From the NCBI GenBank assembly GCA_002401445.1, contig NVTD01000006.1:1-38104 (forward strand): a stretch of DNA of 38,104 nt. Reading direction: 5' to 3'. This DNA is from Candidatus Wolfebacteria bacterium. GTDB lineage: Bacteria; Patescibacteriota; Minisyncoccia; Phycocordibacterales; GCA-2401445. Below the pieces are notes generated by a model. It had not been told where the DNA came from. It did not search any database and saw only the letters and a list, made by a program, of their open reading frames with translations. Position numbers and translations under genes: made by a program. Shown here piece by piece: positions 1-38,104 of this stretch. Within the stretch, counting starts at the first letter, position 1; each line of letters begins with the position of its first letter.

Positions 1-1
1 T

Positions 2-370
2 TTGATTGTGGATGATGATACATTTCTTTTGGATATGTACTCGGTCAAATTTAAAGAGAAAGGGTTTGATGTGTCTCTTGCTCTGAGTAGTAGAGATGCA
101 TTAGTGATGCTCGAGGAGGGCCTCGAGCCGTCAGTGATAGCCCTTGATATTGTTATGCCTACTATGGATGGACTGGAATTGCTCGAGAAAATAGTTAAAG
201 ATGGACTAGCTAAGGATTCTGTTATTGTGATGCTGACAAATCAAAGTAGTCAACCCAACATTGACCGCGCTCTTGAATTGGGGGCAAAAGATTATATTGT
301 AAAGGCGAGTGCGATTCCTTCGGAAGTGTACGAAAAAATCAAAACTTTGTTGGATAAATACAAAAAATAG
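2..370 (+). CDS. Response regulator receiver (CheY-like), 5' partial
   Basis: A single receiver domain with no output domain. The reading frame is open at the left edge, so the first residues are missing. The frame opens with a TTG in a VDDD acidic pocket, and the real start is probably a few codons upstream. Counting from the TTG, the visible active-site residues are D4-D6 (acidic pocket), D49 (phospho-acceptor, in ALDIVMP), T79 and K101. By family it would be phosphorylated by a histidine kinase and act through protein contacts. Only 3 nt separate its stop from pilT, so it is probably co-transcribed with pilT and pilC and may control pilus motors. That link is inferred from position. No kinase is present in the window. 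Confidence 0.9.
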   Translation: MIVDDDTFLLDMYSVKFKEKGFDVSLALSSRDALVMLEEGLEPSVIALDIVMPTMDGLELLEKIVKDGLAKDSVIVMLTNQSSQPNIDRALELGAKDYIVKASAIPSEVYEKIKTLLDKYKK

Positions 371-373
371 TCT

Positions 374-1438
374 ATGGATGAATATCAGAAAAAACTAGAT
401 GCATTATTTGCTGTTGTTCTCAGTGAAAATGCATCTGATTTACATATTTCTGAGGGAAAGCCACCGATGATTCGTGTGACTGGTTTTCTTGTACCCTTAG
501 TAAAATATCCACCAATAACAAAGGAAGACGCTATGGGCCTGTTGTCTGTATTGATTACGAAAGAAGAGCAAGAAAAATTGAAAGTGCGTCGGGACGTTGA
601 TTTTTCTTACACATATCAAGAAAAAGCGCGATTTCGTGGTAATGCATTCTATCAGCAAGAAATGATAAGTATTGCACTTCGCCACATTCCAAAACATGTC
701 CGCACATTAGCTGAGCTTAATTTGCCTTCTATATTAGAAGAGCTTGCTGCACGGCAGCAGGGATTCTTTTTGGTTGTTGGTCCTGTTGGACACGGTAAAA
801 CAACAACTCTGGCCGCGATGATTGAAGTAATAAACCAGACGAGATCGGAGCACATAGTTACTATTGAAAATCCAATAGAATATATTTATGAAGCTAAAAA
901 ATCTATTATTGATCAGCGTGAAATTGGTACTGATACGGCAGACTTTAAATCGGGCCTCAATGCTGCGTTTAGACAGGACGTAGATGTGATTTTGATTGGT
1001 GAGATGCGTAACCCAGAGACTATTTCTGCGGCTGTAACAGCTGCAGAGACAGGGCATTTGGTTTTCTCGACATTGCATACAAACAATGCAGCGCAGACTA
1101 TTGATCGTATTATTGATTCGTTCCCATCCCAACAACAACCTCAGATACGAGCACAACTCGCAGGAAGTATGTCAGGTATTTTCTCACAGCGATTAATTCC
1201 CCGTATTTCAGGAGGTATGGTTCCAACATATGAATTGTTGATTAATACTGCTGCTGTAGCGAATCTTATCCGTGAAAAAAGAACACACGAAATACCAACA
1301 ATGATTGAAACAGGTACTGAGCATGGGATGATAGATATGAATCGGTCACTTGCAGAACTCGTGCGTTCTGGAGAAATCACAATAGAAAATGCACGAGCAT
1401 TTTCTCCAAATCCATCTATTCTAGATAAATTCATTTAA
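374..1438 (+). CDS. pilT: Type IV pilus retraction ATPase PilT
   Basis: A secretion ATPase of 354 aa, the usual PilT length. It shows the Walker A motif GPVGHGKTTT (residues 136-144), an Asp box/Walker B around residues 202-212 (DVDVILIGEMRNPETI) and the His box TGHLVFSTLHT (about 227-237). The N-terminal part (1-110) is the PAS-like domain seen in PilT and PilB. PilT hexamers power pilus disassembly at the inner membrane, giving twitching and DNA uptake. The protein lacks the long N-terminal domain and the cysteine motif of PilB, so PilT is preferred. No strong Shine-Dalgarno sequence is visible. It lies in an operon with the upstream response regulator (3 nt gap) and pilC (2 nt gap). Confidence 0.93.
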   Translation: MDEYQKKLDALFAVVLSENASDLHISEGKPPMIRVTGFLVPLVKYPPITKEDAMGLLSVLITKEEQEKLKVRRDVDFSYTYQEKARFRGNAFYQQEMISIALRHIPKHVRTLAELNLPSILEELAARQQGFFLVVGPVGHGKTTTLAAMIEVINQTRSEHIVTIENPIEYIYEAKKSIIDQREIGTDTADFKSGLNAAFRQDVDVILIGEMRNPETISAAVTAAETGHLVFSTLHTNNAAQTIDRIIDSFPSQQQPQIRAQLAGSMSGIFSQRLIPRISGGMVPTYELLINTAAVANLIREKRTHEIPTMIETGTEHGMIDMNRSLAELVRSGEITIENARAFSPNPSILDKFI

Positions 1439-1440
1439 GT

Positions 1441-2649
1441 ATGATATTTTCCTACGAAGCAATTGATCAAAAAGGAGAACGTAAAGGCGGCACCATAGAA
1501 GCGATCACACAAGACGTTGCTATCTCTTCACTGCAGCGTCGTGGTCTTTTGATATCCAGTATTTCCGCAACGGGCAAAGGTTCTTTGCTCTCAATGAATA
1601 TCTCTATTTTTGAGAGAGTAACCAACCGTGAGCTCGTTATGCTCTCACGTCAGATAGCGACACTTTTTGGTGCGCATGTTGCTGCATTGAAAGTGTTTCG
1701 TATGTTGGCGCAAGAGACGTCTAAACCTTTGATTGCGCGTACACTCGACCAGGTCGCTATTGATTTGCAAGGTGGAACAACGATACACAAGGCACTCGCA
1801 AAACATCCCAAAATATTTTCTCCGTTTTATGTGAACATGATTAGTGCAGGAGAAGAGTCAGGAAAGCTAGCAGATACTTTTGAATACTTGGCTGATTACA
1901 TGGAGAGAAGTTATGAAGTTGTTTCTAAAACTCGTAATGCACTCGTATATCCTGTATTTGTTGTATTTGTGTTTCTTGTGGTTATGATATTTATGTTTAC
2001 TGCGGTTGTTCCAAACATAACCTCAATACTTGTTGATTCTGGACAGGATATTCCCTTTTATACGCAGGTTATTATACATATGAGTGACTTTCTTGTAGCG
2101 TATGGACTGTTTTTGTTGGTAGGAGTGATTGTTGGAGGATTTTTCTTGTGGAAATATATTAAAACAAAAGCCGGAAATTTATTTTTTGCACGTGTAAAAA
2201 TTAGCGTTCCGGTAGTTGGTAATCTCTATCGTAAGTTATATTTATCGCGGTTGGCGGATAATATGAGCACAATGCTTGCGAGTGGAATACCGATGGTACG
2301 TGTTATAGAGGTAACTGCAACTGTTATTGGCAATGCGATATATGAAGATGTTTTGCGCGAAACAGCACAGGCAATTCAAACAGGAACAACAGTTTCGCAA
2401 TCGCTCGGTAGATTCCCAGATGAAATACCTGGAATTGTCACACAAATGATTGCTGTTGGAGAGGAGACGGGGGAATTGGGTAATATATTGCACACACTTT
2501 CTGATTTTTACCGTAGAGAAGTAGAAAATGCAGTAGATACCATGATTGGGTTAATAGAACCGGCCATGATTGTGTTCTTAGGATTTGGAGTGTTGTTCTT
2601 GTTGGTTGCGATTCTTGTGCCTATTTATAATATATCGGCTGGATTCTAG
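1441..2649 (+). CDS. pilC: Type IV pilus inner-membrane platform protein PilC
   Basis: A 402-aa protein with two T2SSF repeats (about 65-190 and 265-395). Each repeat contains the family signature of the type FYVNMISAGEESGKL and IVTQMIAVGEETGEL, followed by hydrophobic segments (about 170-195, 215-240 and 375-400). By family it is the polytopic platform that couples the PilB/PilT motors to pilin assembly. It begins 2 nt after the pilT stop, so translation is probably coupled. pilB, pilM, pilN and pilO are not in the window and may lie upstream. Confidence 0.93.
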   Translation: MIFSYEAIDQKGERKGGTIEAITQDVAISSLQRRGLLISSISATGKGSLLSMNISIFERVTNRELVMLSRQIATLFGAHVAALKVFRMLAQETSKPLIARTLDQVAIDLQGGTTIHKALAKHPKIFSPFYVNMISAGEESGKLADTFEYLADYMERSYEVVSKTRNALVYPVFVVFVFLVVMIFMFTAVVPNITSILVDSGQDIPFYTQVIIHMSDFLVAYGLFLLVGVIVGGFFLWKYIKTKAGNLFFARVKISVPVVGNLYRKLYLSRLADNMSTMLASGIPMVRVIEVTATVIGNAIYEDVLRETAQAIQTGTTVSQSLGRFPDEIPGIVTQMIAVGEETGELGNILHTLSDFYRREVENAVDTMIGLIEPAMIVFLGFGVLFLLVAILVPIYNISAGF

Positions 2650-2668
2650 TGGATTTGCATAAAACGGC

Positions 2669-2713
2669 TTATCCACAGTCTTTTTCCTAATATGTTGTAT
2701 GCGGGTGTATAAT
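2669..2713 (+). promoter_or_regulatory. Putative prepilin promoter with adjacent DnaA-box-like 9-mer
   Basis: A perfect -10 hexamer TATAAT lies at 2708-2713, with no good -35 upstream. It would start transcription near 2720 and give a leader of about 70 nt before the prepilin ATG. At 2669-2677 the gap also contains TTATCCACA, an exact match to the DnaA-box consensus. A single 9-mer may be chance. Confidence 0.45.
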
Positions 2714-2791
2714 ACGGCCATAGAATTGAAACAAGCCCTATTTGGGGGTGGTCATTCAATATCATTAATATTTATTAATAATAATTTTTTT

Positions 2792-3187
2792 ATGAAAAAC
2801 AAAGGTTTTACATTGATTGAGTTGTTGGTTGTTATAGCAATCATCGGAATTCTTTCATCAGTGGTGCTTGCATCACTTAATGGCGCACGTGAAAAAGCAC
2901 GAACCGCTGCTGCACAGGCATCACTTTCTGGATTGCTTCCAGGACTTACTATCTGTTTGAATGATGGTCTAGCTATAGCCAATGGTGCAACAGTTGTAGC
3001 TGCAATTAACACGGATCCAATAACTGCTACCCCAGTATGTACTGGTGGTCCAAATTATCCTACATTACCTGCTAATTGGGATTACACTGCAATTACAGAA
3101 GACACAGGAACTTCATTTAGTATTACAGCAACAGGAGAGAATAGTCAGACTATTGTATGTTCCCCAACAGGGTGTGTATCTAGTTAG
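2792..3187 (+). CDS. Type IV prepilin, major pilin candidate
   Basis: The chosen ATG at 2792 gives a classic class III prepilin leader: MKNKG, then [24 protein letters not shown], that is, a short basic leader, cleavage after Gly5, Phe+1, Glu+5 and a hydrophobic N-terminal helix. The precursor is 131 aa, with cysteines in the globular part ([18 protein letters not shown]) that could form disulfides. A longer in-frame upstream start would add a non-leader sequence and is rejected. The gene has its own promoter and a strong terminator directly after it, so it is monocistronic, as expected for an abundant major pilin. It is the likely substrate of the downstream prepilin peptidase. Confidence 0.9.
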
Positions 3188-3200
3188 TCTAACTTCTAAA

Positions 3201-3232
3201 AACACCCAGGCCGCAGGCCTGGGTGTTTTTTT
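3201..3232 (+). terminator. Strong intrinsic terminator of the prepilin gene
   Basis: A perfect 12-bp stem (AACACCCAGGCC / GGCCTGGGTGTT) with a 3-nt GCA loop runs into seven Ts. It isolates the pilin mRNA from the pseudopilin operon. Confidence 0.95.
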
Positions 3233-3236
3233 GATG

Positions 3237-3242
3237 TATAAT
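3237..3242 (+). promoter_or_regulatory. -10 box for prepilin peptidase operon (leaderless type)
   Basis: TATAAT ends 7 nt before the ATG at 3250. The predicted start of transcription falls at or next to the A of the start codon, and no Shine-Dalgarno sequence is possible. The -35 region overlaps the preceding terminator. Confidence 0.7.
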
Positions 3243-3249
3243 AAACAGA

Positions 3250-4080
3250 ATGATAGCCATTTTATCTGTGAGTGTCTTTGTTTTAGGATTACTGGTTGGA
3301 AGCTTTTTAAACGTTGTAATATTGCGCTATAACACAGGACATTCGATTTCACATGGACGATCGGAATGCCTCTCGTGCGCTACCCTGTTGAAATGGTATG
3401 AGCTATTTCCAATCGTGAGCTTCATTGTCCTTCGTGGAAGATGTCGTACTTGCAAGGTCAACCTACGGATACAGTATCCATTAACTGAAATTGCTACAGG
3501 AATATTGTTCTACGTTATTGCCACGAATATTTTTGCACTACCCATCACTATTGCAACTGCTGTTATAATTTCAGTATTTTACGCAATAATTGTCAGTATT
3601 CTCGTGGTTATTTTCGTTTATGACCTTTATCACAAAATAATTCCAAATGGACTTGTATATGCTTTTATATTTCTTTCATTTGCGCAATTGTTTTTCAGTC
3701 TTTCTGGGACAGGGTTAACGTTTGCTATTCCTAATTTAATTAGTCTGCTGGCTGGTCCTGCTATTTTCCTCCCGTTCTTTTTATTATGGTTTGTTTCGAG
3801 GGGGACGTGGATGGGATTTGGAGATGCGAAACTAGCGATAGGAATAGGATGGATGTTAGGGGTCTCGTTAGGGTTTAGTGCAATCATATTGGCATTCTGG
3901 GTTGGTGCGGCTGTGAGTCTAGTATTGCTAGCTGTACAGAGGCTGTTTGGCAATAGGACACTCACCTTTAAGAGTGAGATACCGTTTGCGCCTTTTTTGA
4001 TTATTGGATTTCTTGTGGTTTTGCTGTGTAGATGGGATGTGTTAACTATTGGAGGATTTTTGGCGACGTATTTTATATAA
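3250..4080 (+). CDS. pilD: Prepilin peptidase / N-methyltransferase PilD
   Basis: A 276-aa aspartyl membrane protease. The N-terminal part has the GSFLNVVILR signature and two CxxC pairs (CLSC about 39-42, CRTC about 67-70) of the A24 N-terminal domain. The peptidase part carries the two catalytic aspartates, D125 in VYDLYHKIIP and D192 in GFGDAK. About seven to eight hydrophobic helices are visible. It cleaves the GF bond of the pilin and pseudopilins encoded around it and methylates the new N-terminus. It is the first gene of a tight operon with four pseudopilin genes, with a -10 box only 7 nt upstream of the ATG. Confidence 0.95.
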   Translation: MIAILSVSVFVLGLLVGSFLNVVILRYNTGHSISHGRSECLSCATLLKWYELFPIVSFIVLRGRCRTCKVNLRIQYPLTEIATGILFYVIATNIFALPITIATAVIISVFYAIIVSILVVIFVYDLYHKIIPNGLVYAFIFLSFAQLFFSLSGTGLTFAIPNLISLLAGPAIFLPFFLLWFVSRGTWMGFGDAKLAIGIGWMLGVSLGFSAIILAFWVGAAVSLVLLAVQRLFGNRTLTFKSEIPFAPFLIIGFLVVLLCRWDVLTIGGFLATYFI

Positions 4081-4089
4081 TTGTATTAC

Positions 4090-4719
4090 ATGTACGCAAA
4101 GCATAAAAAAGGTTTTACATTGATTGAGGTGATGGTCTCTATTGCCATCATGATTGTGATTTTGTCTATCGCTCTTTTTAACCATCGGGAATTTGGGAAT
4201 ACTATAAAACTTACAAATTTAGCATATGATGTTGCTCTTTCTGTCAGGCAAGCACAAGTGTATGGTATTTCAGTACGACAAACAGGTACAGGGAGCGATC
4301 CGTTTGAAGTGCCGTATGGGGTGTACTTTTTTGTTAATGATACTGACATTGACTATGTGTTTTTTGCTGATGAGGATGGTACAACTAATATCGGTGGTGA
4401 AGTTAAAACTGGCGATGGTGAATATCACAGGAATAGCCCACCTACAGCTTTGGCGTGTCAAACAGACACAACGGAATTGTGTGAAGGATTTACTTTGCCA
4501 ACTGGGTTCATTATTAAGAGTATCATGGGATATTCTACAGAGGGTAATAATAGTGGTCTTGAATTTCATATTACATTTAGACGTCCGGAACCAAATGCTA
4601 GACTAGAAGATGGTACTTTAAACCGGGATTATTACCGGATTGACATAGAACTAGAGTCTCCAGAAGGTTTGACTAAAACAGTTTCTGTTCACGAGAATGG
4701 TAATATAACAGTTAATTAA
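4090..4719 (+). CDS. Minor pseudopilin, GspH/FimT-like
   Basis: ATG 4090 gives MYAKHKKG followed by FTLIEVMVSIAIMIVILSIALF, a class III signal with Gly-1 and Glu+5. The precursor is 209 aa. A TTG at 4081, right after the pilD stop, is in frame and would only lengthen the leader by three residues, so the ATG is preferred. The soluble part is acidic and has two cysteines (ACQTDTTELC). By family, minor pseudopilins of this type start pilus assembly at the fibre tip. It overlaps the next gene by one base (TAATG), which points to translational coupling. Confidence 0.85.
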   Translation: MYAKHKKGFTLIEVMVSIAIMIVILSIALFNHREFGNTIKLTNLAYDVALSVRQAQVYGISVRQTGTGSDPFEVPYGVYFFVNDTDIDYVFFADEDGTTNIGGEVKTGDGEYHRNSPPTALACQTDTTELCEGFTLPTGFIIKSIMGYSTEGNNSGLEFHITFRRPEPNARLEDGTLNRDYYRIDIELESPEGLTKTVSVHENGNITVN

Positions 4720-5276
4720 TGAGAAACATACAGCACAACATGAAGAGAGGATTCACTGTCGTTGAGATACTTGTTGCGATACTTGTGTTTTTCACTGTTG
4801 TTGGTGTGAGCATGGGTGCATTACTTGCTATTGTAAACGCAAATACAAAAGCACAAGCAGTGAGTAACATAATGAACAACCTTAATTTTGCAGTTGATGC
4901 CATGACACGTGATTTTCGATTGGGAACTGACTATTTGTGTGGAGGCACTGGAATTGAGCTTCCTGATTGCTCGGAGGGAAATTCCGCGGTAACCGTTACA
5001 ACACAAAAAGGTATACGCACGACATATCAACTAACTGGTGGGAAAATATACAAAGAGTTTGGAATTACATCGAGGCCAGTATCAGGAGATGACGTGGTGA
5101 TTACCAAACTAACATTTTTTGTTGCAGGAGCTGCCGCAGCTCCATCCGACGCAGTTCAACCAAGGATAGTGATTATCATAGATGGTCATACGAGTAGTTT
5201 CCAGGCGGGAGTACAAACGAGTTTTCATATACAAACGACAGCGTCACAAAGAATATTTGATAAAGAAAATAGTTAG
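4719..5276 (+). CDS. Minor pseudopilin, GspJ/PilW-like
   Basis: A 185-aa protein with a class III leader (MRNIQHNMKRG / FTVVEILVAILVFFTVVGVSMGALL). The start used is the ATG that overlaps the upstream stop by one nucleotide. A second ATG seven codons later would give the minimal leader MKRG and is equally possible. After the hydrophobic helix comes AQAVSNIMNNLNFAVDAMTRDFR, the segment typical of GspJ/PilW proteins, followed by a cysteine pair (LCGG, PDCSEG). It probably forms part of the priming complex with its neighbours. Confidence 0.82.
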   Translation: MRNIQHNMKRGFTVVEILVAILVFFTVVGVSMGALLAIVNANTKAQAVSNIMNNLNFAVDAMTRDFRLGTDYLCGGTGIELPDCSEGNSAVTVTTQKGIRTTYQLTGGKIYKEFGITSRPVSGDDVVITKLTFFVAGAAAAPSDAVQPRIVIIIDGHTSSFQAGVQTSFHIQTTASQRIFDKENS

Positions 5277-5277
5277 T

Positions 5278-5805
5278 ATGAAAGATAATATTTTACAAAA
5301 AGGGTTCACTCTAGTAGAAGCATTGGTTGCAATAGCTATTTTGCTTTTTGCGATTGTTGCACCAATGACAATGGCGTCGTTAGGGTTGCATAGTGCACAG
5401 TTTGCAAAGGATCAGATAATCGCGTCATATCTTGCTCAAGAAGGAGTTGAGTATATTCGCAATGCACGAGACACTAATGTACTTGGTGGAGCATCATGGC
5501 TCACCACTATTTTGAGTACCTGTAACGGAACAGATGGATGCATTGTGGACGGATTTAAATCTCCGACATTAGATGGATTGACTGCATGTAGTGGCGCGTG
5601 TGGCCCGTTGCTGTTTAATACGAGCTCGAGCGAGTATCAATATACATCAGGGGATATAAGCCCGTATACTCGCAGTGTGAGAGTTACGGAGGATGAGGAC
5701 AATCCAGATGAGGCGTCTGTTGCGGTTACAGTATCGTGGAGCGGAGGAACCTTGCTGCGAAGTGTTGTTGCAACAACAACGCTGTTTAATTGGCAATCAA
5801 TATAA
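5278..5805 (+). CDS. Minor pseudopilin, GspI/PilV-like
   Basis: ATG 5278 lies directly after the previous stop (1 nt gap) and gives MKDNILQKG / FTLVEALVAIAILLFAIVAPMTMASLGLHS, a clear class III leader with Glu+5. The precursor is 175 aa. The segment after the helix (AKDQIIASYLAQEGVEYIRNARD) is the usual GspI/PilV signature. A longer frame exists upstream but reads into the preceding gene and is rejected. Four cysteines sit in the soluble domain. Confidence 0.85.
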   Translation: MKDNILQKGFTLVEALVAIAILLFAIVAPMTMASLGLHSAQFAKDQIIASYLAQEGVEYIRNARDTNVLGGASWLTTILSTCNGTDGCIVDGFKSPTLDGLTACSGACGPLLFNTSSSEYQYTSGDISPYTRSVRVTEDEDNPDEASVAVTVSWSGGTLLRSVVATTTLFNWQSI

Positions 5806-5806
5806 C

Positions 5807-6292
5807 ATGAGAGAATTACCACAAACAAAGCAAGCGGGTGTCGCACTTCTTTTATCTGTGATTATTTCAAGTTTGTTAATATCGATTGCTCTTTCAATGA
5901 TACATATTGCAACTAAGGATGTGACACTTTCTGTTTCTGGGAGAGAATCACAACTCGCATTTTATGCAGCAGACATGGGCATGGAGTGTGCCTTGTATTG
6001 GGATATAAAACAAGGTGTATTTGCAACATCTACTGATTCGACACCATACATTGGAACAGCAGAGTGTGAAGGCAAAGATATTTTTACGATTGAAATAGTT
6101 GACCCTCTTACTTCGGCTACAGCCGTAACAAAATTTACTTTAGATTATTCGGATGGTAGATGTTCAGTAGTAACCGTAACCAAGACAGATAGTAGTGGGA
6201 GAGTAACAACAAAAATTGAATCTCGAGGTTACAATTCTTGTGCTGTAACGGACCCAAGACGTGTTGAGAGAGCAATTCGCGCAACCTACTAG
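5807..6292 (+). CDS. PilX/GspK-like minor pilin protein
   Basis: A 161-aa protein that starts 1 nt after the preceding stop (TAACATG). The N-terminus (MRELPQTKQAG / VALLLSVIISSLLISIALSMIHIA) resembles PilX/GspK: Gly-1 and a long hydrophobic helix but no Glu+5. In the GspK family the tip pseudopilin also lacks Glu5. Four cysteines follow (MECALYWD, AECEGKD, GRCSVV, NSCAV). It is the last gene of the operon. No clear terminator was seen before ligA. Confidence 0.75.
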   Translation: MRELPQTKQAGVALLLSVIISSLLISIALSMIHIATKDVTLSVSGRESQLAFYAADMGMECALYWDIKQGVFATSTDSTPYIGTAECEGKDIFTIEIVDPLTSATAVTKFTLDYSDGRCSVVTVTKTDSSGRVTTKIESRGYNSCAVTDPRRVERAIRATY

Positions 6293-6379
6293 AAGTCTAA
6301 CCACTTGGAGCTTCGAGCTTAAAGTCGGTTGCTCGGATCGAATTTCCCTCTTAGGTCATTGTTTTAAGCCGTTTTATGG

Positions 6380-8404
<2,025 letters not shown>

Positions 8405-8421
8405 AAAGAAATTTTCAGGTT

Positions 8422-8790
8422 CTAATTATTCTTCATGATATGTCTCATTTTTTCATACCCCTCGTGAAGGGCATCACGTGCTCCGAAGCCTATGCAGATA
8501 GTAAGAGCTAAACAAAACATAGGTGCATTCTCTGTTGTCATGAGGAAGCCAATCCCCAATATCCAAAGGATAGCGTATGGAATTCCGGATCGTGCACCTA
8601 CTTTGTGTACTTGAGCGCGGGACCCATTGTTTTTTGTTCGGATGGCGACAAGTATCGCAATAGATAGAATGGCTAATCCTATACCAATTGTGATTACGAC
8701 CAAATCGAAACTTTTTATGCCGAACAGCAGAGCTGTCATTCCTGTAAAAAGTCCTGCGACAGCCAAGGAACCAAGTTTTTCTATTTTCAT
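8422..8790 (-). CDS. Small membrane protein, unknown function
   Basis: A 122-aa protein with about four hydrophobic segments (roughly 7-24, 28-50, 69-84 and 88-104) and a charged, probably cytoplasmic C-terminus (RDALHEGYEKMRHIMKNN). No family is recognised. A good promoter sits upstream and the frame is not overlapped by another coding gene, so it is likely real. It faces ligA tail to tail, 17 nt apart. Confidence 0.65.
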   Translation of the reverse strand: MKIEKLGSLAVAGLFTGMTALLFGIKSFDLVVITIGIGLAILSIAILVAIRTKNNGSRAQVHKVGARSGIPYAILWILGIGFLMTTENAPMFCLALTICIGFGARDALHEGYEKMRHIMKNN

Positions 8791-8826
8791 AGTAGTTTTG
8801 TTTTTTTGGGTGAATCTCTAGGAAGA

Positions 8827-8854
8827 AGTATAGAGTATCTTTTTGACAAGTCAA
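8827..8854 (-). promoter_or_regulatory. Sigma70-type promoter of the small membrane gene
   Basis: On the minus strand: -35 TTGACT (8849-8854), 16-nt spacer, -10 TATACT (8827-8832). The predicted leader is about 30 nt. Its -35 abuts a plus-strand TTGACA (8843-8848), so the divergent gatC promoter region overlaps it. Confidence 0.7.
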
Positions 8855-8870
8855 GTATTTGAAGTTTCAA

Positions 8871-8876
8871 TATAAT
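8871..8876 (+). promoter_or_regulatory. -10 box of gatCA
   Basis: TATAAT ends 14 nt before the gatC ATG and predicts a very short leader of about 8 nt. The upstream TTGACA is 22 nt away, which is too far for a standard -35. Confidence 0.6.
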
Positions 8877-8890
8877 GCTATTATTTCTCT

Positions 8891-9196
8891 ATGATCAAGG
8901 CAGAAGATGTTAAAAAACTTTCGCAACTTGCCCGTATTTCCGTGTCTGATAGTGAGGTAGAAGAGTTACGCACCGATATTAGTGCGATTTTGGGATATGT
9001 GGACAAACTGAACGAGGTCAGAGAAGAGGCCGGGAGTGAACATGTTCGAGCATATTCTGATGCGAGAACTGTAATGCGAGATGATACTGATGCACATGAA
9101 CCTGGATTGTATACAGATTCTCTGCTTGCAGAGGCACCAGCTACAGAAAATGGTTTCTATAAGGTGAAAAAGATTTTAGGTAACACCGATGAATAG
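8891..9196 (+). CDS. gatC: Asp/Glu-tRNA amidotransferase subunit C
   Basis: A 101-aa GatC. It has the typical N-terminus (IKAEDVKKLSQLARISVSDSEVEELRTDISAILGYVDKLNEV) and a C-terminal wrap segment ending LLAEAPATENGFYKVKKILG. GatC is the small scaffold that clasps GatA in the GatCAB complex, which amidates mischarged Glu-tRNA(Gln) and/or Asp-tRNA(Asn). Its stop overlaps the gatA start (ATGAATAG), so the two are coupled. gatB is not in the window. Confidence 0.95.
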   Translation: MIKAEDVKKLSQLARISVSDSEVEELRTDISAILGYVDKLNEVREEAGSEHVRAYSDARTVMRDDTDAHEPGLYTDSLLAEAPATENGFYKVKKILGNTDE

Positions 9197-10625
9197 TATG
9201 GCTGATATTGATCTTTCAACATTAACTATTGCGCAAGCACACGAACACCTCATCAAGGGTGATTTTTCAGTGAAGGAATTAGCACAGAAATATCTAGATG
9301 TAATTTCAGAAAAAAATGGTGATATAAACGCATACCTTGAAGTTTACAGTGATGTGATGGAACAAGCTGAAATTGCACAAAAGAAAATTGATTCAAAAGA
9401 TGCTGGAGTACTCACAGGAATACCATTTGGTATAAAAGATAATATTTTAATAAAAGGAAGGATCGCGTCTGCGTCTTCAAAAATTCTAGAAAACTATACA
9501 GCGACTTATGATTCGACTGCAATAGTGAAATTAAAAAAAGCAGGAGCAATCTTTCTCGGACGAACAAACATGGATGAGTTTGCTATGGGTGGTTCAACTG
9601 AGAACTCTGCGTTTGGTGTTACAAAAAACCCACATGATTTAGAAAGGGTACCAGGTGGTTCGAGTGGTGGATCTGCAGCAGCGGTCGCAATGAATGGAGC
9701 TCTTGTAACCATTGGAAGTGATACAGGTGGATCAGTGAGACAGCCTGCAAGTTTTTGCGGGGTTGTAGGACTGAAGCCAACATATGGTTCTGTATCTCGA
9801 CATGGGTTGATCGCTATGGGCTCGTCTCTGGATGTTATTGGTCCAATGGGTAAGAGCGTAGCAGATGTTGAGACTGTGTTTGACGCTATTAAAGGAGAGG
9901 ACATAATGGATGCGACCAGTGTCTCTGATGAGAAATATAGTAATGCAGAAAAAACTGATAGGAAAATAATTGGTGTTCCTCGGCATATCTTAGATCAGGA
10001 AGGAATTGATGACGTCGTAAAGAAAAATCTAGAAGATGTAATCACAAAATATGAACAGTTAGGGTATGAAGTAAAAGATATAGAATTGCCGCATATAGAA
10101 TATGCTCTTGCCGTTTACTATATTATTATGCCCGCAGAAGCATCAAGTAACTTGTCCCGTTTTGATGGTGTAAAGTATGGATTACATGTAGAGGGGAATG
10201 ATTTACTTGAGGATTATATAAAGACACGAGGGGAGGGATTTGGTACAGAGGTGCGACGTAGAATATTGCTTGGAACATATGTGTTGTCTGCTGGATATTA
10301 TGATGCGTATTACAACAAAGCAAATACCGTGAGGACACTGATAGCGCAAGATTTTGACAAAGCATTTACTGATGTTGATTTGATCTTGATGCCAACAACA
10401 CCAACACCAGCGTTTAAGATAGGGGAGAAGTCTGACCCATTGTCTATGTATTTTGCAGATATATTTACAGCTCCTGCTAATCTTGCGGGAGCTCCAGCAA
10501 TTTCTATTCCATCTGGCTTTGCTGATGTTGATGGTAATAGGTTACCCCTTGGTATACAGCTGGTTGCACCCAAGTATCGTGAAGATCTCCTATTTAGTGC
10601 TGGTAAAAAATTTGAGCAGGGTTAG
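9189..10625 (+). CDS. gatA: Asp/Glu-tRNA amidotransferase subunit A
   Basis: A 478-aa amidase that releases ammonia from glutamine for transfer to the mischarged tRNA. The Ser-cisSer-Lys triad is visible: K83 (GIPFGIKDN), S158 in the GGSSGGS loop and S182 in SDTGGSVRQPASFCG. The 24-residue spacing between the two serines matches the family. The start at 9189 overlaps the gatC stop by 8 nt. An alternative ATG at 9198 would remove three residues. The C-terminus ends at GKKFEQG, as usual for short GatA proteins. Confidence 0.96.
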   Translation: MNSMADIDLSTLTIAQAHEHLIKGDFSVKELAQKYLDVISEKNGDINAYLEVYSDVMEQAEIAQKKIDSKDAGVLTGIPFGIKDNILIKGRIASASSKILENYTATYDSTAIVKLKKAGAIFLGRTNMDEFAMGGSTENSAFGVTKNPHDLERVPGGSSGGSAAAVAMNGALVTIGSDTGGSVRQPASFCGVVGLKPTYGSVSRHGLIAMGSSLDVIGPMGKSVADVETVFDAIKGEDIMDATSVSDEKYSNAEKTDRKIIGVPRHILDQEGIDDVVKKNLEDVITKYEQLGYEVKDIELPHIEYALAVYYIIMPAEASSNLSRFDGVKYGLHVEGNDLLEDYIKTRGEGFGTEVRRRILLGTYVLSAGYYDAYYNKANTVRTLIAQDFDKAFTDVDLILMPTTPTPAFKIGEKSDPLSMYFADIFTAPANLAGAPAISIPSGFADVDGNRLPLGIQLVAPKYREDLLFSAGKKFEQG

Positions 10626-10666
10626 AAACGAGGAATGGAGGGGTTTTCAAACCCGGTCGCATGAAG

Positions 10667-10672
10667 CATAAT
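10667..10672 (+). promoter_or_regulatory. -10 box before the 10680 gene (leaderless type)
   Basis: CATAAT ends 7 nt before the ATG at 10680. A small G/C hairpin (GGGGTTT tc AAACCC, 10640-10655) lies just upstream between gatA and this promoter. Confidence 0.5.
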
Positions 10673-10679
10673 AATATAG

Positions 10680-11264
10680 ATGATAGACTCTGTACCCGTC
10701 ATAAATATAGATTACATTTTCTTTCAGATTCATACGTTCGTAGCATCTGTTGGTGATTTTCCTGCATTTTGGAATGCAACAATTTTACCAGTTCTGTATC
10801 CGCTATCATTTATTGTTTCTGTATTTTTTATAACAGTGACTGTATATTCACTTGTGCGATTAACGCAGATGGGAAATATGGATGGGATTATAGAAGAAAA
10901 TAGAGAAATAGAGAAAAAAGCAGTAAGCGATGGCAATACAGATAAAAGATTAAATGAAAGGTGGATTCGTGTAAAAGAATTATCTGCATCACAATCTGAA
11001 TCAGATTGGAGAATGGCAGTTATTGAAGCAGATGGAATGTTAGAGGAGATGATAAATAAGATGGGCTACGATGGAAGTAGTCTGGGAGAAAAAATGAAGC
11101 AAATTGAGAAAAGTGATTTTAACACTATTCAACAAGCCTGGGATGCACATATAGTTCGCAATCAAATTGCTCATGCTGGGATTGAATTCGCGTTGAGTGA
11201 ACGTGAGAAGAATAGAGTGATTGGATTGTATAAAGAAGTTTTTGAAGAGTTTTATTATATCTAG
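10680..11264 (+). CDS. Membrane-anchored protein with HEPN-like C-terminal motif
   Basis: A 194-aa protein of unknown function. A hydrophobic N-terminal part with one strong membrane segment (about 33-60) is followed by a charged helical cytoplasmic domain. Near residue 160 the sequence HIVRNQIAHAGIEF has the R-x4-H pattern found in HEPN domains, some of which are RNases. This is only a motif-level resemblance, and the helical context fits but does not prove it. The -10 box 7 nt before the ATG supports the start. It is the last gene before the non-coding locus around tRNA-fMet. Confidence 0.7.
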   Translation: MIDSVPVINIDYIFFQIHTFVASVGDFPAFWNATILPVLYPLSFIVSVFFITVTVYSLVRLTQMGNMDGIIEENREIEKKAVSDGNTDKRLNERWIRVKELSASQSESDWRMAVIEADGMLEEMINKMGYDGSSLGEKMKQIEKSDFNTIQQAWDAHIVRNQIAHAGIEFALSEREKNRVIGLYKEVFEEFYYI

Positions 11265-11293
11265 TCAGAGCGAGTGTACTCGATGAATTTCTT

Positions 11294-11474
11294 AGAGCCC
11301 ATCCACGATCTCATGTCGTGCTGAAATTGTCGAAATTTTTAGTGAAAATTGTGACTTTTGATGAAGCAATGTGGACATTGTTGAAGAAAAAGACGCAATT
11401 TAGAGCAAACATTTCGTGATTTCAGTCGACAAATTTTGTTTTTGTTTGATTTGGTGAGATCGTGGATGGGCTCT
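11294..11474. repeat. Palindromic RNA-like element, copy A (about 181 nt)
   Basis: The ends form a perfect 19-bp inverted pair (GAGCCCATCCACGATCTCA at 11295-11313 with its complement at 11455-11473). Inside, further arms pair in order: TGTCG/CGACA, CTGAAAT/ATTTCAG, CGAAAT/ATTTCG, then AAATTGTG/CGCAATTT and an apical CAATG-tgga-CATTG hairpin. A bulge of about 22 nt remains on the 3' side. Copy B inside the tRNA intron aligns along its length, with paired compensating changes. No open frame fits. It could be a structured RNA or a MITE-like palindromic element. Confidence 0.8.
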
Positions 11475-11492
11475 TGGTTGCTTCGGACGCTC

Positions 11493-11682
11493 AAGTTCTC
11501 ACTGTATATTCTAATACACCTCGAACTTCATTCAAGTACATTCGCTCTTTAATAGTTTTTATTAACGACGTAGAGCGAGAGAAATACAAAAGCAAAGCTT
11601 TTGTATTTCCGAGCCGAGGAGTTAATATAGGGTCAATACCCCGATGCTTTGCATCGAGGATCCTTTATATGCAGTTTGCATA
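11493..11682. other. Run of five consecutive hairpins, no gene
   Basis: This stretch between element A and the tRNA-fMet promoter holds no credible ORF but folds into successive stems. They are AAGTTC..TGTAT/ATACA..GAACTT (11493-11528); TCGCTCT+TTAAT / ATTAA..AGAGCGA (11542-11578); a perfect 13-bp stem with AAA loop (11581-11609); CGATGC-ttt-GCATCG with flanking CC/GG (11639-11659); and TATGCA-gtt-TGCATA (11668-11682). Three of the five have exactly 3-nt loops. It could be a structured RNA or nested palindromic repeats. Function unknown. Confidence 0.6.
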
Positions 11683-11704
11683 GATCGTATACTTACGGTA
11701 CTAT
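11676..11704 (+). promoter_or_regulatory. Promoter of tRNA-fMet
   Basis: -35 TTGCAT (11676-11681), 17-nt spacer, -10 TACTAT (11699-11704). Transcription would start near 11711, giving a 5' leader of about 28 nt for RNase P to remove. Confidence 0.6.
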
Positions 11705-11770
11705 TGCTAAGTCTTTTTAATCAAGGATATAGTTATACCGCGGGGTAGAGGAGAGGTACCTCGGGAGGCT

Positions 11771-12168
11771 CAATTGGGCTCGTAAGGCAGTAATGCTTTA
11801 TGGAATACTCGTCAAACTCGGTGAAACCTTATCCACCAGGTGGTGGATTGGCAATACCGAGCCAAGCTTATTCAAGTTGAATATGAAGGTGTAGAGACTA
11901 GACGGCGAGCATCCACACGTGGTGGATGAAGGTATAGTCCAGACCACAAATCTACGAGGAACCAGTCCACAATCTCATGTCTCTCTGGAATTATCGAAAT
12001 TTTTGCTACACAGTATATATTTTGACGAATCAATGTAAAAACATTGGTTAGGAAAAATAGATTTTGTGTAGTGAAAATTTCGTGATTCTCAGTAGACAAG
12101 CGATGTTAGTTCATTGCGCTGAGATTGTAGACGGGTTCTAAGAGAGCAACGAAAGTTGTAGCGGTATG
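11771..12168 (+). ncRNA. Group I self-splicing intron in the tRNA-fMet anticodon loop
   Basis: A 398-nt intron inserted after U33, directly before the CAU anticodon. P1 is visible: exon GGCU plus intron C pairs with GGGCU (11776-11780) across an AAUU loop, with a U-G wobble at the 5' splice site. The last intron base is G (12168), as required. Core pairings: P4 CTCGGT/ACCGAG (11817-11822 / 11856-11861), P5 ATCCACC/GGTGGAT (11831-11837 / 11842-11848), P7 GACTA/TAGTC (11896-11900 / 11935-11939) and P8 CATCCAC/GTGGATG (11910-11916 / 11922-11928). The stretch AAGGTGTAGAGACTAGACGG resembles the core of cyanobacterial tRNA introns (subgroup IC3). A GAAA-capped stem (GCAAC/GTTGT) lies near the 3' end. 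No homing endonuclease is encoded. Element B sits in the 3' peripheral region. Confidence 0.92.
11959..12138. repeat. Palindromic RNA-like element, copy B, inside the intron (about 180 nt)
   Basis: It has the same architecture and length as copy A. Outer arms are GAACCAGTCCACAATCTCA (11959-11977) with TGAGATTGTAGACGGGTTC (12120-12138), 17 of 19 positions paired. The inner arms are TGTCT/AGACA, CTG+GAAT/ATTC+CAG, CGAAAT/ATTTCG, CTACACA/TGTGTAG, TATTTT/AAAAATA and an apical CAATG/CATTG. Several differences from copy A are compensating pairs (for example GAGCC/GGCTC to GAACC/GGTTC, and TGTCG/CGACA to TGTCT/AGACA). Without it the intron would be about 218 nt, close to a minimal tRNA intron, so it looks like an insertion or added peripheral domain. 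Confidence 0.8.
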
Positions 12169-12190
12169 CATAACCTCCAGACCCTGGTTC

Positions 12191-12212
12191 AATTCCAGGC
12201 CCCGCAACCATT
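12191..12212 (+). repeat. Left direct repeat (attL-like; tRNA-fMet 3' end)
   Basis: A 22-bp repeat unit beginning AATTCCAGGCCCCGC and ending with the CCA plus TT. It overlaps the T-loop, acceptor strand and CCA of tRNA-fMet. The bases before it (C at 12190, T at 12660) differ, which fixes its left edge. Confidence 0.85.
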
Positions 12213-12264
12213 CGACGCGTCCTCGTTTGCTCGGACTTGCTCATGGCAGGCCCTTAGCGGCGAA

Positions 12265-12289
12265 TGGCCCTGAGTTTATCGAAGGGCTA
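12265..12289. repeat. Dispersed palindrome, GCCCTGA...TCGAAGGGC family
   Basis: GCCCT (12267-12271) pairs with AGGGC (12283-12287) around GAGTTTATCGA. Related copies in this window are at 12337-12369 and 30014-30061. Confidence 0.75.
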
Positions 12290-12294
12290 GAAAC

Positions 12295-12322
12295 AAAAAA
12301 GCCACCATACGGTGGTTTTTTT
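12295..12322. terminator. Intrinsic terminator downstream of tRNA-fMet
   Basis: CCACC-atac-GGTGG flanked by six As before and seven Ts after, so it can act in both directions. It lies inside the cassette and would end the tRNA-fMet transcript. Confidence 0.8.
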
Positions 12323-12336
12323 GAGCTTGCCGAATG

Positions 12337-12369
12337 GTCCTGAGCGAGGCGGTAGCCGAGTCGAAGGGC
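12337..12369. repeat. Dispersed palindrome with a second hairpin nested in its loop
   Basis: The outer arms GTCCT (12337-12341) and AGGGC (12365-12369) are of the same family as 12265-12289. The loop carries its own small hairpin (GGC..GCC). Confidence 0.7.
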
Positions 12370-12402
12370 ATATACAAAAACCAGACACATGGTTGGTTTC
12401 TG

Positions 12403-12408
12403 TATAAT
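12403..12408 (+). promoter_or_regulatory. -10 box of the GIY-YIG gene (leaderless type)
   Basis: TATAAT lies exactly 6 nt before the ATG at 12415, preceded by TG (12401-12402). The cassette therefore carries its own promoter. Confidence 0.65.
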
Positions 12409-12414
12409 TAAGCA

Positions 12415-12690
12415 ATGTACTATGTCTATCTTATATTGTGCACCGATGAAAGTATCTATACTGGAATGACTAGTGACCCCGAGAGAAGGTTTATTGAACA
12501 TGTGCAAAAAAGTGGTGGAAGATACACAAAACTGCATAAACCTATTCAAATGAAGAGGGTAGAGGAATTTGGTACAAAATTAGATGCATTAAGGCGCGAG
12601 CGACAGATTAAGGGATGGAGAAGGGAGAAGAAGTTAAATCTAATTAAGTTTGGTCACCCTAATTCCAGGCCCCGCAACCATTATATATAA
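12415..12690 (+). CDS. GIY-YIG nuclease, UPF0213-type (cassette gene)
   Basis: A 91-aa single-domain GIY-YIG protein. Visible motifs are the paired YVYLILCTDESIYTG (GIY-YIG), RRFIEH with the conserved arginine, and the catalytic glutamate in ALRRERQIKGW. By family these are small metal-dependent endonucleases of uncertain biological substrate. The last residues (PNSRPRNHYI) come from the copied tRNA-fMet 3' end, so the stop codon lies outside the cassette repeat. Its own -10 box and a strong terminator frame it. Given the flanking repeats it may be the recombination or homing nuclease of the cassette (inference). Confidence 0.85.
   Translation: MYYVYLILCTDESIYTGMTSDPERRFIEHVQKSGGRYTKLHKPIQMKRVEEFGTKLDALRRERQIKGWRREKKLNLIKFGHPNSRPRNHYI
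12661..12682 (+). repeat. Right direct repeat (attR-like)
   Basis: Exact 22-bp copy of 12191-12212. It encodes the C-terminus of the GIY-YIG protein and is followed within 8 nt by a terminator that may once have served tRNA-fMet directly. Confidence 0.85.
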
Positions 12691-12719
12691 AATACCACCC
12701 TTTTCAGGGTGGTATTTTA
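12691..12719 (+). terminator. Intrinsic terminator after the GIY-YIG gene
   Basis: A 10-bp perfect stem (AATACCACCC / GGGTGGTATT) with a 6-nt loop followed by TTAT. It overlaps the last codon region of the GIY-YIG gene. Confidence 0.85.
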
Positions 12720-12776
12720 TTGCAGAAAAGCTGAATTTTGCCTAAATAAGGCCATATCTGACTAATCACGTACATA

Positions 12777-12828
12777 TTGACAAATACAGCATATATGATA
12801 TACTATGGGCTTGCTTGTGGGGAGGAAC
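12777..12828 (+). promoter_or_regulatory. Promoter and leader hairpin of the 12850 operon
   Basis: -35 TTGACA (12777-12782), 16-nt spacer, -10 TATACT (12799-12804). The leader then forms GTGGGG-AGGAA-CCTCAC (12817-12833), which displays an AGGA in the loop. That purine run is 25 nt from the ATG, too far for a standard ribosome site, so its role is unclear. Confidence 0.65.
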
Positions 12829-12849
12829 CTCACTTTTGACAGTTAAATT

Positions 12850-13104
12850 ATGAAAACAACACTTAAGATTGTTGGGATTCTAGTAGCTGCTTTTGCACTT
12901 ACTGGATTCGTTATGAATCATTTGCCGGAGGGTAAAACCGTTGCTACTTCTCAAGATGAGATGCAGGAAGTGGTTTCTGATCCTGTTGCGGAAGAAACGC
13001 AAAAAACGGAAAAAGAAATTAGGGCCCTTAATAACACTGTGGTGTTTAAAGGGATCAAACCAGTTTTCGCCCTAAAAGAGGCGGAAGAAACAGAAAATCA
13101 GTAA
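12850..13104 (+). CDS. Small secreted or membrane-anchored protein, unknown
   Basis: An 84-aa protein. A basic start and hydrophobic segment (MKTTLKIVGILVAAFALTGF, about 5-22) act as signal peptide or anchor, followed by a strongly acidic low-complexity linker rich in E, T and Q, and a short tail (NTVVFKGIKPVFALKEAEE). There is no cysteine for a lipobox. No family is recognised. It is the first gene of a likely operon with 13125-14261 (20-nt gap) and has a good promoter. Confidence 0.65.
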   Translation: MKTTLKIVGILVAAFALTGFVMNHLPEGKTVATSQDEMQEVVSDPVAEETQKTEKEIRALNNTVVFKGIKPVFALKEAEETENQ

Positions 13105-13124
13105 AGAAAAAACCGAAAGAAAAA

Positions 13125-14261
13125 ATGAAAAAAACCATAACCACCCTATCAGTATTTGTTCTATGTACCCTCATTGGGTACACTCAAGTAGAGATGACGG
13201 AAGCGATTCCGGTTCCTTACTATCCCGATAGTCCGTCGATTGAAACTTTTTTGGCAAGTATGCCAGAGATGATCGATATTCCAACAGCCGAGGAATTTCT
13301 CGAAAACGTTGTTATCGATATGAAAAGTCTCAGCTGGCACGTTTCGGGAGAAAAAATTCCCAGGGGAGTCGATGGGTACATAAACTATACTCCGAGTGAT
13401 CTGGGACCAAACTCACAGGATATCGAAGATTTAATCTTAGGTCTCCAGTTTGAGCTTTCGGGTTACGACCTTGAAGCCGGTGACAATGTTTGGGTCAACA
13501 TAAGTTTGATGACCGAACCCGATAGAGGTGGTAGAACACTTGCTTGGGGGAATTCATCCGTTTCCATTGAAGAGGCGACTGAAGGGGGTCTTCAGGCAAT
13601 CATTGGAAATTTGAAGATCCGACCAAACTCGGATCCCTACGTAGAAGTCTCTCCATTGGCACGGTACGGTCAGTTGATTACTGACAGTCCTTATGGAGGA
13701 AGTGAAGACAGACATATCAATATTTATGATGGTCGGCTTCAGCTAGGCAATGATCAGTTAGTATTCGGTATCAATGGTATTTTGATCGTTTACGGACCGG
13801 ACAACAGTACAGTTGCATACGCACTCCAAGACGGGGTTGGTGGACAAATTGATCCGACGGTGGTTCAGGTTACAATTGAAGAGTCTATGATTCAAGGTAT
13901 TCAGCGACTTGTTAATCCGACAATCATTGAGCCGGACTTTGTAGTCCATGATGACTTCGAGGAAATAACAGGTGTTGTTGAGGTTATAGCTGATGTGATA
14001 ATTGGTGATCTATTGGTTCCAAATCTGCGTGCCGCAATTCTGACAATCCCTGATTACGGACTGACATACGTTTTGAAAAAAGCATACGTCAAAAATACCT
14101 TAACCAAAGAGGAAACAGAGGAGGAGATTGGTGTTTTAAACATTCTCAATCTTCCTCGTGGAACGCATATGATCAGGTACGATGTTCCGCGAGATCAAAT
14201 TCGTCAGGACATTCAGATCATCGAGCAAAACAATCGGAACAATTACAACGGAAAAGGCTAA
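13125..14261 (+). CDS. Secreted protein of unknown function
   Basis: A 378-aa protein with an N-terminal signal peptide (MKKTITTLSVFVLCTLIGYTQ). The mature part is acidic, rich in beta-forming stretches and has no transmembrane segment. It contains repeated I/V-rich strands (VVEVIADVIIGDLLVPNLRAAIL). No catalytic motif or known domain is recognised. The codons look somewhat more G/C-rich than those of neighbouring housekeeping genes (visual impression), which could mean a different origin. It ends in a basic Asn-rich tail (EQNNRNNYNGKG). It shares an operon with the 84-aa gene and is followed by a terminator. Confidence 0.72.
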   Translation: MKKTITTLSVFVLCTLIGYTQVEMTEAIPVPYYPDSPSIETFLASMPEMIDIPTAEEFLENVVIDMKSLSWHVSGEKIPRGVDGYINYTPSDLGPNSQDIEDLILGLQFELSGYDLEAGDNVWVNISLMTEPDRGGRTLAWGNSSVSIEEATEGGLQAIIGNLKIRPNSDPYVEVSPLARYGQLITDSPYGGSEDRHINIYDGRLQLGNDQLVFGINGILIVYGPDNSTVAYALQDGVGGQIDPTVVQVTIEESMIQGIQRLVNPTIIEPDFVVHDDFEEITGVVEVIADVIIGDLLVPNLRAAILTIPDYGLTYVLKKAYVKNTLTKEETEEEIGVLNILNLPRGTHMIRYDVPRDQIRQDIQIIEQNNRNNYNGKG

Positions 14262-14288
14262 GCTGAAGAGCTTTTAAAATACTCTAAG

Positions 14289-14327
14289 ACCGTCGGTGCA
14301 CAAAACCATGTGCATTGGCGGTTTTTC
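14289..14327 (+). terminator. Intrinsic terminator after the 13125 gene
   Basis: ACCG..TGCAC paired with GTGCA..CGGT and followed by five Ts. The stem has an internal loop of TCGG opposite TTGG. Confidence 0.75.
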
Positions 14328-14339
14328 TTTGGTCAAAAG

Positions 14340-14368
14340 TTGACGTTCTAGGTTTATTATGCTATCAC
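14340..14368 (+). promoter_or_regulatory. Probable promoter of the 14446 gene
   Basis: TTGACG (14340-14345), 17-nt spacer, TATCAC (14363-14368). It gives a leader of about 70 nt that is A/C-rich and ends in a Shine-Dalgarno-like GTGAGG (14435-14440), 5 nt before the GTG start. Confidence 0.5.
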
Positions 14369-14445
14369 AGAGTGAGTACTCGAAATGTAACTTGTAAACT
14401 AAATTAAACAATTAAACCAAACAACCAAAAGAAAGTGAGGAACAC

Positions 14446-15558
14446 GTGAAAAAAACTCTAGCAATAGTAGGTCTTGTATGTTCAACCATCTTTGCCGGTG
14501 CGCAAAATTGGCCAGTTACTGAATTCCCAGAGCTCGCAAGTAAGCAAGCAATGATGAGTTATCAGTTAGCATTCGCAAAGGAAATTCGTATTACATTGGA
14601 CTGTAAGACATTTGTGCCTTCCGGTACCCGAAGTGTTTCTGTTTTATATGATTCAGACACTCCTAGTTTTAAGGGGTTGTGTGAGCGTATCCGTCGGGAG
14701 GTGATGACTGCATCAATTACCGGAGCAAATGATTACGTTACTGTTACTGTAAATATTTTTGCCGGTGATGGCACACTTCTTTTTACAGCCTACAAAAAGA
14801 AGTATATTTCGTTTTCGAAAACAGAAGGGAGGCATATAAATGAGAATGCTCATATCAGCATAGAACTTCCAAGATGGGTTACTATCCGTGTGCCAGGAAT
14901 TGAATCAGCCAGACTGTTTTTACTTGATGGAAATGTGGTATGGAAGGAACGTGCAGTGTTTCCGAAGTCCGAATATAATCGTTTGGAATTAGGACGACAT
15001 GCAATTGGGAAAGTTGGAGGACAATTAGTATTGAAGTGGAAAGGTATTGAAGGTGAGCAAATCGTTGATTTGGAAACAGGCAAGACCGTGCCCATGAGTT
15101 CAATTGTAATAAAAACTGATCCCAGTATAGAGGATTTTGCAGTACTCTCAAGTAATCCAGAAATAGTTGGCGCATTTCAAATTCCTTATGCAACACGCGA
15201 GAAATTTGTAGCAGAGTTTTCTGTCACCGATGTATCGAGAGATATATTTTTCTCACATGTATCTGGTTATGTAATGACGATTGATTCAACGGAAAAGAGC
15301 GAAGGAGAATCTGGTGATGTAAGAGGGACAACAGTGAGCCGAGCAATTGGAATGTATCTCAAAAAAATAAGTAGAGATCGAACACCACGAGAATATCATC
15401 CATTTATCCTTCAATCCTTTAGAGGATCTAATGAGGCGGAAAATTCTCATTCTTTCAATCTAATGAAGAATTTGGAACCTGGTGTTTATCATGTCTCATA
15501 CAAATGGCAGGATATATTATTACCAGATCTTGGAGACATAGTTATATCTCACAATTAA
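14446..15558 (+). CDS. Secreted protein of unknown function
   Basis: A 370-aa protein that starts at GTG 14446, supported by GTGAGG 5 nt upstream. The signal peptide MKKTLAIVGLVCSTIFAGAQ has a plausible AxA-type cleavage near residue 20. The mature part is mixed beta-rich with no membrane segment and no recognised domain. Its context matches the two preceding exported proteins, so 12850-15558 may be a small envelope or secretion module, but each transcript has its own promoter and terminator. Function cannot be assigned. Confidence 0.72.
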   Translation: MKKTLAIVGLVCSTIFAGAQNWPVTEFPELASKQAMMSYQLAFAKEIRITLDCKTFVPSGTRSVSVLYDSDTPSFKGLCERIRREVMTASITGANDYVTVTVNIFAGDGTLLFTAYKKKYISFSKTEGRHINENAHISIELPRWVTIRVPGIESARLFLLDGNVVWKERAVFPKSEYNRLELGRHAIGKVGGQLVLKWKGIEGEQIVDLETGKTVPMSSIVIKTDPSIEDFAVLSSNPEIVGAFQIPYATREKFVAEFSVTDVSRDIFFSHVSGYVMTIDSTEKSEGESGDVRGTTVSRAIGMYLKKISRDRTPREYHPFILQSFRGSNEAENSHSFNLMKNLEPGVYHVSYKWQDILLPDLGDIVISHN

Positions 15559-15582
15559 AAAAGTAGACCTTGTACTTTTACG

Positions 15583-15618
15583 AAGCCGTCCAATCCTGAA
15601 TAGGTGGGCGGCTTTTTT
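15583..15618 (+). terminator. Intrinsic terminator after the 14446 gene
   Basis: AAGCCGTCC (15583-15591) pairs with GGGCGGCTT (15606-15614), with one T-G wobble, then TTTT. Confidence 0.8.
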
Positions 15619-15620
15619 CT

Positions 15621-15648
15621 TTGCCTTATTTCGATAATTTGATACAGT
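15621..15648 (+). promoter_or_regulatory. Probable promoter of tRNA-Trp
   Basis: TTGCCT (15621-15626), 16-nt spacer, TACAGT (15643-15648), ending 10 nt before the tRNA 5' end. Confidence 0.5.
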
Positions 15649-15658
15649 GTTCAGACAA

Positions 15659-15729
15659 GGGTCTATAGTTTAATGGTAAAATTTCGGTTTCCAAAACCGA
15701 AGTTCCAGGTTCGAGTCCTGGTGGACCCG
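15659..15729 (+). tRNA. tRNA-Trp (CCA)
   Basis: Acceptor GGGTCTA / TGGACCC with one wobble, anticodon loop TTCCAAA on a TCGGT/ACCGA stem, T arm CCAGG-TTCGAGT-CCTGG, discriminator G73 (the Trp identity base). CCA is not encoded (CAG follows), so it must be added by CCA-adding enzyme, unlike tRNA-fMet. Confidence 0.92.
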
Positions 15730-15794
15730 CAGTAACGAACGCAGTGAGGTGCTGCGGGTCCACAGAAATGCAGAGCATTTCGTCAGGACTCGAA
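15721..15794. repeat. Inverted copy of the tRNA-Trp 3' half, interrupted by a 20-nt hairpin
   Basis: The tRNA end GTGGACCCGCAG (15721-15732) is followed, after 19 nt, by its exact complement (15752-15763), a 12-bp stem. The complement of the preceding tRNA bases (CAGGACTCGAA, 15784-15794) follows but is separated by 20 extra nt (15764-15783) that are themselves a hairpin, GAAATGC-aga-GCATTTC. The tRNA 3' end thus lies in one arm of a large palindrome with a second small palindrome inserted in the other arm. Confidence 0.8.
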
Positions 15795-15813
15795 AGCCGG
15801 AGCGGATGCACGA

Positions 15814-15887
15814 GTTTGACCCGCCCGCTGGCGGGGAAAGGCGAGTGCCGCGAGGCGGGGTCGAACAAATTTTCCGTCAGGAAAATT
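15814..15887. repeat. G/C-rich nested palindromes downstream of tRNA-Trp
   Basis: Outer arms GTTTGACCCGCC (15814-15825) and GGCGGGGTCGAAC (15854-15866) pair imperfectly. Inside, CCCGCC-cgct-GGCGGG makes a hairpin. A second hairpin, AATTTTCC-gtca-GGAAAATT, follows at 15868-15887. No coding frame is credible here. Confidence 0.65.
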
Positions 15888-15891
15888 ATGT

Positions 15892-15949
15892 GTGACCGAG
15901 TCTGCTGGTCAGTCCGGTGACCGAGTCAAAAGTAACTGGTGACCGAGTC
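15892..15949. repeat. Three direct copies of GTGACCGAGTC
   Basis: Identical 11-mers at 15892-15902, 15917-15927 and 15939-15949, with 14- and 11-nt spacers that differ. Copies 2 and 3 share one more G upstream. Purpose unknown. Confidence 0.75.
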
Positions 15950-15960
15950 TGAACAATAAA

Positions 15961-16002
15961 AAATAACATTCCAACATTCTGCAGAATGTCGGAATGTTAT
16001 TT
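15961..16002. terminator. Bidirectional terminator overlapping the miaA stop codon
   Basis: AAATAACATTCC..ACATTCT and its complement form a nearly perfect 42-nt palindrome with A/T tracts on both sides. On the minus strand it begins within the last codons of miaA, so the stop codon (15997-15999) lies in the stem. Confidence 0.8.
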
Positions 16003-16884
16003 TTTTAGAAAAGCTGTAATAACCTCCTCAACCTCCATAGTCTGACTAACCCCAAACCACTTTATATTCTCATCTCGTCTAAAATAAGTACGTTGTCTTT
16101 TCGCATACTGGCATATTGCTGTATGTAAAAGCGTTACAAATTCTTCATGTGTAATTTCCTCCTTTAATAATTTTGCTAGAAAACGATACTCCAGACCCAG
16201 GCTGTCCATGCGCTCATATGAAAGACCTTGTTCATGTAGCTGCCTAGTTTCTTCAATCATTCCATCATCTATACGTGACAATAATCGATCCATAATTTTT
16301 TTGCGTAAAACTTCTTCATCAACCTGTATCCCGAGTTGCAATACATTGTATTGTGGATTCGACTCAATTGGTGGAACACTTCCTTGATCTTCAATAATTT
16401 CAAGTGCACGAATAATACGGCGTTTGTTATGTATGTCTATCATAGAATGTCGCGCGGGATCCTTTTCAAGTAAAAGTGCATTCAATTCTTCTAAGCTCTT
16501 TTCTTCTAGTGCATTTCGTAACTCTTCATTTGGAGGAACTTCTGGCGGGATAATATTTTTCACAACGGAATCAATATAAAAACCTGTACCTCCGGCGAGT
16601 ATTGGAATTTTCCCTCGGGATACAATATCCCCAATTGCTTTATCAGCAAGTTTTTTAAAATCGACAACAGTAAACTGGTCCTCGGGATTCACTACATCAA
16701 GAAGGTGATGAGGAACTCCGTCCATTTCCTCTGCTGTTACTTTGCCTGTACCAATATCAAGACCTCTATATACCTGTCGTGAATCAGCAGAAATAACTTC
16801 GCCGTTATATTTTTTTGCGAGTTCAATTGCGAGACCACTTTTGCCAGAGGCAGTTGGACCGAGGATTGTTATTAGTTTGTGCAT
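15997..16884 (-). CDS. miaA: tRNA dimethylallyltransferase MiaA
   Basis: A 295-aa enzyme that prenylates A37 of tRNAs reading UNN codons. It has the P-loop GPTASGKSG (about 9-17), the DSRQVYRGLDIGTGK motif, the AGGTGFYIDSVV motif and the C-terminal QYAKRQRTYFRRDENIKWF signature. The start chosen is the ATG that overlaps the NUDIX stop (TGATG). A GTG one codon earlier is in frame. It is the last gene of a three-gene operon. Its substrate set would include tRNA-Trp and tRNA-Leu(CAA), both encoded within 2 kb. Confidence 0.95.
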   Translation of the reverse strand: MHKLITILGPTASGKSGLAIELAKKYNGEVISADSRQVYRGLDIGTGKVTAEEMDGVPHHLLDVVNPEDQFTVVDFKKLADKAIGDIVSRGKIPILAGGTGFYIDSVVKNIIPPEVPPNEELRNALEEKSLEELNALLLEKDPARHSMIDIHNKRRIIRALEIIEDQGSVPPIESNPQYNVLQLGIQVDEEVLRKKIMDRLLSRIDDGMIEETRQLHEQGLSYERMDSLGLEYRFLAKLLKEEITHEEFVTLLHTAICQYAKRQRTYFRRDENIKWFGVSQTMEVEEVITAFLKK

Positions 16885-17312
16885 CACAGTCTATCTTTAT
16901 ATAATTCTAGAAATTTCGGAAGTTGTGAATGCAGTGGTTTTGGTAATGCATCTATCTTAAACCATTCAACAGCGTCAAATTTATGTGGCTCACCGTTAGA
17001 AACTTTTGTAGGATCAACAAGCACTTTGAAATCAAGAGCAACCCAATGAGTCTTGTCGCTATTGTGTTCTCTGTGTACATCTCGATACCCAAGAAACTCA
17101 AAATCTAGAACATCTGTCGAATACTCCTCTAATATTTCCTTCCGGATTGTTTCTTCTATGGTATCGCCAAATTCAATACTTCCACCTCCTTGGTCCCAAC
17201 ATCCATGTTCGTCTCGACATTGGGTACTTCTTTTATTCATCAAAAAATTTCCCTTACCGTCGTGGCAAAAGTATACAACTCCTACTCCCGTATAATCTAT
17301 ACCTTTTTTCAT
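16884..17312 (-). CDS. NUDIX hydrolase
   Basis: A 142-aa Nudix-fold protein. The Nudix box is GGSIEFGDTIEETIRKEILEEY (about 42-63), with two conservative changes from the consensus (D for the first E, K for R in REUxEE). The box is preceded by WDQGGG. It probably hydrolyses a nucleoside diphosphate derivative. The substrate cannot be told. Start and stop overlap both neighbours (ATGA with the upstream gene, TGATG with miaA), so translation is coupled. Confidence 0.88.
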   Translation of the reverse strand: MKKGIDYTGVGVVYFCHDGKGNFLMNKRSTQCRDEHGCWDQGGGSIEFGDTIEETIRKEILEEYSTDVLDFEFLGYRDVHREHNSDKTHWVALDFKVLVDPTKVSNGEPHKFDAVEWFKIDALPKPLHSQLPKFLELYKDRL

Positions 17313-17689
17313 TTATTCTGTGGAATTTCTACTTCCGTTTGACGTTGTTCCAAGTAACCTCTGTATGTTTTTGGATCATCAGTGGGGAATAGTACGTATA
17401 ATGCATACGGGGCAATAAAAATGATTGTTCCTATGGTGAGGAGGATTGTTTTTATTATTGTGTAAATATTTCCCTTACTCCACTTATAAAATGCTAGACT
17501 AGCGAGAAATATTCCGATCAATATTAATCCTGGTATTAATAAGATAAGAAACGCACCGAACGAAAAGAGCTCACAATAGAAGCTAGATTGTGTTGTAAAA
17601 CATCTTGCTAGCCAGTACAGAATAACAAGAAAATCGAGAATACCAAAGATAAGAAGTAAGTATTCAAGTTTGAGAGGTTTTTTATGCAT
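17309..17689 (-). CDS. Four-helix membrane protein, unknown
   Basis: A 126-aa protein with hydrophobic segments at about 8-28, 40-66 and 74-98 and a polar C-terminus (PTDDPKTYRGYLEQRQTEVEIPQNK). No family is recognised. It is the first gene of the operon with NUDIX and miaA, with a perfect -10 box 5 nt upstream of the ATG. Confidence 0.65.
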   Translation of the reverse strand: MHKKPLKLEYLLLIFGILDFLVILYWLARCFTTQSSFYCELFSFGAFLILLIPGLILIGIFLASLAFYKWSKGNIYTIIKTILLTIGTIIFIAPYALYVLFPTDDPKTYRGYLEQRQTEVEIPQNK

Positions 17690-17694
17690 AGTGC

Positions 17695-17700
17695 ATTATA
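17695..17700 (-). promoter_or_regulatory. -10 box of the miaA operon (leaderless type)
   Basis: TATAAT on the minus strand, 5 nt upstream of the ATG at 17689. It lies between the operon and tRNA-Leu. Confidence 0.6.
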
Positions 17701-17741
17701 TTACGAGTAATTCCTGGGTAATCGAGACCTTTTTTCATTTG

Positions 17742-17823
17742 TGCCGCGGGAGGGAATCGAACCCTCATGAGTTACCTCACACGATTTTGAGTCGTGCGCG
17801 TCTACCAATTCCGCCACCACGGC
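17742..17823 (-). tRNA. tRNA-Leu (CAA)
   Basis: Acceptor GCCGTGG / CCGCGGC with one wobble, anticodon loop CTCAAAA on CACGA/TCGTG, a long class II variable arm (TGAGGTAACTCA), T arm GAGGG-TTCGATT-CCCTC, discriminator A73 (Leu identity). CCA is not encoded. Confidence 0.93.
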
Positions 17824-17824
17824 A

Positions 17825-18058
17825 TCACAATTGCTTGAGAAATTCTTTTCCAACACCCGATTTTAAATATTTTTCTCGTGTTCTGGCTGAGGGTCTGTCA
17901 GGGTGCTCCTCAGTGCGAATTATTTTAAATGGACGATATGCCCGTGTTCGAACATTGTGTCCACTATTGTGCTCTTTTAATCGCCGCTCTATGTTGTTAG
18001 TTAAACCAACATAGATGTAATTTCTAGACATACTTTGTAATGCGTATACGTAGTACAT
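17825..18058 (-). CDS. GIY-YIG nuclease abutting tRNA-Leu
   Basis: A 77-aa single-domain GIY-YIG protein: YYVYALQSMSRNYIYVG (GIY-YIG pair), ERRLKEH with the arginine, and the catalytic Glu in ARTREKYLKSG. The start MYYVY is the family norm. An ATG four codons earlier (18070) is in frame. The TGA stop lies 1 nt before the first base of tRNA-Leu, so nuclease and tRNA are probably co-transcribed. No duplicated tRNA end was found on its far side, unlike the 12415 cassette. Confidence 0.85.
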   Translation of the reverse strand: MYYVYALQSMSRNYIYVGLTNNIERRLKEHNSGHNVRTRAYRPFKIIRTEEHPDRPSARTREKYLKSGVGKEFLKQL

Positions 18059-18105
18059 AATAGCATTCAAATATTAACGTTATGTATTTTACCACTTGTA
18101 GCGGC

Positions 18106-18129
18106 AACCTGCCTGCCGGCAGGCAGGTT
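18106..18129. repeat. Perfect 24-bp G/C palindrome
   Basis: The core CCTGCCTGCCGGCAGGCAGG with AA/TT added on each side, fully self-complementary. It lies between the divergent GIY-YIG and parB genes. Palindromes of this kind are recurrent in CPR genomes. A role as terminator is unlikely without a T tract. Confidence 0.85.
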
Positions 18130-18193
18130 ACAGATAGTCTACTGAAAGCGTGTGTAAAAAGCAATTGTTGATGGGTTCTGTATGCAGATGTGC

Positions 18194-18199
18194 TAAAAT
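18194..18199 (+). promoter_or_regulatory. -10 box of parB (leaderless type)
   Basis: TAAAAT lies exactly 6 nt before the parB ATG, so +1 is predicted at the start codon. Confidence 0.6.
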
Positions 18200-18205
18200 A
18201 GCTCC

Positions 18206-19339
18206 ATGAGTGACTTCCAAGACAATTCAATTTTTTGGGCTGAGGTAGGAAAGGTAGTACCAAATCCGCTTCAACCGCGAATGACTTTTGACGAGCGAAA
18301 GCTTCAGGATCTTGCCGATTCAATTCGGCAGTACGGAATATTACAGCCACTTGTTGTGACGCGTATAGAAACTGAGAAGAGTGACGGAGGTTTAGATGTA
18401 ACCTATGAATTGATTGCAGGGGAGCGACGTCTGAGGGCTTCTAAGATAGCTGGGTTAGTAAGAGTTCCAATACTTATTCGAGGTACTCAAGACAGTGCTC
18501 GAGTAAAGCTTGAGCTCGCTATTATAGAGAATCTACAACGAGAAGATCTAAATCCAGTTGATCGTGCACGGGCATTTGATCGTCTTGCAAAAGATTTTGG
18601 ATTCAAACACGCAGAAATTGGAAAGAAAATGGGAAAGAGTCGTGAGTATGTTTCTAACACACTTCGTCTGCTCAATCTTCCTGACGAGATGCAAGAAGCT
18701 CTTGTTGCTGGGAAAATAACTGAGGGACACACAAGGCCATTGATGATGCTTAATGATCAACCTCAGGAACGTGAAGTTTTATTTAAGGAAATTGTATTCA
18801 AGAAAGTAACTGTTCGTGATGCAGAGATGATTGCGCGTAGAATGGCACAACACAAAGTGCGAAATATGAATTACAAAATAGATCCCGTTATTTTAGATAT
18901 GGAGGAGAAGATGTCTGAGAAATTGGGTACCAAGGTTCAGATTAATAAACATTCTGCTGGAGGGCGTATTTTGATCGATTTCTTTTCTCAGGACGATCTG
19001 CAGCATTTAATTGACGTCATTAATCGTGAAGGTGGAAATGTGCCTATAATGAAGACATATACAAAACATGATTCAGATCCACAAACCAGTACAGTAAGTC
19101 CTGCTCCTACTGACTCTTTATCTGAGAAAGAAAATGAGACTGTACTTGTACAAGAGAAAAGTAAGCTTGAAGAGGATGAAATTATTAATCCACCTACATT
19201 AACAGATGATGAAGTTTCTGCACCGATTTTAACTGCAGAAGAAGCTGTGAAGGAGGAAATAAAAGAACCAGAGCCTTTTGTTCCAAAAGAAAAGGAAGAA
19301 GACGAAGACTTGTATTCAATAAAGAATTTCTCACTTTAG
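18206..19339 (+). CDS. parB: Chromosome partitioning protein ParB
   Basis: A 377-aa ParB/Spo0J. The N-terminal CTPase region has VVPNPLQPRMTFDERKLQDLADSIRQYGILQPLVV and the GERR motif (about 72-75), followed by ENLQREDLNP (about 109-118), the HTH for parS binding (HAEIGKKMGKSREYVSNTLRLLNLP) and a C-terminal helical part. The last 90 residues are an acidic Pro/Glu-rich tail that is longer than usual. parA is not adjacent, and no match to the parS consensus was noticed in the window. Confidence 0.94.
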   Translation: MSDFQDNSIFWAEVGKVVPNPLQPRMTFDERKLQDLADSIRQYGILQPLVVTRIETEKSDGGLDVTYELIAGERRLRASKIAGLVRVPILIRGTQDSARVKLELAIIENLQREDLNPVDRARAFDRLAKDFGFKHAEIGKKMGKSREYVSNTLRLLNLPDEMQEALVAGKITEGHTRPLMMLNDQPQEREVLFKEIVFKKVTVRDAEMIARRMAQHKVRNMNYKIDPVILDMEEKMSEKLGTKVQINKHSAGGRILIDFFSQDDLQHLIDVINREGGNVPIMKTYTKHDSDPQTSTVSPAPTDSLSEKENETVLVQEKSKLEEDEIINPPTLTDDEVSAPILTAEEAVKEEIKEPEPFVPKEKEEDEDLYSIKNFSL

Positions 19340-19353
19340 TATATCTATTGCGC

Positions 19354-19426
19354 TACTATCATTTTTGTGGCAGGGTTCTTTTGTGTTTAGTTAATTGAAA
19401 ACAATAAATAAAAACAACGAACGGAG
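19354..19426 (+). promoter_or_regulatory. -10 box and A/C-rich leader with Shine-Dalgarno for the 19435 gene
   Basis: TACTAT at 19354-19359 would start a leader of about 70 nt. The leader is A-rich with AAACAA/AACAAC units and ends in GGAG (19423-19426), 8 nt before the ATG. This contrasts with the leaderless neighbours. Confidence 0.5.
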
Positions 19427-19434
19427 AATTAAAA

Positions 19435-20220
19435 ATGAAAAGAATAGTTTTAATAGCACTCATATGGGGCGCTTTCGTATTGACCGTATTGGCGTTAATT
19501 AACCTCATGTTTATTGAAAGTTTGACATTTGCTGTGCTCTATGTCATTGTTCTCGTCTTTTTGGCAGTGCTGTTGTATAGGTCTACATCGGAAATTTCTC
19601 AGTGTATGAGAAAGGGATATTTTTGGATAGGGCTCGGTGTGACCAGCGTATGTCTTTTGTGTGAAAGTGTTATCCTCGGAGTGTCTTTGGGAGGAGCATA
19701 TACTCCCAAAGGTGTTTGGACAATCACACAGTCTCGTGGAGGAAATACTTACAATGTTTATGAGCCAGATAAGTTCATTTTCATGGAGAAACGACTTGCA
19801 AGAATTCCTCGAGAAATTAAGATGGCAGGAATGATACCTTCGGGTGAAATTGATCAGAGTACCAACCAATATATAGTGAGTGCTCAGAATCAGGGCGACA
19901 AGTCCCTAAAGGTTTCCTTGAAAGTAGTGCAAAACTTGCTAGAGGATGATGTACATCCGAGCTCGGTGGAGTCGTCCCTTCGAAAAGGAAAAGCACGAAT
20001 TCTTGAACACCTGATTGCAAATCAAAAAATGCTTAGAACAGGAATGACCAATAATATTGTGCCATTAGAAGTTCAAGACATTTATCTCAGACCTCTTGTT
20101 ACGTGGTGGTTTGATTCACCGGAAACTTTTGTTTTTGAAGTTTCGAGGAGTAATGGTCAATTACCATCTCCATACTATGTCACCAATATGCCTTCTCTCA
20201 AACAGCCATATGTATGGTAA
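19435..20220 (+). CDS. Membrane protein with C-terminal soluble domain, unknown
   Basis: A 261-aa protein. Three hydrophobic helices (about 4-24, 28-48, 64-88) are followed by a soluble domain of about 170 residues with no recognised fold. A proper Shine-Dalgarno supports the ATG. It is monocistronic, with a terminator directly after it. No function can be proposed. Confidence 0.72.
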   Translation: MKRIVLIALIWGAFVLTVLALINLMFIESLTFAVLYVIVLVFLAVLLYRSTSEISQCMRKGYFWIGLGVTSVCLLCESVILGVSLGGAYTPKGVWTITQSRGGNTYNVYEPDKFIFMEKRLARIPREIKMAGMIPSGEIDQSTNQYIVSAQNQGDKSLKVSLKVVQNLLEDDVHPSSVESSLRKGKARILEHLIANQKMLRTGMTNNIVPLEVQDIYLRPLVTWWFDSPETFVFEVSRSNGQLPSPYYVTNMPSLKQPYVW

Positions 20221-20238
20221 AGGGAGAGAGAGTTTCCA

Positions 20239-20267
20239 AACCGCGGGTACATAACCTGCGGTTTTTT
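20239..20267 (+). terminator. Intrinsic terminator after the 19435 gene
   Basis: AACCGC-g-GGT pairs with ACC-t-GCGGTT around an ACATA loop and runs into six Ts. It lies directly against the 3' end of topA and may serve both strands poorly on the topA side. Confidence 0.85.
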
Positions 20268-20268
20268 G

Positions 20269-22485
20269 TTACTTCTTTTTCTTATCTTCTAGCTTATGCG
20301 GATTATGGTTAGGACATTCCTTCCTACTACAACGATCCGGAATAGTTTTTGTCCCATCCATCATGAGGGCTCCACAAACAATGCCGTCAGTTTCGTACGT
20401 ACATTTTTTACCAGTCGGTTTAGCCTTTATAGCATTTTTACATTTGGGATAATCACTACAACTATAGAATATTCCAAATCGTCCACGTCGCTCCACCATA
20501 TCACCAGTTTCACAGTCAGGACATTTCACTCCAGTTTTCTTTCGCTCAATTTCCTCCGCACTTTCCTCTATGTGTTTACATTTTGGATAGTTATTACAAG
20601 ATATAAAACGTCCATATTTTCCATCACGTTCAACTAATTTACCATCTTTACAATCAGGACACGGCTTACCAATCTCTTTTGGCCCTTCAAGTTCTTCACC
20701 ATCTATAGTTCGTGCACCAACACAATCAGGAAAATCTTTACAGCTGAGGAACTTTCCACTTCTACCAAGCTTTATGATCATATTCTTCCCACAAGTTGGA
20801 CATTTGTGTTTTGGATCAGCATCACCAAGATTTGTAATTTTTTCTAGCTTATCCTTTAATTTAACTTGTTTAAGAAAAGGTTTGTAAAAATCAGTCAGAA
20901 CCTTTTCATAGTTGTCTTTGCCATTGGCAATTTCATCGAGCTCATCCTCCATATTGGCAGTAAATGAATCACTAATATATTCAGCAAAATGTTCTTCTAG
21001 AAAACTAGATACAACGTCTCCAGTATCAGTAGGGAATAGTGTCTTTCCTTGTTTCTCGACATAACCTCGATCGGAGAGAGTTTTAATAGTTGAAGCATAT
21101 GTACTCGGTCGGCCAATACCACGTTTTTCTAATTCCTTAACAAGTCCAGCCTCGGTATATCGTCCCAGGGGTTGAGTCTCCTTTTCCTCAGTAGAAATTT
21201 TCTCGAGATCGAGTTTCTCACCAATATCAACCTTTGGTACCTCTACATCTTCACCACGAGCCTCAGGATCAACAACAAGCCATCCATGATATGTTACGCG
21301 AGAACCGTTCACAGAAAAATCAGGAATAGTCTCATTATCAATATTTGCTACAACTTTTGTACGAAGTATTGCTGCATCAACCATTTGTGAAGCAACAGTT
21401 CTTTGCCAAATCAAACGATATAGTTTCTTTTGCTCTGGAGTATTTCCTGCAATATCCTTTCCGCAGTTTGATGGGCGGATTGCTTCGTGAGCTTCTTGTG
21501 CGTTTTTACTTTTCTTTGCGTAAGTTCGTAATTCTATTTTATCTTTACCGTACTCTTTCTCGATGTAGCTTATTATTTGTCCGAGTGCTTGTTTACTTAA
21601 AGTTGTACTGTCGGTACGCATATATGTAATATGTCCTGCTTCGTACAATTTCTGTGCAATCTGCATAGTACGTGCCGGTGTCATTCCCAAACGTGAACTC
21701 GCTGTTTGTTGCAGAGTAGAAGTAATGAAAGGCGCTTTTGGAGATCGTTTTGCTTCTGTCTCTTTAACGTCAGTAATTTTCCAGTTATTCTTTTCTCCAG
21801 CAGAAACAATTCGCTCCATCTCTTTTTTATCTCGAGGTTCATCTCCGCATACAAATGGAATTTCAACTCCCCCTGCAGTCTTTGTATCCGCTGTAATAAC
21901 CCAAAATGTTTCTGGATCAAATGCACGTATTTCTCGTTCGCGCTCCATTATTATTCTTAATGCAGGAGATTGTACTCGTCCAGCAGAAAGTCCATAACGA
22001 ACCTTTTTCCATATCACTCCAGACAAGTCATATCCAACAAGACGGTCAAGTACGCGCCGTGCCTCTTGTGCTTTGCGCAAAGCAGTATCAATTTTGCGAG
22101 GATGTTTCATCGCCTCAGTAATAGCTTCCTTTGTGATTTCATTGTATGTGACGCGGTGTATTTTCTCGGCTATTCCTTTTTTACTATCTTTCAGTATTTC
22201 AGCTAAATGCCAGGCAATAGCCTCACCTTCACGGTCGGGGTCAGTTGCGAGTACTATTTCGTCGGCTTTTTTTGCAAGTGTGACTAGCTCAGCCACAACC
22301 TTTTCTTTCCCTTTACTTATTTCATAGTGTGGCACAAAACCACCATCGATATCGATGGCTTTCTTGTTGCTCTTTGGAAGATCACGAACGTGACCAACCG
22401 AAGCTCGCACTATATATTTACCATCCAAATACTTAGAAATTGTCTTAGCTTTGGCTGGTGACTCTACTATTAAGAGTTTGCTCAT
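20269..22485 (-). CDS. topA: DNA topoisomerase I
   Basis: A 738-aa type IA topoisomerase that relaxes negative supercoils. The Toprim domain starts at the N-terminus (LLIVESPAKAKTISKYL) and includes DPDREGEAIAWHL. The active-site tyrosine is Y288 in ITYMRTDST. The GIGRPSTYASTIKTLSDRGYV motif follows. The C-terminal part carries three four-cysteine zinc ribbons (CPTC..CKDFPDC, CPDC..CNNYPKC, CPDC..CSDYPKC) and a final one with spaced cysteines (CTYETDGIVC..CSRKEC). Length and order are normal. A -10 box 7 nt upstream of the ATG supports the start. Confidence 0.97.
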   Translation of the reverse strand: MSKLLIVESPAKAKTISKYLDGKYIVRASVGHVRDLPKSNKKAIDIDGGFVPHYEISKGKEKVVAELVTLAKKADEIVLATDPDREGEAIAWHLAEILKDSKKGIAEKIHRVTYNEITKEAITEAMKHPRKIDTALRKAQEARRVLDRLVGYDLSGVIWKKVRYGLSAGRVQSPALRIIMEREREIRAFDPETFWVITADTKTAGGVEIPFVCGDEPRDKKEMERIVSAGEKNNWKITDVKETEAKRSPKAPFITSTLQQTASSRLGMTPARTMQIAQKLYEAGHITYMRTDSTTLSKQALGQIISYIEKEYGKDKIELRTYAKKSKNAQEAHEAIRPSNCGKDIAGNTPEQKKLYRLIWQRTVASQMVDAAILRTKVVANIDNETIPDFSVNGSRVTYHGWLVVDPEARGEDVEVPKVDIGEKLDLEKISTEEKETQPLGRYTEAGLVKELEKRGIGRPSTYASTIKTLSDRGYVEKQGKTLFPTDTGDVVSSFLEEHFAEYISDSFTANMEDELDEIANGKDNYEKVLTDFYKPFLKQVKLKDKLEKITNLGDADPKHKCPTCGKNMIIKLGRSGKFLSCKDFPDCVGARTIDGEELEGPKEIGKPCPDCKDGKLVERDGKYGRFISCNNYPKCKHIEESAEEIERKKTGVKCPDCETGDMVERRGRFGIFYSCSDYPKCKNAIKAKPTGKKCTYETDGIVCGALMMDGTKTIPDRCSRKECPNHNPHKLEDKKKK

Positions 22486-22492
22486 ATCGCAA

Positions 22493-22498
22493 GTATTA
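22493..22498 (-). promoter_or_regulatory. -10 box of topA (leaderless type)
   Basis: TAATAC on the minus strand ends 7 nt before the ATG. No Shine-Dalgarno sequence is present. Confidence 0.55.
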
Positions 22499-22529
22499 CA
22501 CGAAAATTAAAAAGTTGGCAAGTGCCTTA

Positions 22530-23390
22530 CTATTTAACTGTGGAAATTTTCCCTAACTGTTCTATTATAAGGCCTTTAATTTCTAGTGTTGAAAGTAATA
22601 CATTTAGTTCATGAATTGGTGCATCTATATAGATAGCTATCTCATCGCGCGAGCGTGGTTCTGATAAATAGTCTAGTATCCTCTGTTCATCGGGGGACGA
22701 AGAGATGGAACTTTGTTTAATCACTTCTTTAGCTTCAAACCCTAAAGCTTCTAATAAATCCTCCGTACACGTTATAGGTGTAGCACCATTACGTATAAGC
22801 ATGTGAGGACCCTCAGTATTTTTTGAAAACACAGATCCTGGAATTGTGAAAACATCCCTATTGTATTCTGTTGCTAGTCGTGAAGTAATCAGAGTGCCAC
22901 TTCTTCTTTCAGCTTCTATTACGAGAACTGCATGACTCATTCCTGCCATGATCCTGTTTCGTTTTGGGAAGCTCCACTGAGTCGCTTTAAAGTCCGGCTC
23001 AAATTCAGAAATTAAAGCCCCGCCACTTTTTAGTATCTCATCCGCAAGTCGTACATGTGATCTGGGATACAGTACATCTGTATTTAATCCAGATCCTGGA
23101 ATTGCGACAGTATGTATATTATTTGCTAACGCAGCGCGGTGTGCAATACCATCAATACCAAGAGCTAGGCCGGATATAATCGTGACTGGATATCCGTTTA
23201 GGCCTGCAATTAATTTCTCACATATTTCCTTTCCATAGTTAGAATATTTACGTGCACCAACAATAGCGAGAAATGTGTGGTTGTGATTGAGAGGGTTGCC
23301 GCGTCTCCAGAGTTCCTTTGGCGGATCATTTATTTCATGTAATAAAGGAGGAAACTCGTCGGTGTTCAATTTGACAAGTGGTGATTCCAT
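22530..23390 (-). CDS. dprA: DNA processing protein DprA
   Basis: A 286-aa DprA/Smf protein that loads RecA on incoming single-stranded DNA in natural transformation. The Rossmann-like core shows AIVGARKYSNYGKE, the SGLALGIDGIAHRAAL motif, IPGSGLNTDVLYP, the GGALISEFEP motif, FPKRNRIMAGMSHAVLVIEA and GTLITSRLATEYNRDVFTIPGS. A C-terminal winged-helix-like segment remains (about 225-286). The N-terminal SAM-like domain seen in longer DprA proteins is short. Together with the pilus genes it suggests competence. A -10 box 6 nt from the ATG supports the start. Divergent from serS. Confidence 0.94.
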   Translation of the reverse strand: MESPLVKLNTDEFPPLLHEINDPPKELWRRGNPLNHNHTFLAIVGARKYSNYGKEICEKLIAGLNGYPVTIISGLALGIDGIAHRAALANNIHTVAIPGSGLNTDVLYPRSHVRLADEILKSGGALISEFEPDFKATQWSFPKRNRIMAGMSHAVLVIEAERRSGTLITSRLATEYNRDVFTIPGSVFSKNTEGPHMLIRNGATPITCTEDLLEALGFEAKEVIKQSSISSSPDEQRILDYLSEPRSRDEIAIYIDAPIHELNVLLSTLEIKGLIIEQLGKISTVK

Positions 23391-23396
23391 TTGTTA

Positions 23397-23418
23397 ATCG
23401 TATCATTTCTGTTATGAT
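23397..23418. promoter_or_regulatory. Divergent dprA/serS promoter region
   Basis: On the minus strand TACGAT (23397-23402) lies 6 nt before the dprA ATG. On the plus strand TATGAT (23413-23418) serves serS, which has a short leader with GGGG (23432-23435) before its ATG. The two -10 boxes are only 10 nt apart, so the promoters probably interfere. Confidence 0.5.
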
Positions 23419-23441
23419 TAGCCATGTAAACGGGGAATAAT

Positions 23442-24704
23442 ATGCTAGATATTAAATTTATAAGAGAAAATCCGGAATTGATTGAACATGCTGCAAAAAA
23501 GAAGCATATTAATTTTGACGTAAAGAAACTACTCAGAGTTGACGACAGACGTCGTGAATTGATTGCTCTTGTTGACCAAAAGCGCGCAGAACAGGCGCAT
23601 TTTAGTCGCAAGGTTCCAGGGACGACCGACACACAAGAACGCGAGCAAATAATAAAAGAGATGCAAATGCTCAAAGCTGACTTTCAAAAAGAGGAAGATG
23701 AGCTAAAGAAAGTAATACAAAAGTGGCAAAAGTTAATGCTTGAGGTACCTAATGTGCCAGATGTTACCGTTCCAGAAGGCAAGGATGATTCTGACAATGT
23801 AGAGATTAGAACATGGGGCACGCCTACACAGTTTGATTTCCCTGTTAAATCCCATATTGATATCATGGAACAGTTTGATATGGTTGATTTTAAAAGAGGA
23901 ACAAAGGTTGCTGGATTTCGTGGACATATTTTAAAAAATGCAGGAGCAAAGTTAACGTTTGCTCTCTGGCAGTACACACTAGATTTTTTCGTAAAGAAGG
24001 GGTATACACCGCTACTGGTTCCGTCTTTGCTAAACAGAGAGACATTTGTTGGCACTGGGTATTTACCACAAAGCGAAGATGATTTGTACAAGACACAAGA
24101 TGAACAATATTTATCTGGTACAGCAGAGGTTGCAAGTATGGGAATGTTTATGGATGACGAAATAGATGTAACCGTTGCACAAAAATATATTTCATTTTCA
24201 CCTTGTTTTAGAAGGGAGGCAGGAAGTCATGGAAAAGATACGAGAGGTCTTATGCGTGTTCACGAGTTTTTCAAACTTGAACAGATTGTATTGTGCGAAG
24301 CGAGTCACGAAACATCAGTAGCTCTACATGAGGAAATGACAATGTATGCAGAAGAATTAATGCAGAGTCTTGAATTGCCTTATCACGTTGTAGCAAATTG
24401 TGGTGGAGATCTCGGACTGGGGCAGGTAAAGAAATATGACATAGAAGCATGGGTTCCTTCTGAGGAGCAATATCGAGAGACGCACTCCGCTTCATACTTT
24501 CATGATTTTCAAACACGACGTTTAAATATTCGTTATAGGGATACAGAAGGGCGACTACGGTTTGCACATAGTTTAAATAACACTGCTATTGCTACACCGA
24601 GAATACTTATTCCGCTTATCGAAAACAATCAACAAATAGATGGGTCTATAAAAGTTCCAGAAGTATTACAAAAATATGTGGGCACTGACGTAATTAGGGA
24701 TTAG
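23442..24704 (+). CDS. serS: Seryl-tRNA synthetase
   Basis: A 420-aa class II aminoacyl-tRNA synthetase. The N-terminal part (about 1-105) is the antiparallel coiled-coil arm that reads the long variable arm of tRNA-Ser. The catalytic core includes motif 2 (SPCFRREAGSHGKDTRGLMRVHEFFKLEQ) and motif 3 (NNTAIATPRILIPLIENNQQIDGSIKVPEVL). Length is normal. The stop is 1 nt before the ftsQ-like gene, so the two are an operon. Confidence 0.97.
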   Translation: MLDIKFIRENPELIEHAAKKKHINFDVKKLLRVDDRRRELIALVDQKRAEQAHFSRKVPGTTDTQEREQIIKEMQMLKADFQKEEDELKKVIQKWQKLMLEVPNVPDVTVPEGKDDSDNVEIRTWGTPTQFDFPVKSHIDIMEQFDMVDFKRGTKVAGFRGHILKNAGAKLTFALWQYTLDFFVKKGYTPLLVPSLLNRETFVGTGYLPQSEDDLYKTQDEQYLSGTAEVASMGMFMDDEIDVTVAQKYISFSPCFRREAGSHGKDTRGLMRVHEFFKLEQIVLCEASHETSVALHEEMTMYAEELMQSLELPYHVVANCGGDLGLGQVKKYDIEAWVPSEEQYRETHSASYFHDFQTRRLNIRYRDTEGRLRFAHSLNNTAIATPRILIPLIENNQQIDGSIKVPEVLQKYVGTDVIRD

Positions 24705-24705
24705 T

Positions 24706-25557
24706 ATGTTTGCGAGAAAGCGCAAACGTAAAGTATCCAAAACTCGTCTAGAACAGAGACGAAAAACAATAGTATTGATTGGAGTTGGTATTTTTGCTGC
24801 AGTACTTATTTTGATTGGTCTTTTTGCATGGATCACTAATACGGAGCGATTATCTGTTGTTGATATTTATATAAGCGGCAATAAAGTGGTTGCAAGAGAA
24901 GATATACGTGATTTGGTTGAAAGTGAGCTTGAGGGTTCATATCTCAAGATTTTTGCGCGGGAAAATATTATTATCTATCCAAAAGATGATATTGTTGCGT
25001 CTATATATGATGCCTACTCTAGAATAAAAAATGTCGAAGTCTCAAGAGATGGATTACATAGTTTAAATATTTCAATATATGAGTATGAACCATTTGCATT
25101 GTGGTGCGGCGGTTTGATAGATGAATATAGAGAGAGTGAGGAGTCATGTTATTTTTTTGATGCAAAGGGATATTTGTTTGATCGTGCACCAGATTTTTCT
25201 GGGGATGCATTTATTCGGTATTATGGAGCAATCTCAACCAGTACTGAACCATTACGTAAATCATTTTTGACTCCAGAAAAAGTAGCACATGTCGCTGATT
25301 TTTTGGGACTATTGGAAACACTTTTCTTTGAACCAATATCTTTTTTGGTCACGGCAGAAAATGATTACGTAGTAACTATGAAGAATAACGTGTCTATACT
25401 TATTGCACCCGACAGCGATCTGCTAGAAGTTTTGGAAAATCTACAGTCTGTAGTTAGTTCGGAAAAATTTGCAGATGCGCTATCTGATTCTAGTAGTATT
25501 TTGGAGTATATAGATATGCGCTTTGATAATAAGGTATTTTACAAATTTGCAGAATAG
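24706..25557 (+). CDS. ftsQ: FtsQ/DivIB-like cell division protein
   Basis: A 283-aa bitopic membrane protein. The order is: basic cytoplasmic tail (MFARKRKRKVSKTRLEQRRK), one transmembrane helix (about 22-46), a POTRA-like domain (LSVVDIYISGNKVVAREDIRDLVESEL... IKNVEVSRDGLHSLNISIYEYEP) and an extracytoplasmic beta domain. By family it links early and late divisome proteins. The sequence is divergent, so this rests on architecture and the POTRA pattern. It is co-transcribed with serS. Confidence 0.75.
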   Translation: MFARKRKRKVSKTRLEQRRKTIVLIGVGIFAAVLILIGLFAWITNTERLSVVDIYISGNKVVAREDIRDLVESELEGSYLKIFARENIIIYPKDDIVASIYDAYSRIKNVEVSRDGLHSLNISIYEYEPFALWCGGLIDEYRESEESCYFFDAKGYLFDRAPDFSGDAFIRYYGAISTSTEPLRKSFLTPEKVAHVADFLGLLETLFFEPISFLVTAENDYVVTMKNNVSILIAPDSDLLEVLENLQSVVSSEKFADALSDSSSILEYIDMRFDNKVFYKFAE

Positions 25558-25596
25558 TAATCCTCATGGCCTACTTTTGTTTCGACGTGATAGTAG

Positions 25597-25602
25597 TACA
25601 AT
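25597..25602 (+). promoter_or_regulatory. -10 box of the amidase gene (leaderless type)
   Basis: TACAAT lies exactly 6 nt before the ATG at 25609. Confidence 0.6.
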
Positions 25603-25608
25603 AAAATA

Positions 25609-26895
25609 ATGAGAAAGGTAAGAAAGGATCCTTTAGAAAAGTTGCGTACAAACAAATTGTTAACCCATGTGGTATTTTTGGTTGCAACTTTCGTACTATT
25701 CTCAGGAGCAGCCTCCGCCCTAAAGGCATTTGCAGGAACTGATTTATGGGCGTTGGTTGGAAGTGTATTTCCAGAGACCATTACCCCAGAGATGCTTAAA
25801 GATAAATACGAAAAGCAAACCATCCGCGTTGTTGTTGTTCCGGGGCATGATAATCAATATGTCGGAACAGTCTTCAAGGGAAGAACAGAGGCAGAACATA
25901 CACGAAAGATCGCGAGACACTTAATGAAATATTTAGAAAATGATGAGCGATTCACCGCTATTGTTGTTCGTGATACAGATACTGGGAAATACACTGACAC
26001 ATTTTCAAATTACTTTACGCAAAAAGAGAATGAGATAAAGTCCTTTATGAAGGAAAGAAGATCTCACGTTAAGGTGTTAAAAAATGAAGGAATAATTAAA
26101 TCAACAGAAATCATTGATCACAATTATGCAACGAGCAATACCGCCATACGGTTGTACGGAGTTAATAAATGGTCGAATGAGAATTCGATTGATTTGATTC
26201 TTCATATGCATTTTAATGATTATCCAAGACGCACGCGTAGCAATGAGGGAAAGTATTCAGGGTTTGCACTATATGTTCCAGACTCACAATATTCAAACGG
26301 TAGAGCAAGTAGAGATGTTGCAGAGGTGATGCAAAAAGAGTTAGCACAATTTTTACCTGAGAGTGATTTACCAAAGGAAAAAGGTGGCATTATCGAGGCA
26401 CAGGAATTGATCGCTCTAGGATCAAATGCGAGCCAGCGAAGTGCAGCCCTTTTGATTGAGTATGGATATATTTATGAAGCACAATTCGTAAACGCCGATA
26501 CAAGAGAGATAATGTTTGAAGAGCTAGCGTTGCAGACATATAATGCTCTTAAGAATTATTTTGATAAAGAATATAACCAAACGTCTTATGTGACTGATAC
26601 AACACTGCTCCCGTATACGTTTAAGGTGACATTGAAAAAAGGTATGCAAGGAAGTAGAGATGTTCTGTCTCTACAGGCGGCACTTCATGCAGAGGGATTG
26701 TATCCACCTGATGGGAAGTCTTTAAACGATTGTCCCATTAATGGAAATTTTGGTCCATGTGTGGCTGCTGCAGTAAGTATGTTTCAAGAAAAGTATAAGG
26801 AAACTATTCTAACACCGCTAAATATAAATAAAGCTAGTGGAATTGTTGGTGGACGTACACGTGCGCAATTGAATATTTTATACGGGGTGGAATAA
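25609..26895 (+). CDS. N-acetylmuramoyl-L-alanine amidase with peptidoglycan-binding domain
   Basis: A 428-aa envelope hydrolase. An N-terminal membrane anchor or signal (about 18-38) leads into an Amidase_3-like zinc domain with H80 (VVPGHDNQ), the Glu of RTEAEH, H201 (LHMHFND) and E284 (LIEYGYI). These are the expected metal ligands and catalytic residue. The C-terminal 90 residues form a PG_binding_1 domain (KGMQGSRDVLSLQAALHAEGLYPP... GNFGPCVAAAVSMFQEKY). It would cut the amide bond between MurNAc and the stem peptide, perhaps during division given the FtsQ-like neighbour. Confidence 0.88.
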   Translation: MRKVRKDPLEKLRTNKLLTHVVFLVATFVLFSGAASALKAFAGTDLWALVGSVFPETITPEMLKDKYEKQTIRVVVVPGHDNQYVGTVFKGRTEAEHTRKIARHLMKYLENDERFTAIVVRDTDTGKYTDTFSNYFTQKENEIKSFMKERRSHVKVLKNEGIIKSTEIIDHNYATSNTAIRLYGVNKWSNENSIDLILHMHFNDYPRRTRSNEGKYSGFALYVPDSQYSNGRASRDVAEVMQKELAQFLPESDLPKEKGGIIEAQELIALGSNASQRSAALLIEYGYIYEAQFVNADTREIMFEELALQTYNALKNYFDKEYNQTSYVTDTTLLPYTFKVTLKKGMQGSRDVLSLQAALHAEGLYPPDGKSLNDCPINGNFGPCVAAAVSMFQEKYKETILTPLNINKASGIVGGRTRAQLNILYGVE

Positions 26896-26917
26896 ATAGT
26901 GTTTTTTTAGATAAAAT

Positions 26918-26957
26918 AAAAGTGTGAAATATCGGCGTGCCGACATTTCACACTTTT
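26918..26957. terminator. Bidirectional terminator between convergent genes
   Basis: A near-perfect 40-nt palindrome (AAAAGTGTGAAAT..TCGGC / GCCGA..ATTTCACACTTTT) with A and T tracts on the two sides. The stop of the minus-strand gene lies within its arm. Confidence 0.92.
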
Positions 26958-27175
26958 TTGTTTGAAGTCTTTGTGATTACTTCAAGTTGTAATGGTGTTG
27001 CTTTCCCACATTTAATTGTTTTGTGAGTAAGGGTTTGTAATTTGACGAGAAACACATCGTCAAGCTGTACAATTTTTGCGATATTTTCTACTGTTCCGAT
27101 TGTGAGTCGAACAATACTACCTACCGCTATTTTGTCCTCATCTAAAAGTTTCCAAAATGTTGTCTTTTCCTTCAT
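26948..27175 (-). CDS. Small protein, unknown
   Basis: A 75-aa protein without membrane segments. The middle reads as a small beta barrel-like stretch (IAVGSIVRLTIGTVENIAKIVQLDDVFLVKLQTL) flanked by lysine-rich ends. A strong promoter and an AAAGGA ribosome site 7 nt before the ATG support it as real. No family is recognised. Confidence 0.7.
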   Translation of the reverse strand: MKEKTTFWKLLDEDKIAVGSIVRLTIGTVENIAKIVQLDDVFLVKLQTLTHKTIKCGKATPLQLEVITKTSNKKV

Positions 27176-27200
27176 TTACTATCCTTTCTTTTCTTTCAAG

Positions 27201-27229
27201 AATATACAAGGTGTGATACAAAGAGTCAA
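27201..27229 (-). promoter_or_regulatory. Strong sigma70-type promoter of the 75-aa gene
   Basis: On the minus strand TTGACT (27224-27229), 17-nt spacer, TATATT (27201-27206). The -35 overlaps the first base of the divergent capA-like ORF, so the two genes share control DNA. Confidence 0.8.
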
Positions 27230-28248
27230 TGAGTAAGGAACATGAGATGCCTGAAAAGAAGTCGTCAGTAGGGGTGTATGTATGGCGTCTTTTGATCATA
27301 GTTACAGCCCTTACTGCAGTTCTTTATGCTGTGGTTGTGGCTTTTCCCCACAATCGTATGTATAAAACAACTGCCTCTGTTGTTTTACGTGAGCCTGATA
27401 AAAGTATTACATTGGGATTTGTGGGCGACATTATGCTTGCTCGAGGTATACCGATTTCAATTGAAAAATACGGAAGTGGCGATTCACAGTTTATTTTCTC
27501 CAAGCTAGAGGGTCTAAAAAAGTATGATGTATTATTTGGTAATTTGGAAGGTGTAATTTCAGACAAAGGAAAGAATGTAGGAAGCATATACTCTTTTCGT
27601 ATGGACCCTATATTTGCACCACTCCTAAGAAGAGTTGGTTTTGATGTTTTGTCGGTTGCAAATAATCATTCTGGAGATTGGAGTGTCACCGCATTTGCAG
27701 ACTCTATTAATAAAGTTCGGAGTGCCGGTATAAAAACAGCTGGCGGAGGCTTAAACATTATAGAAGCAACATCACCAAGCATAATTGAAGTGAAGGGGAA
27801 ACAGATTGGTTTTATTGGATTTTCTGATGTTGGGCCTGGATGGTTACGAGCGAACGATACGACGGCAGGTATTTTGATTGTTGGGAATAATGATGCAGAG
27901 ATTATTAGTGAGGCGAAGGACGGTGTGGATGTGTTGATTGTTTCGTATCACTTTGGGGAAGAATATAAAACAGAATCAAATAATCGACAACAAATGATTG
28001 CGCGCGGTGCAATAGACGCAGGAGCAGATATTGTTATTGGACATCATCCTCATGTCGTTCAGGAGATAGAGGTATATAAAGATGGGCTGATTGCATATAG
28101 TCTGGGCAATTTTATATTTGACCAATCGTTTTCAGAGGAGACGATGCGGGGGATGTTGCTCGAGATTGTTATTAATGAAGATGGAACATTTTCGTATCAT
28201 GGAAAAGTTGTGCAGATGAATGAGTGGTATCAACCAGAGATTTTGTAA
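27229..28248 (+). CDS. CapA/PgsA-type metallophosphatase-like protein
   Basis: A 339-aa protein with an N-terminal anchor (about 16-39) and an extracytoplasmic PGA_cap domain. Recognisable are GFVGDIMLARGI, FGNLEGVISDKG, DVLSVANNHSGDW, IGFIGFSDVGPGW, VDVLIVSYHFGEEY, ADIVIGHHPHVVQEIEVYKDGLIAYSLGNFIFDQ. These are the metal-binding D, N, H residues of the calcineurin-like fold. In Firmicutes CapA takes part in poly-gamma-glutamate export. Here only a surface-related role can be inferred. The -10 (GATACA) is 8 nt upstream. Confidence 0.88.
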   Translation: MSKEHEMPEKKSSVGVYVWRLLIIVTALTAVLYAVVVAFPHNRMYKTTASVVLREPDKSITLGFVGDIMLARGIPISIEKYGSGDSQFIFSKLEGLKKYDVLFGNLEGVISDKGKNVGSIYSFRMDPIFAPLLRRVGFDVLSVANNHSGDWSVTAFADSINKVRSAGIKTAGGGLNIIEATSPSIIEVKGKQIGFIGFSDVGPGWLRANDTTAGILIVGNNDAEIISEAKDGVDVLIVSYHFGEEYKTESNNRQQMIARGAIDAGADIVIGHHPHVVQEIEVYKDGLIAYSLGNFIFDQSFSEETMRGMLLEIVINEDGTFSYHGKVVQMNEWYQPEIL

Positions 28249-28270
28249 GTTTGCAGGGACCATAAAATGT

Positions 28271-28276
28271 GATAAT
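28271..28276 (+). promoter_or_regulatory. -10 box of dusB
   Basis: GATAAT preceded by TGT, 9 nt before the chosen ATG at 28286. It supports that start over the longer frame that opens at 28220 inside the upstream gene. Confidence 0.55.
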
Positions 28277-28285
28277 CTAGCTATT

Positions 28286-29278
28286 ATGTCAAGTAACCAC
28301 GGATTTTGGGGAAAGCTCAAAAAACCATTTTTTATACAGGCACCAATGGCGGATGTTACCGATGCTGCTTTTCGTCGTCTTATTGCAAAGTATGGCAAGC
28401 CAGATGTTTTGTACACTGAATTTGTTTCTGCAGATGGATTGATGAGTCCGGGACGAGAAGTCCTTTTGCGTGATCTTATATATACCGAAGAAGAGAGACC
28501 GATAGTTGCCCAGATCTTTGGCAGCAATCCAGAGAAAATGGAGGAGGCTGCGCGTTTGTGTGCGGAGAGGGGATTTGATGGCATTGATATTAATATGGGA
28601 TGTCCTGACAAAAATATTGAAAAACAAGGTTCGTGTGCTGCACTTATAAAAAATCTTGAACTCGCTCGCGAAATTGTTCGTGCGGTCAAACGTGGAGCGG
28701 AGTCCGCCCGCCAGCGGATTCCTGTATCAGTAAAAACGCGTATTGGATACAACAAAAATGAATTAGATACATGGTTGCCGGCGCTACTTGCAGAAAACCC
28801 TTTTACAATTATTTTGCATGCACGTACTCGTAAAGAAATGTCGGATGTTCCTGCAGATTGGGAAACTATTAAACAAGCGGTTAAAATTCGTGACGATCTC
28901 GGAAGCGAAACATTAATAGTTGGAAATGGAGATGTGTCTGACCTAGAAGACGCACGCGCTAAAGCGCGCGCTTCCGGATGCGACGGAGTTATGCTGGGCC
29001 GTGCGATATTTGGAAATCCATTTCTCTTTAATACCGAGAAAGATATTAGTGATCTTTCAATAAATGAGCGCTTACATGTAATGCTCGAGCATACCAAACT
29101 CTTCCAAGAACTCTTAGGAGATATTAAAAGCTTTGCTGTTATGAAAAAACATTACAAGGCATACGTACAAGGGTGGGATGGTGCCAAGGAACTACGTATA
29201 GCTCTTATGGCAACGGGAAGTTTTGAGGAGGTGGAAAGGGTAGTGATGGACTATATAGAATCGATTGGGGACAAGTAA
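28286..29278 (+). CDS. dusB: tRNA-dihydrouridine synthase
   Basis: A 330-aa flavoenzyme that reduces uridines in tRNA D-loops. It has a TIM-barrel start (FFIQAPMADVTDAAFRRLIAKYG), IVAQIFGSNPEKM, IDINMGCPDKNIEKQGSCAALI with catalytic C106, IPVSVKTRIGYN, IILHARTRKEM, LIVGNGDVSDLEDA and CDGVMLGRAIFGNPFLF. The start is at 28286, not the earlier in-frame ATG in the capA tail. A near-perfect palindrome (28699-28722) lies in frame within the gene and adds an eight-residue surface insert (GAESARQR). Confidence 0.94.
   Translation: MSSNHGFWGKLKKPFFIQAPMADVTDAAFRRLIAKYGKPDVLYTEFVSADGLMSPGREVLLRDLIYTEEERPIVAQIFGSNPEKMEEAARLCAERGFDGIDINMGCPDKNIEKQGSCAALIKNLELAREIVRAVKRGAESARQRIPVSVKTRIGYNKNELDTWLPALLAENPFTIILHARTRKEMSDVPADWETIKQAVKIRDDLGSETLIVGNGDVSDLEDARAKARASGCDGVMLGRAIFGNPFLFNTEKDISDLSINERLHVMLEHTKLFQELLGDIKSFAVMKKHYKAYVQGWDGAKELRIALMATGSFEEVERVVMDYIESIGDK
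28699..28722. repeat. Palindrome embedded in the dusB coding sequence
   Basis: GGAGTCCGC (28699-28707) pairs with GCGGATTCC (28714-28722), with one wobble, around CCGCCA. It is G/C-rich in an A/T-rich gene and keeps the frame. It resembles dispersed G/C palindromes elsewhere in such genomes. Confidence 0.7.
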
Positions 29279-29306
29279 TTGACAACTGCTTCAAGTTTGA
29301 TACTCT
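29279..29306 (+). promoter_or_regulatory. Probable promoter upstream of the 58-aa ORF
   Basis: TTGACA (29279-29284), overlapping the end of dusB, followed at 16 nt by TACTCT (29301-29306). The leader of about 170 nt contains GCTCA-tttc-TGAGC-like and ACGCG-gatat-CGCGT hairpins. Confidence 0.45.
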
Positions 29307-29481
29307 TGTGTCAGAGTCTTGTGGGATCATCTTCTCTTCAAGCACCGCTCATTTCTGAGCATAAGTGATTGGGGAACTTTATTCCATATTGGCTGGGACC
29401 TACCAAGGTTCACACAGAAAAACAAAGACGCGGATATCGCGTTTCGAAAAAAAGTCAACAACTCAAATGGAGAAGTGACAT

Positions 29482-29658
29482 ATGATGGAAAAAATGAATG
29501 CACCCGGCGCTGTGAATAACAACGCCATCCCGGATAACGCCAACGTAAACGTGAAGACGATCGTCTCAACACCTACCATCGGAAACTATCGGCACAGAAT
29601 TGCCAGACCCGGAGATGCGACTTTGAACCTGAATATGGCTGCTATTCTCAGACTTTAA
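29482..29658 (+). CDS. Small protein (58 aa), unknown
   Basis: ATG 29482 follows GGAG (29469-29472) at a suitable distance. The peptide begins MMEKMNAPGAVNNNAIPDNA, is Asn/Ala-rich and ends in a short amphipathic tail (GDATLNLNMAAILRL). The codons are more G/C-rich than in the surroundings, similar to the exported-protein genes at 13125. A perfect terminator follows. No family is recognised. The evidence is the combination of ribosome site, promoter and terminator. Confidence 0.5.
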   Translation: MMEKMNAPGAVNNNAIPDNANVNVKTIVSTPTIGNYRHRIARPGDATLNLNMAAILRL

Positions 29659-29698
29659 CCACGCCCTGGTTATTTTGAGAATCGCCTCAAATATTTCG

Positions 29699-29730
29699 AA
29701 GCCTATCGATTTACTCGATAGGCTTTTTTT
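29699..29730 (+). terminator. Intrinsic terminator after the 58-aa ORF
   Basis: AAGCCTATCGA / TCGATAGGCTT, an 11-bp perfect stem with TTTAC loop, then seven Ts. Confidence 0.92.
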
Positions 29731-29747
29731 CTACCTTACTGTATTAC

Positions 29748-29777
29748 TTCACAGAATGTGTGTATGTTTGCTATACT
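29748..29777 (+). promoter_or_regulatory. Promoter of the 31-aa ORF
   Basis: TTCACA (29748-29753), 18-nt spacer, TATACT (29772-29777). Predicted leader of about 23 nt ending in a strong Shine-Dalgarno. Confidence 0.6.
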
Positions 29778-29806
29778 GCACATGGGTAAAAAGGAAGGTT
29801 AAGCCT

Positions 29807-29902
29807 ATGATGATGAAAAATCAATATGTGAAGATCAGCCGTGGTGCAGATAAGTATCTGCGAGAAACCAAATCTTTAATGAATTTAACAGAGAGGGGGT
29901 GA
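29807..29902 (+). CDS. Very small basic protein (31 aa), unknown
   Basis: Three consecutive ATGs open the frame, preceded by AAGGAAGG (29791-29798), one of the best ribosome sites in the window. The product (MMMKNQYVKISRGADKYL... ending MNLTERG) is basic and probably helical. The stop overlaps GGGTGATCACC, a small palindrome. A promoter lies before it and a 13-bp terminator after it, so this is a complete small transcription unit. It could be a small protein, a leader peptide or a dual-function RNA. Confidence 0.6.
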   Translation: MMMKNQYVKISRGADKYLRETKSLMNLTERG

Positions 29903-29977
29903 TCACCTTTCTCCTGTAAGCTGGTGTTCCCTCATTGTTCATTGGCGATGTAGTGTCTTAAATTTCAGGTCGATTTT

Positions 29978-30010
29978 GAAGCGGGAAAGTTTTACTTTCC
30001 CGCTTCTTTT
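29978..30010 (+). terminator. Strong intrinsic terminator after the 31-aa ORF
   Basis: A 13-bp perfect stem GAAGCGGGAAAGT / ACTTTCCCGCTTC with a 3-nt loop and TTTT. Confidence 0.93.
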
Positions 30011-30013
30011 CTT

Positions 30014-30061
30014 GCCCTGAGCCCGCAGGTCCTGCGTTTACCGAAGGACTAGTCGAAGGGC
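30014..30061. repeat. Nested dispersed palindrome (one copy inside another)
   Basis: Outer arms GCCCT (30014-30018) and AGGGC (30057-30061) follow the GCCCTGAGC...GTCGAAGGGC pattern. The loop holds GTCCT (30029-30033) paired with AGGAC (30045-30049) around GCGTTTACCGA, a second family member like 12265-12289 with compensating arm changes. Confidence 0.75.
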
Positions 30062-30090
30062 TTATATTTATCTTAAATCTAATCCTCGTG

Positions 30091-30096
30091 TATAAT
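30091..30096 (+). promoter_or_regulatory. -10 box of dnaX (leaderless type)
   Basis: TATAAT lies exactly 6 nt before ATG 30103, making that ATG the start and excluding the in-frame ATG at 30088 upstream of the box. Confidence 0.75.
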
Positions 30097-30102
30097 AGCT
30101 GC

Positions 30103-31131
30103 ATGTCAGAAGTACTATATCGTAAATATCGACCAAAAAATTTTAAAGAGGTTATAGAACAAGATCATGTTGTTACTGTTCTCAAGGAGGCAGTTGCTGG
30201 AGAGAATATCGCACATGCGTATTTGTTCTCTGGGTCACGAGGAACAGGGAAGACAAGTATTGCGCGTATTCTTGCGAAAGAGATTGGTACGAGCAACAAT
30301 GATGTGTATGAAATAGATGCTGCGAGTAGTCGTGGTATTGATGATATACGAGCGTTGCGTGATGGAGTAAATACTCTTCCTTTTGAATCAAAATACAAGG
30401 TGTACATAATAGATGAAGTACACATGCTTACTAAAGAAGCTTTTAATGCTCTATTAAAAACTCTTGAAGAACCTCCGGCACATGTTGTGTTTATGCTTGC
30501 AACAACAGAGGTAGATAAATTACCGGACACAGTTGTCTCTCGGTGCCAGACACATACTTTAAAAAAACCATCTCGCGATACTCTGCAGGACGTTGTTTCA
30601 AAGACAGCAAAGAAAGAAGGCGCTACTTTGGAGAAGGGAGTAGCTGAACTAATAGCGACCCTTGGAGATGGATCATTCAGAGATACATTAGGAACGTTAC
30701 AAAAAGTACTTACACATGGTGGGAGCAATGTCACTCTCGAAGAAACAGAAAAAATAACTGGTGCTCCAAAACATGAACGAGTAAACAGTTTGATATCTGC
30801 ACTTGCAGAAAGGGATACCGCTAAAGCACTTGAAGCTATTGTTAATGCGAGAGATGATAACGTAGATATGAGGGTTTTTACCAAGTTTATCCTAGATGAT
30901 GTTCGCGCTATTATTTTACTCCGTTACGCAGCAGATCTGCAGAAACAGTTTAAGGATGAATACACAGCTGAGAACTATGAATTTGTTGATAGATTGGCAA
31001 GAGATGGCAAAGCAATTAGCTCACAGACTGTTCTAGAACTATTAAATGCTGCTGATCAAATTGGACGAAGTGAAATACCGAGCCTTCCATTGGAGCTCGC
31101 GGTAATCAAACTAATAGGAGAGACAGAATAG
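30103..31131 (+). CDS. dnaX: DNA polymerase III clamp-loader subunit (DnaX, short form)
   Basis: A 342-aa AAA+ ATPase that loads the sliding clamp. It begins VLYRKYRPKNFKEVIEQDHV as in DnaX, with Walker A GSRGTGKTS (residues 44-52), Walker B IIDEVHML (about 102-109), ALLKTLEEPPAHVVFMLATTEVDKLPDTVVSRCQ, and a collar domain to the end. The cysteine-rich zinc module that normally follows Walker A is missing: ILAKEIGTSNNDVYEIDAASSRGID runs straight on. There is no tau-type C-terminal extension. It is co-transcribed with the phosphatase gene (1 nt gap). Confidence 0.92.
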   Translation: MSEVLYRKYRPKNFKEVIEQDHVVTVLKEAVAGENIAHAYLFSGSRGTGKTSIARILAKEIGTSNNDVYEIDAASSRGIDDIRALRDGVNTLPFESKYKVYIIDEVHMLTKEAFNALLKTLEEPPAHVVFMLATTEVDKLPDTVVSRCQTHTLKKPSRDTLQDVVSKTAKKEGATLEKGVAELIATLGDGSFRDTLGTLQKVLTHGGSNVTLEETEKITGAPKHERVNSLISALAERDTAKALEAIVNARDDNVDMRVFTKFILDDVRAIILLRYAADLQKQFKDEYTAENYEFVDRLARDGKAISSQTVLELLNAADQIGRSEIPSLPLELAVIKLIGETE

Positions 31132-31132
31132 T

Positions 31133-31768
31133 ATGCGTGTTTACTTTGTTCGTCACGGAGAGAGTGAGGCAAATGCAAGTGGTGTGCGTCAGGGTAGTGA
31201 CGGACACCTATCGGATAAGGGGAGGGAACAGGCACGGATGATTGGTGAGAGATTCAAAAAGACACCAATTGACATTATTATTTCAAGTACACAAAATCGA
31301 GCAAAAGAAACAACAGCCGAGTTGCTTACTATAATCGACAAGAAAGTTAGTTATTCTGATTTGTTTGTTGAAAGAAAAAATCCTACTGAAATGATAGGTC
31401 AGCACTGGGAAAGCGATGAGACTCAGAGTATGCTTGCAAGTATTTTTGAGCATTATGATCAAAAAGAATGGCATCATTCCGATGAGGAAAATTTCTTTGA
31501 TCTTGTGGCTCGCGCCGACAAAGCTATTGCATATATAAATGAATTAAAGGCCAGAGATGTGTTGATTGTAACGCATGGTTTTTTCGTTAGAGTAATTGTC
31601 GCTCGACTCATTTTCGAGGAGACTCTCACTCCACAAATATTCTTCAAATGGCTTGAGGCTACTCAAATGCCAAATATAGGAGTTGTAGTTTGTGAGGAAA
31701 TTTTACGACCTAATTCCAAATTACTCCCAATGCGTTCCGGTTGGAGATTGGAGTCTTGGAATAGTTAG
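31133..31768 (+). CDS. Histidine phosphatase family protein
   Basis: A 211-aa phosphoglycerate-mutase-fold protein. The catalytic RHG motif is at the N-terminus (VYFVRHGESEAN), followed by LSDKGREQA, IISSTQNRAKETTAELL and the second histidine in VLIVTHGFFVRVIVARLIF. The substrate is not evident. It starts 1 nt after dnaX and is followed closely by a NUDIX gene. Confidence 0.9.
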   Translation: MRVYFVRHGESEANASGVRQGSDGHLSDKGREQARMIGERFKKTPIDIIISSTQNRAKETTAELLTIIDKKVSYSDLFVERKNPTEMIGQHWESDETQSMLASIFEHYDQKEWHHSDEENFFDLVARADKAIAYINELKARDVLIVTHGFFVRVIVARLIFEETLTPQIFFKWLEATQMPNIGVVVCEEILRPNSKLLPMRSGWRLESWNS

Positions 31769-31782
31769 GAGTATAAAATTTA

Positions 31783-32229
31783 GTGATAGAGTTTGGTTTA
31801 AAAAAAGAAGGTATAGAGTATGTAGAAAGAGTCGGTGCTTTTGGTGTTGCTATAAAAAATAACTTAGTCTTTATTGAAAAGGCACACAAAGGATATTTTT
31901 TACCAGGTGGAGGTGTTGAAAACGGGGAAACAATAGAGGAAGCACTTGAGCGTGAATTTCTTGAAGAGACAGGGTATGCAGTAATTTCTTATATTAAATT
32001 AGGAAAAGCGACTGAATATGTAACGATTCCCAAAAAAAATCGTCATATGAAAAAAATTAACCACTTCTATCTTGTTGAGCTTGGTTCAAAAAAGAAGCCA
32101 ACATATTCAGACAGACACCGGTACCCAGTCGAGTGGGTACCTATGTATAGTATTCAAGAGAAGATGTATCTCAAATCACAGTGGTGGGCGATTCAACTTG
32201 CGGTTCAAAATACAACAAGTGAGGTATAA
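31783..32229 (+). CDS. NUDIX hydrolase
   Basis: A 148-aa protein with a perfect Nudix box, GGGVENGETIEEALEREFLEETGY (about 46-69). GTG 31783 is the start, preceded by AGGAG 11 nt upstream. The C-terminal part (YPVEWVPMYSIQEKMYLKSQWWAIQLAVQ) is typical of small MutT-like proteins. Substrate unknown. It follows the phosphatase by 14 nt and ends just before the repressor operator. Confidence 0.9.
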   Translation: MIEFGLKKEGIEYVERVGAFGVAIKNNLVFIEKAHKGYFLPGGGVENGETIEEALEREFLEETGYAVISYIKLGKATEYVTIPKKNRHMKKINHFYLVELGSKKKPTYSDRHRYPVEWVPMYSIQEKMYLKSQWWAIQLAVQNTTSEV

Positions 32230-32264
32230 TTCCTACGATATATCGTAGGAAAAAATGATACAAT
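32225..32264 (+). promoter_or_regulatory. Promoter and operator of the TrpR-like gene
   Basis: A perfect palindrome TCCTACGATATATCGTAGGA (32231-32250, extended by one pair) lies between TATAAT (32225-32230) and TACAAT (32259-32264). The latter is 9 nt before the repressor ATG. A dimer bound here would block both -10 boxes, so autoregulation is expected. Confidence 0.8.
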
Positions 32265-32273
32265 ATTTGCATC

Positions 32274-32699
32274 ATGCCACATGTATCTCAAAAAAAGTTA
32301 TCAGATCAAAAAAATAAAGAAATATATTTTGATTTTTTACACATTTTTACTGACAAAGGTACTGGGCATTCTCGTAAGAAAATGTTGGGTGAACTATTAA
32401 CTCCTACTGAAAAGGTCATGCTCGCAAAAAGGCTTGCAATAGTTGTACTCTTACACAAAGGTGTATCAACATATCAAATCGAAAATGCATTAAAGGTAAG
32501 CCCATCTACAACGGCACGTATACGGTTGCAAGTGGAGGTAGGTTTTTATAATGAGATTTCGAAATATGTTTCTAAAAAAGGATCTGGAAAGGATTTCCTA
32601 GATATTTTGGAAAAAGTTATCTATGCGGGTATGCCACCCCGTGTAGGGGGAAATCGCTGGAAATGGCTTGATAAAATATTTCCACCAGGAAGGCGGTAA
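32274..32699 (+). CDS. TrpR/YerC-like transcriptional repressor
   Basis: A 141-aa protein. Residues about 30-100 match the TrpR/YerC (YecD) helix-turn-helix family: LGELLTPTEKVMLAKRLAIVVLLHKGVSTYQIENALKVSPSTTARIRLQVEVG. A basic C-terminal tail follows (GGNRWKWLDKIFPPGRR). YerC-type proteins lack the tryptophan site of TrpR, so the ligand is unknown. The identical palindrome occurs just upstream of this gene and again 130 nt downstream, toward the helicase. Confidence 0.85.
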   Translation: MPHVSQKKLSDQKNKEIYFDFLHIFTDKGTGHSRKKMLGELLTPTEKVMLAKRLAIVVLLHKGVSTYQIENALKVSPSTTARIRLQVEVGFYNEISKYVSKKGSGKDFLDILEKVIYAGMPPRVGGNRWKWLDKIFPPGRR

Positions 32700-33126
32700 A
32701 ATGTTTTCTCTATTTACTACTTCACTTATCTAATTCATGCCGCACTTATTGACATAGATTGTTCTACCACGATGTGTTGCAGTAGTAGGGGACAGTTTAA
32801 TCACCTGGTTTATCATTTTACATACTTTATTTTCCTACGATATATCGTAGGAAAATAGTGGTATTACTATTGATTATTCGCTATCCAGTTCACCAGCATA
32901 CACTGTCTAATTATAGTGATTTGGTACTATCATTGAAGTAATTGGGTGAATGTACAACACATAGTATTGACTTCTATACCCATACATGTTATTCTTCTAT
33001 TAACGCTTTTGAATCTCGTGTAGGGCTCTAGAGCAGGCAGACCGCTGACTACCAGTTACGTTTGAATTTATAACTGCACAGCCTTGAGATGGATGCTCTC
33101 GTATCACATCTCTTAATACAAAAATA
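32700..33126 (+). other. Intergenic region with operator, promoter and long leader
   Basis: No gene is seen. Besides the second operator (32828-32857) it has a TTGACA (32749-32754) without a good -10, and a convincing promoter TTGACT-17-TATTCT (32967-32995). Transcription from that promoter gives a leader of about 125 nt before the helicase ATG, with a GCTCTAGAGC palindrome near 33025 and no Shine-Dalgarno sequence. Confidence 0.6.
32828..32857. promoter_or_regulatory. Second copy of the TrpR-like operator
   Basis: The same 20-bp palindrome as upstream of the repressor, here extended to a perfect 30-bp palindrome (flanks TATTT / AAATA). It lies 270 nt before the helicase gene. Confidence 0.8.
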
Positions 33127-34656
33127 ATGAATAGAATAAACAAAAACCGACAAAGTCGGAGTTCTTCTCGTTTTGGAGGAGGAAAACAACGCAATTCTTC
33201 TAACGGCTCAAATAGTGGGTCAAATCGCTCAAAATCAAGTGGAGGTTTTCGTAGTGCCAGTAAATCAACTGGTGGATACCGAGGAGGTAGTTCTGACACT
33301 AGAAGCCGAGGTGGAAGCTCTGATACACGTCGATCTGGTGGTAATAGTAACGACACTCGTAACCGAGGTGGTTCTTACACACGTAACCGAAGTAATGCCG
33401 ACACACGTGGACGCTCAAGCGGCGGATACCGTGGAGGAAATTCTGGCGGATATCGCGGAGGTAACTCTGGTGGTAATCGTGGACGAAGCAATGGTGGAAA
33501 TCGTGGTGGAGGAGGAGGAGGCGGCGGCGGACGACGTGGTGGCCGAAGAATGCCAACATTTGATCCATCTCAATTTATTAATACAAACCCTGTAGACACG
33601 AAAGAAGAGGTGTATCAAGCGCAGAATACTTTTGCTGATTTTAATATCAACCGAAAACTCTTGCAGACTATTACAAGAATGGGAATTGAAACACCATCAC
33701 CTATTCAGGACAAGGTAATCCCAGAAATTCTTGAATTCAAGGACGTTGTTGGATTGGCTGAAACAGGAACAGGTAAAACTGCTGCGTTTCTTATTCCAAT
33801 TATTGAAAATACATTACAAGACAAGAATCGTCAGACATTGATTCTTGCACCAACTCGTGAGCTCGCTATTCAGATTGAAGAAGAGTTACGAAAACTTGCA
33901 AAGGATATGCAAATCTATTCTGTTGTGTGTGTCGGAGGAGTTGGTATCCAAGGACAGATCCGTTCTCTGAAGCGACGTAATCAATTTATTATTGGAACAC
34001 CAGGACGTATTCTCGACCTAATAAATCGAAAGGCATTCTTGCCAGAATATGTGACCACAGTTGTTCTTGATGAAGCAGACAGAATGCTTGAGATGGGATT
34101 CATCCAAGACATGCGAGACATTCTTTCTAAGACATCTCCAGACCGTGAGACACTTTTCTTTTCTGCAACAATGGCAAAAGAAACAGAAAAATTGGTACAT
34201 GATTTTATGAAGGATCCGGTTATGATTTCTGTTAAAAAGAAAGACACAACAAATAGTATTGAACAGGATGTTGTTCGATTTAGACAAAGTAGCAAGTTTG
34301 AAACTTTGCATGAACTGTTAAAGAAACGAGATTTTTCACGAGTGATTGTCTTTGGTGCTATGAAGCACAGTGTAAAAGAACTTGCGTCACAATTGGCAAA
34401 AAATGGTATTCGTTCCGAATCACTACATGGAAATAAGAGTCACTTCCAACGACAGCGTTCTCTTGCGAATTTCAAAGCAGGTAAGGCAGATGTGCTAGTG
34501 GCAACAGATGTTGCGGCGCGAGGTATTCATGTTGATGATGTATCACATGTGATTAACTATGACCTACCAAGTACGTTTGACGACTATGTCCACCGTATTG
34601 GACGAACAGGACGAGCGACAAAGAAGGGTAAGGCACTGACCTTCATCCCAGCGTAA
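33127..34656 (+). CDS. DEAD-box RNA helicase with N-terminal RG-rich tail
   Basis: A 509-aa protein. Residues 1-140 are a low-complexity Arg/Gly/Ser/Asn tail with GGYRGGNSGG-type repeats. The helicase core follows: Q motif FADFNINRKLLQTITRMGIETPSPIQ, motif I AETGTGKT (211-218), PTRELA, TPGR, DEAD (315-318), SAT, and the C-terminal motifs including VATDVAARGIHVDDVSHVINYD and HRIGRTGRA (about 489-497). RGG tails bind RNA and promote condensates. In bacterial helicases of this type they are usually C-terminal, so the N-terminal place is unusual. It has a long leader and a strong terminator. Confidence 0.94.
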   Translation: MNRINKNRQSRSSSRFGGGKQRNSSNGSNSGSNRSKSSGGFRSASKSTGGYRGGSSDTRSRGGSSDTRRSGGNSNDTRNRGGSYTRNRSNADTRGRSSGGYRGGNSGGYRGGNSGGNRGRSNGGNRGGGGGGGGGRRGGRRMPTFDPSQFINTNPVDTKEEVYQAQNTFADFNINRKLLQTITRMGIETPSPIQDKVIPEILEFKDVVGLAETGTGKTAAFLIPIIENTLQDKNRQTLILAPTRELAIQIEEELRKLAKDMQIYSVVCVGGVGIQGQIRSLKRRNQFIIGTPGRILDLINRKAFLPEYVTTVVLDEADRMLEMGFIQDMRDILSKTSPDRETLFFSATMAKETEKLVHDFMKDPVMISVKKKDTTNSIEQDVVRFRQSSKFETLHELLKKRDFSRVIVFGAMKHSVKELASQLAKNGIRSESLHGNKSHFQRQRSLANFKAGKADVLVATDVAARGIHVDDVSHVINYDLPSTFDDYVHRIGRTGRATKKGKALTFIPA

Positions 34657-34673
34657 TAATATACAAAAATATG

Positions 34674-34713
34674 TACACAAAAACCCTGTGACATATCACA
34701 GGGTTTTTTGTGT
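34674..34713. terminator. Intrinsic terminator after the helicase gene
   Basis: AACCCTGTGA / TCACAGGGTT with CATA loop, extended by A and T tracts, so it works in both directions. Confidence 0.93.
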
Positions 34714-34755
34714 AATGCGTATGTATCTCTAATTTGCACATGAACAAAAACGTGG

Positions 34756-34761
34756 TATAAT
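34756..34761 (+). promoter_or_regulatory. -10 box of the 37-codon ORF
   Basis: TATAAT preceded by TGG, ending 9 nt before the ATG at 34771. The leader would be about 2-3 nt. Confidence 0.65.
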
Positions 34762-34770
34762 TCTATCGTT

Positions 34771-34884
34771 ATGAATATAAATGCCACAAAAATAAATCAC
34801 AAAACTCGTCCACAAACCGTCTCCGGTTTCGGCGCTTCTTATATCTACCGTATAGAACGGTGGCATTATGTTCCAAGTATTTAA
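34771..34884 (+). CDS. 37-aa peptide ahead of an ABC exporter
   Basis: A short frame with a perfect -10 box upstream and a terminator right after it. The peptide has a basic polar first half (MNINATKINHKTRPQTVSG) and an aromatic second half (FGASYIYRIERWHYVPSI). It has no signal peptide. Its position suggests either a leader peptide that controls read-through into the transporter gene, or a small peptide that the transporter exports. The codons within CCGTCTCCGG and ACCGT-ataga-ACGGT can form hairpins that could compete with the terminator. It has no Shine-Dalgarno sequence. Confidence 0.5.
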   Translation: MNINATKINHKTRPQTVSGFGASYIYRIERWHYVPSI

Positions 34885-34909
34885 CTCTTAGTATTGTTGA
34901 ATTTTTAAA

Positions 34910-34935
34910 ACATCGTGCCATGCACGATGTTTTTT
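34910..34935 (+). terminator. Terminator or attenuator before the ABC transporter gene
   Basis: ACATCGTGC-CAT-GCACGATGT followed by TTTTT. There is no convincing promoter between it and the transporter ATG (a TTGACA at 34941-34946 has no -10), so the transporter probably depends on read-through. Confidence 0.85.
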
Positions 34936-34992
34936 GCTTTTTGACAACCGAATAAACAAAACAAAACAAAACAAAACGAAGGAAAATAGATA

Positions 34993-36885
34993 ATGAAGGA
35001 AACTGAACGTAAACAGACAATGACTTTTCGGGAATATCTGAAAAGTAGGAATTCAGCGGCCAATGTATTTCGTTGGGTGCGAAAAGAGATAATCACAAAA
35101 CAAAGTCAAAAATATCTAACAAGGATGTTAGTGAGTTTAGTCGCGATGATTGTACTGGCATCATTACAGCCAGCTGCGGTCTCCTATATCTTTAAGGGCC
35201 TTTCAAATAGCCAAAATAATTTGGTTATTTGGGGAATTGCGATTGTCGGTGTTCTTATTGTCTTACAAAAGATATGTGAGCGTTTCCAACAGGAAAATAG
35301 AGAGTGGGTCTTTGGTATTAACTGGAGACAGTTAGATGACAAAGTTAATTCACTTTTCTTTGGGAAATCTATTGCTCAACATGTTCATGGCGGACGTGCC
35401 TTATCTGTAAGTAGTATAGAAAAAGGAAGAAGCCGTCTCGTCGAGCTTCAATCAGTTTTACTGTTTGAGGGGATTCCAACCGTGATTCAGTTATTTATAT
35501 CACTGCTATGCCTTTTGATTCTTGATTGGGTCTCTGGGTTGGTGATGTTTGTAGTATTCTTGATCTATACTAGTTGGGGTACGTACTTAAACTATCGAGT
35601 AGTTGTTGAATGTACACCAGTAGAAAAAGATTTCAGAAAAGGAAATCACTGGCGGATGGAGAGAATGGAACATCTTGAAAGGGTCAAAGTAAACGACAGA
35701 GAAAGCGGTGAAGTCGCCGAGATTTCTGAATTTTTTAAGGATGTGATTGATCGTGACAGGACGTTCTGGATCTGGTTTATCAGGAACGCCCACATCAGAT
35801 CTATGATTAATGTCTTTGGAAAAGTCGGCATTATGGCTTGGGGAGCATGGCTGGTGTATATAGGGGATTGGAATATAGGATTACTTTACCCTTTATACTC
35901 TTGGTCTGCACAAGTTGCCGATAATCTTTGGAGACTTGGTGAGGTTGAGCGTAGGATCAATTTCCATTTGCCAGCGGTCACTTCGATGATCGAGGCATTA
36001 TCTATTGATCCTGCAATTAAGGATATTCCTGAAGCAGTCAGTATTGATCACTCTAAACCCCATTGTATTCATTTTTTGGATGTCACCCATGTGTATCCAG
36101 AGAGTGAAAAAACAAAGAGCGAGACTCCTCCTGCTATTGTGAAGGTAAACTTCACAATTGAACCAGGAGAGAAAGTTGCTCTTTTGGGTGAATCGGGTGC
36201 TGGAAAGACTACATTGATGAAAGCTCTGTTACGGTTTGATGATCCTACTTCAGGAAATATTCTTGTTGATGGGGGAAACTTAAAAAAGATTACACAAGCT
36301 TCTTGGAAGAGAGGTATTGGGTATATTGCGCAACATCCACTAGTTTTTGATGGGACGATTCGCTATAACTTAATGTATGGATTAACTCCAGAAGAAAAGG
36401 CGAATATGACCGATGAAAAATTGTGGAAGTTGATGGATCGATTGCAGATCGACTTCAAAGAACGTTTAACCAGTGGACTGGATACAGTTGTTGGGAAGAA
36501 TGGTTTGAAGTTATCTGGTGGACAATCACAGCGACTATTGATTGGTGCTGCTGTGATCAAGAAACCTTGGCTTTTGGTTGTTGACGAAGCAACTTCGAGT
36601 CTTGACTCAACTACAGAGAAGAAAGTTCAAGCAGGACTTCAGGAAGCATTAACCGAAAACACGAGTGCATTGTTTGTTGCTCATAGGTTAGACACTGTTC
36701 ACGGACTATGTTCGAAGTTCGTGGTGTTAAAGCCAGCTTCGGAAGTTAAAAATGGCGACGGACAAGTCGAAGCCATTGCAGGATCGTTTGAGGAGCTCCA
36801 CAGGATCTCTCCAACCTTTCGTCGTCTTGCAGATGATCAAGGAATCGTGATAGATAGAAATGTCTCTCACAGCCTCGTCTCATAG
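34993..36885 (+). CDS. ABC exporter half-transporter (fused TMD-NBD)
   Basis: A 630-aa protein. An N-terminal membrane domain of about six helices (roughly 40-330) is followed by a nucleotide-binding domain with Walker A GESGAGKT (399-406), LSGGQ (507-511), Walker B LLVVDEATS (about 527-535) and the H-loop VAHRLDT. It is an MsbA/bacteriocin-exporter-type fold without a peptidase domain, probably a homodimer. GAAGGAAAA, 8-12 nt upstream, is the ribosome site, at the end of an A/C-rich leader with repeated AAAAC. The substrate is unknown. The adjacent peptide is a candidate. Confidence 0.92.
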   Translation: MKETERKQTMTFREYLKSRNSAANVFRWVRKEIITKQSQKYLTRMLVSLVAMIVLASLQPAAVSYIFKGLSNSQNNLVIWGIAIVGVLIVLQKICERFQQENREWVFGINWRQLDDKVNSLFFGKSIAQHVHGGRALSVSSIEKGRSRLVELQSVLLFEGIPTVIQLFISLLCLLILDWVSGLVMFVVFLIYTSWGTYLNYRVVVECTPVEKDFRKGNHWRMERMEHLERVKVNDRESGEVAEISEFFKDVIDRDRTFWIWFIRNAHIRSMINVFGKVGIMAWGAWLVYIGDWNIGLLYPLYSWSAQVADNLWRLGEVERRINFHLPAVTSMIEALSIDPAIKDIPEAVSIDHSKPHCIHFLDVTHVYPESEKTKSETPPAIVKVNFTIEPGEKVALLGESGAGKTTLMKALLRFDDPTSGNILVDGGNLKKITQASWKRGIGYIAQHPLVFDGTIRYNLMYGLTPEEKANMTDEKLWKLMDRLQIDFKERLTSGLDTVVGKNGLKLSGGQSQRLLIGAAVIKKPWLLVVDEATSSLDSTTEKKVQAGLQEALTENTSALFVAHRLDTVHGLCSKFVVLKPASEVKNGDGQVEAIAGSFEELHRISPTFRRLADDQGIVIDRNVSHSLVS

Positions 36886-36903
36886 ACAAAATTACAAATA
36901 TTC

Positions 36904-36933
36904 AAAAGCGCTACACCAGGTAGCGCTTTTTTT
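36904..36933. terminator. Intrinsic terminator after the ABC gene
   Basis: AAAAGCGCTAC-accag-GTAGCGCTTTT, an 11-bp stem followed by further Ts. Confidence 0.93.
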
Positions 36934-36934
36934 G

Positions 36935-36963
36935 TTGACAATATAATCCAAAAGGAGTATTTT
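36935..36963 (+). promoter_or_regulatory. Promoter of the 87-aa membrane protein gene
   Basis: TTGACA (36935-36940), 17-nt spacer, TATTTT (36958-36963). The leader of about 37 nt ends with GGAAAGG. Confidence 0.65.
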
Positions 36964-37006
36964 TATTTTAGATTTAGCAATTGCCTGTAAAGGCGGAAAG
37001 GTTACT

Positions 37007-37270
37007 ATGCAATGCTATGACGAGTATTATAACCATGATGAGTATGAGCAGGAATTGAAGGCGATACAAGCATCTATTATTGGATCTTGGGTAACAATTG
37101 CGAAATGCATTGTTTCTGCAGGGATTGTTGTGATTGTGTTTTGTTTTATATATGCATATCACCAACCTGAAACAACATCAAATTCACGTGCTCTGCCGAT
37201 AGAAAAGAAAGCTGAGTACTCATTTAAGTTATTTCAAGCAGAAGTTTTGGAATCAAGCAAAGCTAAATAG
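37007..37270 (+). CDS. Small bitopic membrane protein, unknown
   Basis: An 87-aa protein. The acidic/Tyr-rich N-terminus (MQCYDEYYNHDEYEQELKAIQ) precedes one hydrophobic helix (about 24-50) and a polar tail. ATG 37007 follows GGAAAGG (36994-37000). No family is recognised. The gene has its own promoter and terminator. Confidence 0.65.
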   Translation: MQCYDEYYNHDEYEQELKAIQASIIGSWVTIAKCIVSAGIVVIVFCFIYAYHQPETTSNSRALPIEKKAEYSFKLFQAEVLESSKAK

Positions 37271-37295
37271 TGAGATGTATCTCACAAAAATTTCG

Positions 37296-37333
37296 AACCA
37301 GTTCTACCTACACGGGGTAGAACTGGTTTTTTT
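37296..37333. terminator. Terminator between convergent genes
   Basis: A 13-bp perfect stem AACCAGTTCTACC / GGTAGAACTGGTT followed by seven Ts on the plus side. On the minus side the T tract is weaker and offset, so it mainly ends the 37007 gene. Confidence 0.9.
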
Positions 37334-37337
37334 ATAC

Positions 37338-37889
37338 CTATTTCACAGATGGATAAATTTTTTTCCAAAGAAATGGTATCTCGAGTGTGTTGTTTGAGAC
37401 AACCCATTTGTATACCGCTGGACTTATTGCTAATGAAAAAATAACTGTACCGAGTAAGTGCATGAGTGTGAATGGTATCTGACCTGCAAGCGCCGACATG
37501 AATGGTTGATTATAAAACAGAGGTCCTATTGAAAGTCCGGTAACAGCGTCGTAGAGAATAGTCCCAACTATACCAAAGGTAAGGTAATTAGTTACACTAC
37601 TTTTTCGTTTCTTAAAGAAAAGATATGCACCAATACCGAGGGCACCATATGACACGCCTGTGATTAGAGTCCACATACCTACTCGTCCTGTTATTATGTC
37701 GAACAAAACAATTCCTATAAATCCAAATAGAAAAGTTGGCAGCATCCCATACTTTTTCGAGTAAGGCATAATGGTCGCGAGCATCGGTTCAAAATTTGGT
37801 GGGCGGAATGGGAGTAATCGTATAAGTAGTACTAGTATCCATCCAAGTATAAATTTAACTCCTCCTGTTTTAATAGATAAATTATGCAT
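37338..37889 (-). CDS. ECF-type transporter S component, probably for a cobalamin-type substrate
   Basis: A 183-aa membrane protein when started at ATG 37889. It has about five to six hydrophobic helices. The N-terminal helix-loop LIRLLPFRPPNFEPMLATIMPYSKKYG resembles substrate-binding (S) components of energy-coupling factor transporters of the DUF6580/CbrT-like kind. A longer frame up to 37973 would read through the upstream terminator and riboswitch end and is rejected. An AGGAGG (37861-37866) inside the 5' end leaves some doubt about the start. The cobalamin riboswitch upstream points to vitamin B12 or a precursor. No ECF ATPase or T component is in the window. Confidence 0.78.
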   Translation of the reverse strand: MHNLSIKTGGVKFILGWILVLLIRLLPFRPPNFEPMLATIMPYSKKYGMLPTFLFGFIGIVLFDIITGRVGMWTLITGVSYGALGIGAYLFFKKRKSSVTNYLTFGIVGTILYDAVTGLSIGPLFYNQPFMSALAGQIPFTLMHLLGTVIFSLAISPAVYKWVVSNNTLEIPFLWKKIYPSVK

Positions 37890-37913
37890 GTTGCGTACAA
37901 TTAAGTAAGTAAT

Positions 37914-37938
37914 AAAAAAACCCAGCCACGGCAGGGTT
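37914..37938 (-). terminator. Riboswitch-controlled attenuator
   Basis: On the minus strand AACCC-t-GCC-gt-GGC-t-GGGTT followed by seven Ts, 25 nt upstream of the S component ATG and directly downstream of the riboswitch. It fits transcriptional control by ligand. Confidence 0.88.
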
Positions 37939-37944
37939 AATTTA

Positions 37945-38104
37945 TATAACGCCTGACGCGGACAATAAGGCATAAGCCTACTCTACAGGATCGGACTTAC
38001 TCCATAAATGGAGAATACCGTTGCGCGACAGTGCTGGATTCTCACCAGCTTCACCTTAGAGTGATGAGATAGTACCACAGTAGAGTGGTTAGAGGAAGTT
38101 CTAG
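37945..38104 (-). promoter_or_regulatory. Cobalamin (B12) riboswitch, possibly 5' partial
   Basis: On the minus strand the core GGTGAAGCTGGTGAGAATCC, then AGCACTGTCGCGCAACGGTA, matches the conserved GGTG-n-AA-n-TCC ... CGCAACGGTA core of the family. The B12-box-like AGTCCGATCCTG follows. CTCTAC (near 38083) can pair with GTAGAG (near 37985). The 5' end may continue past the window edge. It precedes a terminator and a transporter gene. Confidence 0.9.

Follow-up and report, generated by a model that had tools for sequence, protein, structure and literature searches.

The window analysed here, a stretch of 38,104 nucleotides from Candidatus Wolfebacteria, contains twin palindromic elements of about 180 nt, copies A and B, and raises the question of whether their common fold is the product of selection acting on RNA structure or marks a hairpin-type mobile element. 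The initial annotation, which left both readings open, had claimed that the two elements share the same arms, that three paired differences between them keep the stems (GAGCC/GGCTC, ACGATC/GATCGT and TGTCG/CGACA), that an unpaired GAYGAA is conserved, that one copy lies inside a ribozyme and the other outside, and that no named RNA family is involved. All of these claims held: both elements are present at the intervals given in Table 1, with the lengths and arms attributed to them; all three paired differences are present; GAYGAA reads GATGAA in copy A and GACGAA in copy B; copy B starts immediately 3' of the Rfam match and is within the intron; and no Rfam (Rfam 15) family matches the element at the gathering threshold, the sub-threshold matches being unrelated microRNA hairpins. 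The annotation identified neither the transposon family nor the intron hosting copy B as that of a tRNA-fMet gene.

Copy A is 181 nt and copy B 180-182 nt long, and at this length (181 nt) the MITE, as we identify the element below, contains no transposase ORF. Both folds are far more stable than those of dinucleotide shuffles (z = -10.3 for copy A and z = -12.8 for copy B), with 0/200 shuffles as stable.

Table 1 Features of the two elements and of the interrupted tRNA gene, in coordinates of the window.
Feature	Coordinates	Strand	Remarks
Copy A, complete MITE, intergenic	11294..11474	+	CM R1 157 bits; 30 nt 3' of ORF 10680-11264
Copy A left terminal inverted repeat GAGCCCATCCACGATCT	11295..11311	+	TTA at 11292-11294 directly 5'; IS1031-type on comparison
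Copy A long inner hairpin P2	11314..11431	+	by folding
Copy A motif 2, 5' side AGTGAAAA (consensus AGCGAAAA)	11341..11348	+	partner UUUAGAGC at 11399-11406 (consensus UUUGCAGC)
Copy A motif 1, 5' side GATGAA (tandem G-A)	11360..11365	+	partner UGAAGA at 11382-11387; middle pair covaries
Copy A 3' single-stranded bulge	11432..11454	+	separates inner hairpin from outer stem; other copies have a weak P3 here
Copy A right terminal inverted repeat	11457..11473	+	next bases, TTG (11474-11476), duplicate TTA imperfectly
tRNA-fMet 5' exon	11739..11772	+	interrupted gene; junction uncertain by ~2 nt
Group I intron core, RF00028	11761..11958	+	62.3 bits vs gathering 50; match starts in 5' exon region
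Copy B flanks	GAG 11956-11958; TAA 12139-12141	+	duplication not intact
Copy B, complete MITE within group I intron	11959..12138	+	variable region just 5' of GAAA-capped terminal hairpin
Copy B left terminal inverted repeat GAACCAGTCCACAATCT	11959..11975	+	
Copy B motif 1, 5' side GACGAA	12024..12029	+	partner UUAGGA at 12048-12053
Copy B right terminal inverted repeat AGATTGTAGACGGGTTC	12122..12138	+	
tRNA-fMet 3' exon	12169..12210	+	starts at ~12169

When the Candidatus Wolfebacteria genome (1.12 Mb) was searched with a covariance model built from 18 copies (BLAST alone was run too), 26 distinct loci were identified; two of the Wolfebacteria copies (C3, C15) are ~96-nt versions in which the apical hairpin is lost. 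MITE matches were also found in 14/60 genomes of the same order, and a model of the order-level set matched the inner hairpin in 41/380 sampled Patescibacteria genomes, other classes included; copy number per genome varies from 1 to about 26. The initial annotation would have been refuted by an absence of further copies or by a simple local duplication, and neither is the case. Identity between copies A and B is 68.4%, lower than that of copy A to L011 (79.6%) or of copy B to L015 (83.2%); since each has closer relatives elsewhere and about 26 copies occur genome-wide, the two are separate insertions of one family. These searches cover drawn, not exhaustive, samples of genomes, with stricter filters in the large searches and only rough CM E-values. 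Hosts named for a subfamily pattern, Candidatus Taylorbacteria and other Parcubacteria MAGs, are represented by metagenome assemblies, and the Wolfebacteria assembly is fragmented (62 contigs). Copy A had no match in phage and plasmid records, nor did the subfamily pattern in a scan of viral contigs.

Almost all copies (65/67) are located outside ORFs of >= 90 codons, in many cases only tens of bases away from one, and the orientation of the 67 copies relative to upstream or downstream genes is unbiased (28 same/39 opposite and 33 same/34 opposite), so that transcription of the element would require read-through or an internal promoter. Given this location outside ORFs without orientation bias, together with the patchy presence among genomes, a tolerated selfish element is a better fit than a host regulator.

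Variant forms of the element were observed at several loci. In genome G023, L170, L171, L172 and L175 are 80-bp derivatives in which the terminal repeats, the P2 base and the 3' bulge are kept and the apical hairpin is lost, as it is in L026 and L027 of the Wolfebacteria genome. A second element of ~46 bp, GAGYGNARCGACTAT...GGAAATGCCC, is nested in the MITE with 7-8 bp direct repeats at L014 (~1969-2023, +) and L016 (~2170-2240, -), and a GC-rich hairpin, GCCCGCCCG...CGGGCGGGC, breaks the MITE 3' arm beside motif 2 at L024, L110, L111 and L161, the insertion point being about equal in three different genomes. Genome G042 contains larger versions with an extra ~100-nt structured apical insert (L161, L167, L168), a small coiled-coil-like ORF between two inverted MITE copies in a composite-transposon-like arrangement (L168), and a second MITE subfamily of 167 bp (L162, L163, L164, L166), which has similar terminal repeats and a different hairpin, with GCGAAAA/UUUUGCAG-like loops still present and a weak model score.

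The ends of the copies, GARCC...GGYTC, identify the transposon family. A 3-bp TTA/TAA duplication was observed in 23/66 copies, compared to 11.9 expected from shuffled flanks (p = 5 × 10−5), with no excess of flank matches of length 2, 4 or 6 and two matches of length 5 vs. 0.2 expected; the phylum-wide set was excluded from these statistics because automatic end-finding is unreliable there. In both copies of the window the target duplication is imperfect, and copy B, with flanks GAG vs. TAA, lacks an intact one. The terminal repeat GARCCTGTYYANNATCT is common to the MITE copies and to an autonomous 861-bp IS5-family element in genome G045, which has GAGCCTGTTCACAATCT ends with the same 17-bp repeat and two ORFs, with matches to PF13340 (1.6 × 10−20) and PF01609 (3.3 × 10−32). 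ISLrh, an 857-bp member of the IS1031 subgroup, has the inverted repeat GAACCTGTCTAGTATCT, TNA sites, 3-bp direct repeats and overlapping orfA/orfB (PMC12016507); the repeat of the Wolfebacteria copies, GAACCTGTCTACAATCT, equals that of ISLrh at 15/17 bases. Based on the terminal repeats, the TTA/TAA duplications, the IS of G045 and the likeness to ISLrh, we are highly confident that these elements are MITEs of the IS1031 subgroup of the IS5 family. In addition, recent movement is indicated by a genome of another class (G637), in which near-identical copies occupy unrelated sites and are bordered on either side by TAA or TTA. The evidence for mobility, although indirect and inferred from sequence alone, is thus strong, and mobility is very probable.

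The terminal pattern TWAGARCCTGTYYANNATCT bounds elements of ~59 to 380 bp and was found in 46/297 genomes of the order; some of the single matches are taken to be chance occurrences because a reversed-pattern control yields single matches too. Searches of the Wolfebacteria genome with PF01609, PF13359 and the G045 protein did not detect an IS1031-type transposase; the mobilising enzyme could have been lost, could lie outside the 62-contig assembly or could be too diverged. Nor was a MITE copy detected in G045, the genome with the autonomous IS. Among other candidate partners, the DDE_Tnp_1 elements of G023 and G042 were rejected, their repeats (ACTTTGAATTACGAAACTC) being unlike the MITE ends, and the only PF13359 find was one truncated gene beside a MITE in G048. 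No relation to any IS emerged for sites in G000:C24 that carry similar repeats, and integron attC sites were dropped by eye, the ends not conforming to RYYYAAC/GTTRRRY. At L091 (~437-1915, G023), a 492-aa DDE transposase ORF with inverted repeats unlike the MITE ends adjoins two MITE copies.

The ribozyme that hosts copy B is a group I intron that interrupts a tRNA-fMet gene, the only tRNA-fMet found in the Wolfebacteria assembly and one that is missed by ARAGORN. Because the 3' exon begins only at ~12169, copy B is located inside this intron. Homologous tRNA-fMet introns were found in G020 and G045 (69.5 and 78.3 bits, respectively), in both cases without the MITE; when aligned to them, copy B occupies a variable P9-side hairpin just before the GAAA-capped terminal hairpin, and the corresponding variable region is too diverged in sequence to define an exact empty site. 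The intron is likely still to splice with copy B present, since initiator tRNA has to be made, but splicing is inferred. Beyond the gene, 22 bp from the 3' end of tRNA-fMet (12191-12212) recur exactly at 12661-12682, past a GIY-YIG nuclease ORF (12415-12690, PF01541), as if a cassette had been inserted at the tRNA end.

The interior of the MITE is a bent hairpin of ~120 nt with two internal-loop motifs, enclosed by terminal repeats that vary among genomes. Motif 1 consists of tandem G·A pairs around a covarying base pair, and motif 2 is GCGAAAA/UUUGCAGC. Among the Wolfebacteria copies, stem positions are 4-35% off the consensus, yet 82-100% of pairs are intact. In an order-level alignment of 30 copies from 11 other genomes, made with MAFFT without structure, 96.3% of cells were paired (standard pairs) compared to 82.9% in shuffled controls and at most 45% in slid controls, and both-side changes were observed at 33/52 pairs. 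One example is the pair of columns 60/85, located between two tandem G-A pairs (GA-S-GAA/UGA-S-GA), which is G-C in 18 copies, C-G in 12 and broken in 0. The phylum-level alignment comprises 41 rows, of which 38 are forward matches (26 genomes) and three are weaker reverse-strand or partial ones; it was fitted to the model and so leans to it, and model R2, with its poorer alignment, was left out. Here, compensatory both-side changes occur at 50/52 modelled pairs, and covariation is 0.649 vs. 0.180 in shuffled and at most 0.109 in slid controls. In the 38 forward rows, the loop bases of motif 2 are nearly invariant (G in 38/38, A in 37/38, A in 38/38), and no row breaks the G-C and C-G pairs next to them, whereas the outer stems of the matches differ among lineages (AGACC..., GGAACC..., GAGCCTGTT...). 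This difference in the outer stems indicates that the interior is older or more constrained than the ends. A lack of covariation, which would also have counted against the initial annotation, is not what was found, as the signal exceeds both types of controls (R-scape was not used). Both halves of its proposal are supported: selection on RNA structure by compensatory changes beyond controls, and a hairpin-type mobile element by the IS1031-type ends, TTA/TAA duplications, dispersal and, in one genome, near-identical copies.

We compared G-U with A-C at strand-neutral pairs, where G-U is expected to be more common than A-C if one strand acts as the folded form. G-U exceeded A-C by 4.4x in the Wolfebacteria copies, 1.5x at the order level and 2.8x phylum-wide (the counts are not phylogenetically independent), and did so in 37/38 strand-neutral references. 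With the reservation that the counts are non-independent, selection on the + strand, as RNA or single-stranded DNA, appears likely. The choice between these two is not settled because the order-level excess is weak; a function of the interior as RNA, and not as single-stranded DNA, is an inference, made without transcription or probing data.

The strongest competing explanation is that these are ordinary palindromic MITEs in which compensatory changes result from hairpin-templated quasipalindrome correction during replication, with no selection on the fold. Such correction is known to act on long near-perfect palindromes, and in the order-level set Watson-Crick compensatory changes outnumber G-U and A-C intermediates. 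However, correction should remove internal mismatches, and the GA/GCA loop, the tandem G-A and the 3' bulge persist phylum-wide, these mismatches ranking among the most conserved bases; the excess of G-U over A-C across references also speaks against it. We consider this alternative unlikely. Less probable still is a host-beneficial structured RNA (a regulatory RNA, terminator or mRNA stabiliser) that came by chance to lie in transposon ends: the RNA-like covariation is strong and the copies lie outside ORFs, usually within tens of nucleotides of genes, but their presence is patchy across the order, their number per genome varies widely, their orientation is unbiased, and they are independent insertions rather than fixed loci.

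A further possibility, that the elements are REP-like palindromes mobilised by a transposase of the Y1 type (RAYT/TnpA-REP), draws on the presence of Y1_Tnp genes in 8/8 element-bearing genomes tested, including three in the Wolfebacteria genome, and on the palindromic intergenic character typical of REPs. It is very improbable, given that the terminal repeats match IS1031, that HUH single-strand transposition is not expected to produce their 3-bp duplications and that, of the Wolfebacteria Y1 genes, those on C51 and C47 have no copy on the contig, while 18 kb separate the C14 gene from its closest copy. A local duplication around the tRNA gene would account for two copies within 850 bp; with about 26 copies genome-wide, and with A and B closer to distant copies than to each other, it is refuted.

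We therefore favour, as the likely explanation of the locus, insertions of an IS1031-subgroup MITE whose inner fold is under selection and acts as a folded strand. Under this explanation, copies A and B arose by separate insertion events from a single non-autonomous MITE family, which belongs to the IS1031 subgroup of the IS5 family. Their outer arms of ~17 bp would be recognised in trans by a DDE transposase of that subgroup (the trans action is inferred), with insertion at TWA sites and duplication of 3 bp; ends and duplications are evident from the sequence. The inner ~120 nt do not come from the transposase gene of the single IS identified, and appear to be under selection in transposition-competent lineages, because compensatory changes preserve fold and motifs while the terminal repeats diverge. 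The fold may act as a folded single strand, most likely + strand RNA, in the element's own life cycle, a role that is inferred; candidate functions are protein binding, or ensuring that copies within host transcripts stay folded and do no harm, and the molecular role has not been shown. Such a folded, harmless insert is what copy B would have to be, given its place in a self-splicing intron. A bolder reading, which we offer tentatively and lean slightly against, is that of a phylum-wide selfish RNA, whose interior aids spread or tolerance (for example, by protein binding) and is carried by successive sets of IS1031-type ends; if so, the RNA and not the ends would be the lineage-defining part.

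The usual view of bacterial MITEs is that of decayed insertion sequences with drifting interiors. In the family described here, the bent hairpin and loop bases of a ~120-nt interior are kept phylum-wide while stems and terminal repeats turn over, and selection on a MITE as RNA becomes testable. The interior is also a covariation-supported structure family new to Rfam, with covariance models now available for Patescibacteria, a small-genome phylum, and in copy B a mobile element is apparently tolerated within a self-splicing intron, in the one initiator-tRNA gene that was identified. The open literature that we searched (most subscription journals lie outside it) held nothing relevant on MITEs in Patescibacteria or on structured RNAs of Parcubacteria, and no report of compensatory evolution of a MITE interior across a phylum and differing terminal repeats.

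Compared to the IS1031 subgroup (ISLrh, PMC12016507), the MITE has nearly identical ends and 3-bp TWA duplications, and the 861-bp IS of a relative has the same kind of two-ORF transposase; the MITE differs in having no ORF and an unrelated conserved hairpin as its interior. REP/RAYT and other palindromic repeats are likewise dispersed intergenic hairpins, but the MITE has 3-bp target duplications, IS1031 ends, a length of ~180 nt and a complex interior, and Y1 genes are not adjacent to it. The host of copy B belongs to the bacterial tRNA-fMet group I introns (RF00028), with homologues in G020 and G045; among the three compared, only the Wolfebacteria intron has a MITE in its 3' peripheral region. 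Structured non-coding RNA families (Rfam 15) resemble the interior in covarying structure and conserved loops, although none matches and transcription has not been shown. Other prokaryotic MITEs (PMC10969869; QMITE2 of Coxiella, PMC5896051) are similarly short, non-autonomous, AT-rich, intergenic and multi-copy, with transcripts predicted to form stable stem-loops; the Patescibacteria element differs in the compensatory evolution of its interior fold and in fixed internal-loop motifs maintained phylum-wide, across different ends.
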